Of a stretch of DNA of 64,000 nucleotides, positions 1-64,000 are shown in pieces. This DNA is from Tetraselmis striata (taxonomy: Eukaryota; Chlorophyta; Chlorodendrophyceae; Chlorodendrales; Chlorodendraceae), in contig VCJN01002118.1 of NCBI GenBank assembly GCA_006384855.1, forward strand, positions 248,001 to 312,000, written 5' to 3'. Below the pieces are notes generated by a model. That model had not been told where the DNA came from. It did no database searches and was given only the letters and a program-made list of their open reading frames with translations. Position 1 is the stretch's first letter. Every line of letters begins with the position of its first letter. Position numbers and translations under genes: made by a program.

Positions 1-207
1 CCTGCAACTGCGGACAACGCTCTCCGGGAATCCCTTCACTCCCTGGATAGAGTTGTGCCAGGCTACGAAAAAACGGATGATTTTTGTTTTTCGACCCAAA
101 ATATGGTCCGTCAGCTCAATATTCCTGTTGATATTGTTCTTCCACGTCCTCACTGGATAAACTCGATTTTTGTGTCACCACACGCGCAAACCTTAAACAA
201 AAAGTGA
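1..207 (+). CDS. Possible 3' end of an unidentified ORF (partial)
   Basis: Reading frame 1 is open from the window edge to TGA at 205-207, about 68 codons. The composition is not low-complexity, with residues such as LHSLDRVVPGYEKTDD and LPRPHWINSIF. I do not recognise the family. It may be the tail of a gene or mobile element lying to the left, or chance. It sits where the next intron of the oppositely oriented transporter gene would run, so an inserted element is conceivable. Confidence 0.25.
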   Translation, partial: PATADNALRESLHSLDRVVPGYEKTDDFCFSTQNMVRQLNIPVDIVLPRPHWINSIFVSPHAQTLNKK

Positions 208-387
208 GCTTTGAGCCGTGCGCTACACTTTGCGAGGACCTTAGTTTCCAAGCCTGAAACAACTCTCCAGGGTGCCATTAGATGCTGAGTATCTTCCAAA
301 TTAGCTATGCCCCTCTGCAAAAGGCACTATACCCCCTACGTAGCTGTTGCCACGTATATGCTCATTGCCTGGTCGGGGCCAGCTTAC

Positions 388-1888
388 CTGGCCAAGGTTG
401 TTGACGAAAGCAAGGCCGGCGCCGGTGCCGGTGAGCACCACAAGGTAGAGCATCCAGAATTCGCTGCTGCGCCACGCTTCAAACGGGGCCACCTCCGGGA
501 GCTGCTCCAGCAGGCTCTTGGCCTCGTCCCCGCCGTCACGGTCGGCCGCACACAGCTGCGGCGCCGCCTCGCTGTCGTCGTCGCTCGGGAGGAGCGGGTC
601 ATGCAGGAAGGGGCTGCTGACGCTGGGCTCAGGCCGGGCCAGCAGGCTGCCCGCGCTGACCGGCATCCACAACAGCAGCGAGCCAAACAGCGCGACGACG
701 CCGCACGCCATCAGCACCTCGCCGTAGTGCGGCACCGGCACCACGCTGGCCGCGCCCACCGTCACCGCGAGCGCCATGCCCCACACGAAGGTGACCACGA
801 ACTTGCGCTGCGTGCCCCCTGGCTGCGCCACCTCCTCCACCTGCTTGAATGGCACCACGTTCTGGCAGGCGAGGCCGATGGCGATGTACAGCAGCGATGC
901 CACGGTCTGCAGGGGTTGCAGAATGGTGGTGCGTGTGTGTGGTCTCAGCAGGCCTGCTCCCAGCCGCATCAACCAACTCAACTCCTCAACTCTCCGACGA
1001 CATTGCCACACGGAAAATTACGAGTATAGGTATTAAAAAAAACAATATTACTTTATACATACAGCTTGATCGTATAAATTATCACAACAGTATCCCGAGA
1101 ATAAGGGCTTGCAGGCAGGAATCGTGCGGCTTGCTGGAAGTCTCTGTGAAATGTTGAGAGAGCAGCATGGAGGAGGTCGTCACCTGTAGGATCAGAAAGT
1201 TGGCAGGGTCGGAGGCGGGGAAGGCGGCGAAGGCGACGAGGTGCAGGCTAGCGGACAGGCCCACGAACGCCTTGAGCTGGCCGACCACCTGGCCGCGGAA
1301 GCGCGGGAAGTTCTGCACGCTCACCGCCAGGGCGGTGGCGTCGCAGAAGGGCCCGCTGGAAGCCGCCACAAATGCGAGCACACATAGCCAGACGGTGACG
1401 GTAGAGCTGTTCGCGTCGGTGAATTCCGACTCGGAGGACAGAGGCGGAGACATCGCCGAGTGATATTCACTGCCGGACGGCAATTTCCCGTTTTCGCGTG
1501 TATATCGTGATAGTGACGTTTCAAATCCGTAAAGAAATGTGCTGTTGTTTTCGTGCCCGCTGCCAGCTGGGCACCAGCGCCCGGTGGCGAGGGCCCAAAG
1601 AGCGGGATAGGTCGCCGCTGCCAGCAGTAGTGCCAGGCCGCACGAAACTTTGGGCGCCAGCGCCGGACGGCTGCTGGCGGATATGGCGTCGAAGATGGCA
1701 CCCGCGAGGATGCCGGTGACGCAGTTGCCAAAGTTGATGCAGGTGCCGACGGCGTTCACCTGCCCCTGGCTCAGTCCGTGTCGCTCCTTCAGCGACTCGC
1801 TGTACACGCTGAAGCTGTACTGCAGCCCCGACACCAGCTCCAGCAGCACCGCGCTCGAAAAAACCGCCCACTTGTTTACCAGAGCCAT
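388..1888 (-). CDS. Nodulin-like MFS transporter, 5' two exons (gene continues left of the window)
   Basis: Predicted integral membrane transporter of the nodulin-like/NFD4-type branch of the major facilitator superfamily; the substrate is unknown. Exon 1 runs 1888-1184, from MALVNKWAVFSS to FLILQ, and ends at a CAG|GTGACG donor. Exon 2 runs 906-388, from TVASLLYIAIG to FVNNLGQ, and ends at CAG|GTAAGC. Both junctions are phase 0, giving 408 codons so far. Family hallmarks are an N-terminal helix with a GLQYSFSVYS-like segment, NFPRFRGQVVGQLKAFVGLSAS (the loop conserved in nodulin-like proteins), and the FWMLYLVVLTGTGAGLAFVNNLGQ block opening the second half. An upstream ATG at 1930 would add 14 residues. 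The rest of the second half is not in 1-387, so it lies outside the window or was lost. An antisense ORF at 307-1029 is a shadow. Confidence 0.75.
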
Positions 1889-2336
1889 GGCTGCAACTGG
1901 ACGGGCGTTCACCGCACGTCGCCGCGTCACGCTTGCTAGGCCTGACTGGTCGGAAGTGGTAATAGGGATAGGCCGTACCCTTGACGGGAGTTTTATTAGC
2001 TCTCCGTGCTATAAAGGAAGTCCTTCGTCGCGGACGAGCCTCGCCCGCGACTTCGGCAGGCCGCCAGGTCATCAGCAGGGTAGCAGAGATGCCGAATAAA
2101 TACTGGTACCTGCATCAATAATACCGTAAACGATGAATAATATTATTGCTTTGCTCGCGCGAACCTGGCTACAAGTAGCTGTAATCCTTAGTCATCGTGC
2201 TGATTAAATCCGGATACACCAAACTCATCCGGAAACATATCCGGATACGTTTGCGGCGGATCCTGTTTGTCATTACGGATATTCAATCCATTTGACGGAT
2301 ACTTCCGGTCCCGGCGTGTCCCCGGTTTTTTCCAAG

Positions 2337-2440
2337 GCTGCAGTATCTACTGCAATGCAGACTGCAGAAACTGCAGCCTGCAGTTAAGCTACTGCACTGC
2401 AGCCTGCAGTACTTCCCGAAAGGGGGCTGCAGTGCAGTTA
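2337..2440. repeat. CTGCAG-rich short repeat cluster (left of the retrotransposon)
   Basis: Dense copies of CTGCAG and CTGCAGCCTGCAGT-type words lie between about 2337 and 2440. A larger cluster of the same words lies at 14940-15130, beyond the other end of the LTR element. Both clusters are next to a TTCCCTATAAT word (2481 and 14926). The block between 1931 and 2336 shows no gene, only repeated ATCCGGATA-like words around 2200-2300. Confidence 0.5.
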
Positions 2441-2492
2441 CCCAAAGTGCCCCACAAATATGCCCTTCTCTGTCCCGCCCTTCCCTATAATT

Positions 2493-2540
2493 AATTACAT
2501 GAGCTAGCAGCAGAAGGCGATATCGGAAATCACCAAAATA
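2493..2540 (+). repeat. 48-bp repeat, perfect inverted copy at 62787-62834
   Basis: The 48 bases here are the exact reverse complement of 62787-62834, about 60 kb away. The identity stops sharply at both edges. It is probably part of an abundant dispersed repeat family. The copy ends 40 bases before the 5' LTR of the retrotransposon. Confidence 0.8.
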
Positions 2541-2580
2541 AAAGGCAATCAGAAAGGTCCTCTACATCGACTGCGGGGTG

Positions 2581-3542
2581 TGCCGCAGCATCCGTCATAT
2601 CCGCGTGCGCGTGAAGAACGGGACAGCCAAGCCCTTCCGGGCCGGCTAGGGTTAAAGCTAGGGTTCCATACCCGGTTGAGACCACAGGCAGGGCACCTGA
2701 TTGGTTAGGGTTCCATACCCTGGCCATAGCCCTGAGCGAGGCGCAAGGAGACATACATACCGGAGATCAGAGACCCGCCCAAGCACACCTAGGCGGGACT
2801 TCTAAGGGAACTCAGATAGCACCTCTAATCGGGACCTCTAACAGGGACCCCTAAGGTGGACTACCTGCAGAAGACGAAGTACTGTACTGCTGCTGGTACA
2901 AGGCGCAAGACTCACTGTAGCCGCAGCCGAGTAGTAGTATAGGACTTGATGAGTACAATTAGACAAGGGCAGTGCGTAATGCGTCTGGCGCGCGGTGCGC
3001 GCACGGCGCGCGTGCTATTAGCACTTAGCGTGACGTGCGGCTGCCTTGCCATGGCCGCGATCGCGTGCTTATAGAGGGCCTCCGCCTTCTAGCGGTCCCT
3101 CTTCCCCCTTGTCTTGCCTGTGTGTGCCTGTGTGTGCCTGTGTTTGCCTATGACAGGCATAGGCAAGAGCCTGTGTACGGGACGGAGACGGTGTAAGAGA
3201 CGGAGATCGGCTTGAGGAACGAGGGCCAAAGGTAATCACGGTAGCCTGCGTGCTTGTCGTACGGTCGCACGCGTGCTGCCCGCTGCATCGTGCGCGCGCG
3301 CTGCTGGTGGTGCTGGGTTGTCACCATTCGACCCGGTACCGACGTAAAGTACTGTAGGAACGGTTGATAGCCGCGACCAGCACTGCATAAAGTACTGCAC
3401 GGCGTGGCAGTGACCTGTGGTGAGAGGCTTCATTGCCACTGGCATTCACCCCCCTGAGTACGGGCAAGACCAGCAACGCTGGTCTGAACTAAAGCCCTAT
3501 AGGCGTCTGAGAGGTGCCTGTAGTGACTTAGGTTCGCGTTCA
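2581..3542 (+). repeat. 5' long terminal repeat
   Basis: Starts TGCCGCAGCATCC and ends GGTTCGCGTTCA; 962 bp. It matches 13137-14108 almost base for base. Seen differences are T/C near 2597, C/T near 2813, and one fewer TGCCTGTGTG unit near 3115-3150. It contains repeated TAGGGTTCCATACCC-type words and a short inverted pair around TGCCTATGACAGGCATAGGCA. As the upstream LTR it should hold the element's promoter, but no TATA box could be assigned confidently. Confidence 0.95.
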
Positions 3543-4435
3543 GACAAGGGGGAAGAGCTCTCGTGGGTGAGAGTGAGTGCTAGAGGTGAGGAAAGGTCCA
3601 AGGGGTGTTGGAGACAAACCTATATGGGAACTGCTCGTAAGAGTACATAAGACTCGAAGGGTGAGGGGACAAAACCCACTAGAGGGTGGGCCAGGAAGGC
3701 CCTCGGACTAGTGAGGTGACGAGGTGTGGAGTGGTTCGAGTTTCCTTTTGGGTTTGGTGACGAGCGAGAGGCAAAGGGTTTGCCACCTCTGGGGACACTT
3801 TGTGTTTGTGCCTGAGCGAGCCGTGAACAACGGGGCATTGAGTGGGCGAAGGGCACTAACGTCAAGCTAAGTGTGTTGCTGAGTGGCTCTTTCACCCAGC
3901 GCGGCCTCTGAGTGAGAGCCGCGGCGTGCCGACGCTCTTTCACCATCCCGCGGGAGGTGAGAGAGCGGCGTGTTCCTTTGGGTACCAATTGGCCTGCTCC
4001 GGTTCTTTTGGCCTGCTCCGGTTCTTTTGGCCTGCTCCAGTTCAACGACCTGCTCCAGTTCAACGGTTCAACGACGACAGGTGGTAGGAGGGAGGCAGGG
4101 CGTGAGCCCGGGAGTGGGAAGGCGCCGGCTTCACAGTCGTGTGTCAGTGCCGGAGTGCACTTGGAGGGAGCGGCATCGCCGCCTGAGGGCCCCGGCGAGG
4201 GTGACGGCTGGCGGGTGCGTGGCTCAGCTCGGTGCCAACCTCTTCGTGGCGGTGGTGTGGATCTGAGGTTCATCGGCACTGAGTTATACCGGACGCTGGA
4301 ACTGTTCGTGTATCGGCTTGAGACGGGTGTGCGCCAACACCGGCGAAGCGACGCGGCAGCGGCCCTCAGATTTCTGAGGCCGCGTGGACGCAGCCCCACT
4401 TCTGAGCTTGAGGGCCCCGGCGTGGGCGACAGCCA
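3543..4435 (+). other. Retrotransposon leader / 5' untranslated region
   Basis: 893 bases between the 5' LTR and gag. A tRNA primer-binding site should lie just after 3542. No canonical TGG-starting match abuts the LTR; the nearest TGG word is at about 3563, so the primer is undecided. A tandem array of GCCTGCTCCGGTTCTTTTG units occupies about 3990-4070. Open frames here lack coding character and are not called. Confidence 0.6.
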
Positions 4436-7400
4436 GTGGACGCGCTGGAAAGCGCAGAGGGCGGCTTTGCCCTGGGCGACCTGTGGGCAGCACTGGACGA
4501 GCTGGAGGAAGACCAGCTGATCGAGGAGATCGTGAAGGGGCTGCTGAACGACGTAGACGCATCCAACCAGGAGGGTGAGGAGTGCGATCACGAGAACGCG
4601 TACGCATACAGCAGCAGCGAAGCAGAGGACAGCGGAGACGACGAGGACGAGCTCTACTTTTCCCCGCTGCCAACACGCAACCCTAGGCGAGACACTTTGT
4701 ACGGACACGCGTACTTGGTGGACGACGCAATGAGCGACGATGAAATGGAGCCGCGGAGGGGCAAGGGCTCCAGCGGGAGGTTGTGCGCGGGTCACGAGAA
4801 GGCGACCTCAGAGTACACGTTTGAGACGTGGAAGAACTCTACGGACTGTGCCATGGAGAAGGAGCAACAACAGGCATTTGACCGCAACAGACCGTTCAAC
4901 GAGATCCACGAGGTTCACGTGCTGCGGAGCCGCATTCAGCCAAAGTACTTGGAGTCGCTAGAGACTACACTCATCAGCCGGGGCATCAAGTACGAGGACT
5001 CGAGGATCGTACGGAGGCTGGAAGGCGCAGAACGGCTCGACTACTACCGCCGGTTGTTGGACGGCATGTGGGAGGAGCTCGTCAACATCACCAAGCAGAT
5101 CGAGCTGCATTCGGAGCGGTACAGCAAGTGCCATCGCTCGCCTGGTGAGACTGTGCGCGATTTCCGCAATCTGTTGCTAACGCACACCAGGGTCAAGAAC
5201 CTGGTCACCGAGGAGACGACACGCATTGTGGAGATATCGCGCGTCAACGTGGAGTTCATCGAGCGGGCCTGGGGCAAGACGCGTTTCAGCCCCCGCATCA
5301 ACTTCGCACAACAACAACTCGTGGACTACACGATGGACACCCAGGTGGACAGGACCTGGGAGATGGCTGAGTGGCTCGACAAGCAGGAGCGCGGCAGCAT
5401 TCACATGCGCGCTCACTCGCGCGTCCAGAGCGGAGGCGGCAGGCGGGGTTTCGACCACGAGGAGCACAACAGCCGTGGTGGCGGTCGCGGCAGCAACAGC
5501 CGTGGTCGTGGAGGCAGCCACGGAGAGGGTGGCAACTACCATCGACGTGGAGGTGGAGGAGGTGATCGTGGAGGCGGGCGCACGGAGAGGAGCGCTTACG
5601 CCCGTGATGGAGATGATGGTGGGCGAGGCAGCCACGTCAATGAGGCAGGTTGCTATGGTTGTGGGTCGAAAGATCACTACAAGAGCGACTGCCCTCTGTG
5701 GAGCAAGACGTGCTCTGAGTGTGGCAAGAAGGGCCACATTGCCAAGCGGTGCTGGAAGGCCAACCCTGATCTCCGTCCGGAGACCGCCATGGCAGCAACC
5801 AATCCCAGGGAGCACATCAGAGTGCGCGAGGAGCCCAAGAAGCCGGACCGCAAGTCGTGCATGATGTGTGGCAAGGATGCGGGCCATACAACTGAGGAGT
5901 GCGGGAAGCTGCGCAAGTTCGTTGCGAACCTGCAGGCGACAGACGGCCACGAACCCAAGCACCCGCCGCTCAACGGCTATGCTCAAGTCGTCGGCAGCGA
6001 GGAGGGCGAGGTGGTGGGGCTGGCAGCAGCCAGCCAGTTGCGCCCACAGCGTAAGAGCACGGAGGCTCAACGCCATGGCGTCAACACGGTGCGCATGGAG
6101 GACGGAGAACGTGAGGCCAGGCAGCGGAGGCTGCCTCGCGGCTTCACCACCCCATCGATGGAGATGGCGCAGCAAATGCACAGCCGTACAGAGCTGACGG
6201 CGAAGCTTACCAGCGCAGCTCAGAGCGTCACGGTGCCTGTGTCACTGGCCAACGGCGGTGGACAGCCGCGCATGCCACTGATGGAGATCGCCAAGCGGCT
6301 GGTCAAGCACGAGCCCGTGGAGGATGGCTGGGAGAAGCATGCTGTCATGCGTGCTCTGGAGAGCAAGCGAGTCTCCATCAGCCTGATGGAGGCTTACCAG
6401 CTCGAGCGCAGCGGCGGCGGGATGATGGAGAGCGTCATGGCAACAGCATGGGGCGGCGGTGCCCTGAGTACCGAGCCGATCAGCAGCCACGCTCACTCAG
6501 CCAGGACCTCGAGCGGGGAGCGCGCCTTCGAGGCAGCGCTGATGATGGTGGAGGAGGTCGCTGACCAACAAAGCGGCGGCAAGTCTACCGCGGAGGAGAA
6601 GACCGCTGGCGGAGAGGCTGAGACTGAACGGTCTTTTGCCATTTACCGGCCAGGTCAACTCGCGAGACAACGCGAGGAGGAGGAAGATCGCAAGCGTGCA
6701 AATGCGCAGCGCAATGCCAGCACGGCGGTTGAGGAGGCATCAGTATGTCGCCGCAGCGGCAAGTGGGAACCCGCCACTGACTATCGACGCAGTGCCACTG
6801 AGGCAGACATCAGGGAGCAAGCACTACGGCTGCCCAAAGGGTCTGAGACCCGACGCTGCCTGGAGCAGCAGGCGGAAGTCGCCCACAAGGGCATTTTTGC
6901 CCTTCAGCCCACGGGGGCTGAGGCGAAGGAGCAGCCGGAGACGGCTCGGCTTGACACCATCACGTGCGAGTTGCACGCCAACAGTACCCTGCTGCAGTGC
7001 GAGACCATTTCCGACGGCGGGAGCAGCCACACCCGCATGAACGCGTCAGCGATGGAACCAAGCGCGGCGGAGGCCGTGGTGAAGGGCGCTGGCGGGTGGG
7101 TGGACGTCGACATGGTGGTGGTGCTCGCCAATGGCAAGCGCTCATGCGAGCAACAACGACGATTGCGGGATGGCGTGGTCTTCACGCTTCGGGACCCCGT
7201 CACCTCAATCATGGCAGCTCATCACGCACCGCGCGTGTACGAGAATGGAGGCGAGGCACCGGGCTTGCTGCTCGGTGGACCCACCATCACAGCCCTCGGG
7301 CTGCGACCGGACCCGGCGACCAGGATCTGCACTTTCCGCGCACCCAACCGACCGGCCGGCAGAGTGCCACTGCTCAGTCAAACGGCGTGGGAGCGGCGGG

Positions 7401-7801
7401 TACGCGAGCACCAACCTGTGGTGCGCGTGGAGAGAGCGAGCTACTGCCATGGGGTGGAGCTCGGCGATGATGAGATGGGGGAGGAGAGTGGGGGGGGCAG
7501 TGACGTGTCTCACAGCCACGCCGCCCACGAACCCTCACGGCGTGACGTGCAAGAGTCCAAGACCTGCGAGCCGGCAGACCTACCGCCTTTGCGGGAGGTG
7601 CAGAGCCTGCAGCGTCACGGGCTGGCGAGGCTGAGCACCCGCGAAGAGGGCATCAGCCTGTACGAGCCATGTGGCGGAGGCTACGTTGCCGTGTTGAATG
7701 CCATGCTGGCCAACGGTCAGAAGGTGGCCAGATACCGGCATTCGGACATCGACCCGGCAGCCCGCAAGGCCGCTGGGCAGCGTGTTCAAGGAGCTCAGTA
7801 G
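4436..7801 (+). CDS. Retrotransposon Gag-protease ORF, ending in methyltransferase motif I
   Basis: Capsid/nucleocapsid and protease polyprotein, 1121 codons. An acidic N-terminus (1-110) is followed by a helical gag-like region (150-320) and an RG/GGG-rich RNA-binding stretch (330-400). Two canonical CCHC zinc knuckles follow (C406/C409/H414/C419 and C426/C429/H434/C439), then a third with CX2CX5HX4C spacing (475-489). A retropepsin-like segment follows, with DGGSSH at 860-865 instead of DTGSS and LLLGG at 944-948. The last 50 residues read LYEPCGGGY (1075-1083) then SDIDPAARKA. These match motifs I and II of C5 DNA methyltransferases, while the remaining motifs lie in the next ORF. The frame is open only from 4412 and begins here with GTG. 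The first in-frame ATG is codon 99 (4730), so the true start is uncertain: a near-cognate codon, splicing, or initiation at 4730. Confidence 0.88.
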   Translation: MDALESAEGGFALGDLWAALDELEEDQLIEEIVKGLLNDVDASNQEGEECDHENAYAYSSSEAEDSGDDEDELYFSPLPTRNPRRDTLYGHAYLVDDAMSDDEMEPRRGKGSSGRLCAGHEKATSEYTFETWKNSTDCAMEKEQQQAFDRNRPFNEIHEVHVLRSRIQPKYLESLETTLISRGIKYEDSRIVRRLEGAERLDYYRRLLDGMWEELVNITKQIELHSERYSKCHRSPGETVRDFRNLLLTHTRVKNLVTEETTRIVEISRVNVEFIERAWGKTRFSPRINFAQQQLVDYTMDTQVDRTWEMAEWLDKQERGSIHMRAHSRVQSGGGRRGFDHEEHNSRGGGRGSNSRGRGGSHGEGGNYHRRGGGGGDRGGGRTERSAYARDGDDGGRGSHVNEAGCYGCGSKDHYKSDCPLWSKTCSECGKKGHIAKRCWKANPDLRPETAMAATNPREHIRVREEPKKPDRKSCMMCGKDAGHTTEECGKLRKFVANLQATDGHEPKHPPLNGYAQVVGSEEGEVVGLAAASQLRPQRKSTEAQRHGVNTVRMEDGEREARQRRLPRGFTTPSMEMAQQMHSRTELTAKLTSAAQSVTVPVSLANGGGQPRMPLMEIAKRLVKHEPVEDGWEKHAVMRALESKRVSISLMEAYQLERSGGGMMESVMATAWGGGALSTEPISSHAHSARTSSGERAFEAALMMVEEVADQQSGGKSTAEEKTAGGEAETERSFAIYRPGQLARQREEEEDRKRANAQRNASTAVEEASVCRRSGKWEPATDYRRSATEADIREQALRLPKGSETRRCLEQQAEVAHKGIFALQPTGAEAKEQPETARLDTITCELHANSTLLQCETISDGGSSHTRMNASAMEPSAAEAVVKGAGGWVDVDMVVVLANGKRSCEQQRRLRDGVVFTLRDPVTSIMAAHHAPRVYENGGEAPGLLLGGPTITALGLRPDPATRICTFRAPNRPAGRVPLLSQTAWERRVREHQPVVRVERASYCHGVELGDDEMGEESGGGSDVSHSHAAHEPSRRDVQESKTCEPADLPPLREVQSLQRHGLARLSTREEGISLYEPCGGGYVAVLNAMLANGQKVARYRHSDIDPAARKAAGQRVQGAQ

Positions 7802-10800
7802 GAGATATCCGGATCTACTACCAGCTAGCGCGATCAAGGGGTGGGACTCGTTTCCACAGGACATCACGGCGATCACAGCGGAGGACGTGAGGCGCCTGCC
7901 ATACATAGACATAGTGGGGTGTGGATGGCCTTGCCCAGGCATGAGCAGAGCCAATCGCAACGCGCTGGGATTGCGCGACCGGAGGTCACGTTTGCTCTTT
8001 CACGTGGCCGCGTTCATCGAGAAGCTCGAGGAGAAGCAGCCCACCGGCGTGGGGTGGCTGCTGGAGAACGTGGATACGAGCGGAGACGAGAGACTGTACA
8101 TCAAAGAGTCTGAGAAATACATCACGAAGATCATCGGGAGAGCGCTCGTGATTGATGAGGCGGGCTGTGGAGCGAATCATCACCGAGTGCGACGATTCTG
8201 GACGAACATGGGGGACGTGGAGAGACTGAAGTTGGCGTGGGAGAGGCGGGCGGACATGCAGCCACGACTGCTGCGAGAGGTGCTGCCACCGCACCTACGG
8301 CCGCATGTCAATCTGCCGACGCCACCCAACGGAGTTCGCGTCAATAAACCGGGGCAGCCACGCGCGTTGCCAACGATCTTGGCGCGATCGGACTCAGATG
8401 CCTACTCCGGCGAGGGGGCCGGCATGTTGTTCAACATCAACACGGGCGAGTGGGAACGGCCCACTGTCCACCTGAAGGAGGAGCTTTTCGGTTACGAGCC
8501 GAACGTAATTCACGGCATATCGCTGCCGGACCATGAGCGCCTCATAGGCAATGCCATGGGTCTGCACAGCGTAGCGTGGATCGTCGGGCAGCTCTTCGTG
8601 GAGCAGCAGCGACTGAGGGACTTGGAGGAGCTGGAGCGCGCAGCTCGGGCTGCCCAGGCAGCTCAGCGCGCGGAACGAGAGAGACGAGAGCAACGCAGGA
8701 TGCAGAGATCCTGCGGGAGAGCATGGCAGCAGCTGTGTCAACAGGCGCTATGCTGCTGGCTGCTGCTCATTTGGTTGGGCGGCACGTCAATGCACTTCGG
8801 CGAGGCGAGTCGTCTCGGCAACACCACGGTGTTAGCCATGTTCGTGGCAGTGATGGTGCGCGCGAGCGCGCGCTACCGCCGCGAGGTGACGGCGACAAGC
8901 AGGGCGGGGCGCCGAGCTTTCGGCGCCAACGCCGTGTCGGACGGCGGCGGGACTGCGGAACGGAGTAGCGCTGCTGCGTGGGCCAATCGTGGCTACACGC
9001 AGGCAAGTATGAATGATCACGTGGAGGATGTTCGCAGCCTGAAGGATCCTGAGAAACACTGGCGGTGCGGGCGCGAGTGCGAGGCTTCACAGCAACAACA
9101 GCTAGTGGAGCTCTGCGACAACTTTTGGGATGACGTGTGGGTGTGGTCCGTCAGCGACCTACCGGCCGTCAACCACTGGGAGTTCAGGATACCGACGACC
9201 AACACGCAGCCCATCAAGCGACCCAAGTACCGATTGAGCAAGACTGAGTGGGACTTCGTGGACAGCTGGTGCAAGGAGCTGTTGGCAGCTGGGGCGATCC
9301 GCGAGAGCCAATCTCCCTACAGCATCCCAGTAGTGTGTCCACCGAAGAAGGACGACGACGGCAACTGGACCGGGATCCGGGTGTGTTTGGACGCTCGCCC
9401 GTTGAACAGTGTCACTGAGTCGTGGGCGTATTGTATGCCCAAGACAGACGAGCTACTCAGCAAGGTCGCAGGCGCGCGCATGTACAGCGGGTTTGACGCC
9501 AAGTCGGCGTTTCATCAGCTGCCCATCGCAGAGGAGGACCGACACAAGACTGCCTTTTGGGGCAGCGACCGGCAGTATGAGTGGTGCCGGATGGCGATGG
9601 GCTTCAAGAACGCCAGCCAAGCATGGCAGCGTGTCATGGATGAGGCCCTTGGCGATCTGCCGTTCGTGGCGGTTTACGCCGATGACATCTGTGTCTTTTC
9701 AGGCGCAGCCGAGATGAGCGACGCTGAGGTGTTTCAGCAGCACCTTCAGCATTTGGAGACGGTGTTTCAGAGGCTCGCAACGGCGGGCATCAGACTGGCG
9801 CCCGGCAAGGGGCGCATGGCCGTGAGGCAGATTGCTTTCTTGGGCCATTGGGTCGACGGCGAAGGCGTATTCCCGCAGCACTCCAAGGTGGAGGCTGTGG
9901 TGAAGATGCCGCCGCCGACTGACGTTGCGGGGCTTCGGCGCTTCCTCGGCATGGTGGGCTACTACGGTAAGTTCATCGAGCAAGTTGCAGTCAAGCGCAA
10001 GCCGCTGACCAAGCTCACTGGCAAGGTGCCGTGGGAGTGGGGATCGGAGCAGCAACGAGCCTTCGAGCAGCTCAAGGCAGACCTGGTTTCAGCTCCCGTG
10101 CTGAGAAATCCGGATTGGAGCCGCCCTTTCATCCTGCACACCGATTTCAGCGGAGCTGGATTGGGCGCGGTGTTGGCGCAGGAGGACGACGAAGGACAGG
10201 AGTACGTGGTGGAGTTTGCGAGCCGCACCTGCCAAGGCGCGGAGCCCAACTATGCCAGCTATGAGGGTGAGTGTCTTGCCATGTTGTATGGCATGGACAA
10301 GTTCAGATACTATCTGTTTGGCAGGCAGTTTGTGGTGGTGACAGATCATCGGCCTTTGGAATGGCTGATGAACACCGCTCAGCTTCGTGGGAAGTTGGCG
10401 CGGTGGGCGATGAGGCTCAGCGAGTACGACTTCGTGGTACGCTATCGGAAGGGCGCTCACCACGTCAACGCAGATTGTCTGAGTCGGGGGCCCGTGGAGG
10501 GCGACCCAACGGAGCTGGATGGGCGCGGTGAGTTTTCACCGGAGGGCACCGTGCGACATGCGGCAGCCTTTTGGTGCGCAACGGCTCAGAGCAGCCGGCA
10601 GCCGGAGCTGTCAGCATGGGCGCGACGCCGCGTGCTGGACACCGCCCATGAGGGCACGGCCAACGGCGACTTGGTGGCGGTTACCGGCGAGCTGACGGCG
10701 GGACCGCGGAGAGGCGATCCGTGGATGGACGCGGAGGCGATGGCGGAGCTGCAGGCGGGCAACGTCAACATGCCGCAACCTTATGCCCGCTATACATGGA

Positions 10801-13013
10801 GAAACAACATCTTGTGGTATTTACACAAGGACGGCACGCACCGCGAGGTACCGCCACCCAGTGAGCGAGACACGGTGATTATGGATGTGCATGTCAAGAT
10901 GGGCCATTTGGGGCGGGATCGGCTGCGCAGTGTTATCGCCGCTTCATATTTCTGGCCAGGGATGGTGGAGGATGTAGCCCGAGTCAAGAAGGCGTGTCCG
11001 GACTGCGATCGGCTGCAACATCGACCCGGCGGCACCAGCGGTCGCCCAAAGGCAGCCTCACCGCTGGACATGCAGCCGCTGCCGCACTTCGGCATGTTCT
11101 ACCGCTGGCACTTGGACTTGGCGGGGCCTTTTGAGGCCACCCGCAGTCGCAATGTCTGGGTGTTGGTGATGGTGGAAGCGGCGAGCAAGTGGGTGGAGTT
11201 GGTGCCGCTGCGCACCAAGGAGGCAGCCAACATACGACAAGCCTTTCAAGAGAGAGTGCTGGCGCGTTTCGCGGCGCCAGGCGAGGTGTGTACCGACGGC
11301 GGTACCGAGTTCAGCGGCGAGTTCCACGAGCTTCTCGTGGAGCATGACATCGATCATCCGAAGCCGCTGCCCTATCATCCGCAGCCCAATGGGTTGGCGG
11401 AAGGGATGGTGAAAACAGTCAAGGAGGCACTGATGCGCTATGTGGTTCAGCCCGGCAAGCGCGTCGTGTGGGACACTTTTCTGCCTTCCATCGAGCTGGG
11501 CTACCGTTGCAGCAAGCAAGCCAGCACCAGGTACAGCCCATACGAGTTGGTGTACGGCAGGGCACCCGTGTTTCCCGCGCAGGCGAGAGCGCTCTTTGAG
11601 GAGAGCGCCGTGGACTTCAACAGCCCGGAGGGCATGTGGGAGCTGATGACAGTGCGCGCGGAGCGTTTGGCGCTCATGGTGCCGACGGCGATGCACAACG
11701 TGGAAGCGGCGCAGCATCGTGAAGTGATGCGCTATCGCAGGAGGCGCGCGGGGTTGGTGGCGCCCGGAGTGCAACGCTTCAGCCCCGGCGACTTCGTCTA
11801 CGTGCAACAGCGGCAGCAAGACGCGCTCGATCCACGAGTGCGACCGGCTGTCTACAAGGTTTACGAGGTGAACGACAACGGAGTGGTGGTCATCCAAGGA
11901 GCTGACGGCGACACGGCGCGCGTGCGCGTTGAGGAGCTGGTGCGGTGCGCCGTTCCATACGTGGTGTTGCCAGCAGGATTTGAAGACCCAAATATGGCGT
12001 GCGAGGAGTGCGACGGGCGCGTCAGCACCCAGCGCAACCCGATCATCATCTGCGAAGACTGTGAACGAGGCTGGCACAAGTTGTGTCATCAGCCACCTGT
12101 GGCACGTGTGCCGCGGGGGGCATGGCGGTGTGCGGAGTGCAGCGCTGATGACGCAGCGTTGCCGGCACAGTGGACATCGGTGGCTTTAGCCGCCACAACA
12201 ATCAGTGACAACGACGACAGCGACGAGGAGATTCAAGACCCTGCCCCGCCTTTGCAGCCGACAAGAGCGGCAGTGGCAGCAAGACTGAACTGGGGCATGC
12301 CTGGCGCCTGGCACCCAGCAACTGTGACAAGAACGATGAACAACCTTCAAGCAGCCAATGACTATCTACCGGCAATCAGTAACCAAGTGAGCGAGTACGC
12401 TGCGCTAGCCAACGTGATCAGCTGGCGCGGCCGAGTAATCTTTGATCCGTGGGCGGGACATGGCAGCACCGCTGAGGCCTTGCGGCCGTGCGGTGCGACA
12501 GTGATCAACAACGACTTCAATCCGGTGTACCAAACTGAGATGTGCGAGGACGCGCTGGAATCCTTTGTGTACCAGTGCGCTCGCGATGTAACCGCAACTG
12601 TGGCGATGACGACGATGATGACGACGACGATGACGACAACGATGATGACAACACAGCCGCGGTTAGAGGCCCCTTTCATAGTGGTGACCTCCCCGTGGTT
12701 CCAACTACTTGATCTGGCGCTGCCAATCATGGCGTCATGCGCGGACATCCTTTTCGTGCAAGTACCAATCTTCTACATCGCGCAGGGACCTTCCCCGCGC
12801 ATGCAGTGGCTACGGCATCTAGGCGACTGTGGGCGGCTCCACATTATTGCCGGCGACATGCAGCGTAATCGCACTACGCGCCGATCAACCCTGTGGCTCG
12901 CGGTCTTCCGCGACAACGAGCTGCGAGAGCGAGAACTGCGAGCTGAGTGGCGTCACTCCGTGGCGTCAATTCACTTCCACACCGAGGCGTGCGCTGGCGA
13001 CCAGCATCACTGA
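7698..13013 (+). CDS. Retrotransposon Pol: C5-methyltransferase, RT, RNase H, integrase, PHD finger, second MTase-like domain
   Basis: 1771 codons, read in the +1 frame relative to gag, with TGA at 7695 bounding it. Domains in order: C5 cytosine methyltransferase, with motif IV Pro78-Cys79 (GWPCPGMSRAN), motif VI Glu123-Asn-Val, motif VIII HRVRRFW (162-168) and motif X GNA (284-286), with DNMT3-like spacing; a basic coiled stretch with a hydrophobic segment (about 350-390); reverse transcriptase (about 500-760, catalytic YADD 660-663); RNase H (Asp816, TDH 882-884); integrase, with zinc ligands H1065/H1070/C1100/C1103 and catalytic D1140, D1200, E1235; a GPF-like tail (about 1375-1415); a PHD finger (C1435, C1438, C1452, C1455, H1460, C1463, C1478, C1481); and a Rossmann methyltransferase-like end with DPWAGHGS (1583-1590) and SPWF (1665-1668), interrupted by a Met/Thr low-complexity run (1637-1652). 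Expression needs a frameshift in 7698-7801. All catalytic residues of RT and integrase are present. Confidence 0.93.
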   Translation: MPCWPTVRRWPDTGIRTSTRQPARPLGSVFKELSRRYPDLLPASAIKGWDSFPQDITAITAEDVRRLPYIDIVGCGWPCPGMSRANRNALGLRDRRSRLLFHVAAFIEKLEEKQPTGVGWLLENVDTSGDERLYIKESEKYITKIIGRALVIDEAGCGANHHRVRRFWTNMGDVERLKLAWERRADMQPRLLREVLPPHLRPHVNLPTPPNGVRVNKPGQPRALPTILARSDSDAYSGEGAGMLFNINTGEWERPTVHLKEELFGYEPNVIHGISLPDHERLIGNAMGLHSVAWIVGQLFVEQQRLRDLEELERAARAAQAAQRAERERREQRRMQRSCGRAWQQLCQQALCCWLLLIWLGGTSMHFGEASRLGNTTVLAMFVAVMVRASARYRREVTATSRAGRRAFGANAVSDGGGTAERSSAAAWANRGYTQASMNDHVEDVRSLKDPEKHWRCGRECEASQQQQLVELCDNFWDDVWVWSVSDLPAVNHWEFRIPTTNTQPIKRPKYRLSKTEWDFVDSWCKELLAAGAIRESQSPYSIPVVCPPKKDDDGNWTGIRVCLDARPLNSVTESWAYCMPKTDELLSKVAGARMYSGFDAKSAFHQLPIAEEDRHKTAFWGSDRQYEWCRMAMGFKNASQAWQRVMDEALGDLPFVAVYADDICVFSGAAEMSDAEVFQQHLQHLETVFQRLATAGIRLAPGKGRMAVRQIAFLGHWVDGEGVFPQHSKVEAVVKMPPPTDVAGLRRFLGMVGYYGKFIEQVAVKRKPLTKLTGKVPWEWGSEQQRAFEQLKADLVSAPVLRNPDWSRPFILHTDFSGAGLGAVLAQEDDEGQEYVVEFASRTCQGAEPNYASYEGECLAMLYGMDKFRYYLFGRQFVVVTDHRPLEWLMNTAQLRGKLARWAMRLSEYDFVVRYRKGAHHVNADCLSRGPVEGDPTELDGRGEFSPEGTVRHAAAFWCATAQSSRQPELSAWARRRVLDTAHEGTANGDLVAVTGELTAGPRRGDPWMDAEAMAELQAGNVNMPQPYARYTWRNNILWYLHKDGTHREVPPPSERDTVIMDVHVKMGHLGRDRLRSVIAASYFWPGMVEDVARVKKACPDCDRLQHRPGGTSGRPKAASPLDMQPLPHFGMFYRWHLDLAGPFEATRSRNVWVLVMVEAASKWVELVPLRTKEAANIRQAFQERVLARFAAPGEVCTDGGTEFSGEFHELLVEHDIDHPKPLPYHPQPNGLAEGMVKTVKEALMRYVVQPGKRVVWDTFLPSIELGYRCSKQASTRYSPYELVYGRAPVFPAQARALFEESAVDFNSPEGMWELMTVRAERLALMVPTAMHNVEAAQHREVMRYRRRRAGLVAPGVQRFSPGDFVYVQQRQQDALDPRVRPAVYKVYEVNDNGVVVIQGADGDTARVRVEELVRCAVPYVVLPAGFEDPNMACEECDGRVSTQRNPIIICEDCERGWHKLCHQPPVARVPRGAWRCAECSADDAALPAQWTSVALAATTISDNDDSDEEIQDPAPPLQPTRAAVAARLNWGMPGAWHPATVTRTMNNLQAANDYLPAISNQVSEYAALANVISWRGRVIFDPWAGHGSTAEALRPCGATVINNDFNPVYQTEMCEDALESFVYQCARDVTATVAMTTMMTTTMTTTMMTTQPRLEAPFIVVTSPWFQLLDLALPIMASCADILFVQVPIFYIAQGPSPRMQWLRHLGDCGRLHIIAGDMQRNRTTRRSTLWLAVFRDNELRERELRAEWRHSVASIHFHTEACAGDQHH
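7780..7806 (+). promoter_or_regulatory. Probable +1 programmed frameshift region between gag and pol
   Basis: Gag and pol overlap only in 7698-7801. Aligning the methyltransferase motifs puts the switch near the gag terminator, where CAG TAG G could be read as CAG then AGG after slipping one base, joining VQGAQ to RRYPDL. Stalling at a stop codon is a known way to drive +1 shifts. The exact site is inferred. A recent single-base deletion giving the same picture is an alternative. Confidence 0.4.
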
Positions 13014-13063
13014 GCGTCGATTGGCGCCCAGCGGCCGTTCACCCTTCTGGCGACCAACCGTCT

Positions 13064-13136
13064 GGGGGGGGGGGATGGGCCGCCCATTGAGCTGGTGACA
13101 GCGCCCCACGCGGGAATGCGAGCATGCGACGGCAGC
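13064..13136 (+). repeat. Polypurine tract and 69-bp segment duplicated beyond the 3' LTR
   Basis: Eleven G residues (13064-13074) act as the likely polypurine tract, but 62 bases separate them from the LTR instead of the usual few. The 69 bases 13067-13135 recur exactly at 14117-14185, just after the 3' LTR. Confidence 0.7.
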
Positions 13137-14108
13137 TGCCGCAGCATCCGTCACATCCGCGTGCGCGTGAAGAACGGGACAGCCAAGCCCTTCCGGGCCG
13201 GCTAGGGTTAAAGCTAGGGTTCCATACCCGGTTGAGACCACAGGCAGGGCACCTGATTGGTTAGGGTTCCATACCCTGGCCATAGCCCTGAGCGAGGCGC
13301 AAGGAGACATACATACCGGAGATCAGAGACCCGCCCAAGCACACCTAGGCGGGACTTCTAAGGGAATTCAGATAGCACCTCTAATCGGGACCTCTAACAG
13401 GGACCCCTAAGGTGGACTACCTGCAGAAGACGAAGTACTGTACTGCTGCTGGTACAAGGCGCAAGACTCACTGTAGCCGCAGCCGAGTAGTAGTATAGGA
13501 CTTGATGAGTACAATTAGACAAGGGCAGTGCGTAATGCGTCTGGCGCGCGGTGCGCGCACGGCGCGCGTGCTATTAGCACTTAGCGTGACGTGCGGCTGC
13601 CTTGCCATGGCCGCGATCGCGTGCTTATAGAGGGCCTCCGCCTTCTAGCGGTCCCTCTTCCCCCTTGTCTTGCCTGTGTGTGCCTGTGTGTGCCTGTGTG
13701 TGCCTGTGTTTGCCTATGACAGGCATAGGCAAGAGCCTGTGTACGGGACGGAGACGGTGTAAGAGACGGAGATCGGCTTGAGGAACGAGGGCCAAAGGTA
13801 ATCACGGTAGCCTGCGTGCTTGTCGTACGGTCGCACGCGTGCTGCCCGCTGCATCGTGCGCGCGCGCTGCTGGTGGTGCTGGGTTGTCACCATTCGACCC
13901 GGTACCGACGTAAAGTACTGTAGGAACGGTTGATAGCCGCGACCAGCACTGCATAAAGTACTGCACGGCGTGGCAGTGACCTGTGGTGAGAGGCTTCATT
14001 GCCACTGGCATTCACCCCCCTGAGTACGGGCAAGACCAGCAACGCTGGTCTGAACTAAAGCCCTATAGGCGTCTGAGAGGTGCCTGTAGTGACTTAGGTT
14101 CGCGTTCA
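13137..14108 (+). repeat. 3' long terminal repeat
   Basis: 972 bp, the copy of 2581-3542 with one extra TGCCTGTGTG unit. Boundaries were set by loss of identity with the 5' LTR on both sides and by TG/CA ends. Confidence 0.95.
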
Positions 14109-14185
14109 GGGGGGATGGGGGGGGATGGGCCGCCCATTGAGCTGGTGACAGCGCCCCACGCGGGAATGCGAGCATGCGACGGCAG
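14109..14185 (+). repeat. Second copy of the pre-LTR segment
   Basis: After the 3' LTR comes GGGGGGAT, then the 69-bp segment also found at 13067-13135. Similarity ends at GGCAG, exactly where the LTR would begin in the internal copy. Read on the minus strand, it adjoins the end of the non-LTR retroelement fragment and may be that element's 3' tail (C-rich, CCCCCCAT units). Confidence 0.7.
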
Positions 14186-14189
14186 GTGG

Positions 14190-14960
14190 AAGCAGGAACA
14201 TGAGAAGACGCAGAGTGGGCACGAGCACACGCATCAGACTTGGCCATCTGCACACCGGCAGAGAGAATGCCGCCCTGGGTACCATGCACGCAAGCCGAGA
14301 CCCGCTGCAACAGCCCCCGCCGTGTGCGCGACAGGTGACGGCGGAACTCAGCAGGTTGGCCGGCGACAAAGTTTCGAAGTGCCTGAACGGATTGACCACG
14401 AAGAAAGCAAGAGGTCGGGGCGGAAGGACCGCCAGGGAAGTTGCGCACAGCCAACAGCACCGCGAAGATGTAGACCACAGTCAAAGCGGACTTCCCGAGT
14501 CGGCCGCGGTCCTCAACCACAAAAGGGTAGTACCGGTGAACACCCTGCACTGGGGCGGAAGACGCCCGGTCCGCTGCCAACTTAGCATGCTCCGCCTCGG
14601 TCGCCGCGATTCCCGGGATGCACCAGCGGGGGTCGTTGCTCCAAGTGGGGGTCGTGGAGGACACGCACGCGAAGTCGATCATGTAATCGCACGCTGCCCC
14701 TCCCCACCCCGCCAGCGTCAGGTCCGACGGCCGCGAGCGGTCCGCTGGGCGCAGCCCACTCGTCTCAAGGGTCAAGTCGCCGGCTCCCGAGCGGTCCCGG
14801 TCAAGCACCGCCCCCGCATCAATTGCCACAGATGCCCACAGATTCTTCAAAGCGGTATGCATGCGGTGCTTGTAGTTCGCTACGGGGCATATGGGTAGAT
14901 GATCAACAGTCATTGATTGCCCTTCCCTATAATCAACAGTTTCAGTGCTACTGCAGTCTG
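14190..14960 (-). pseudogene. Non-LTR retrotransposon ORF2 C-terminal fragment
   Basis: The minus-strand frame carries RPSDLTLAGWGGAACDYMIDF, then PGIAATEAEHAKLAADR and HRYYPFVVEDRGRLG. This is the layout found after the RT domain in many algal LINE/RTE-like proteins: RP-D-GW, DxxV, an Ala/Lys-rich helix, then PFVVxxxGxxG. Only this end is present. The RT core is missing, so it is a 5'-truncated or interrupted copy. The frame continues in both directions into the LTR and the CTGCAG repeats, and those parts are not coding. Confidence 0.55.
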
Positions 14961-15140
14961 CACTGCAGCCTGCAGTACTGCAGCATGATGACTGCAGCCT
15001 GCACTGCAGCCTGCATGCAGCCTGCAGTACTGCAGCATGTTGACTGCAGCCTGCAGTACAGTCTGCCTGCAGCCTGCAGTACTGCAGCCTGCATGCAGCC
15101 TGCAGTACTGCACTACAGCCTACAGTACTGGAAAGTGGAA
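14938..15140. repeat. CTGCAG-rich short repeat cluster (right of the retrotransposon)
   Basis: About 200 bp built from the words CTGCAG, CCTGCAGTA and CTGCATGCAG, nearly all palindromic or half-palindromic. It is related to the smaller cluster at 2337-2440. Not a CRISPR array: there are no regular unique spacers, and the host is eukaryotic. Confidence 0.75.
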
Positions 15141-15493
15141 TGCAGCCCAACCCTGGTTTTTTCCCCGCCCCCGGACGACCGGCGGGACAGGATTCCCACT
15201 ACGGGCACCAGAGTACGCTACTACAGTCCGATTGATGCCGCCAGCCCGTCTTCAACAGCTATGTAGAAACGACTTGTGCCTCGTCCGGATATGTTGTATA
15301 TATACAACAAATGTTGTATATACACAACGGAAAGCACGGGCCCAGTACTATGGGCAAAACTGGCATGATAATGACGACCGAGGCGTCATGGGTGGCCCTC
15401 CGACACCCAAATACCTTACTTGATCCGGGACCGGTGGAGTCGGCAGATCGGTCAGCGGCACAGCAGTCACCACCACTCATCCACGCAGTCACC

Positions 15494-15739
15494 ATGAGAA
15501 AGCCTATCGAGGTTAAAAGCCGTGTGGCTACGCGTCGTGGGCCGTATGAAGCCCCTGCCCCCGGCAGGATACGCCAACAAAGGGCTTTTAAGTTTGGCAG
15601 CGTCGAGGAGTCGGTCGCCAATAACAAGTTTCGCATCAGGTGGGATGAGACCTCCAACGTCCTGAAGCTGCAACCCCACGGCGCAGGCGCCCTCACTGCC
15701 TCAGGTGTGGACCCCTTCCAACCCAAAACACTTGTCTAA
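15494..15739 (+). CDS. Conserved short exon at the left end of the TIR element, function unknown
   Basis: Frame from MRKPIEVKSRVATRRGPY to a stop at 15739. The deletion derivative at 23501-24524 carries a diverged copy (VAARRGPYQAPCPGILRQRR, then MKFGEVAESVVNN). Here the same block reads ATRRGPYEAPAPGRIRQQRA then FKFGSVEESVANN. Conservation at the protein level despite many base changes suggests it codes. It is perhaps an N-terminal exon of the transposase or a separate small protein. No domain recognised. Confidence 0.45.
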   Translation: MRKPIEVKSRVATRRGPYEAPAPGRIRQQRAFKFGSVEESVANNKFRIRWDETSNVLKLQPHGAGALTASGVDPFQPKTLV

Positions 15740-16445
15740 TACCTTGCCTCGATAGTAAGTCGAACAAACGTTCAAAATAAATGTTAGGTGCGAACAGAAT
15801 TGCATGGTTGCGGTGTTAAGCAATGTTGGCCTCAACACCCTTGTTTTCAGGGGACAAGACACGCGCCACAAAATAATCAAAGTGCCGACGTCTTGCCCCC
15901 GGGCTTTCACGGACGGGTAAACGTGATGATCACGGATACAACTTGGTACAAATGATGATCACGGATATAACTTGGTACTGTATTACCAAGTGGCGCCGTG
16001 GTTTATGGCTAACTAAGTCTATGAAGTAACTTGAGAGTTGAATTAGCGATGCGTCGATTTTTCAGAAAATTTTAAAAGAACGGGTTCTATATCACTGGCC
16101 TACAGTTCCATGAATTGCATTGCAAGCGCTTTGAAGTACCAGCAGCGAGCGCTTGCATTGCCAGCGCTTTGAAGTATCAGAGTTTTTTTTTCCATTACCA
16201 GCAGCAAGTAGCGACTAGCGAGTACCAGTACCAGTACCAGCAGTACCAGCAGCGAGTAGCGAGTACCAGTTTTCATAGCCTCCCAACCGTGAGATCGTGA
16301 TTAGACGGCTGTGTAATTAAGGACCGTGGGCGGGCGGGTGGGCAGGTGGGCGGGTGGGTGGGTGGGTGGATTCTAGTACTTAGTAGTAAATTCCGCACTT
16401 TGCCGCGACGAATTCCTGTTTGACGTTCGCGAGACCCGAAAGGAG

Positions 16446-19400
16446 GTGCATGCGGAGGGACAAAATCGCTCACGCGATATCCTCGTTTCCCGACTCAAGC
16501 TCGCGTTCCAACCGGAGGAGTCTTCGCCATCCTTCGCTGAAGGTTATTTCTATTACATTGACACCCGCGACGACTCGGAGTCGAAGCAGCAATGGTGGTG
16601 GAAGAGGCCCCGCCGACAGAACCTTCATCCGGGTGAGTGCCTTTCCAGTACTTTAGCCTTCTAATAGGCCAGTCGAGTGTGCTCATGGTGTGGATGGATG
16701 CAAGTGTCCTTGCTAGCAATCGACTAGTACTTCAAATACCTATCATGAGTAGTAATAAAGTTTTGTCTTGGCATATCTAATGCTGCACCGAATTCCTCTG
16801 CTGCTTTCAAGCATTCCTATTACTACCTAGCTCGAATATATTTGTGTCCATCATGTATGTGGATGGACGCATGTGTCCATGCTAGCAACCGACGATTGTT
16901 AACATGTCGAGCTTAAGTAATTATACAGTTTTCCTTTGATAGCACATGTACTGTTGCAATGAATTCATTACTTGATTTCAAGCAAGGCCATTATTCTCTA
17001 GCTGGAATATATTTGCGTCCATCATGTGGATGGACGCATGGCGTTGGGAAAAATAACTGAGTACATCAATGAGTATATTCGAGTTCATGTAAAGAGCTAC
17101 TATAGCATCGAACACCTTACATGGATTTAGTATTCGTTTTCCCTCTAGAGTCGCCATGCGTCCATCATGTGGATGGACTCGTGGTGACTCGAGGGGATGG
17201 TGTCGGACACCACACCACACCACCTACGCAATAAGCTCAAAATGTTTTCTTTCATGTGTACTATTTTACATACCTGTCGCGAGGCGTGGAAGTTCATCCA
17301 TCACGTTTCCGAGCGTAGGCTCTCAGAGATTCATCGCGATGTTACGGATTATGCGCTTCCATTCAAGCGGGCCAAGGCTCCCACGGTATTTCCCCCTCGC
17401 AGCCATGCAAGGGCATGGCTTCACCTCTACTTGTCCGACGCTAGCGGCAGGCTTGAGCATATTCCTAGCCCCTCTGGCGGACATGCGCAAAGCCATCGAC
17501 CACGCTGGATGAGGAAGTCTCGGGTCTACAAGTTGTATGTGGCCGACTGCAAGGATCAGAATAGTGAGTGCTCGATTCTATCATTCCCTCCCTGCCTCTC
17601 CCGGCCAATGGGCCCGCAACTCGTAGTACTAAATCTTTTGCATCAATGGCAACGTACTAACAAGATTCCCAAATAGATTTACGGAAGCCCGCATCTATTT
17701 CCTCCTTCCGCCAAGCGTGGCTGCAGTTCTTTCCGCATGTGAAGGTACCAAAGACCAATCGCTTCACCGAATGCAGCGTACGTGTGTGCTAGTTCCGCCA
17801 AGATTTCGCGGTACGGCCACAAACCGTCCGGGAGTCGTAATAACGGATACCATGTGTGTTGCTTGAGCAAACGCCTTGTCGTTCTAGCACGAAATTACTG
17901 TGATTTTGAATGCGGTACTAACTAAGTAACCTATCAATGGCATTGTTGCCGCAAACGTTATTCTAGGTACAACAAGGACCTTGTCAATAGAGCTGTCGCT
18001 CGGCGCGTGCAAGAGCAACATTTGGAGAGGGTACTGCACGAGAGGCATTTCTTGGAAGTGGCCTTGCAGTACTCCCGCCAAAACATGGACCTCTTTGTTT
18101 GCGAGATCGATGGCATGGATCAAGACAAGACCCGTCTTCCTCATCTTGTGCCATGGGACAAGCAAGGAGGTGGAGAAGAAGATCCTCCTGCAATGTCACT
18201 TGACATGCGTCAAGTACAACGGGAGCCAGCCGGGCGACGTGTACTACTTTTTCGACTGCTTCCCTCATGACAGTAGCAACACAATCACCGTCATGTACAA
18301 GACTATCAAGAAGGAGATCGAGAGGTGTGGCGAGGCATTGGACACTGTATGTGTGGTTCCAGCTCGACAACACTTGCCGAATAACAAGAACAAGTACGGC
18401 ATGTGCTTTTGCCAATGGCTCGTGCGCATGGGTTTTTGCAATGGATGTCCGACTCTCTTTCCTTCCAGTAGGGTAAGCCCCCCCCCCCCCCCCCCCCCCC
18501 CCAAAAAAAGAATAAAAACAAATCCGCACCATCCACTGACTTACATTATTTATGTTGACGGGTCCAACAGTCGCCAAGTGGGGGCTTACTAACTTATTCC
18601 TGTATTGCACGGCACACCTTCTAGGCACACCCACGAGCGCGTGGACCAAGTCTTCTCGAAATTCTCCGTGTGGCTTGACGACCACGCCGCATTCACCAAG
18701 GCTCAGCTTTTGCACGAGCTTCGTCAGGCCTTCACACCGACATGCAACTTCATGGAGCTCGAAGGAGTCCTCGACATCAAGACTTGGCTTGGCGATTGTC
18801 TTCCACGACAAGGCCAGGTGTTGAACACGGTGACTTCTAACCAGTTCGTCATCATGCAATCGGAGGTTGTGGTCAGTGGTGTACGCAACGCCATGTATTG
18901 CAATCGTTGGTCCGATACCGCAGAGCATGGGCCAGAGTTCATCCTTCGCGGAGTCCCCGACGGCACCCCTGCATACCTTGCTTCTCGCCCCCTCTACCAC
19001 TCCAAGGCTGACCCGGGCAAGGCTTTTGCTGAGACGGAGAAAGAGATTTGGAAGGCTGCGGATAGGTTGCACTTCTCCGCGGATGAGAGGCGAGATTGGG
19101 AGGAGGAATTCGCTTCGCTCCGGGAACTGGAGACGAGGGGTCGAACTCCCTTCCTGGCGTTTTGGCCTGAGTCTGCCACGGAGCTGGACACTTGGCTCGG
19201 CGCCTTGCTACATGGCAGAGATCTTGCCGCCGATGATCCCATGTCTCTACGTATGCGTTCCCAGCCTAGGCTTGACCAAACATGCCAAGTCATGGCGCGC
19301 AGGTGCGCCAACCTTCGGGAGGAGCTTCGGGTCTTGACGTACAACCCCATCACCATCAACACCTCCACTCAACGCCGGAAGCGCCGGCGGGGGGCGCAAG

Positions 19401-20251
19401 CGGCTATTACAACGGCTGGTGAGCACTCGAACGAGGCCGATAGCGAGGCAGACCGCCAGGAGTAGGAGTCGGGCCGTCGCGATCCCGTTGGAGAATGAGG
19501 ACACTACCCGTCGCGAGTTTGACGTCCGTCCCGGCAATTTGGTCGTCAACACCGCCGACAACCCCGGCGCGTACCGCGAAGAGGGTCTTCTGGGCGATTG
19601 GGAGAACAAGTACCTTGTGGCCTACGTAAGGTACCGATATGACGTCCATGATTTGGATGGCTTGCCCGAGGACCACACCGAAGATGACGAGTTGGACGTC
19701 ACCACGTGCGAGCCTTGGTTGTCGACGCCGCAGGGGACGCCCGACATCCCGCTCACCTTTGCCATCGCGGCGGCCCGACAAAGTCGCAACCCAGAACCGG
19801 ACTCATCTTGGGAGGCTGCAAAGAAGATGAAATGGTTGTCTATCACCACTATGACTCTATCGCTCTTCAGCTTGCGTTTCCCGAACGTCCGCCGGACTGC
19901 CCGCCAGTGCCAGCACGACTTCCGTGGCACCAAGCTAGCTGCCGTGACAAGCATGAAGGGCGTCGGCGTCTCGGAGATCAAGGATCCAGACAAAAAAACC
20001 TTGTTGTGCGCCGGCCCTTGGCAAAGCTTCGCTACACCATGCAATTGAAGGAAGAGGCGAACAGGGAGTGCGGTGCTTCGTTGCCCCTCGACGGCATTAG
20101 GCACATGGAGATCACGTCTTACGAGCTTGCAAGACTCCGTGCCGCGCTCAACGTCCACAAACTCGATGTCGACAACAAACGCAGGTGGTTCAACGACCAC
20201 CGCTTCAATGCAGATGAGAAGAAGTGCGTTTTGGACATGTTGACAATATAA
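16446..20251 (+). pseudogene. DUF7869-type transposon-associated gene, frameshifted
   Basis: Decayed multi-exon gene. A likely first exon at 16446-16632 ends in G|GTGAGT. Next comes WKFIHHVSERRLSEIHRDV to 17563 (A|GTGAGT), an exon from 17676 (SFRQAWLQFFPHVKVPKTNRF), and an exon from 17967 (HERHFLEVALQYSRQNMDLFV) to 18472. An intron at 18473-18624 holds a 25-base C run. The core LQLDNTCRENKNKYG-like signature and the following LSFLPVG joined to HTHERVDQVFSKF are diagnostic of the DUF7869 family. Splicing restores the last motif exactly. The reading frame shifts before QLDNTC and again after it, around 18160, and near 19465 and 19800, so an intact product is unlikely. The C-terminal part ends at 20251. 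Function in the family is uncertain; it often travels with mobile elements. Confidence 0.5.
16685..17185. repeat. Tandem ~165-bp repeats with a palindromic GCGTCCATC/GATGGACGC core
   Basis: Two diverged units (about 16685-16850 and 16851-17015) share, in order, TGGATGGA.GCA.GTGTCC, GCTAGCAA.CGAC, a GAATTC-containing middle, and GGAATATATTTG.GTCCATCAT. Partial units follow near 17017 and 17154. Each unit junction can fold as GCGTCCATC-ATGT-GGATGGACGC. It lies in the presumed first intron of the DUF7869-type gene. Confidence 0.65.
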
Positions 20252-20829
20252 TGATAGACAGTGGGGTTGTACGTATCTGTAGGGGCCTTTCGGAGGGGGG
20301 GGGGATAGCAATGCGACGGTTGGCTACTCGTAGCGTGCCGATTAGACAATGCGATTTGAGCACTGCAACAATTAGACACTTAAAGTATTTGCCCTCGCAC
20401 GCTTGCCCCACGATCTTACGACGTCAAATAACGCAATGAATTGATGGGGTGGCGCGCGTCCCGACTTAGGTTTTTCCTCGCATCCGCTCTGTGCATGCCC
20501 AATTTTGCACGTTTTGCGCGGGCAAACAGTGAAATTGAGTGCAAACAAGGGGATTTTGTGCAATTGTGCCTCCAAAACATGCGTTTTGAGAATTTCGCGC
20601 AATGGCTCCAAAAAAGGCAACTTTTACAAGTGAATAACATAACACTTTTTGTGAACGAATGTTGTCGACGGCGTGTGGTGACCCTGTCGGTACTTGTTGA
20701 GGTGTCCGGGTGGCGCGGCCGTGCGAAGGCACGTGCCGGGCGCAGCGATTTTTGAATATTTTTGAATGTTTCAAAATATTACAATTTTAGCTTACAGTTG
20801 ATCCTGCGCCCCGCAGGCGAGAGCCCCGC

Positions 20830-23214
20830 CGTCATCCGACTCTACACCTGTCGTCCCCTCTGGCAGCTCCGACAGTGTTGTGGCCGTGCCGCACGCGGCT
20901 GGTCCTGGGCTCATTGACGCCGATTTGGGCGCCGAGCCGCGGCCGGTCGTCGCTGGGGCTCTTGCTCCTTCCACCCGCGACTCGATCCCTGCAACCGAAG
21001 TCCGGTACCACTTCGCGAGACGACTCGTGTCAGTCCAGACTGCATGTACACATGGCAGTAACGTCATTGTACGGCTGGATGTACAGTCGAGTACCGAGTT
21101 GGCCGGTTGCTCCGCTCATCCATGCGCCGCTACAAGCACCGTCGGGCGCTACGGCGTCTGAAACCCGCCCGCTACGATTGGACGCGCAGCCGACGAGGCC
21201 AACGCGATGCACTACGAATCAATCGACACGTCTTACCCCAGCGAGGCTCATAGCGAAAGTGGCGGTGCCGACAGTGACGACGAGCATGAGGGAATGGGCG
21301 AGCAAGATCTACCCATGGGCTGACACGTTCAAAGTCTACTGGTCCTACCTGCCATTGGCACACCGTCTACATTGTAAATGTCTGCCATTGGCACCATACG
21401 TACTGCTACTTGGGTAGTGTGTGACAAGGACTACGATCCCCACATCACCACCGACCACCGTGCTGTTGACACGAAGCGTGCTGCTAGTGACGAGCCTACT
21501 GGGCTGCGCGGCGGGCTACCTTACAAAGACTTTGACCTCGATGTGCTGAGCCTCTTGATCAAGATGTACCATGGGGACATCCACACTGATATCACCATGC
21601 TGAACGAGGCTGCCCTGAGGACTCGCACTTCCTTTCGCCCCGTGACCGAGTCCGGATGGGTTCGTTTTTGGGGAATGATGATTGCAACGCGGCAGTTCAA
21701 CTAGAAGGGCCACCATCTTGGGGGGGGAGGCATACCAAGACTGATGGCAGCAAGGAAGCTCCTAATTTCCAGAAGTATATGCCGTGCAAGCGCTTCGAGC
21801 AGATCCCTGCCTTGGTGAAGTACAACAAGGCAGCATCTGGAGCAGGGCCCGACACATGGGAGATGTTAAACCAGATGGTGTTTGACTTCAATAAGAACTT
21901 GGGGATGATGTTGGTGATGGGAGTGTGGATCGCCATGGACGAGATCATGAGCGCGTACCAGCCGCGCACCACCAAGATTGTTAGCCTCCCGAACATATCC
22001 TTCATCAAGCGCAAGCCCGAGCCCCTCGGCACCGAGGCCAAGATAACGTGTACTACTGTGCGTCTGGTGCCACGGTGCACTTCGAGGTCTAGAAGGGCAA
22101 GGATACAATGAGAGTAAAGGAGCACGCACCCGAGCTGGGCGTCACATCCGCATGCACCGTGCGCGTGGCTGAACGCTCTGCTCTTGCACACGCAACCATG
22201 TTGGGTGACAGATGGTGTGAATCTGTCAAGGTACGATAGCATTTACATCAGTGCCTTGTTGCATATGAGTTTTATGATGGTATGCGGCTGTCGGAAACTG
22301 AGTGTGTGTCGTATCTGACTGTGCGGGCTGCGGTCGCTCTGGCAAAGACTGGACGTCACTTCATCGGTTGCGTCAGCAAGCACTCCCACCCCCTCTACCC
22401 CAAGGCCTACCTAGAGTCACACATGAAGGACAAGCCAGCGGGCAGTTGGATGATTCTCCAATCCACAGTTCATGGTGTTGGTCTGGTGGCAATCGGATGC
22501 AGATACAACATGAAGAGGGTGTTGTTCTTTCTGGCTACGGAGGGCGGAGCGGGAGGAGTGCATGACGGCGAGCCATACATTCAACGATGGGCCGACGACC
22601 AGAACAACGTCACGACTAGGGCCGTACCTCGTCATGATGTGGTGTCACAGTACTTCGCCCGGAGCCCACGTGTCGACAACCACAACCAGAGCCACCAGCA
22701 CGACCTGAAGCTGGAGGAGTGGTGGCACACGCAGGAATGTTGGTTCCCCCTGCACACAACTATGGCCGGGATCCATGTCACCGACTGCTGGAAGCTGGCG
22801 AAGTACCACCTCCCCCGTCACCACCCTCTGGAAAAAATTAGTGTTGTCAACTTTGCCGACATACTGTGCAAGGCCTTGATCTACAACGGGCTGCAAGGGC
22901 ATGTGGAGTCGACTCGCAGGTCGGAGCGTGTGGCACTGGCCAACATCACCGACGCGCCGCCCCCGCTGCCTCACAGCATCATGCACCTTGGCAAACGCCC
23001 CGGCAACGACAACGCCACCAAGCAAGCCCGCTGCACTATGTTCCGTGTGGACGACGACACTGAGGGTTGGACGTCCTTCAAGTGCCCGGACTGCGACATC
23101 CTTCTGTGCATACCGAGCAAGAGGCGTAAGGGCGTCGCATGCTGGACCCGGCACCGCCGCATGACCGCCCAGCAGGAGCTCGCGGTTAACGGCGTCAACC
23201 GCCGCAAGGACTAG
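20830..23214 (+). pseudogene. PiggyBac-type transposase, interrupted
   Basis: Cut-and-paste transposase remnant. The alignable core begins near 21430 and continues with FRPVTESGWVRFWGMMIATRQF. Next comes the first catalytic Asp block, WIAMDEIMSAYQPR then LPNISFIKRKPEPLGTE, the second (LGDRW), and the third, RVDNHNQSHQHDLKLEEWW with GIHVTDCWKL. A cysteine-rich tail follows (CPDCDILLC, then CWTRH), as in PiggyBac C-termini. Damage: a frame change and stop near 21660-21704, another frame change near 22040, and TAG at 22090. A GTACGA donor near 22231 leads to the final open frame 22282-23214. A 5' exon may start after the ...CCCCGCAG acceptor near 20818. All three Asp are still visible, but the gene cannot be read through. 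Confidence 0.7.
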
Positions 23215-23500
23215 GCCGCCACCGGGCAACCCTCCCCGTACCCAAACCCCGTACCTCAAGACCTTCCTCCCCCGGTCGGCTGCCGGCTGATGGTTGCTCC
23301 TCCGCAGTGCCCTGGCCGGAACCGGAGGTGTGATGCTGGTTCAGCGAGCTACAACATCTTAGAGGGCGACGCTTTTGTTAGAAGCGCGGCCCGCGTAGTA
23401 CTAGCAGTATGTAATTAAAATCCGTTAATGATGCCGACGCGACCCGTGTTGTATAATCGTGTTGTATACATGCCATACAACATATCCGGACGAGGCACTA

Positions 23501-24524
23501 GTGCCTCGGCCAGGTATTTTGTTGTATATATATACAACAAAAGTATGGGCCCAACGCTATGGGCAAAACTGGCATGATAACCACCATGGCGCTACGGGAG
23601 GTCGAGAGGGCCCCAAATAGGATACTTTAGTTGGTCCGGGACCACTCGGTTTGGCTGATCGGTTAGTGCAAAGCGGCCACCATTTCCAACACACCGATTC
23701 GCCATGAGACTGATTGTCTATTCAGCTTAAGAGCCGTGCGTGTAGCCGCCCGTCGTGGGCCATATCAAGCCCCTTGCCCCGGCATATTACGCCAACGGAG
23801 GGCTATGAAGTTTGGAGAAGTCGCGGAGTCTGTCGTGAACAACACATCCCGCATCATGTGCAACGACGGCACCGAGTCCCGCCCCGAGTCAGACCTCGAA
23901 CGTGCTAAAGATGCACTCCACCGGCGCGCCGGGACCCTGTCTCAAGTATGACTCCCATACCACCCAGCACTCCCTAAAATAACCTTGGAATGATGATATG
24001 TCGTCGGCATATATGTGATGATCATGTCGACGCGTGTGGGCGTCGCGGCCATGCGATCGCGTCAGGCTGTTGAATCGGAATTCGTTTTTTGAAATATCGC
24101 AGCAACGGCTGACTAATCTGCGCCCCGCAGGTCTGTCAACCCTACCAACCAGCCCGCCCGTCCTGGACTCGAGGTAAGCTACGCCATGCCCAATCATGAC
24201 GACCTAACGTTCATGGACATCTCCGGCAGCACCATGCTGGTCGCGGCGCTGGCTGTATGGCCCCTGTGCCGAACAACGCTGGTCCGATCGCCGGGCCTCC
24301 GTCGCGTTTCGCCGCAGCTATCGTTCCGTTCCACTGCGACGACTCGCCAAATGCCCCGGCAACAACAATGCCAATAAGTCCGCGCGCCCGCTGCACTTCT
24401 GTTAGGAGCGCGGGCCGCGTAGTATTTGTAGTATGTAATTAGAATCCGTGAATGATATGCCGACGCGACCCGTGTTGTATCCTCGTGTTGTATATATGCC
24501 ACACAACATATTTGCCCGAGGATG
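23501..24524. mobile_element. 1-kb internally deleted relative of the 15276-23498 element
   Basis: The left end GTGCCTCGGCC with the TTGTTGTATATATATACAAC palindrome and the following about 450 bp match 15276-15745. The right part (24040-24140 and 24395-24524) matches 20.7-20.85 kb and 23.37-23.50 kb of the larger element. Only the bases TA separate the two elements. The right inverted repeat has diverged (CACAACATATTTGCCCGAGGAT). It retains a short open frame, 23736-23951, related to 15494-15739, but no transposase, so it is non-autonomous. Confidence 0.7.
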
Positions 24525-25080
24525 AACAACAACACTGCGTCAGTGCGTCATTAGCCCCTATTCGAATAGATTTCAGAGTGCAAGTCATATATGAAGATCG
24601 AGCGTCACTAACAATTTCCCGAATTCCCGTACTCCCTACGACTAATACCTGACAAGATATATGCGACAGGCTCTATTCGAATAGAACACAGACCTCACAT
24701 ATCACTGATGACACCGCCATTGCTCGCCACTGCGGCGCCCCGTAGGGCGGATGGGCCGCCACCACCGCCACCACCACCACGATTGCCCATCCCCAGCGCC
24801 ATTCGCCACCTCACCTCAGCAATGCCCCGCAGCAAACCATGTATCGTGTGCGAGTGGGTGGGTCAGCATGTACTCAACCGACCTGCGGTTTAGACTACCG
24901 CCGCGACCGGGTATAGTCGCCGCCGAAGGAACGTGTGTGCGTACGCGGTATAGTGCGGTATAGGGGTTAGTGGTGCAGTGAGGGTTACGGGTGTAACCCT
25001 AACATTCCTTCCCCGCCGAAACAAAATGGCAGCGGTCATGGTGTGTGGAGAGGGAAACGGGCAGGGTACCACGACAACTT
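24525..25080. other. Intergenic stretch, no gene seen
   Basis: No convincing coding region. Holds a CCACCACC-type run near 24760 and two CTATTCGAATAGA words (about 24559 and 24671) that may mark ends of a small unrecognised repeat. Confidence 0.4.
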
Positions 25081-25329
25081 CAAGTTAATTTGTGGAGCGC
25101 TGCTAGGAGGGGGAGAGCGGTCTTATCCCCTCCGGCGAGGTCATAGAGTGGTGACGGCCGGATGGCAAGCCATCTACTTGTATCCATGCCATAAGGGTTG
25201 ATGTTCGTCGCCCAGTCATCGGCAAGCATAAGTTGTACCATACCACGTTGCTGCGGCTGGAACCTGTTCGGGGAATGCCACCGCTGCCATATTGAGTCCA
25301 TGGACGACCCGGTGGCGTTAGCAGAGCCC

Positions 25330-25670
25330 AGTGAATGCGCGTCCACCTCCGGCATTCATGCCGGCTATCACGGGCTGCACTTAGAACTCGACATGCTGCA
25401 ATAGTTACGCCGGTATGGAATACAACGGCAAGGTGTGGGTCTAGCTCGCGATGCCTTTCGGCTCTGCGGACGGCCCCGAGATCTACATGGGCCATCTCGT
25501 TGCAGTTTTATCCCATGAGGAAGGCCGGGGTCAAGATGATATTGTTCATCGATGACCGATTGCTCACCGACAAGGACCAGTTTCGGCACAGGTTTTTCTC
25601 GGTCATGGCGCCCGCCGCCATGCAGCGGCCCACCATGAGCGGAGCATCCTGGGTGCGGCAGGCCCGGCGA
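25330..25670 (+). pseudogene. DIRS/Kangaroo-type reverse transcriptase fragment
   Basis: Pieces in different frames read GYHGLHLELDM, YGMEYNGKVWV-stop-LAMPFGSADGPEIYMGHL and MILFIDDRLLTDKDQF. These are the GYH, PFG.....PEIF and (Y/F)xDD blocks of DIRS-group RTs. Frameshifts and an in-frame TAG show decay. The fragment ends abruptly at about 25671, where the GAAATTGAAATTG-initiated insertion begins. Confidence 0.6.
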
Positions 25671-27259
25671 TTTTGAAATTGAAATTGAAATGGAAAGTGA
25701 TTATTGCAACTGCTAATATGTTCCTTCCACTGGCACAGGCCGAGTTGTTCTTAGGGCCAGGCATCTGTAACCATGGTACGTAGGGAACACTAGGTGTAAT
25801 TACAGCTCAAGCTACCGGCCTTCCTCTTGTGTGTCCAAGCCCCTCCTCCTTCCAGCGGGCTATAGCTAGGACAGCAGCGCCCCCCTGCTGTCCCTACCTA
25901 AGTCAGGCCTATCCCAGTCAGAGCTTAGCATGTAGGCTTAGGCAGCCGGAGCGTCCCGCCTACAACTACTAAGGTGAGATGGGGGAAGGGGCCTAGCCGG
26001 AATAGCTAAGCGTTGCTCATTATTTATCCACCGCTGAGCCGGCTAGTAGGATTAGTGGGGGGTGCGATGCCCTCCTTCACGGCATTGAGTATTAGTTATA
26101 TGTGGGGGTTGTGGTAATCTGCGATGGGTGTCCTGTGTTTTGGGCGGTGATGTCGCTAGTGTAGTGTGACGTCTGAGTAGCTGCGTCGGGCACATGGGTT
26201 AGTAGTGGCCGGTGTTCTTGAGGCAGCTGGTCTGTTCGTTGCTGTTGTGGGTCGCGCGGCGGTCACTGATGAGAGCTGAGAGATGGCTGGGCTGTTTCGT
26301 CGTCCGTTTCCCATTCACTTTCGAAGGCGTGAGTGCCAGAGAGGCGCGGCTTGCTCCTGCTGCAGTTGCGGGTGGTGCCGCCTGAGTGGCTACGACCCCT
26401 GGGCTGCTTCTTCTTGTGCTTGGCAGACGTGGCTGCCTTGCCCTTGCCTGTTGGAAGGGGCTGGTGGGGGTGGTGTACGAGCTGGATCGAGTGGCGCTGT
26501 GGGTTGCGCAGTTGATGTGACTCCGATGTGAGTTTGACATGTCCGGCCGCAAGTGCAGGCTGGCTGGCTAGGGAGGTCTGGGCGAGCAGCTTTGCGGTTG
26601 TGGTGGTGAGGTGCTGGAGCTCGACCAGTCGTTCTGTGGTGCCGTCTAGTGTGCCTTCGCGGAATGTGCGTTGCACAGTTGAGTGTTGGGGGGAGTCGAG
26701 GGTGATGTCAGCCAGACCTGGTGCCTCCGTTTCCCCGTGCTCGGCGGTGTCCACGTCCATGGTGTTGTTGTTCTCCTCGTAGTTCAGTTCAAGCTCTGCC
26801 TCATCATCCGCCTGCACTCCAGCTGTGGCGGTTGCTGCTTGGGCTGTGGCTGTAGGTGCAGGAAAATTGCAATTGAAATTGAAATTTGTTACAACGTCTA
26901 GTTTGCTGCATCCACTCGCTCAGACCGAGTTGCTCTCATGACCTGCTATCTCTAACCACAGTGGGGAACACGAAGTGTTATCACAGCTCAAGCTACCGGC
27001 CATCCTCCATTGTTTCCTAGCCCCTCCTCCTTCCAGTGGGCTATATCTAAGACAACAGCGCCTCCCTGCTGTCCCTACCTAAGTCAGACCCATCCCATCC
27101 AGAGCTCAGCATGCACGCTAAGGCAGACAGAGGCGTCCCGCCTGCTGCTACTGAGGTGTGATGGGGAAGGGGAGCCAACCGGAATAGCTATGTGGTGCTC
27201 AGTATTTATGTACCGCTGAGCCGGCTAGCTTTGGGGGGGTGGGGGCTACAGTGCCCTCC
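25671..27259. mobile_element. Insertion bounded by ~0.4-kb direct repeats (small LTR-type element)
   Basis: 25671-26075 and 26865-27259 are diverged direct repeats. Each begins with a GAAATTGAAATTGAAAT run, then GAC/GCCGAGTTG, CTCAAGCTACCGGCC, CCCCTCCTCCTTCCAG, CTGCTGTCCCTACCTAAGTCAG, and ends GCCCTCC. About 0.8 kb lies between. The element splits the RT from the RNase H of the surrounding retroelement. It could be a terminal-repeat retrotransposon in miniature, with no enzymes of its own. Confidence 0.55.
26263..26817 (-). CDS. Hypothetical ORF inside the small direct-repeat element
   Basis: 184 codons: an acidic N-terminus (DDEAELELNYEENNNTMDVD), then Ser/Thr/His/Lys-rich low-complexity sequence with KHKKKQPRGRSHSGG. 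No domain recognised. A charged, disordered gag-like product of the element is possible, but so is a chance GC-rich frame. Confidence 0.25.
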   Translation of the reverse strand: MQADDEAELELNYEENNNTMDVDTAEHGETEAPGLADITLDSPQHSTVQRTFREGTLDGTTERLVELQHLTTTTAKLLAQTSLASQPALAAGHVKLTSESHQLRNPQRHSIQLVHHPHQPLPTGKGKAATSAKHKKKQPRGRSHSGGTTRNCSRSKPRLSGTHAFESEWETDDETAQPSLSSHQ

Positions 27260-27608
27260 ATTTCTAAAATATATATATGTTTCTTTTTGGCACAGTATCC
27301 TGCGTTTAATGGCATGATGACTTCGTCTCGTGCCTGTACCGGTACCAAGCCCGCGGGTCGGGCGATACACTGTTTGTAATACTTGCGGGGAATAGTGGTG
27401 GTAAATTCGAAAAATGCATTCCGGGCATACCGGCTAGAAACATCCAGAGTTCTTGGGTGGCGGCGCTGATAGTCGCATGCCTGCGTCCAGCTTGGGGTTG
27501 GGTGCCTTGCCTGCGGAGCATCCGCATACGATCCACCTGCGGCTGCAAGGGGGCCTTGCTTCCGGCGCGGGGGGCGGCGGGGGCGATGAGCCTTTGCCGC
27601 GAGCTGGG

Positions 27609-29600
27609 CTAGGCGGGACGCCTGGGCTGGTGTGCTGGATGTGGGGGTATGCTCGAGGGGTTGGTGGCCTCCAAGGTCTCTCTTATTGTCGCGGTGGGGG
27701 CTTGGGCTGCGGCCGGTGGAGCCGGCTCGGGGTGCGGGGCTGGATCGACGCTTGTCGCCGGCTGCGCGACTGCCGGTGGCGAGTTGTCGCTGTCCATCTC
27801 CGTGGCTTGAGGGGCTGCCGCGGCCGGGGCGTGGGCCACTTGTAGTTGGGTAGTTGGTGGTGGCTGGAGCTCTTGGGGGAGCTGGCCGTGGTGCATCGCC
27901 GACTGGTCGGCTGTATGCGGCGCCGGGTGATGAGCAGTCGAGATCTTGGGGGTCTTGGGGGGTTCGGCTTTGCCGCTGCGCGGCGCATCGATAGTGGCGC
28001 CGACCTCGGCCGCCTGGTGTTCTTCGGGTCTGTTGATGTTCTTGTTGGCTGTTGTGGTAGTCTCCTGCGGAGCCTGCTCTTCACGCCACGGAGGGCGCTG
28101 GCTGTCAGTTAGCCCGGGGCGGGCAGCCGGTGGAAGTCGGGTGCCTGCGATTTGTTCCGCACGGATGGTGGTTCGGATCTTGGGAGGTTGGGTCGCACGG
28201 TTGCGGGTCGCCGGATTGCCGAATAGCAGGGCGACTTGCGTGGCACAGGTATCAAGGGGAAGATCGATTGGGGGCTGGCGGCACTGGCGGCTCGAAACGC
28301 GGAGGGGGCTGAGGTGGGAGGCGGGTGTATGTGAAGTTTTTCGCGGCAATGGTTGCTGGGTTCTTGAGGGGTTCGGCTTTGCCGCTGCGCGGCGCATCGA
28401 TAGTGGCGCCGACCTCGGCCGTCTGGTGTTCCTCGGGTCGGTTGATGTTCATGTTGGCTGTTGTGGTAGTCTCCTGCGGAGCCTGCTCTTCACGGCGCGA
28501 AGGGCGTTGGCCGTCAGTTAGCCTGGGGCGGGCGGCTGGTGGAAGTCGGGTGCCTGCGATTTGTTCCGCAGTGATGGCGGATCGGATCTTGGGAAGTTGG
28601 GTCTTGCCGCCACGCGGCACATCTAGAGCGGCGCCGACCGCGGCCTTCTGTTGCTCCTCGGGTATGTTGATCTCCATGGTGGCTGTAGTGATGACCTCAT
28701 GTGGGGCATGTTTGGTGGTGGGTCGGCCGGTCGTCGGGCGGTCCACCGTTTCATAGGATAACACTATCATCACCAATAGAGCCGCGCCGGCTCGCCCGGA
28801 TTTAGTACATGGGCAGTACTTCGCCCGGTGTTAAGGGCCGGCTGGAAAGTGAGAAGTTTTAGGTTCACGGGCTAGATGGGCTGCTCCGGGGGCTTGTTCC
28901 GTTGCTGCTCGGCGCTGGTCGATGGCTGCACGGCATCAGCGACCACTCCTCGCTTTTGTATCATGTGCTCGAACCCAAAGGGGGGAGTGTCTCGGGTCTG
29001 GGGTTCGGCCTGGGTTGTTGGGTTCGCTGATGGTGCCAGTAGGCCTGGTGGTGGTGGTGTCGGCGTGGCGGCCGCAGATCGCCCCTCGGCAGTTACCTCA
29101 GTTGGCGCGGCCTTGATCTTCCCGCACGCTGTCCAGACTGTCCTACGCCAGTGCTCCGCTCTGCCAGTCCCACGAGTGCCGCCGATGATGCTGTGGTGGT
29201 GGGCGGTCACCTGTAGGGCGAGGGTGTATATTGGGCGTTGTTCGGCCCGAAGGGCGAGGGATGCTGGAGGGGTCTTCCGAGCCTTCTTGCGCATGCCCAT
29301 CGCGGTGCGTCGGAGCTGGTTGTGGCCGGTGTTGCCGCCGAGTTCTCCCGCTTCCCTGACCGCCGCCTAGCTGAACGGGTGCACAAGGAGCTCCGAGGGA
29401 TCGAACTCTGACTCCGTGAGGTAGATGACGATGGTTTTGAGGCGTACCGCCCGCAGTGGTGCGATAGGAGAGGTAAGGGCCACTGCCATGCGCAGGGTGT
29501 CCGCGAACTCCTCGTCCTCTTTGCCGAGGGAGATGGCGCAGAGATTGTCGTCTCCTACTCGCGGCAGTGTCGGCTCGGTGTGGTGGTGCTGCATCTCGAT
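27609..29600 (-). other. Pro/Thr/Arg-rich open frames of unknown nature
   Basis: Several minus-strand frames (27609-28397, 28252-28776, 28872-29300, 29367-29594) are open for 75-262 codons. They encode Pro/Thr/Arg/Ala-rich sequence with repeated PRSGKAEP and EEQAPQETTTTAN words. Part of the openness comes from the tandem duplication at 27957-28601. They may be decayed gag-like or ORF1-like parts of the insertion that interrupts the Kangaroo-type element. Not called as genes. Confidence 0.3.
27957..28690. repeat. Tandem ~235-bp duplication plus a decayed third copy
   Basis: 27957-28193 and 28368-28601 are nearly identical, both starting GGGGTTCGGCTTTGCCGC and ending ATCTTGGGA.GTTGGG. A diverged partial copy runs about 28603-28690. 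On the minus strand the repeat encodes PRSGKAEP...EEHQ and EEQAPQETTTTAN words. Confidence 0.75.
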
Positions 29601-30330
29601 GCCAGCACGCGCTTTTCCGTACCCCCTACTCGTTGGAGGACTGCGCGAGGGCTGAGTCCAACCTGTGCTCCAGCGCGTTGCGGGAGCTGCATTGCCTCCG
29701 TGACGGGATCATAGCAGGCCTCATCGTGGGGTCGTGGCAGCTCAGGGGCAATTCCTTGCTGTACATATCGGACTCTCAAGTAATGGTAGGCGATGTCACC
29801 AAGGAGCAAGGAAGACCGAACCTGTCATTCGCCTCGATTTGGGAGACGCACGAGCTGGCCACGAAACACGACATCGGCATGTTTGTGGAGTAGATGCCTA
29901 GCTCAAGAGGCCCCGTTGTTGGCAGCTGCGGAATGCAAGTTCAAGCAGCTCCATCCCTCGGCATGGGCGATATCAGCGAATTTCATTTTCACATGGTCAT
30001 CAAGTGGGCTGGGTTCCTGATTTACGTGGACTGCTTCGCGGATGAGACCAACGACATGGTCATCGCATTATTGTACAGCTGGCATTTGTGCCCGGGCACC
30101 GCCCGTGTCAACGGCTTCGTCCAGCGCTGGATCAACGAGAACGGAAAACGCATGCCGATATTTTGGTTCAGTGGCCTGTTTCAGTTCATCCTCGGGATAT
30201 TACAAAAAATCGGGAAGAGCAAGCCGGCTGCATCCTCGTCACGCAAGACTGAGTGGGCTCCGCGGCAGTGGTGCTCGACGAGATGCCAGTGGTCAAATCC
30301 ATTTACATGTCGTCGGTAGACGAGTAGGGC
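29567..30330 (+). pseudogene. DIRS/Kangaroo-type RNase H and C-terminal tail fragment
   Basis: VVVLHLDAST opens the RNase H fold. After a frame change come SSALRELHCLRDGI, then LRGNSLLYISDSQVMVGDV and LATKHDIGMFVEWMP, the REL...YxxDSxxV...DI...WxP order of YR-retroelement RNase H. The next part reads YVDCFADETND and HLCPGTARVNGFVQRW, the VD.FA...PG...V..F.Q.W tail of the same polyproteins. Broken by stops at 29893 and after 30319. Confidence 0.6.
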
Positions 30331-30399
30331 ACTTATCGGCAGATGTTTACGCGGGCCCATGCGGACCACCGGACAGTCCACGCCCCCGCGCTATGCGGT

Positions 30400-31650
30400 G
30401 CGGGTGGACCTCATCATATGGCCCGACAGCTCTCGCCGTGAGAAGCAATAGTATAGCGGGCGGTGGCAGCCTCGATGCCAACATAATCCGAGGCCAAGTT
30501 CGGCAATGGCACCCGCCTCGTTTTGTGGCGGCTGAGGTGCAGGTAGGTATATATATGCTCCACGGACTTGACACGTCCCGATGACACTTCGGCGGTAGTC
30601 ATGCCTTCCATGTAGCGGTCGTCGGTGTTGCATGCACCGACGGCGGAATATTTCCCCTTTAACAGCGGGCCATGGCATTTGTGTGCATTTTGAGCATGGA
30701 GTTCATCACGGTGGAGCTCATGGGGACAGTGAGACATCGCGTGTGGTCCTGCGTCTCCCCCGGATGGACGAAACAAAATTCCATCAACGGGAAGCCACAG
30801 TGGCTCATCGTCGCAATATGCAGAGATCCTCCTCATCTCCGGAAGGACGGAGGGTCAAGCTGAAAGTAGCGATGCCGGATTGATAGCACCCCTTGGTCCC
30901 CATATACCGGCTTCCGCCTTCATGGTGCAGTCCGGGGACATGGACAGGGAGCATAGTAGGGGCTAGGCAGGGCGGCATGCAAGCTCTTGCAGCCGCATGT
31001 CTTGCGGGCGCAGTTGCCCGACTTCGTGGCCCTGATGAACGGTTTCCTAGTAGTACAGCATGATGCATATATCACCCATCAACATCGCACGACGAAATAA
31101 GTCATGGTGGCCGGGTGCTTTTGCAACTGAGCGTCCATGCACTGAATAACATCGGTCACGGTTCGGATGTCGGAGGACACTGCATCAGCCACCAAATATC
31201 CCAACTTAAACATGTCGCGATCGCAGCCGTCGGTATAATGGTTGACGTGCTGGCGCGGCACGGGCTTTGCATGGCCGGAATACCCGGCCTCCCGAAACGC
31301 GGTGCTTAGACCATTCACAATAGCGCTGAGACAACCGGGGCTGTTCATGCGCTCTCCCGTGTCCGGATGACGAAACTTACCCTTGTGACGGGCATGCCAG
31401 TAGGATTTGAAGAACACCGATGCATTGAGAGGGGTACAGGTGGTCAACGTGGCCCTCCAGCAGCCCAATCTAAAACTTGCTCATCCGTTGGCCCGGATGC
31501 GTGATTTCTCTCCGCAAGCGGTGGTTTTGGCAACCGCCACCAACGCCGCGTCGGCCTTCTCGATGTACGCAGCGGCAGCGGGGTCTTGTCGGGCGGCATG
31601 CATAACAACACCGATCTGAGATCAGACTTAGCGCCGGATGCTCGCAAGCG
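30400..31650 (-). pseudogene. Tyrosine recombinase of the Kangaroo-type element, opposite strand
   Basis: Minus-strand fragments in order: SYWHARHKGKFRHPDTGERM and GCLSAIVNGLSTAFREAGYSG, then PRQHVNHYTDGCDRDMFKLGYL. A frameshifted GHEVGQLRPQDM and YMGTKGCYQSGIATFSLTLRPS follow. Last is VEHIYTYLHLSRHK, whose YTYLHLSRHK carries the expected catalytic Tyr context of DIRS/Kangaroo recombinases. Several stops and frame changes make it non-functional. Orientation is opposite to the RT/RNase H pieces. Confidence 0.6.
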
Positions 31651-32058
31651 GGCACACCTAGTACGGCAAGATAGCCGGTCAGCTGAATTGATTCCGCCAT
31701 GTCCGGTAGGGCGGCGGCGCTAGGGACTGGGCGTCGCCTCGCGGCGTCCCATGATGCGGCCCATTGCACAAGCGCCATATCCAAGGCACATGGGCAGCAA
31801 CATAGCATGGAATTATTCTAAAAGGGATGCCGTTAGAGCTGATGATGCTCCACAGCCATCGGCGTAAAAAAAAAGTGGGGCACCTATACATCTGCGCATA
31901 TATGCGTAGCGCATGGTTCTAAATATAGCACGGCGTCATGTGTTGGTGAGTGCAGTTACACGCAGTCGAGCCCGAAATCTTGGGCGTGAATTAAGAGTGA
32001 GGGACAGTCAACCCCGAGGGCTGTGTAGCCCGAGAAAATCCGGACTCGACTTAGATGG

Positions 32059-32578
32059 GAGAATGTTGCCCTTACGGTGACCGCCCTCAGCCCCATCCAA
32101 GGCCGAGAAGCACGCCATAGGCGGGCGTGGAGCACACTTGTGGTGGACAGCCAAGCGCCAAAACCAGCAGATGGGGCATCGCCGAATAAGGCTAGGTCTG
32201 ATGGAGGGCCATGCCAGCCGGCAGCCACTGTGTACAATAAACACGCAGAAGCATGGGTTTGTCAACAAAATTGTACCATGAGCGAGTACCCTGTGGTTTT
32301 TAGTCACCCCGTTGTTGTACTAGAAATGCAGAGCCGTCCAACCGGTGCAGGCAAAGGAAGGACCATTAAAAACCAGTTCGTTTTGGGACGAATTGAGAAG
32401 TCACTTTTTGGTGCGATGTAAACGAGGGCGCTAACCCCGGGTGTATGATGGAAAGCGATGCAGTACTTTGTAGATGAATGGAGATGGGGGCGCAGGGAGC
32501 GCGTACCCAGGTACCCAATCAAGTGCCGCCATGCTGCAACTTGGTGGATTCGTAAGATGGACACGCATGCAGCTTGTT
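32059..32578. repeat. Long direct repeat, copy 1 (partner 33636-34167)
   Basis: About 520 bp sharing ordered blocks with 33636-34167: GAGAATGTTGCCCTT, CGCCCTCAGCC.CATCCAAGGCC, GTGGACAGCCAAGCGCCAA, TCTGATGGAGGGCC, TACCCTGTGGTTTT, CCGGTGCAGGCAAAG, GAGCGCGTACCCAGGTACCCA and AAGTGCCGCCA. Clearly diverged, hence old. Could be LTRs or split direct repeats of a YR retroelement. Confidence 0.7.
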
Positions 32579-33635
32579 ATTACTTAAGCACGGCCACGCG
32601 GTACGTCATGTATGGGACATCCGCCTAGTTAGGCAAAGTGACCGGGCCGGCCGAAGTGGTGCCGCAATCAAGGCGGCAACCGGTTTTCAAGCCCAACAAA
32701 AGGTACCCGGACAACGAGTTAGTGGATCCGGAACGAATATGGATACCTAACATTATGTACCGAACCCCAATTGCTGCGGTGGTGGGCCTATGACAGGTGT
32801 AACGGGACGTCAAGGAGGAAACATGGGTGATGGGGGACTACCTGGCCGAGAAAGCTCCCCCGCGTCCCAAACGTCTTGGTTATATTTACATGATCGCGCC
32901 CACATGAATCTCGGCATTCATCTCATGCGCTGCCATGCTTGCTGCCATGCCGCCATCATACGACACCGAACGCCCCTCCCCGCCGCTGGGTAATGCGGGG
33001 CTCGCTGATACGTTTCGGGGAGACGGGAGCGGCGGAGAGGGAGGCGAGGGCGATGCCGGCGGCGGCGGTATCGATGCCCGGACCCGCGCAGCGGCGCGGG
33101 GACGGGGACCGTTCTAGGATTCCCAGGCGCAGCAAGCGCATGCATACAGATCTAGTGCCGATGCGATCTGCCGGCAGTCTGCATCTCGCCTCACAACCAG
33201 CCTAGTGCACCGTGCACCAAGCGGGACCCCGAACGGCTCCGGTCGCGTTTATGCCGAGTGACGGAGAGCCACCCGCAAGGTGCGCTTGTCTCTTTTTGTC
33301 CCCACCCACCCACCTCTATCTTGCATCAAAAATAGCTGACAGAAGTGACGCTTCTAGCTGACGGAAGTTATTGAATAAAGTCATATCATCACATGGTGTA
33401 CATATTGCAAGTTATGCTTACCCAAAAAGCATTGTGAGGCACTTCACACAATAGCTTAATATGCCCAATTATATATTTTAGTACCCCAGCCGAGGCACGC
33501 ACTACCGTGGGAGCCGCAGCGGCAGCCGCGACAGACAACCTTCCAACAACATCGGTGGACACCCATGCGGAAGACAAGACCGCTGCGAGTCCGGAGGGCG
33601 GCGTAGTCCATGTTGTGGCCGTGGGGGCGGGGAAA

Positions 33636-34167
33636 GGAGAATGTTGCCCTTGGGTGATCGCCCTCAGCCTCATCCAAGGCCATACAACACGCCACATGCG
33701 GGTGCACATCTGTTCACACATGCATGCATTTAGTGGACAGCCAAGCGCCAACACTACCGGCAGATGGGGCAGCGCCAAATAAGGCGGGGTCTGATGGAGG
33801 GCCCCGCCTGCCAACAATAATTGCGTAGTAACACGTACGTAGCAGTAGGTAGGGGTTTGTGAGCAAAAAATAGCATGATTGAGCATGTACCCTGTGGTTT
33901 TCCAGTCACTCCGCTGCTGTATTGGAACTGCTGAGCAGTCCATCCGGTGCAGGCAAAGCAAGGACCAGGAAAAACAGTTCATTTCGGGGATGAACTGAGA
34001 AGTCGCTTTGCGGTGTTAATGAGGGCACTCAGCCCCGGTTTATGCCGAAAAGGCGATGCAGTACGTCGTAGAGTAACGGAGCTGGCGGGGGAGCGCGTAC
34101 CCAGGTACCCATACAAGTGCCGCCAGTGGACACGTATCCGTAAGGTGGACACGGGCAGGCAGCTTGC
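33636..34167. repeat. Long direct repeat, copy 2 (partner 32059-32578)
   Basis: Second copy of the repeat described at 32059. The 1.06 kb between the copies has no recognisable coding region. Copy 2 ends about 200 bp before the glutathione S-transferase start codon. Confidence 0.7.
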
Positions 34168-34362
34168 AGTTATTTTCAAAGCATGCAGCACCATCACCAA
34201 GCCGCCTGATGAAGCCATGAAGATCATCAGGCACTGGTAGGCCAGCAGCAGCAAACCTGACACAAACAACCCCCCAGTCGCCCGCTGCGGTTGATACAGT
34301 TTCTACGGCGCTGCATATTCTCTGGTCGCCCACTCTAGCTCGCACAAACCCCGCGCACTGCA

Positions 34363-35845
34363 ATGGCGGCGGCGAAGGCGCAGGTATGGACACCTCGGCA
34401 GCTTGTCGGCGCCGGCAGGGCGCGCTTGCCGCAACGCGCGGAGGCGTGCCGGGCGGCTACTGCTGTTAAGTTGAACACGCAGCGCCCACGAAGGCTAGCC
34501 CCCCTGCGAGCCAAGCTCTTCGATGAGGAGCGGCAGGCGGAGCTGCTCTACTTTGATGCCATGGGCGTCGCGGAGGTTACGCGCCTCCTGTTCGCGGCGG
34601 CCGAGATGCCTTTCAAGGTGTGTGATAATCCTTAATAATGCCTCGTGCTGGGCTCGTTCTCGTTCCAGCGGCGCGCCGTGCTTGACGCGTACAGGTAGTA
34701 CCACCCCTGGTGTGGCCGTCGGACCCGACGCGCGCAGTTTCTCACCCAGAGCTCGTGGCTGGTGCAGGACAACCGCTACACCATCGACTTCAGCAGCGGG
34801 AAGCCGCAGGTGGAGGCGCGGCACGCGGAGGACAAAGAGGCCGGCGCGTTTTCGTCCAACCTGGGTCGCCTCCCCTTGCTTCGCCTCCCCGATGGCGCCT
34901 CAATCGGGCAGAGCAAGGCCATCGGTGAGTCGGATACGTCTCGCTGGCCAAGCTGGTGGAGCACGGCCCATCAATGAGAATGTGCCGTGCGCTCGGCCAA
35001 GTCCAAGGTATGAAGCCGCGCGAGTTTCGCTCTTGACTGCTGCTGGTTCGGATTGCGAATGCCGATCGCAGAGCGCCTTGTGGCCCGGGAGCTCGGCCTG
35101 ATGGGCGGCTCGGAGGTGGAGGCAGCGCAGATTGACGCATACTGCGAGCACCTCCGCGACATCCGCGAGGCCTATGCCAAGGCCAAGGGCAACCCCTTTG
35201 CGCCGCCGACCGAGGAGACCGAGGCGGCGCTCGTCAAGTGGTTCGATGAGGACATGCCCACATGGCACGCACCCTCCCTCCACAGCTATCTGATACTCTG
35301 TTCATCGGCCTCCGCCCCCCCCCCCCCCCCCCCCCCTCTCATCCCCGATCTACTGATTACACCGCCAACGATCGCCCCCTGCTGCGCGACAGGATGTCCA
35401 AGCTGGAGGTCGCGACTGGCGCTTCTGGCAGTGCCGTGGGGTCCAGCCTGTCACTGGCGGATGTCGCGCTGTTTGCGCTTCTGACCCAGGTGATGCGACG
35501 CTCCATCCACATAGACTGTCTAACTAGCCACCAACAGGCACATTAGCTCCCAGCCGTCATCATATCACTATGGTCATCTCCTTCGCACCGCCGCTGCATG
35601 CCACTCCGCTGCCGCCAAATTGCGCACATGTCCGCACACATCCGCTCAGCCCACCTGACATTTCGTACTCCACAGTCTCTGCGGCTAATGGGGTAACGTC
35701 CGCTGCGGCTGTGCAGAGCATCTCTGACGAGCGCTGCGTGAAGTCATACGCGGCATGCCCCAACATCAGCAGCGTCATGGCCGCGGTCGGCAGCCACGAG
35801 GGTGTGGCACGCTGGCTGGACACCAGGCCCAAGACGGCATTCTAG
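34363..35845 (+). CDS. Glutathione S-transferase (sigma-like), five exons
   Basis: Conjugates glutathione to electrophiles or reduces peroxides; the specific substrate is unknown. Exons 34363-34617, 34768-34924, 35072-35264, 35393-35489 and 35717-35845 give 276 residues with phases that all match. N-terminal thioredoxin-like domain: ELLYFDAMGVAEVTRLLFAA, whose Tyr63 is the likely glutathione-activating residue, and the RLPLLRLPDGASIGQSKAI block (cis-Pro region and SNAIL-type turn). C-terminal helical domain: IERLVARELGL, GSSLSLADVALFALL, ending RWLDTRPKTAF. The first about 58 residues precede the GST fold, are Arg/Ala-rich and may be an organelle transit peptide. Intron 3 appears to use a GC donor (ATG|GCACGC) and contains 22 consecutive C. 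An extra exon before the last is possible. Confidence 0.8.
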
Positions 35846-35946
35846 TTGGGGGGTATGGTTTTGCGGACGTGGAGCGGCGGCAGTGAGACCTCAGGCACAA
35901 GATATACAGGCTGGAGTAGGGAAGACTTCCTGACAGATTCAGCACA

Positions 35947-35951
35947 TGTAA
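35947..35951 (+). terminator. TGTAA poly(A) signal candidate, GST gene
   Basis: TGTAA, the usual green-algal polyadenylation signal, 102 bases after the stop codon. Confidence 0.4.
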
Positions 35952-35974
35952 TTGTGTCCTTACCGCTACCCTCC

Positions 35975-35976
<2 letters not shown>

Positions 35977-36021
<45 letters not shown>
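35977..36021. repeat. (CT)n microsatellite
   Basis: About 22 uninterrupted CT units between the convergent 3' ends of the GST and GNAT-ASCH genes. Confidence 0.95.
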
Positions 36022-36024
<3 letters not shown>

Positions 36025-36160
36025 GCATTTGATGCTCCCCTACTACAGCAAACTACCACAGCACAAAAGTTCAGCGAGCATCAGTGACATCCCTGCAGCA
36101 ATGCGGATTTAACTATTTGTTTGGGGGACTCAAACAAAGTCCTCTATAACAGCAATGTTC

Positions 36161-36165
36161 TTACA
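36161..36165 (-). terminator. TGTAA poly(A) signal candidate, GNAT-ASCH gene
   Basis: TTACA on the plus strand is TGTAA on the minus strand, 42 bases after the stop of the GNAT-ASCH gene. Confidence 0.45.
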
Positions 36166-36206
36166 CAATTATCGCCCGATCATCGGGCAGGCAGTCCCTG
36201 GCCAGC

Positions 36207-37538
36207 TCAACGAGGGACCACCCTGACATGCAGCCCCACTACGCCGCTACGCGCTGCCCGCTCCCGGAACCCTGGGATGGCGTCATAGATAGCCACTCCC
36301 TCCGCCAGTGAGCGGCAGCCAGGCAGGCACGCCTCCAAGCCATCTGCGCTGAGCATCTCCTCAAATGACCTATAGCCACGGATGCCCACCACCTCCACAA
36401 TCACATCGTCGGTGGGGCAGGCATTGTAGAAGAAGCGGATGGTATCCCCGGCTCGGATTGCGCGGAAGCGCCCGGAGTTTATGCGCCCCTCCACCGTCTT
36501 GCGCCCGCTGCGAAGCAGATGCAGATACTTCTTCATCAGTGTGAACTCGTAGTGCTGGCCAGGTACCTTCCGTGGTGCCGGCCTGGATGGCTGGCTTGTG
36601 ACTGGGAATAGCTCAGTGACAGCTTGCATGGAATCCGGGCTGCTGCTCCAGTTGTCGCCCATCCGCCGCTGCGTCTTCCGTCCAGACGGCGTGTTGTAGG
36701 CAGCATGGGCCGGCCGCCCTGTCGGGAGGTTGACCTCATCGCGGGAGCGCTTGCTTCCCAGCGCACTCTGAGCATAATTCTTCACGAGGCTGTCGCCACC
36801 ATCACTACAATCCGGCTTGGAAGACTGCGTCGGAGTGAGCCGATGCCCAAGCACGAACTTTGATGTGGCCTGATCAGTGATGGAGCCGCCCGAATCAAAC
36901 TTTCTGGGGGGTGACAGCTGTAGTGGCTCGCCCGTCTCTTCCACGGCACGAGCAAAAAGGAATTCCGACACTCCCGCCTTGTACTTGCCGACCCACTCCG
37001 TCACATTCTTGAATCCTCGGCGCAGGAAGAATGCTATCGACTGCGGGACCTCGTCACTCACAGTGACGTGCACGCTTCTTGCGCCAGCCTCGCGCGCCTC
37101 AGACATCACATACGACAGCAGCTCGGTGCCGAAGCCATGTCCGGATGTGCGATTGGCCTCTAGAAGCAGCAATGTCTTGACTTCCAGGCTGTTGCGGAGC
37201 CCCAGCGCCGCATGCTCCTCCGTCGGATTGCGCTTAAAAACAACCAGGCCCACAGGCTCTTGATCCTCGCGCCCAAAGGGGTAAGCCACCCTGCACTTGC
37301 GGTCCTCGCTGAACCGGATCTTGCGTAGAGCCGACTCTTGCTCACCGTAGATTGGCGCAAGTACCGATAGGAAACATTCCCTTACAGCGTTCATGTGCTT
37401 GCGGTCGCTTCGCGGTGAGACAAAGCTCAGCCTACTGCCGTGGCAGTGTCTCTTCACTGATGCCGCCCGGGACGAAGTAAAGGGCCGTGGCTGCGTGGGC
37501 ACAGTAGGTACCATCGTGGTTTGCGCCTCGGTTGCCAT
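36207..37538 (-). CDS. GNAT acetyltransferase - ASCH domain fusion protein
   Basis: Intronless, 443 codons. Residues about 50-195 form a GCN5-related N-acetyltransferase fold: AYPFGREDQEPVGLVVFKRN (central strands), a LLLLEANRTSGHGFGTEL acetyl-CoA loop with R130-x2-G133-x-G135, and IAFFLRRGFKNV (the late GNAT 'FYxxxGF' region). A Ser/Pro/Lys-rich linker (200-325) follows. Residues 329-443 are an ASCH domain (PUA-like, RNA or nucleotide binding): YEFTLMKKYLHLLRSGRKTVEGR, then AGDTIRFF and VVGIRGYRSFEEML. The pairing suggests acetylation of RNA or an RNA-associated substrate, an inference only. The gene converges with the GST gene and diverges from the WD40 gene. Other frames across it are shadows. 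Confidence 0.85.
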   Translation of the reverse strand: MATEAQTTMVPTVPTQPRPFTSSRAASVKRHCHGSRLSFVSPRSDRKHMNAVRECFLSVLAPIYGEQESALRKIRFSEDRKCRVAYPFGREDQEPVGLVVFKRNPTEEHAALGLRNSLEVKTLLLLEANRTSGHGFGTELLSYVMSEAREAGARSVHVTVSDEVPQSIAFFLRRGFKNVTEWVGKYKAGVSEFLFARAVEETGEPLQLSPPRKFDSGGSITDQATSKFVLGHRLTPTQSSKPDCSDGGDSLVKNYAQSALGSKRSRDEVNLPTGRPAHAAYNTPSGRKTQRRMGDNWSSSPDSMQAVTELFPVTSQPSRPAPRKVPGQHYEFTLMKKYLHLLRSGRKTVEGRINSGRFRAIRAGDTIRFFYNACPTDDVIVEVVGIRGYRSFEEMLSADGLEACLPGCRSLAEGVAIYDAIPGFRERAARSGVVGLHVRVVPR

Positions 37539-39312
37539 CGAGCACTGCTTGTGTGCTCGATAAACCCCTCTGCTGGCTGTTGGATATGGCTCTTGATGAT
37601 ATGGCTCGTCGGCGCGGCGGTTCGACTCGCCTGCGACTACTTCGATTCGACTGCGCTGGCCGCGAGTTTGAATGGTAATCGACGAGCGGGCCTCAATAGG
37701 TTGTTACTATACCTCGATCAGATAAGCGTACTAAAAAGCAGCGGCGACTGATTGGTGTGGGTACTATTCGAGTATTTGAACGAAGGTGGGGGTGGCACTT
37801 CGAAGGTGAGTCGAGAAAGGCTGTGTGCGTCTCCGTACGTTTCGAACGACTATTTATCCGCAGACCCTGCCAGACCCCACTCCAGTACCGTTTTTAATTA
37901 GCATCACGCCGCTCTGCGGCGCGTTTCACGACGGACGACGTCGTCCTGACGATTAGTCGCTATAAGGATTAGTCGCTGCTGTAGCTAGTCGCTATAGAGC
38001 GCAATCTCAATAGCATGCTAGTACTCGTAGCAGCAGCGCAGTATAGCACCGGGTAGTGGGTGTTACCAGTACTTGTGTTTGTACTCGTAGAGCTACCAAT
38101 GTGAACTACAATATTATTTATCATATTGTAGCGCTCAGCATGTCGTAGCAATAGAGCCAGTGGTAAGGTACTTGTACTTGTACCTCTTTCCTGTCACTAG
38201 CTACTTGCGCTTTTATTGTTGGTCACTATAAAATATTATATGTACTGGCGACTAACTAAATACGAGTACCCGCCGGAGCGGCTAGCACAGCGCAGCCCAC
38301 CAGCACAGCGCAGCAGCAGGCGTTGTTGCGCCCGTGGTGATAAGAGACTGCTAATAATAGGATATATATATAATAACAGTCATGAATATGATTAGGCGTA
38401 GATGCTGGATGCCATTAAACCCGAAAAACGCGAGCAGGAACAGGAACAACCATATTGATATGGGATAGTTATGGCGCTAATAAATGATTTAAAAATATTA
38501 ATAACGGCGCGGGAATGCAGCGGATGATTCAGAAACTCGCCACTACTTGCACGATGCCCGCATCGATTCCTGTTCCCGCGCCGTTAATTTATACATAATC
38601 ATACATCATTTATCTATACCAATGCGTCTCTCGAGCCGCAGGGTATGGATATTTTAGCGCCACAATACATGGCATTATCTCATACTGTTATTGTGGTTCG
38701 TTCTCGCGATCCTGTTCAGGCTCGCGTTTTATATTCCGGCGGTATTATCAATTAATCATAAAGTAAAAAACAATCGTCATAAAATAGAGACGAATTGCGG
38801 TATATAGATAAATAGCTATAATAATATTCGCGGCATCCGTCGCGTACCTGGCGGTAAGGCCGTAAGAGTACCGGTACTCGGTCGGCACGTGTGAATTAAA
38901 AACGTGCCAGTAAGAATAACTAGTAATGGCGCGTACTTAATCTGTAGATCTACGAATAGCGACGACGAGTCCTCGCATGTATAGCAACGATATGGGTCGC
39001 TCGTCGTGCTGCGCGACGATTTCTTTATTGTCGCGCCCGTCGTCAGCATATGATCAGCGTCTCGACATCTCGTCGCTGCACAACACAATATTATACAACA
39101 CACAATACCTGCGTCCCTAATAATACATACAGCATACATATTTATCCTTATTAGTTCCCGACAGCTTCACAACACGACCATCATTTTCATCGCCCCACTA
39201 CTACCCACTTACAGTTTTCGATTTCGCTCCTTCCCTGTTCTGTATCACATATTGCTGCTTCTCCACGCATCCTTTCGGAAAGTTCCGTGCGAAACGAAGT
39301 CCAGACGCTGCG
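37539..39312. other. Divergent intergenic region between GNAT-ASCH and WD40 genes
   Basis: 1.77 kb with no coding signal. The AT-rich middle holds a fold-back sequence (separate entry). 37900-38300 is a mix of short GTACTCGTAG- and CTTGTACTTGTA-type words. Promoters of both neighbours must lie here, but no definite elements could be assigned. Confidence 0.5.
38395..38745. repeat. Fold-back (MITE-like) inverted-repeat sequence
   Basis: The inner pair TAACGGCGCGGGAA (38502-38515) and its exact complement at 38573-38586 enclose a 57-base loop. Further out, AAACGCGAGCAGGAACAGGAAC (about 38428-38449) pairs imperfectly with ATCCTGTTCAGGCTCGCGTTTT (about 38710-38731). GGCGCTAATAAATGAT also pairs with its partner near 38607-38665. 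Overall it is a palindrome of about 350 bp with diverged arms. Confidence 0.6.
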
Positions 39313-41016
39313 ATGGCGTCTGTGTACCCGTCGTACGCCGCTTCACTGGGCACCAATTGCTACGCGGACCGCGCGGCTGGTAGACTAGCCTGTCTCGCCG
39401 GGTCTCCGGTCGATGACACACAGCCAGCAGCAAGCGGTGGCGCGTATGCATCGTCGGACAGCCGGGTTATCGTGCAGGCGGCCCCGGCACCTACCAGTTG
39501 GGCGTCCGTGGCTGCGCGAGCGCGACATCAGCATCTACGCGTCGGCACGCGTAGTGGACCTCTTCTGGCGACGGTGCCGTCGAACTTTAGCCACGATGAC
39601 ACCAGTTCGTCGCAGGGTAGTGTGAACGATGATGCCGCCGCTCATGATCCCGCCTTTTCTGGAAGGAAGGTTTCGGTTGTATGTGTCAGTGCACGGGCAG
39701 CGACTCGTCCGCACAGCTATGGGGTGATATCACAGCCGCCGCTGGCGGTGCACAGCGAGCAACCCGCAGCGATGCCAAACGTCGCCGTAACAAGCCGCCG
39801 CGTGGTCCGAGACGCGCATATGGACGACATCCACGGTCTGCTAAATCTACCCGGAAATTCATTTGTAAGCAGTAGCAAGGACGGCCATCTGAACGTGTGG
39901 AGCACCGATGGCAGCTTCCTGCGCACTGTTCGAGGCCGGAGCCGGCTGGACTACACCAAGTGGGTCACCGCTATGTGCGCACTGAGTAAGCTCGCGCCGA
40001 ATGCCGGACACACGGCTGACAGTGGGATCTTCGCATACGCCACACGCGATGGACGGATGGAGGTCCTGGACAGTGTCGATGGTTCATGCCGCATGCAGCG
40101 CTTCCTAGACATGCGAGACTCTGGACACTGGTGCAAGACACGCAACGCAAATCGCGTCACGTGCATGGCCTTTGACGCCGGCTCCACGGCTCTCGACGAG
40201 CCCCGCCCACCCCGTCGGGGCCCACGCGATCAAAACGATCTTCAGGGGCATCTCTATGTGGGCAGCCCGACCTGCTTCCGGGTATACGACTTGAACACCG
40301 GTGACGTAGTGGGCACACAGATTACGAGTTCCAACGACTGGGTGTATACCATCACACCCGTGGGTGACAGCTTCAGCTCCGTTCTGGTGGCAACAGGAGC
40401 AAGCCTTGACCTGTGGAGCAGCAGTAGTACCGCCAGCAGGACGCGCGACGCAGCCAGCTCGCTGTGTTGGACGCGCACATGCCGGTTGCTTGATGAACAT
40501 CGAGACAGGCGGCGAGCTGCCGCCAAGCCCCACATCTCAGAAGGGGCGCAGTCCCAGCAGCGCCCATTCATATCTGCTGTGACACAACTCGAAGGAGGAA
40601 ATGCGGCGCTGTATGGCCTTGCTGTGTTTGACGGTTCTATTCGGATTGTGGACATCTCGACTGGAAGGGAGACCGCCCGCTGGCAAGAACACAGCGGACG
40701 CACATGGGCAGTAGAGAACCTCAGCCACTCACTCTTCGCCACGGGGGCCGACGATCACTGCATGAAGCTGTGGGACCCGCGCTGCCGGCGGTCCGTCCAC
40801 ACAGTGACTGATCAGATAGGCCGTGTCTCCACACTGCTGCGTGTGCGGATGGACCCCGCCACAACCTGGGTGAGCGGATGCTGCAGCGATGACCTCTCGC
40901 AGCGCGGTGCACCGCGCGGTCAGTTGAACTTCTGGGACCTACGGGTCATGCCCAAGCCATATAAAGTGGCAGCCCCCAGCGTGGAGGAATCAGGGGTGAA
41001 ATATCATCTGGCATAA
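39313..41016 (+). CDS. WD40-repeat protein
   Basis: Intronless, 567 codons. The first about 165 residues are Ala/Ser-rich and without a known domain. From about 165 onward come WD40-type blades: HGLLNLPGNSFVSSSKDGHLNVWS, FAYATRDGRMEVLD, LYVGSPTCFRVYDLNTGDVVG, VLVATGASLDLWSS, LAVFDGSIRIVDISTGRETARW, and LFATGADDHCMKLWDPR with a closing LNFWDLRVM. This suggests a seven-bladed propeller serving as a protein-interaction scaffold. No F-box, SOF or other signature identifies the complex. ATG at 39313 follows an AT/CT-rich stretch and gives the longest reading. Confidence 0.82.
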   Translation: MASVYPSYAASLGTNCYADRAAGRLACLAGSPVDDTQPAASGGAYASSDSRVIVQAAPAPTSWASVAARARHQHLRVGTRSGPLLATVPSNFSHDDTSSSQGSVNDDAAAHDPAFSGRKVSVVCVSARAATRPHSYGVISQPPLAVHSEQPAAMPNVAVTSRRVVRDAHMDDIHGLLNLPGNSFVSSSKDGHLNVWSTDGSFLRTVRGRSRLDYTKWVTAMCALSKLAPNAGHTADSGIFAYATRDGRMEVLDSVDGSCRMQRFLDMRDSGHWCKTRNANRVTCMAFDAGSTALDEPRPPRRGPRDQNDLQGHLYVGSPTCFRVYDLNTGDVVGTQITSSNDWVYTITPVGDSFSSVLVATGASLDLWSSSSTASRTRDAASSLCWTRTCRLLDEHRDRRRAAAKPHISEGAQSQQRPFISAVTQLEGGNAALYGLAVFDGSIRIVDISTGRETARWQEHSGRTWAVENLSHSLFATGADDHCMKLWDPRCRRSVHTVTDQIGRVSTLLRVRMDPATTWVSGCCSDDLSQRGAPRGQLNFWDLRVMPKPYKVAAPSVEESGVKYHLA

Positions 41017-41076
41017 CATCTGCTGCACCATGCAGCGGCAGGGTAATCCGACACCAACATGGCCGTTGGCAATGAA

Positions 41077-41081
41077 TGTAA
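41077..41081 (+). terminator. TGTAA poly(A) signal candidate, WD40 gene
   Basis: TGTAA 61 bases after the stop codon of the WD40 gene. Confidence 0.45.
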
Positions 41082-41209
41082 GGAACGGGACGTATTGCCA
41101 TGCACGCTGCTCCTCGGCAACCCAGCATCAATCCGGCAAAGAGTTCATTTCGTGCACACATGGCATTGCAGTTGCACTGACATGAGGATCTATTACGGCA
41201 CACGTTAGC

Positions 41210-41305
41210 ACATTGGAATTGAAATTTGTTACAACTTTATTCCTGCCAGTCTTCCAATTAAGCAGGCCAGCTGTCTCACGACCCGGCTGCGTGAACCTGC
41301 ATAGG
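41210..41305. repeat. Dispersed repeat, related to 63897-63995
   Basis: Shared ordered words: TTGAAATT, AACTTTATTCC, CAGGCCAGCTGTC, ACCCGGCT/GCCGGCT, TGAACC.GCATAGG. The rest of 41017-42006 contains no gene that I can support. Confidence 0.5.
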
Positions 41306-42006
41306 GTTTGCAGTAGAACGCAGGATGCAGCCCTCTGAAGGCCAATCGTCAACAGAATTATTATACCGACAATGTGATTAAGGGTCAATCAACCGGCTAC
41401 ATACATTTACTGGCTCTGCATGCTGGACTGCATGCGCGAGTTGCAGTGTGCTATGAACGCACCAGACGAGTCAGACGGCGTCAGATGTCTGGCGGCATCA
41501 GACAACATTAGACAGCGAGAGGACATGCGCGCTCGGAACGGAAACGCGACGAGTGTAGAAACTGGCACATCCCGCAGGACGGATGTGAGTGTACCGATGA
41601 CGGCGCGCGTACACATCGATGCAGATTGAAGCAGAAGGGGATGGTAAAGATAGCAATGATCTTGCTATGACAATGAAGGGAAGTGTATCGAAGGTGGTGC
41701 GCATCACGGCACGGTAATATAACAGTAGGGGAAACGTTCCAGAGGACATTGCGCTCAGCCCCGCAACAAATGCGATTGCCTCTGGGCAAGGCGCATGATA
41801 ATATGTGAGCGCGTGGAACATGCCCTTGCCTGCTCTGTCGTGCATTGCCCGGTGAGCATGTATGATTCTTGCAGCTCTGCTTGGCTTGCATCTTTCGCAA
41901 TGCAGTATGCCAGCAAGCAGTATTAAGTCTATGGTTCTGCCTCTGCGGCAGCTCGATAGTTTTATCAGATTTTAGTTAGGTGGCGACGTTTACGAGCAAG
42001 GGAGGT

Positions 42007-45000
42007 CTAGAGGGCGCACTGCAGGGAGTTCTTCGGGTCGGTGATGGAGTAAGGCACAAAGTCCTCGGCCATGGAGACGCCGTACGTGGCGGCGCCCTGC
42101 ACCAGCGGCGAGACGTGGCCATACACGAGCTCAAACTCGCCCGAGCCGTCGTTGGCGAGCACGATCTGGAAGGTGCTGCGTACGGAGGGCTCGTCGACGT
42201 CTGCGAAAGAGTAGGGGATGTTGAGGTAGGTGATGACGGTGGCGGGTCGGCGGTCGGCCGTGCCGACCTCCCCTACAAAGCCAGCGAACAGGCGCACGTC
42301 GCCGCAGTCGTCGAAGCCGCAGTAGTCCATCGCCAGCGCGGTGTTGAGCCCTAGGATGGCGGGCCCGCGGGCCCAGTCGAAATGGCCGTCGAGAGAGTAA
42401 TCGTAGCGGGCGCGCCTGAAGTGCTTGGCGAAAGTGAGGTAGCCGTTGGGGTGAACCGTGACGCGGCGATACGCCTTGGTCGATCCGCTGTACCAGTCGT
42501 AAAAGTTGAACTTCACGGGCAGGCTGACGGTCACGCTGCGCCAGCGCGACATGTAGTTGCGCAGGCTGTAGACGCCGCTGCCGGTGTACCGATACGGCAG
42601 GTCGCCCGGCCCTTCGTACGCAAAGCTGGACTTGCAGGTGGTGAAAAAGGTGCCGTCGCTGCCGGGCACCGGGGTGAACTTTATCTTGGCGCCCGACAGG
42701 AAGCGGGTGTCGGCCTCGTCCTCGATGAGCTTCGCAGGCGTGCCGCAGCCGTCGAGGTAGGTGTAGCTGCCGTCATCGTCGGGGTTGCACGACAGGAAGC
42801 GCTCCTCGTACTCGGCGTCGCAGACGCAGACGCCCGAGCAGTAGCGCACCTCGCGCACCACGGGCATCAGGATGTCGGGCCCGTTGATGGCATTCTGCGA
42901 AAAGTACTTGTTGCCGCATAGCGGCGCCGCGTTGCCTGCAGCGTGAATGCCACACCACCACAGCTGTGTCAAGCGCGAGGTCTCACTTTGAACGACGGAC
43001 AGCAATGGCGGGTCGGCGCCACATAGGCAAAATAGCAGGCGGGAGCTAGCCGTCATATCTTGGTCCCGGTATGGGGATATCTGTACTGTTAACCTTCATA
43101 AGGAAGCTGCCAATACATCTCTCCTGGTTTGTCGCCATATGTCGACCAAGGATTATAATGATGTGCGGCATTTAAGATTGGATTCCTTCAGATGGCTCCA
43201 ATTTAAGATTATCATAGTATTCCGCAACAAAGTACGGTCGTATAAATAACACTTTAGTCTAAGACGTGCGATTATGTTGTTTTGAATCAACATCATCCAT
43301 TGCTATTACTAATTCATGGTAACAGGCGTGTGGACTGGCACACACCGGCGGGGGGGCATTCGCCCACTTGCTCCCACAGCGTGTACGCCTGGTCCGCGAG
43401 CTGGGGGCTGTCGCGGCACAGCTGCAGCGCGTCGCTGGCTAGCTGCGCGGGTGCAGGAGTTGGGGAGGGGGTCGGGGAGGGGGTTGGGGCGGCTGTGGGG
43501 GAGGGGGTAGGGGAGGAGGTCGGCGCGGGCGTCGGGCTCGGCGTGGGGGCGGGCGTGGACGACAGTGTCGGGGAGGCGGCTGCCGCGGTGGGGGCGGGAG
43601 TGGTGGGGGCAAGAGTTGGCGCGGGCGTGGGGGCGGGGGTCGGCGCGGGGGTGGGGGCTGGCGTCGGGGCGGGGGTCGGCGCGGCGGTGGGCGCAGGGGT
43701 CGGCGAGGGGGTGCTGGGCGCCGGGGTGTTCTCCACGGTCTCCACGGTCATGAAGGGAGAGGGCAAGTACAGCAGTTTGTTCGCCGGCGTGGCCGCCAAG
43801 TTCGCGACCTCGTCCGACGGCGTCAAGGTCGAGGACACACTGGCCAGAAACTCGGCATATTCCTCAGAGGACAGGCCGAAGTCTAGGAAGGCCGCCTCGT
43901 CCAGGCCCTTAACGAGGCCGGTCGAGGCGGTGTCGACAATCCACTGGATGGCTTCCGCAGGGGTGGCGTCTGGATGAACCTGCCGCATGCCGGGATGGGC
44001 GTGAGACTGCGTCCAACACCCGGAAAATAACAACTACGGGGTATGGACGGGCGGTGCGGAGTGCGGGGCGTACCTGGAAAAAGAGGGCAATTGCGCCTGC
44101 GGCAAAGGGAGCGGCCATACTTGTGCCGCCCATCCAGGTATACTCGTTGGTTGTGAGGGCCTTGGCCGACTTGATGCCAGCGCCCGGGGCGAAAATCTGG
44201 GCAAGGGAATGAATGCACCGCTACCTCAGCACCGACAGAGCCGACAATGTCGACCATCAGGGCCGGCCGATCGCGCGGCTCACCTGCACACAGGAGCCCC
44301 AGTTGGAGAACATGGTCTTGGTGTCCATGACGGTGGTGGCGCCCACAGTGAGCGCCTCGTCGACGTGCGCGGGCGACTTGGTGCAAGCGTCCTCGTCCTC
44401 GTTTCCGGCAGCAACGACGGTGGCCAGGCCCACGTCCGTCAGCATCTTGATCCAGTCGTCCCAGTACTCGCCCTTCGCCCCGCCCAGCGACATGTTGACC
44501 ACGCCCCTGGCGCTGGGCTGAGTCTGCTTGATCTGCAGCCACAGGGATAACGCACAGCTTCCAATCAATAAGTGCTCATCTACTTTCGGCGGGCGTGCGA
44601 AACTCGGCGCCGCCATAGCTCAGCGTCCGGCAGCTCCCGGCTCGTACTGTTATTTCATCTGCATGGTGCTAATCAACCAACGGCCAGGCGGTGATGGAGA
44701 GGGGGGGGGGGGGGCGGGGGGCACCTCTGTCATTTTGGCCACAACCCACTCGATAGCGGTATATACATCGGAATCGGTGGATGTCAGCGCCTTGACGACA
44801 TGGATGGTGCAGCCTGGCGCCACGCCGTGGTTGTTGCCCGCCATGGTGCCGGCCACGTGGGTGCCTGAACGGTCGGCCAAACATCAGTACCGTGACTGGC
44901 ACGGCGGCGCGGCGTTGCTCCAACACATGTAGATATCTATCAGCACAGCGGCAGAGCCGCTCGCCCATAGACACGTGCGGCACTGCTGTGTCCTACCGTG

Positions 45001-48000
45001 CCCCATGTCGTCCTCCTGGGTGTCGGCGCCGGTGAATACATCGTACTGGGAGGCAATGCGGTTTGGCTGGAACTCCTCGTGGTAGGTGGAGACACCCGAG
45101 TCGATCACAAAGCAGTGCACGCCCTCGCCCGTCACGACCTGCCGGTCCAAGGCGACGTCCAGGGTGATCTCGCGCCTGCATGAGGGAATAAGCATCAGCT
45201 GCGCTACTATATGTGGCGTTGCGGGCGGTTTACTTCCATCCAGGGGTCCGGGAGGGAGGGGGGGGGGGGGGGGAACTAATGACCGTTATTGACCGGTTAC
45301 TGATAAGCAGGTGTGAGCGGTAACCGGTGACTTGGCCCCACTTCCTACACATCCGGGTGTCTCCACACCCCCAACCCAAACCGTGGTGTTTTCTAGCTCT
45401 AGCAACACTCTGGCCACTCCAGCTCACCACCAATAAAGGCTTGTCAACCGAGTCGCCACATTTCAGACCGTCTGGGGCAGTATTACTAACCAGTTGATGA
45501 CCCCCCAACAAAACACACTGGCGGCTGACGGATTTCTAATGACCAGTAATAGGTATAGGCGCGCTGCCCTTGCCGGGTCGGTGGATGCCAGTGACGCCTG
45601 CGTGGAAATGGGAATGGGGGTGGGCAGGAAGGAGGAGAGGTGAATTACCGGGAGATGCGGTCGAGACCCCAGTCCAGGTCCTCCATCGACCACGGCGCCG
45701 TCTCCCAGTTGTTGAAGATGCCGCTGGCGCAGTGCGGGACGGTGCACTTGGCGTAGGCGCGCTGGTCGCCGTTCATGTAGGGGCACAGTGGGAAGTCGTA
45801 GCCGAAAGCCTTGCGGCAGTAGGTGTTCCCCACCCACTCCGCATCGTCTGCATCCGCTGCGGTCCACGCGGCGCACTCCACGTCGGCGCCCGCCACAGTC
45901 TTGCCATCACCGCTGCGAGTGGGCGAGCACGTGGCATCAGCGGCAGGGGGCACAGCAGGACCGTTCGCGGCCGGTGCCTTAGGCAATTAAAGAGTAGGAC
46001 CGTTAGGGAGTTTCTGAGACTTAGGGGACATGTGTCAACCGGTGCCTTCCCCCAGGCTTGAGGGGATGCTCACAGGTATGGGACGTTGTCGCCCACGTAG
46101 CAGTCGGCGCCATCAATACTCTGGACGCTGGCGATGAAATTGGAACTCTCCAGGGTGACCTCCTTCAGCCCGCGGCGCCTGTTTGCCCTCTCCGGGTCGT
46201 ACCAGCCCTCTGCCTCAGCGCGCCGGTGGATCTCCTGCTGTGCCTTGTACCCCTTGAAGGTGGACAGAGCCATGCGGCGGATCTGCGGGGGGCAAAAGGG
46301 GGCCAACATGGGGCTAAGCCACCGCCAAATCTCTCACCATGCGTGCGGGCATTGCCGCCAGACAGGAGAGGCAATCATCGAGGCTCATCATGGCATAAGG
46401 CACGATTTGGGGTGTCTAGCTGCTTCACTCTTATTGGTACGTATGTTCCGGGTCCATTTTCGATAAGGAGGGAGAGAGAATGTCTCACTGCCGGCATGAG
46501 AGTGCTGCAGCGGCACCATGTCTATACTAAATGAGACTGCCGAGCGAGCATCCCCTCATCCCAATTGGGTATGCATGCGGAGCTCCGTTAGTGGTGCTCA
46601 TATATATGTACTGACAAGTATGTATATTCCAGACAGTCTATCCGAGCATAATATAGCCACATAGAACCCCCTCCCTCCCCCCCCCCCCCCCCATGGACAC
46701 ACAGACACACAGGGAGAGAGAATGGGTGAGGGGGTTCGAATATTTGCCTGAACTGTTTTTGGGTGGTGGTGACATATTTCAAAATATGTGCACTGTCAGC
46801 AATAGTAAGGGCTGCAAGGCCAAGTCTTGCAGCTGTAATGACAAAAAGTGATGTCGACTACGGGCGTATTACTGGTCGCCAACCAGTAGAAAAGGATGAG
46901 TAGGAGTGTAAATGACGCCGTTGTGTTATCCGGGCAGAGGGGGTCAATCGCAGTGGACACATTACTCGCACCTCTTCATGGCGCTTGTGCTGGTGGGGGT
47001 CGGCGTGGCGGGGGTGCATCTTGTGGTAGGAGGGCGTGCCGGTGCGGACGAGCTTGTGGGCCTCGGAGCACCCGCACGGGTTGGACGCGAGAGAAAATTC
47101 GCTGGAGCCGAGCAAGCCGTCCAGGTCCACGCGGCTGATGTTGACGCGCAGCAGGCCAATGCTCATGGCGCCGGGGTAGCCGTCATCGGCGCCAACACAT
47201 GTCCCATTGTACGCCTCGATGGTGGCGCAGCAGTCGACCATGGGAGCCATGCCCAGCTGCCCACCGCAACAGCAGCAGTGTCAGTAGGCGTTAGTCAGCG
47301 TGTGCGTGTTGAAGCCCGTTCAGGCTGCAGGCAGGGACGGGCCTTCGCAGGGCGCGTACCTCCTTGTCAACCTTGAAGAGCCAAGCGTGGTCGGCGCCTC
47401 CGGCTGCAAGTTGAATGGGGTTCTTCAGCCTGTGGACGTGCCACAGATGTCAACCTCAGGGGTCCGCCGAGTGAGGGGATGGGGGATCAGGAAAGGGGAA
47501 TGACGATGCCTACCCGTTCTCGTTGAGATCGTAAACTGGAATGCGCGAGAGCAGATTGGCAACGCCAGACTGCGCAGACTGCGCCGAGGCAGCGCTCAGT
47601 GCCTTTGGCATCTTCAGCTCGTCTACCGCGGCATTGGTGCTATCATCCTCCGTCATCAGGCTGACGCCCGGCCGCACAAACACCTGCGCGAGGATCCCAG
47701 CACCAGTAGACTCAGCCCCAGTCAAGTCCGGGGGCAGTGCAAGCGCCGCCAGAGAGCGAAAACGGGAGCGGGAAGGGGACATTGATGGCGTTGGTGAACT
47801 TGCTGGGGCAAATACTCACCCGGATCTTGGCCACTGGCCACTGCTTGAGGGCGAACGCATTGTTGGCAGGGTACACAACCTCCACGCCAGTGGTGTTGGA
47901 GATTGTCACAGTGTAGCCGAGGGCAGAGTTTCCCAGCTTTGCTTGAGAGTCAGAGACCTGTCGTGAGCGCCACAGGCCCTCAGGGAGGGTGGGAGGAAAG

Positions 48001-49129
48001 AGGAGGGGGGAGGGGGGGGGGGGGGGGGCTGCAGGGCCGCGTCGGCATGCATCGCATGTTTTGCTGCTCCAGGAGACTGGGGCACAAGGGGAAACCGTGC
48101 TGCGACGTTTCCGCACCTCAAACCATTCCACAGGGAAGTTGAAGACGGAGTTGTCGCCCAGAGTGACTCCGATTGCATCGGGCTTGATGGCAAATGCGTC
48201 AAAGGTGTCATTCCTCAGCTTGCTCCACGCCTTGTTGTCCGCATTGACCTGGACCAGCGCCAGCAAAGGTCAGCAGGGATGCCCGTCACTGTGCTGCGGC
48301 GCCTTACATAACCAGCTCCGGAAGACTCGGGCAGATACACAGAGCAGCAGCTCACCGAGACAACTTGGGAGATGGATCCAACTGAGACCGGCGTAGTTGC
48401 GTCATTCTTCACACTCATGATGCCGTCACCCCCAACCTTGGTATCCTGCGGGTTTCAAGCAAAGGGAGCGAGCGAGCCATCGCTATCAATGTCGACCGAG
48501 CATGGCGGGTGGCAATCATGCAGCTAGGGGACAGTGATGTCAGGAGTGTGTGGGCAGCGGCACACCTTGGTAAGGTACACCACCGCGAACACCAAACCGC
48601 AGTTGGCGGCCAGCAGCAGCAGCACCAGTCCAGCAAGAAAGAGGGCGCCCCTCACCGCCTTCTTCACCTGGCGCTTGCTGTTGCGGTACAGCACACATGC
48701 CTGCATACATTTTGTCAGAATCGGGTCATTCACTCATTCACACTCGCTGCTCATACCTCAGCCATGGAGTCCATGGCAATTAATAAGGAATGAGTAATTA
48801 GAAAATGCAACACGGCGATGCAGTGCGACGGAGGCCCATACCCGCCCAAGCTCTTCTGAGCTGACGGTCCCGTCCTGATCCCGATCGAACACCTTCAGCT
48901 CTTCCTGCAGGTCCGGCGGGAAAGAGGCCAGAGAGTAGGTACCGTTGGTGTTGGCGAAGTCCTTGAAAGTTCTCGCGGCCTTGGTGATTTCGGCGACGTC
49001 CACGGTGCCGTTGCCGTCCTCGTCGAACGCAGCCAGCGCCTCCTTGAAGCCCATGGAGAGCTGGCGGTAGTCCAGCTTTTCCGTACCCGGGTCGGGGTAT
49101 ATCTTGGCTTGGCCATCCTTGTTCGGCAT
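42007..49129 (-). CDS. EF-hand / transmembrane / subtilisin-like protease / NIDO-like protein, 16 exons
   Basis: Exon model on the minus strand: 49129-48842, 48700-48566, 48445-48356, 48248-48117, 47957-47820, 47683-47514, 47429-47360, 47256-46972, 46282-46074, 45912-45649, 45175-44997, 44864-44725, 44532-44284, 44196-44074, 43979-43346, 42935-42007. All junctions are GT-AG with matching phases, giving 1344 residues. Domains: two EF-hands (loops from Asp36 and Asp82), one transmembrane helix (about 115-138) after KRQVKK, and a lumenal or extracellular Cys-containing region. The S8 protease domain has Asp619 (FVIDSG), His653 (GHGTHVAG split by an intron), Asn744 (AAGNE) and Ser809 (GTSMAAP). 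A long PTPAP mucin-like linker and a C-terminal NIDO-like beta domain (about 1036-1344) complete it. Likely a calcium-responsive type II membrane protease. The weakest junction is 46074/45912: the exon could instead end at an immediate stop, making two genes. Confidence 0.72.
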
Positions 49130-50293
49130 GTTTGCACTGCGACGACGTACCAGCGCCGAATGATTACTACAGTACTGGCCACTACGCGTTATGCAAATGT
49201 AGGGTAAAATAACGCGCCAGCCAGTCCGGCTAGCGCTGACAGTGCTGCGACGACCAGCTGTCACCAGCACGCGAGACTTGTGCCGAGGGAAGTGGCCCCA
49301 ACTGCGGGGTAAGCCCTGACAAGTGTCGAGAGCGACGGTGGGCTTGCCGCCTGAGCGTAGTTGAGCGACGGGCCATCATCGGCACACCCGCGTTTCGGCA
49401 CCCGCTCGGGGGCCCACCCGGCGTGACCAAGGAAGGGGCATAGGGAGGGGCGTGAGGGCACCGCTGGGGCGGCCTACTGTACCCGTACTTGCTCCACGAC
49501 AGAATAGCCTGCAGTAAGCTGATGAACCTCCCCTGCGTGCTTAGCCTCCGGACGAGGACGCCGCGTTGGGTCGGCGAGTTGAGCGCATGGCGCTGTATAC
49601 GGGGGTACTGGTGATCGCTCGCGTTACAAATGCGGAAGTACACCGTAATATACTGCGGTCTGTACGGGCGCGTGTCTTATGTCACTATTCGGCCCGCGCC
49701 GCGCCTCGACGCAGAATACTCCGGCCCCCCGCCCCCCTCGGAGAGATGTACACGGGCTGCACATGCCGCCCGAAGTGACGGAGGACGGTGGAAGCAGCTG
49801 GGGTGGTGCAGACCTAGTATCCATAGCCAATGACCTCACCTTTATAACTGCTCACGTGCGAGCTCAGACCGCAGCGCTGCAGGTGCTCGCGGCAATACTG
49901 CGCCTGTCAGCCTGTGCAGAGGCACAACGCTGTACGCGGGTATGACCACAAACGCATTGTCGGCGCCTGATATGATGACACGCCGCGCAGCCGCTCCTGG
50001 GCTGATCTCGCTATTATAGCGACTACAGTCATTACAAGGATGACCTTACACGGGCACGAGGCGGGAGTGTCCAGTCCTTGGTTACCCGTACTGTATAGTC
50101 ACCTTAATAAAAGGATACAGTGCCCGGGCACAAGGAACATCTAGTCTGCCGAAGAATTCCAGGTCTGGTTATATATTGTGATAATCAGGAATTTGCAGGC
50201 AAAGAAGGCATAGCGAGGCCATAGCAAGGCCATAGCAAGGCCATAGCGAGGAAGGCCATAGCGAGAAGCGGGGGGGGGGGGGGGGGGGGGGGG

Positions 50294-53200
50294 GTATGGT
50301 GCGCTCGGTGGAGCGAGCCACAGCAAAGAAGAGTGGACCAGTCGGCCGCCGTGGAGGCAGGTGATGGCTGGTCCTGACCGCCTACCGTAAACATCCGCAC
50401 GCACAAGCGCGCTACGGGCGCCGCGACAAGGCTATCATGTACAGTGAGAGAAACCACGTGAAATAGTTCAGAACATTTCGTCACAGCAAGCAACGCCTGG
50501 TTTGCCAACTAGAAAATGCCGGGAGCGGCAGGCCACGGGCGGGGGTCACGGGCGGGAATGATGAAGGAGATGAAAGACCAGGGGGCGTGCCAACAGGGAG
50601 GCGGTCGCCAGTACGGCCAGGAATAAAGAGGTCGTTGCGCGGTTTTCAGGAGCGCGTGTCGGAACACATCTCCAAGAAGAGCGAGTACCAAGCTATGCCA
50701 TGCCTGTGGGGATTGATGGCGAATTGGCGATGGTTGGGGCACAACTGGACTCCAATGTGGAAACAATATTGCCAAATAATGAAGTTCCAAGGGGGTTACA
50801 CGTGTTACGTTTGCAGCGCCATGCAGCGTTGGAGAGGCGCATGGCATCGACGGCCTCGCACTGCGGGTCACGCCATTGTGCGTGGTGGCGGGACAGTAGG
50901 GCGTATCGGACCTCGCGAAGCGGTCGATGATGCAAGCAGGCACCCCACTTAGCAGTGAGCGAGGCGAAACGACGCGGGTTGAACTGCCAATCGTCACAAT
51001 GACGCAATCAATCAACCTAAGGCGGTTATTGCCCAAATGTTCGCCGCGGGACGAATGTAGCGCACGGGCATGGTAATACCGTGCGTGTCCATGAGGTACC
51101 ATGTTTTGCGAAGCTCAACCACGAGGCGCGGGGAGCGAGAGGTGAGGTTGGTGAGGACACCGACAACCGCTTGGCTATCCTCATGCCAGCGGATGTGGCG
51201 GTTTCGGAGCATGGGAAGCAAGAACTCATTAGCCATACGGACGGCTTTGAGCTCTTTCGGGGTAATGTGTGCAGAGCGGTCATCCTCATACCAAAAACCC
51301 CGAGCCCCATGGCGTTCGTTCAGAACGGCGCCCCGACCGTACGACGAGCTGTCGACGTGTAACCGATTTCGACATGATGGTTAATGGGGCGGCCGCTGTG
51401 TTGGGTGGGCACGCCCACCCACCATTGAAGGTGACCTTCGAGCTGGTGGGTGAGCTTCACGCGGCCGGACCAAGAGTCGCGAGTCTTGAGCACATCATGC
51501 GGCTCACCAGGTAGAAACGGGCGGGGGCGATGGCCAAGTAGAGAAATTGGCACCTGCCCGCGAGGGCAGCTAGTTCGCGAGCATGCAGCCACCGGCGGTC
51601 ACGCTTCGCACGCTGGATCAGGGCTTTCGCGGTATGAGCAATGACGGGAAGTTTCGGAGCCGGCGCACAAAGAGTAAGTGATCCCGACGTATGGATAGTA
51701 GTATTTGCGTATGGTAGGTGCACACATTGCCACCCATGCCCCCCGTTTCGATAGCCCCACACGCCCATTGTCAGCCTTGTGTCGATACATCCGCCGGGGC
51801 ACCTATGACACTGTCGCGGTATTGAGAACACTGCGAATGAGAGACTGCCCTAAATGGCAGAGCTCGGATTTAAACGAAACCTCATTCCAGACACCCTTGT
51901 TGAGGTTGCACAACAAGCCAAACCCCGAGAGGCGGCGTTCGATGTAGTCGCGTTGCGAAATGGCCTCAGCCTGAGTCTGAGCTGGTGGGAAACAAAATTC
52001 GTCCATGTTAGGCTAGATGCGCATGCCAAATCGGGCGCCGGTGGACTGGCGTGCCGTCTGCTTCAGTCGGGTTACGACGAAATGCCCCGGTGATGACGTT
52101 GGTGATCCAACAGAAGTAGCACGGGGGCAAATACCAGCCCAAGGGAAGGCAGTCGGTACAGAGTAGTGCCGCGTTCATCAACAGTGAAAAAGTTCATGTC
52201 CTCGGGGATGTTTATTTACAACCGCGTAAACCCCATCGTGCAGGTTCAACTGCAGCATGTAATCCTCAAGGCGCGCAAATTTGCGCAAATGCGAAAGCGT
52301 CTCGAACGAAAGATCGCATATCTCGCAGTAGCGATGAAGGTGACGGAGGTCAACGATGAGCCTCAATCCAGGCATTTGTTTGTTCCATGTTTAAGAACGA
52401 AGAACACGCGAGACACCAATTTTGCCTAGTAGCCTCGCTCCCATGCCCTAACGGCCAGGAAGCGAGCCAATTAACCGTCCATAAACTTCAGTTGGGCCGG
52501 AGTAGCATCCTCCATCGACATCCAGATGAAAGGAACCGGGGGCGAGCCTATCCAAAAACGGTACGCATACATCTTTAGATATCATGCTGAGAACACGGCG
52601 ATTCGTACCAGCGCGGCCTGCCGGATGCTGAGATTACAACGGACGCGATGTCTTATAAAGGTGGAGTCGGGCGTACAAGAATCGGCGCGATGGATGCCGC
52701 GAGGGGGGCGAGCAGAGCGCCCTGTCGCTATGCCGGCCCTCTCCGCGTCGGCGTCTGGGTCCACGGCGCGCGGCAAAGAAGAAGTACCGGGGCGTGGGAG
52801 TAGCCATGTGCCATGGGCGCTGGCTTGGCCACTGGTAGTGTATGTCACTTTATACTCGCATGTTTACTAGCCGACGAGCATGCGCTTGCATGCGGCCGCC
52901 CCAACCGGAGCGCATATCGGCAACTACGCCGAGTAGGGGCTAATAGTACAGATCGAGCCGTGCCCACACTAGTACGGTACGGGCAGCCACGGGTCACTGT
53001 TGGTCGACACTAGTCGAAGGGACTGGCTGACCTTGTCCCACTGAGTGGGAAAGCGATGCAGCTCCGTCCTCTCCTCGCGTTGGGCGAGTAAGCAGTAACT
53101 CGTTTGCGGGTAGCAGTTAGCGCGTCGCAAGCACAGCGCGTCCATTAACCACACAACAAACCCTAAAGGGGGGGGCGAAGGGCTACGCTCACCATACACA

Positions 53201-53432
53201 GTACGATGGCGGAAGACCGGCACCTTGCGCGGGAGAGTTGCCGCGACTTTGCTATGGTGCGCTCGATGGAGCGTGCCATAACAAAAGGAGATAGAGTGGA
53301 TCGTCCGGTCGGCCGCCGAGGAGGCAAGTGGTGGTCCTGACTTGCCCCTGTATGCATATGCATGTGCGCGTACAAGCGCGCTACGGGCGCCGCGCCATGG
53401 CTTTCCCTTACAATGAGAGAAACCACATAAAG
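50294..53432 (-). mobile_element. DIRS-like retroelement remnant with terminal direct repeats
   Basis: 50294-50464 and 53253-53432 are diverged direct repeats sharing TATGGTGCGCTCG.TGGAGCG, GTCGGCCGCCG, GCGCGCTACGGGCGCCGCG and GTGAGAGAAACCAC-like words. Between them lies a decayed RT/RNase H polyprotein on the minus strand. No recombinase was found, so the element is incomplete. 25 consecutive G at 50270-50294 adjoin the left repeat. Confidence 0.6.
50540..52430 (-). pseudogene. DIRS-type RT / RNase H polyprotein, frameshifted
   Basis: Read from 52430 down: LRLIVDLRHLHRYC, FETLSHLRKFARLEDYML and NLHDGVYAV (RT palm), RDYIERRLSGFGLLCNLNKGVW (thumb), and ELAALAGRCQFLYLAIAPARFYL. RNase H then reads IRWHEDSQAVVGVLTN, LVVELRKTWYLMDTHGI and VRYIRPAANIWA, and the tail NPRRFASLTAKWGA, HAQWRDPQCEAVDAM. 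The pieces fall in three frames with stops between them. The catalytic DD segment of the RT is not readable. Clearly inactive. Confidence 0.65.
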
Positions 53433-56400
53433 AGAGTCAGACAGATACTTGAGCGTGACATAGACTTGCTCGAAACGACGACGCGGCACAGGACCTACAA
53501 ACACAGCGCCCGAGACGAGCGACCGAATAATTGACCGGGTCAATAAACACAGAAAGCTGGCAGCTACATGCATCATAAACACAGTGGCGGCGGTAACAAA
53601 CCCCATCATACAGGTGGGCGGCGGTGCAGTTGGCGCGACAAGTCTGTTGCTGATCAGAACGGCGACATTCCGCGCAGTGGTAGGGATCGCTGCTGCACAC
53701 GCACGCACCCGACCGCGGAAAACCACGCTCCACACATGTCCCAAATAAACCACTAGCGGTGCTTGTCGTAAACAGACAAAACACATTAGGTGACCAAATA
53801 CTTCCTATATTGTCCTGCTTTGTCTCTGTACGCAGGCAGATCTGGCGATGCAGGAGAGGGATAACAAGGGAACGGGAAAGATACAATAAAATGGCGAACC
53901 ACGCACAGCTGCGGTGAACGTCTCACCTCCGGGACGAGCGCTTCAAATCCGTCGAACACCGCCACAGGTGCATGCTCTGCCTGAACGGCGGCGATGACAG
54001 ATTAACCGCTCATGGATATGCGCGAGTGCCGGGTATGTGCGCGGTGGGAGAGAACGGCTATCGTGCTGGAAGATCATGCTGGGAAAAAATAGAAATTGCC
54101 CACAGTGCATCCCAACTAGCAGCAGGCAGGGAAGGGTGCGCATACGGTGCGACTGCCTTCTTCCGATATGCCGTATGATATACACCAATCAAAATTACGA
54201 AAAAGCCAACTCAGCACGAACACATCTTGGGTATGTCATTACGTCGAAGCACGTACACGCCATTATGCGTACACATCACGATCACAGTGCGCAAAGCTAC
54301 CGAGAACTTTTGTCTCAATTTTAGTACATTCATCCGTGTCATCACACCATCCAATCATAGAGGCATAAATACCGGTCATCACCGGCCTCGTACACCTCGC
54401 GTTGTATCCGCGACGCAACGATACTTGATACCACATACATTTTGCGCGTACATCTGCGATTTAACCTTTTCCGATATGTGAAAATACGCTTTATCATACG
54501 AAGATATGTAAATTTCATATATACATATTGTACCTTTTTGCCCCCTTTCGGTTTACGGGTGGACACGATGCAAAACACTTTTGGGAAAGTGCTCCACTCT
54601 GGTAAGCTCGTATAACCGCACCGACATTCGTAAACACGAAGCTTTTTTCGAAGAACTTCAATAGGACTATTCACGTGCTCCGGCAGCCCAGATATCAGCG
54701 TTCTATTAAACTAATTTAGAACATCGCCTTCGGTCAGTCCGAGTTATTCCCCACTGAAGGAACGCCAGGGGTCCTAGGACCCAGTGCTCAAGTACTCGCG
54801 CAGAATAGCGAGGAACAGTATAATCGCCGCCCTCGTATGCCACTGTTACACTTTATTACCTGTTGTTACATTGCATCGGCGTTATCCTACATGCGTCAAA
54901 AATTATGAACGAGCTTTTAGCACCTCCACAAGTTTTCAATCAGTGCTCCACACGGTACAGCGAGCCCTTCGGTACTGGGTATATGTAACAAAATAAAGCG
55001 TCACTCTTACTTTCGGGCTGCGGGCTGAGCGTTTAAGCGACGCTCTTCGTACGCGCGCACGCTCATGCGCAGGTTCGATTCGCCATCGACATATTTCCTT
55101 GTAGTGAGGCGGGCCCGCTGCGCGCAAACCACGGTGCGCGGACTTAGCGGGCGTGGGTGCGGGTGCGACTAAGTTCCTCGCACGCACTTTACAGCCACAC
55201 TGTGATCTTATATAATGCGTACTTACATGGCAAATGTCGCGCATTTATTACTGACCGCCGGCGATTTCCGTTTTCCCGGCGCGCACGAGCGGGCGGGTAT
55301 TAATCGCTAATTTTGAAGCGCATACGTCAAGCGCGGCCATGCGCAAAGCTCTTCTATGGTGGCGCACGTTCACATGGCCGTTGCACGTTGTCGCGAGTTG
55401 AGTGATCCGCGAATAGCGTGCATTGAAATTCCAACTACTGTATATAGAATTTACAATACTCGTTTCGGAGTTTTCGGGCTTTCGGCTGAGTATTGTTCTT
55501 CGAAAATTGTGGCATGATCTGAGCAATATGCGTATTATTATTGTCTAGCAGGGTTCATTCATTGCTTGTTTAGCGAAAGGGCACAACCGCGCAATGACTG
55601 TGTCCCGACATACATATCGCGTGCTTGCATTGACCCGGTGCTTGCATGCATGCGTCCACCCACCCACCACCACCAAAGCCCTTTACTACTCGTAATATAT
55701 GTTTGCTAAACCACCCGTGGCCTTGTTGTCGCCATGGAACGGTCGATGATGCGCAGCTACACGTGTGGGGCGCCAACCCATGATGTGGTGTTGGTGTGCC
55801 CGAAACGCCGAAAATGATGTCAGGACCAATCGTGTTACACGGCGTCTTACGTGCCCCGCTGGCCATGGGTCTTTATTGACCCCTATTTGAACCTCATACC
55901 GCTCTTGAATATGATGATCTCGATAAAAGGGCCCTTGGACTTATGTGGAGAGGTATATGTCGAAAGGCATACATATATAGCGCGCGCTTGGCGGCGGGTG
56001 CGCCCGTCTGCTGCTACTTCTGCTATGGTGAATCCATCAGTCAGTCGTCGTCAGTCATAATATCTGTTTAACCCCTTGAAATGAGTACGCATGCGCACTA
56101 CAACAATTCGCCGCTCGGGATTTTAATTAACAAAAAACCCATAGACGCTAATATATGAATAGTAATTCGTCTATGCAGTACATTATGTGTTGTGTTCCAT
56201 GCGACTGTATACGTGTACCCTACCACTACTGCAGATGAACGAATAAATATCGTATGTGGGTTGTCGACCAACCGATGATCGGCTTCGTCCGAGACCATGC
56301 CTCGTCTGGGAGGAGGGCGAGCAGGTCATACGCAAAGGTCGCAGTGCGCAGCAGGTTGTTGCAACACTCGGGGAGACTTTCGAGGCGGGTGAATACTACG

Positions 56401-57560
56401 CTCCAGAGACAGCCGGAGCCCATTCTCTCCCAGCAATAACGGGCGGCGAGCTTTCGCGTAGCACAATAATATAACGGCGGCTACTCATCTACTGGCTCAC
56501 AGCGGATATACAGCAAAGGTACATCGCCGGCTGCGGGGTTCTAGACTTCTATTCACGGGCACCAACCGCTGACAGAGCACCGAGCTGCCAGTGCAGCACA
56601 AGCGAGGCATTCTCTGCTGATTCGGGTTTGATCGAAGACGTCTGGCGCTGGGAGGCAGTACCGTAGTATTATTTGCTGCTGATCCCTCATCGTAGAATAT
56701 GCTGTAGCCCTTGCTGGCTGCAATAAGAAATTAATATCATCATACTGTGAGATCGAAAGTTTCCCCTGAAAGCCATGCATACTTTTCGTGGCTTACGAAT
56801 GCGATCCGCGCTACTGTTTTTCGTCGCATGTGTGCTGCAGTGCGAACCGGGGGCAGTAGACGACTGCCGGCAAATTCGGGACACGCGACGTCATATATGT
56901 GTTGCAAATAATAACTGACTTGGCAGAAGTTCCGTGCTCCGGCACTACTTCAGGCCTGCGTGGCAGATTGGACGACGCGGAGGCAGCAGCACATGCCCCT
57001 AAGCTGCTGCATCACTATACTACTGGTGTGTACATACTACGCGCACGTGCTGGAGGCTCTTATTGCCTGCTCAGCAGTGTCGACCACTCCCGGGTCACGC
57101 ATTGTACTGTAATACAACTTGGTAGGCTTCGCCCGCCATCTCTTATCATATCTTTGCAAGATATCCGCTTCGTCAACGGCAGGCTGCTGACTATCTATTC
57201 CATGCCGTTTCATAGTTTGCGGCTAACGAACGCACGGCATCACGACGTACATTCATTCTTTTCGGGTGCAGCATTCGTCTGATAAGTGAAGACTGCCGCC
57301 GACGACATACATACACCGTATCGACGGTGGGCTTGTATTACTGCGGTGCTGAGACGACGACCACGAGGTGGGGGGCAACAACTGACCATTCCTTTCGCCG
57401 TAGGCTCATAGCTACATGTATGTGTTGGTGCCGGTGAGCTGGCGGCCGTCGAACTTGAGATACTCCCAACTGTATGCGACGATATTCGCATTTCTGATCC
57501 CGGCTCTTTCTGTATACGTTGCAGCGCGCAGGTAGCCAGGCATACCGCTGCTGATATATA
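53433..57560. other. Long stretch without supported genes
   Basis: Only short, unrelated frames. It contains one copy of a dispersed repeat (54765-54915) and A/T-rich stretches. A region near 55020-55080 has a GGTTCGATTCG word resembling a tRNA B-box, but no cloverleaf could be built. The promoter of the VTC gene should lie at its right end. Confidence 0.45.
54765..54915. repeat. Dispersed repeat, diverged copy at 62895-63045
   Basis: Shared words in order: CCTAGGACCC/CTAGGACCCC, GTACTC.CGC, GGAACA.TATAATCG, GCCCTCGTAT, CATGCGTCAAA, AATGAACGAG. The copies lie about 8 kb apart in the same orientation, flanking the VTC gene. Confidence 0.55.
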
Positions 57561-60500
57561 ATGGACGATGTTCTTCCGAAACACAAACATCACAACTTCA
57601 GGGCCAGCGCACTGGATTGCTGCTTTCGAAACGATATTCTGGTGGAGACGTCTCGAATTCAAGATCTGCAGCATCCCAGTCCTGCAGTCAAAGCAGAAAA
57701 TGACACCATAAGTAGTTTAAGACTTGACAGCGGCCATGTTAATGGTGTCCCTGGCAATGACACTGACACTGACAATGACACTGGCAATGACCGTGGCCGA
57801 AAGGTCGAGGACTATACCACTGCCAGTGATCTCGTCTATGGCAAACTCTTGCAGACTATGACAGCCATCAAGCAGCACCCGGATTTCATGAAGCAGTTGC
57901 AGCTATCAGGCGGGACATCAGAATCCATCAGCCATGTGATCTTCCGGAACACCCTGGAGACAGAACATGGCTGTGCTCAACGTCAGAACGTGCCAACAGC
58001 AAACACCTCCGATGACGGTCAGCCCCTGGAGCATGCCATACAGATGGAGGCTGACAGCTGCTACCACCAAGCTATGGATAACAGCGCAGCACAACAGGCA
58101 CACAGCAAAAGGGTACTCAGGTTAGCATGCTTCCATGCGTGAAACCACTGCTGTCTTGATCTTTAATGAGAAGCTGCTAATCAGGGTATGTTTCTATGGG
58201 CGGGGTGTATTGCTTACTAAATATGATGAGGAAACCAAGATGACTCAGTATGCTTTACACACGGGTATCCGTCTCAATTATTCTCTCCGCTGAAAGAGCT
58301 AATGACCCAAAGTCATTCGAGCTGAATGGTAGCAAAATTTCAATATGCCATCCTTCAGCAAACAAAAACCTCATATCCTTGGACTCTTTGGGTGCCCTCT
58401 TTTGGCTCAGTTTAGCGAGATATTTGCATGCGTTCCCTCATGCCCCTGCATACTTTGTGAGCAAAATGTGACATCCTGGCGTGTTTCCAGTGATTCGTTT
58501 CAGGTGCAGTTCTTTCAGGAACTTGTCAGGCTGAGGCAGTACATTCAGTTTCAGCAAGTCAACATCAGTATGCAGACTGTGTCGGTATCAGACATCATCG
58601 CCTCCCTAATGTATGCGAGCAAGCACGGAACAGCCTGTGCTGATGGGATGACACTCACCTCGGAGTCTGGCAACACCAGCTTTGGCGGCAGCGTCCGTTT
58701 TCCCGGCAATAATCTCGCGAGTATCCCTGAGATGCTGGAGGAGCAGCCCAGTGCGCAAGATCTGCTTTCCCCACCCGAAGAAATCATCCAGCGCCTGCTG
58801 GCGCTCTGCAGCGAAATTGGTAAGATTCATTTCAGCTGCCATCCCATCGGCAACGTCTTTGCCAATCACTTTGCATCCTATTGCCTTTTGGAAGGACGGC
58901 ACCTGATGTCATTCATGTGATTCTAAGATGTTGCGCTTGAGGCGCTGTGTTTCTTGGCCATAGCCCATTCTGTCCATGATGCGATTGTTTTTTTCCTATG
59001 TGACTGTGACTGACCTAAGCCCGGTATGATACATTTTCGCGGTGTGTTTCCTGAAAGGTCAAGAACTGGTTCACTTGGAGAAGTTTCTTTCTGTGAACAA
59101 GGCCCAGATTCAGTCCTTCCTGGCGCATCTGTTCGGTACACGATCACTTGCTGTACACTGGGGTGCTTCACCCTGAAATTCACATGTTTTACTCTCTTTC
59201 ATCTAGAACCAATGAACTGCCGGCCCCGCCACTCAGACTTCAAGAAGGGATTGTGCCTAGGCTGAATATTTCGCTCAGGAGTAGCTCAGTCTTCCTTGAC
59301 ATTGCACGCAGGGACACAACAAGGAGCGAACAGCCAGCCTGTTGACATCCCAGGCTTTCTGGACGCTTTCTTGGTTAAGGCATGCAGTTCCTATTGATAA
59401 TTCTGTGCTGTGTGCAGCCCTGTTTTACGTGCATTTGTTTGAAATCATATTGAATTTAGGCAGCAGCTGCTTAAATCGAACGCCCCTGGATTCCACATTC
59501 TGCCCATGTTCAGCGCCGACTTCTCTTTTTACCTTGTGTCTCGGTGTGACCACATCTGCCTGCTTCAGGGCCTGACTTTCGAAGGCTTACTGCTGGATCT
59601 CAGCGGCCTCTATGAATCAATCCGGGGTATGCAATCAGATTCAAAGACAGCCTGCAGTTCCTGGACGCCGCCTGATTCATTCTGCCGCCAAACTGCAAAG
59701 TTTTGGGTAAGATTTGGTTGGCGTCAGTCTTAAATGCATGATCAAACATACTCGCCAGTGATTTACCCCTGGAATAGCGGTCAAAACGATGTCTCACTGA
59801 GTGCTGGACACACCAATATCACAGATTAAGCCTGGGGATCTCCTTGCCGTCAAAGCACACCTGGTAAAACACCTTCCGATTCTTGTGCTCGGCAAGAAAG
59901 CAGCGGCGCGGTCCCAGGAGGAGGGCTTCAAGCCATGGACAGCTGGGCAGTCTGAGGACGGGAGCGAGTACCCTGCTTCGTCCCTGGTGACGAGCATTTA
60001 CTTTGATGACAGCGACACACTGCAGGTATACGACAACAGACTGAGCCGCAGTGAGGGTGCGTCTTTACTGCGCGTGCGTTGGTACGGATCTGACAACCTG
60101 GGGCCCAGCGCGAAGAAAAGCAACTCTTACTTTTTGGAGCAAAAGGTGTGTGCTGCGTTGCCGCAGTCGTTGCCAGGATACACGCCAGCCCCTGTGTCCG
60201 TCGGTCAAGTGTGATGCAAAGCATCATGCAGTCCATGACACAGGGGCGCATGAGCTATATAAGCACACTGTTCCTGATATGCTTTTTCTTGATCTCAGGT
60301 ACATCATAAAGGAGACCCCAGCACCAAGACAAGAGTCCCTCTGCATGCGGGCGTCCTGCAGATCCCCTACCCAGTTTCGCTCAGAGTTCCGTGGCATCAG
60401 GTCTCTGGGCAGTCGCTCTCCCCTCAGAAGCAAGATGCTTTGTGCAGGATGCAGCATGACATTGTCAAACAAAACCTGGTAAGAGCCCTGTGCGGAGCTT

Positions 60501-61766
60501 GGTCTTGCTGCAATCATGAATCATAACTACCCTGGAAACCAGGTGAATGTCCTGAAAATCTCTGACATAGGCTACCTTTGCCTTTGTTCCTTGCATGCAA
60601 TGAACCAGACTCCGGTCATGAAGACATGCTACAGGCGGACAGCCTTTCAAAGCCCAGCGTCCAACAAGATCCGATTCACCGTGGACGAGGACATCTACAT
60701 GGTGAATGAGACCGAGCATGCAAACAGCAGCATTGCAAGTCTGGCCGCTGAGGACGTGACGGCAGATCGCCTGGAGAACTTCCCGTATGGCGTGCTCGAG
60801 GTCAAGCTTGAGGCAGACGGAAATCAGGACGCTGCCATGCGTGACCTATGCGCGCTGCTTCCCATGGACAGCCTTCTGAAGGTTCCCAAGTTTTCAAAGT
60901 TTCTTCATGGAACAGCCGCGCTGCTGGCCAGGGATCAACGAATTGAGAAGCTGCCAGCTTGGTTTGTGGAAGATCTGGCAGATCCTACACAGCGGAGTCA
61001 CAGGCCGTGCACGTACATGGAGCTGGCTGAGCAGATGTCTTCAGGCAATTCACAGATAAACTCAGGAGACCTTCCGCTTGTTAGCAGCTTTCCTTCGCTT
61101 GGAGATCAACTTGAGACGCCATCCTGCCCATCTGGGCGGTTCCACGAGGCAGTCAGTGGCCAGACAGCCACCACTCTGGGCAAGGGTGCTGCCAGCTCTC
61201 CCGGAGGCTCAGGCGATCACACTGTGGTTGCAGTATGGAAGCAGTACATCTGCAGATCCAGGGGTGAGAAGCGCGACCAGCCACCGATAAAGGACGCGTC
61301 CACCATCATTGCTCCCAACAAGCCAAGTGGTGGCAAGGGAGAGCCGCCGCGCACGTTCTTTTCCAATGAGCGCACCTTCCTGTCCTGGCTTTCCATTGCT
61401 GTCCTCTTGCTGTTTGCTGGGCTGTCGCTGATGGACGGGGCGAGCTTTTCATCACTTTCCACTCCGATGCCTGTCAGGCAGGCACCTGGTCTAGGCAATC
61501 CAGCCGGCAACAATGGAACGGATGGCACTGGCAGCAATGCTGACAGGTTCATGTCCCACAAGATCACTGGCATCGTCATCGTTCCTGTGTCCTTGGTCTT
61601 CATGGTTTACGCCCTCCTGCAGTACAGACACAGGGCTGACAAGCTGATGAAGCGTGAAGCCATCCGATACGACGATCAGATTGGACCCATCATGCTGGTG
61701 TTGTTCCTGTTGTTTGCCTCCATTGCGGCATTCAGCCTCTCGCTGCACAGCATGTCGCTGGTCTGA
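57561..61766 (+). CDS. VTC4: VTC4-type polyphosphate polymerase with C-terminal DUF202 membrane module
   Basis: Makes polyphosphate from ATP at the vacuole/acidocalcisome membrane in known homologues. Supported exons: 57561-58112, 58504-58819, 59058-59135, one unresolved exon in 59136-59568, 59569-59626, 59651-59706, 59825-60145, 60299-60478, 60609-61766. Phases agree and require the missing exon to be 2 mod 3 long. VTC catalytic domain: SFCRQTAKFW, IKPGDLLAVKAHLVKHLPIL, SIYFDD, LLRVRWYG (substrate-binding basic residues), EQKVHHKG, MKTCYRRTAFQ, and GVLEVKLE (metal-binding Glu). C-terminal DUF202: RTFFSNERTFLSWL followed by three hydrophobic helices and YDDQIGP. The SPX domain expected at the N-terminus is not plainly recognisable. 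Residues 1-184 are acidic and novel, and only VQFFQELVRLRQYIQFQQVN and ELVHLEKFLSVNKAQIQSFL resemble SPX helices. Confidence 0.82.
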
Positions 61767-62786
61767 TTGATGTGCTGCTATGCATGAACACATCAGTGAC
61801 AGCAGCGTAGTCAGATTCTTGTTTCCAGCTGCAGCTCTTTCTCCTATGATTGTCTTAATTGAGGTCATGAATCCCCGCTGGTATTTTATTTAGGATTAGA
61901 CAGATATTTTATTCTCGCTGAATGTACCATGCTCTTGAAATGCATTATTCTGAAGATGGACTTCGTTTCGGGTACATTCGTGAACGAATGGTTGATGTTC
62001 TGTACGTGCGGCAAATCTGTCATGACCTGTCATATATCCTGCCTCAAAAGGAAAAAGATCAGGCAGCAGCATGCATGCTTGTGCGGATGGTACACTATGT
62101 GATAATTGTACATGCATCATATTGGCGGCTGCATTTTTTTAAAGTCAGGAACGTTGCAAAGTGATTTATTGAATTGTGGGTATATTGTTTCCAGACAACA
62201 GAGAGAGTATCCAGACTATTTATTTCAGCATGCTGTTTATTGTTGTACATACCCAACGTACTGTACTTGTCACTTGTTATTTCCTGCTAGGTCACGAGGT
62301 CATTTTCGTACCGGTAGCAGTGTATAAGTGTTCTACGAAGACAATATATGACCAACAGCATAGTATGCACAGACAAAGCAGACACTCCCAACTAATACGA
62401 TGGATTGCGGGTGCGTGCAGCAGCAGTCCGACGCTTGTCACTCATCAGCCGGCGGCCGCAGGCGCAGCAGGTACCTAACAGGCACAGAACGATTTTATAC
62501 TAGTCCGCTTGACGCTCCCTGTAATTTTATGTAGTTCGTAGATTATAGTCCTCGCATATATGCTCCGTGTGATTTTATATATATATTATACGCGTATTTC
62601 TTTATTATTGGCGATACATAGAAAATATATATATATATATGGCGTCAGTAGTAAGATTATGATGTAGTCGTGAACCCGCACTGAATGCGCTGTGGCACCT
62701 ACCCCTGGCTTTAGCAGTGGATGTGGCCACACCCGACGACCGTACAGGTAGTCGTGTCAGACAGTCTGATACATTCCCTACTTCCC
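61767..62786. other. 3' flank of the VTC gene, no further gene seen
   Basis: AT-rich with a (TA)n run near 62626-62640. Short frames only. No TGTAA lies close to the VTC stop. Confidence 0.4.
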
Positions 62787-62834
62787 TATTTTGGTGATTT
62801 CCGATATCGCCTTCTGCTGCTAGCTCATGTAATT
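62787..62834 (-). repeat. 48-bp repeat, perfect inverted copy of 2493-2540
   Basis: Exact reverse complement of 2493-2540. Located just before another dispersed repeat (62895-63045). Confidence 0.8.
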
Positions 62835-62894
62835 CATACATTCCCTACAGGCACTTGACGAACACCGGTAGGGGCGGCATATATCATCATCCTA

Positions 62895-64000
62895 TATATC
62901 TAGGACCCCTAATTTAGGTACTCACGCGGGATTGCGCGGAACACTATAATCGTAGCCCTCGTATCCAGCCGTACAGACTCGTAAGCCGTACATGCACGTC
63001 GGTGATATTACATGCGTCAAAGGTAATGAACGAGTGGGCCTCAATCCGTGCGCAGGCTGCACGCCACATGTTGCCAAACCGATTGCCGCCCTGTGGGCGT
63101 ACATCCTTATTTTCCCTCGAGCTAGCTGCCCCGAGTGGTCGCACAATGAATGCGATGGCGTATGGTGGACATATACGCATTTACATCTAGCATTGCTGAA
63201 ATGCTACATCTTTCCACTCAGATGTAAATGCGATACATCGCATGAAAGCGGTGTACATCTAGGGTGATCTAGGGTTTTTCTATGCCCTATCCCCTAAGCC
63301 CTACTCTGAAAACATGCGGGGGTGGTGTTGCGGCTATCTTGCGTCGCGAGCAAAGGCGGGGGGGGGGGGGGGGGGGGGGGGGGCGAGAACCAGGCTCTTC
63401 TGCTTGCGCATGCAACCATTACACATCAAGTTTTTATGCCCTGATGTTGCTGCTTAAGCAGCGGAATCGATACAGAGGTCTTGTCTCATACCCTGAATGA
63501 CATATTTTAATTCCTCTAGACGCATGATGTTCTATCGTTCTATGTTCTATGTTCTATCGCAAACCAAGGGCCACGCGTGGTACGGGTACGGCGATAATTA
63601 CACGCATGGCATGGTGTTTCAACCGGACGACACGGATGACGCATACTGTGGGTTTACAACGCTAGCGCCACACCCAGCACTGCTTTGGTAGACTTGAAAA
63701 TGCGGGTCGCAACGGCTCATGCGTGGAACTAGTGGGTCTGACGACCTTTCAAAGAGAATGTCCCGAGGTCCAACCCGTACTTAGGCGCGCTCAGCCCCAA
63801 TATCGCTACATATGGGTATGTCTATTGAGTGCTCTGTAAAACCCATACTTACGTGGAGGGGTGTAGTAGGGCTTTGCGCCCCCTACAAAACATCACCCAT
63901 ATTGAAATTTAAATTTCCTAAACTTTATTCCCGGGTGAACCAGGCCAGCTGTCGTACAAGCCGGCTAAATGAACCCGCATAGGCAGCACCCATAACAATA
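62895..64000. other. Repeat-rich right end of window
   Basis: Contains the second copy of the repeat at 54765 (62895-63045), a 26-base G run (63358-63383), short tandem GTTCTAT words near 63530-63555, and at 63897-63995 a relative of the repeat at 41210. A frame at 63497-63691 is too short and featureless to call. Confidence 0.45.
63358..63383. repeat. 26-base G homopolymer
   Basis: Uninterrupted G run. Similar tracts lie at 50270-50294 (25 G), 18478-18502 (25 C), 35315-35336 (22 C), 48012-48028 (17 G), 45258-45273 (16 G), 46677-46692 (16 C) and 44701-44714 (14 G). Confidence 0.95.

Follow-up and report, generated by a model that had tools for sequence, protein, structure and literature searches.

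The young and recently active Ty3/gypsy LTR retrotransposon of Tetraselmis striata described here carries what its sequence identifies as a real DNMT3-type C5-methyltransferase (DNMT) domain, predicted to be active, whose motifs are divided between two reading frames. The reading we favour, at a probability of roughly two in three, is that this is a captured domain which lies across the ORF1/ORF2 junction, is joined by a +1 frameshift and acts on the element's own DNA copy or its target site. Tetraselmis, a green alga, joins the lineages with retrotransposons that carry DNA methyltransferases, and in this one genome DNMTs occur in three unrelated kinds of element, Ty1/copia among them. Both the two-frame layout and the spread across three element kinds in one genome look new. 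Positions refer to the window, the whole 64,000-nucleotide stretch that was analysed.

Architecture and age of the element

Pfam searches of the ORFs and a direct-repeat comparison revealed an LTR pair and the order reverse transcriptase (RT), RNase H, integrase, in agreement with the Ty3/gypsy assignment of the original prediction (Table 1). The LTRs had been called young, and their alignment bears this out, with 2 mismatches and one 10-base gap over 973 columns. The 5' LTR has at least 43 matches in the genome, at least 39 of them with 95-100% identity across almost the whole LTR, and ORF2 frames of 1753-1799 codons are open in 15 copies of the family, the window copy included. Inspection by eye recognised no target site duplication or primer binding site adjoining the LTRs. 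The element's own 3' end is repeated in the 3' flank (13067-13138 and 14117-14188), so this junction may be nested or rearranged.

Table 1. Features of the element in the window
Feature	Position	Strand	Evidence
5' LTR	2581..3543	+	direct repeat with 13137-14109
ORF1 open frame (gag-like, zinc knuckles, probable protease, DNMT motifs I-II)	4412..7801	+	stop TAG 7799-7801
CCHC zinc knuckle of ORF1 (the better of two stretches)	5648..5695	+	PF00098; zf-CCHC 6.8e-5
Probable retropepsin-like region, tentative (SDGGSSH ... LLLGGPTITALGL)	7005..7330	+	pattern by eye
DNMT motif I-II block, ORF1 frame	7649..7798	+	homology to motif I-II of LINE DNMT
ORF1/ORF2 overlap within DNMT domain, 104 bases	7698..7801	+	frames in window, copies, relics
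ORF2 (Pol) open frame, 1771 codons	7698..13013	+	open reading frame
DNMT motifs IV-X, ORF2 frame	7782..8618	+	PF00145 1.8e-5; DNMT3A by profile 7.8e-16
Reverse transcriptase	9342..9851	+	PF00078 8.2e-23
RNase H	10038..10427	+	PF17917 1.4e-34, PF17919 1.6e-32
Integrase (H2C2 zinc finger + core)	10851..11357	+	PF17921 2.8e-13, PF00665 4.7e-9
PHD finger	12000..12140	+	PF00628 4.2e-6
Second methyltransferase-like domain (DPWAGHGS ... NDFNP ... TSPWF)	12420..12930	+	motifs by eye
3' LTR	13137..14109	+	direct repeat with 2581-3543

Two regions in the table were recognised by pattern. The ORF1 pattern that we take to be retropepsin-like had no match in Pfam or PDB. The second methyltransferase-like domain had no match in Pfam and no sensible one in a PDB sequence search; a low-confidence model of it (pLDDT 49) gave no fold match at E<=0.001, and its best sub-threshold fold matches were class I methyltransferases mixed with PLP enzymes.

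Identity of the DNMT domain

The six motifs of the original prediction were all found, in the order claimed. On the forward strand LYEPCGGGY (7658-7684) and SDIDPAARKA (7742-7771) are read in the ORF1 frame, and GWPCPGMSRAN (7923-7955, catalytic Cys codon 7932-7934), LLENV (8058-8072), HRVRRFW (8181-8201) and ERLIGNAMG (8535-8561) in the ORF2 frame. C5-cytosine methyltransferase motifs I, IV (PC), VI (ENV), VIII and X are all there in their proper order, over two frames.

Profile searches without any C5-methyltransferase match had been named as a refuting outcome. The resemblance goes beyond chance: with Pfam DNA_methylase (PF00145), whose cut-off is 22 bits, the piece 7698-8690 scored 24.8 bits (E=1.8e-5); on the whole of ORF2 the score was 21.5 bits, slightly below that cut-off. 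The best PDB match of the domain was DNMT3A (E=7.8e-4). In a separate alignment to a DNMT3A piece of 122 residues, 116 residues aligned and 31 of these were identical. A profile built from nine TE-type domains, the window's and eight related ones, also matched DNMT3A best (7.8e-16), so that the DNMT3A/DNMT3B catalytic domain is the nearest PDB match both by sequence and by profile, as the DNMT3-like label had it. In bits, and against a thin reference set, this profile scored DNMT3A at 61.4, HaeIII at 49.1, DNMT3B at 48.7, DNMT2 at 41.9 and HhaI at 41.0, with DRM2 (19.9) and DNMT1 (15.0) lowest. A tree gave the same placement, the TE domains joining DNMT3A at 97/99 in a tree whose DNMT3 reference is one partial DNMT3A and whose two outgroups are long. 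The window domain differs from DNMT3A and DNMT3B in having additional residues between motifs II and IV, and PWWP and ADD, domains of animal DNMT3s (PMC12344493, in the part available), are absent among the Pfam matches of the element's two ORFs. AlphaFold modelled the isolated ORF2 half of the domain poorly (pLDDT 45), and a fold search with this model was uninformative, returning nothing at E<=0.001.

The ORF1 half was compared with DNMTs of other elements. When its motif I-II block was aligned to the corresponding block of a DNMT carried by a LINE in this genome, the score was 79, which 0/5000 shuffles reached; over eight target blocks, six gave 0/5000, copia A 4/5000 and copia C 502/5000.

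A domain in two reading frames

Motifs I-II close ORF1 and motifs IV-X open ORF2, which runs one base ahead, and the DNMT domain therefore straddles the frame change. In all 30 copies fetched, motif I is in the ORF1 frame and each half of the domain is in its own frame; the stop falls at the identical base in 29 of the 30. Eleven degraded relics (77-97% DNA identity) are all gap-free over the 39 bases preceding the stop, and ten keep a stop triplet at the end of ORF1 (nine TAG, one TAA), the remaining one having TTG. Kept in 30/30 copies, with the stop triplet in 10/11 relics, the two-frame layout is a fixed trait of the element. The claim that all key motifs are intact is not supported in that form: each motif is present, but a single protein containing them requires a frame change in every copy fetched. 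Further upstream than the last 39 bases, three of the 11 relics differ in length from motif I to the overlap by amounts that alter the frame (+29, -14 and -2); decay would produce this, and it is no positive support.

A metagenomic relative, P0005, keeps the ORF2 part of the DNMT together with the PHD finger and the second methyltransferase-like domain. Its protein is identical to the window's at 187 of 265 residues of this DNMT part, with zero gaps, compared with 47-65% identity in linkers, 86% in RT, 66% in the PHD finger and 69% (147/213) in the second methyltransferase-like domain. The start called by the gene finder, a Met, falls at the ORF2-start point of the DNMT domain. No relatives of P0005 were found among viral contigs.

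Among 28 of the 30 copies (rows L022 and L037, below 97% identity, were left out) pN/pS was 0.24 for the DNMT, 0.79 for the following linker and 0.39 for RT, the DNMT value being biased downwards because the copies were picked by similarity to the DNMT protein. The original prediction had taken intact motifs and young LTRs as signs of selection; LTR youth alone does not demonstrate it, and the gap-free DNMT of P0005 is better evidence.

Proposed mechanism and alternatives

ORF1, with gag and a probable protease, ends in the SAM-binding motifs I-II, and ORF2 (Pol) begins with the catalytic ones, IV-X. In the mechanism we propose, +1 ribosomal frameshifting within the overlap would unite the two halves, and the complete methyltransferase would consequently be present solely within the rarer Gag-Pol product. 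The DNMT would be packaged alongside RT and integrase and would methylate the DNA copy made from the element (or the target site) during or after reverse transcription, and the PHD finger and the second methyltransferase-like domain may help it to act on DNA or chromatin where the element integrates. The frame change is best read as programmed, and as +1 instead of -2 or some other route; a search of the overlap located no definite slip sequence. We infer that the enzyme is active, with the element's own cDNA as substrate, and that the two additional domains cooperate with it. A methyltransferase with one functional half on each side of a frame change in Pol would be tied to the particle in an unusual manner.

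Each half might instead be made as its own protein, ORF2 having a start of its own or being freed by the protease, and the two products might then associate. Some bacterial C5-methyltransferases are two-subunit, both halves persist in their own frames in every copy, and the Met called in P0005 lies at just this point. We nevertheless regard such a split enzyme as improbable, given that the homologous domains in copia and LINE elements run uninterrupted in one frame across the split point and that Ty3 itself produces Pol via a +1 frameshift. That the layout records a one-base indel in the DNMT of a master copy, amplified since as a relic with no working methyltransferase, is about equally improbable. 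A single base would suffice and the copies are young, but the same overlap relation is found in relics at 77-90% DNA identity, the catalytic part of P0005 is open and gap-free from the same start point, and DNMT pN/pS, its downward bias notwithstanding, is not near 1. We rejected this as the main view on the strength of the frame relation in 30/30 copies and in old relics.

The fold could also have been kept for a purpose other than DNA methylation, either tethering or the C5-methylation of RNA from the element. In its favour, neither the mutation spectrum of the copies nor the CpG content of the element holds a clear 5mC footprint: transitions per site among copies were 0.061 at CG, 0.078 at CHG, 0.039 at CHH and 0.036 at A/T, CHG transversions were raised too, and CpG observed/expected was 0.98 within the element, compared with 0.92-1.02 for four stretches elsewhere in the window. 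Zinc knuckles (zf-CCHC) are also encoded in ORF1, and RNA methylation was raised for SymbioLINE by the authors of the 2018 study (PMC5890265, in the part available). This reading is unlikely, since the nearest profile match is a DNA enzyme, DNMT3A, with DNMT2 behind it, and since the catalytic motifs are retained. Self-methylation by the element is a plausible hypothesis, and with dozens of young near-identical copies the purpose of DNA methylation by such elements becomes directly testable.

DNMTs in other elements of the genome

Related DNMTs were found elsewhere in the same genome, in one LINE and in Ty1/copia elements of at least five families. In Ty1/copia families the homologous domain precedes the protease within the polyprotein, so that placement beside Gag-Pol recurs; in the LINE it lies between an RT/PCIF1-type domain and RNase H. 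In both kinds of element the domain crosses the split point in a single frame. Each superfamily may have captured a host DNMT3 separately, as opposed to one domain having been passed around, and this question is compatible with any of the readings above. The differing positions of the domain in the copia, Ty3 and LINE elements favour separate capture, and recurrent capture was argued in the accessible part of the 2018 paper (PMC5890265). Against it, the TE domains cluster apart from DNMT3A with support of 91.6/91, in a thin reference set of one partial DNMT3 and two long outgroups, and they align through the extended stretch between motifs II and IV. We rate separate capture as possible, at somewhat less than an even chance. 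If one DNMT3 domain was passed among Ty3, Ty1/copia and LINE elements, it would be a common module of unrelated retrotransposons. The fuller proposal, that the Gag-Pol frameshift is a safety switch which lets the SAM-binding and catalytic halves come together only in the rare fusion protein, keeping methylation within particles and on cDNA of the element itself, and that one captured DNMT3 is shared among green-algal Ty3, Ty1/copia and LINE elements, is speculative and rather doubtful.

Comparison with known systems

DNMT-bearing retrotransposons, including a Klebsormidium Gypsy, were published in 2018 (de Mendoza et al., PMC5890265, here and below in the part available). The element was predicted to be of this kind, and it is: the DNMT lies in the coding region, copies are multiple, and purifying selection is indicated by the gap-free P0005, the pN/pS values being ascertainment-biased. 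KnitGypsy-Dnmt3 of Klebsormidium nitens has a Dnmt3-class domain in its Pol ORF, a DIRS-like repeat structure and several copies, with purifying selection reported; its DNMT showed no activity in yeast, a result termed inconclusive by the authors (PMC5890265). The two are alike as LTR Gypsy elements with a Dnmt3-class domain and multiple copies. The original prediction thought the position of the domain in Pol possibly new, but the Klebsormidium DNMT likewise sits in the Pol ORF. The window element belongs to another algal lineage and differs, going by that paper's text description, in its ordinary LTR pair in place of DIRS-like repeats, its DNMT over two frames, its PHD finger and its second methyltransferase-like domain. 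The dinoflagellate SymbioDIRS-Dnmt3, with the DNMT in Pol, and SymbioLINE-Dnmt, with the DNMT in ORF1 (PMC5890265), are likewise DNMT-carrying retrotransposons, but are DIRS and LINE elements, unlike the algal Ty3/gypsy element here. Symbiodinium Copia elements are described there as having no DNMT (PMC5890265). In Sarre et al. 2025 (PMC12344493) one sentence in the part available says that 'LTR Copia and DIRS' elements include DNMT3 members; it concerns streptophytes and dinoflagellates and refers to the 2018 paper. The available main text makes no mention of Tetraselmis. SymbioDIRS-Dnmt3 domains methylate CG in yeast (PMC5890265).

Layout of the element and identity of its methyltransferase

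The original prediction had placed a DNMT3-like cytosine-C5 methyltransferase (DNMT) in a young retrotransposon, and all six C5-methyltransferase motifs that it named were found in the window sequence. The element was assigned to Ty3/gypsy because of its RT-RNaseH-INT order. By Pfam, ORF1 has zinc knuckles; the domains of ORF2 are DNA_methylase, RT, RNase H, integrase and a PHD finger. The ORF2 protein had 11 matches, of which 10 were EukProt gene models labelled jgi/Tetstr1, with identity of up to 100% to these models, and one was a metagenome protein. We noted that 72 bases ending the internal region recur directly 3' of the 3' LTR with one mismatch; given this repeat, the 3' junction of the element may be nested or rearranged.

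Coordinates of the element in the window and of DNMT-bearing elements elsewhere in the Tetraselmis striata assembly (G000)
Feature	Location	Details
LTRs	2581-3543 and 13137-14109	2 mismatches and one 10-base gap between them
ORF1	open from 4412 to TAG at 7799-7801	
ORF2	open 7698-13013	frame one base ahead of ORF1
Second methyltransferase-like domain	12420-12930	
72-base repeat	13067-13138 and 14117-14188	
Copia-type DNMT loci	L049-L054, L066-L076, L078, L081, L082, L084, L085	
Copia C locus L051	zf-CCHC 2-16, DNMT 475-549, Pol_BBD 733-800, rve 936-1033, RVT_2 1353-1598	Pfam
LINE-type frame	G000:C2687:17000-23194 (adjoining loci L086, L077, L087)	2065 codons in the fetched stretch

The single-sequence Pfam match of the domain is weak: the piece 7698-8690 scored 24.8 bits against PF00145 (Pfam cut-off 22), and within the whole of ORF2 the domain scored 21.5 bits, slightly below that cut-off. 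Its identity as a DNMT is solid through PDB matches, a nine-domain profile and alignment of motifs I and II in the ORF1 tail. The best PDB sequence matches were DNMT3A and DNMT3B (best E=7.8e-4), ahead of HhaI (0.22). A profile built from the window domain, five copia domains, one LINE domain and two further proteins matched DNMT3A at 7.8e-16, followed by HaeIII (4.2e-12), DNMT3B (5.8e-12), DNMT2 (6.7e-10), HhaI (1.3e-9), DRM2 (0.0035) and DNMT1 (0.11). The ORF1 tail carrying motifs I and II aligned to the corresponding block of the LINE-borne DNMT with a score of 79, reached by 0 of 5000 shuffles; across eight such blocks, six gave 0/5000, copia A 4/5000 and copia C 502/5000.

A frame change within the DNMT domain

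The ORF1 frame encodes motifs I and II; motifs IV to X follow in the ORF2 frame. This frame change is no error of the window, since motif I lies in the ORF1 frame in 30/30 copies, the window's included (the best 30 of 128 matches in genome-wide searches of the 224-Mb assembly containing the window). The ORF1 stop falls at the identical base in 29 of these copies, and the remaining copy stops at 7826. Eleven relics (77-97% DNA identity) are gap-free over the 39 bases preceding the ORF1 stop, at which position nine have TAG, one TAA and one TTG. Further upstream, in the stretch from motif I to 7759, length differences that alter the frame occur in three of these eleven relics (L057, +29; L060, -14; L061, -2), and a further relic, L063, is non-homologous at the start of this stretch. 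In P0005, a metagenomic relative (1732 aa, on a contig of 8999 bases), the gene caller places the start at this same point of the DNMT. Any single-base skip in the ORF1/ORF2 overlap would yield a protein of identical length.

Conservation and possible function

ORF2 is open over 1753-1799 codons in fifteen copies of the window family, counting the window's own. When the window is aligned with P0005, the DNMT is gap-free and identical at 187/265 positions, compared with 241/280 for RT, 120/130 for RNase H, 315/370 for integrase, 37/56 for the PHD finger and 147/213 (17 gap columns) for the second methyltransferase-like domain; the three linkers are gapped, with 47-65% identity. In 28 of the 30 copies (two with identity below 97% were left out), pN/pS was 0.79 for the linker after the DNMT, 0.39 for RT, 0.38 for ORF1 and 0.24 for the DNMT, the last value being biased low by the choice of copies by DNMT protein similarity.

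In line with what de Mendoza et al. 2018 argued, the joined domain would most likely methylate either the DNA copy of the element inside the particle or the new insertion, and this methylation would help the element survive or pass as host DNA. In that paper (PMC5890265), CG methylation in yeast is shown for SymbioDIRS domains and not shown for the Klebsormidium Gypsy domain. Transitions in young copies of our element were mildly more frequent at CG (0.061) and CHG (0.078) than at CHH (0.039), and CHG transversions were likewise raised. The CpG observed/expected ratio was 0.98 inside the element, 0.88-0.89 in the LTRs and 0.92-1.02 in four other window stretches. The transition spectrum, with its mild excess only, and the CpG ratios count against self-methylation.

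Other DNMT-bearing elements in the genome

PF00145 gave 123 scored matches among 337 candidates in the genome; 39 of the 123 lie in open frames of at least 1000 codons, one of them with a TAG within the match. At least five Ty1/copia-type families (A-E; six loci and twenty domain stretches, sorted by eye) carry a DNMT, followed in all five by protease-like and integrase parts downstream in the same frame. The copia RT shares this frame in A, C and D and occupies another in the B and E copies fetched. An upstream zinc knuckle was seen in copia C only, Pfam having been run on L051 alone and the other stretches starting further downstream. A LINE-type frame has RT (2.6e-10), a PCIF1-type domain (PF12237, 2.6e-15), DNMT (4.7e-10) and RNase H (1.4e-11), in that order. 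ENA contigs hold kin of the copia and LINE DNMTs, namely P0015 (2514 aa) and P0018, the latter with the same PCIF1-DNMT pair (PF12237 and PF00145). None of the 25 proteins found by searches that require shared five-residue words, and that can miss distant kin, bore a Klebsormidium or dinoflagellate name.

The DNMT domains of copia, LINE and ENA origin are 22-30% identical to that of the window. In a tree whose outgroups were a polinton-side DNMT and a bacterial-looking one, the Ty3, copia and LINE domains group together (91.6/91), with DNMT3A next (97/99); because its DNMT3 reference is one partial sequence, the tree does not decide between one capture and several. The genome also has a stand-alone DNMT of ∼325 codons in several near-identical copies (L001-L006, L083 (C1230)), which by eye adjoins a polinton-like-looking gene, and DNMT genes that look bacterial by eye on contigs C2385 (L007) and C2009 (L079), both of which are possibly contamination.

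DNMT-bearing retrotransposons have already been described (PMC5890265, which gives Symbiodinium Copia as lacking a DNMT), and a single sentence of Sarre et al. 2025 (PMC12344493), citing the 2018 paper, refers to DNMT3 within elements of the LTR Copia and DIRS types. Passages of PMC9998398 cover Tetraselmis host DNMT5a and DNMT6 transcripts and no element. The titles and abstract openings of the papers listed revealed no DNMT elements in Tetraselmis. Since such elements are published and none was found for Tetraselmis, we regard ours as a variant of the known DNMT-bearing retrotransposons.

Kin of the second methyltransferase-like domain occur at many other genome sites (L088-L093), often in open frames of ∼232 codons, with 30-37% identity across the aligned stretches. 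At G000:C2237:9733-30496, six copies of this domain are spaced ∼4 kb apart, with one TAG in each.
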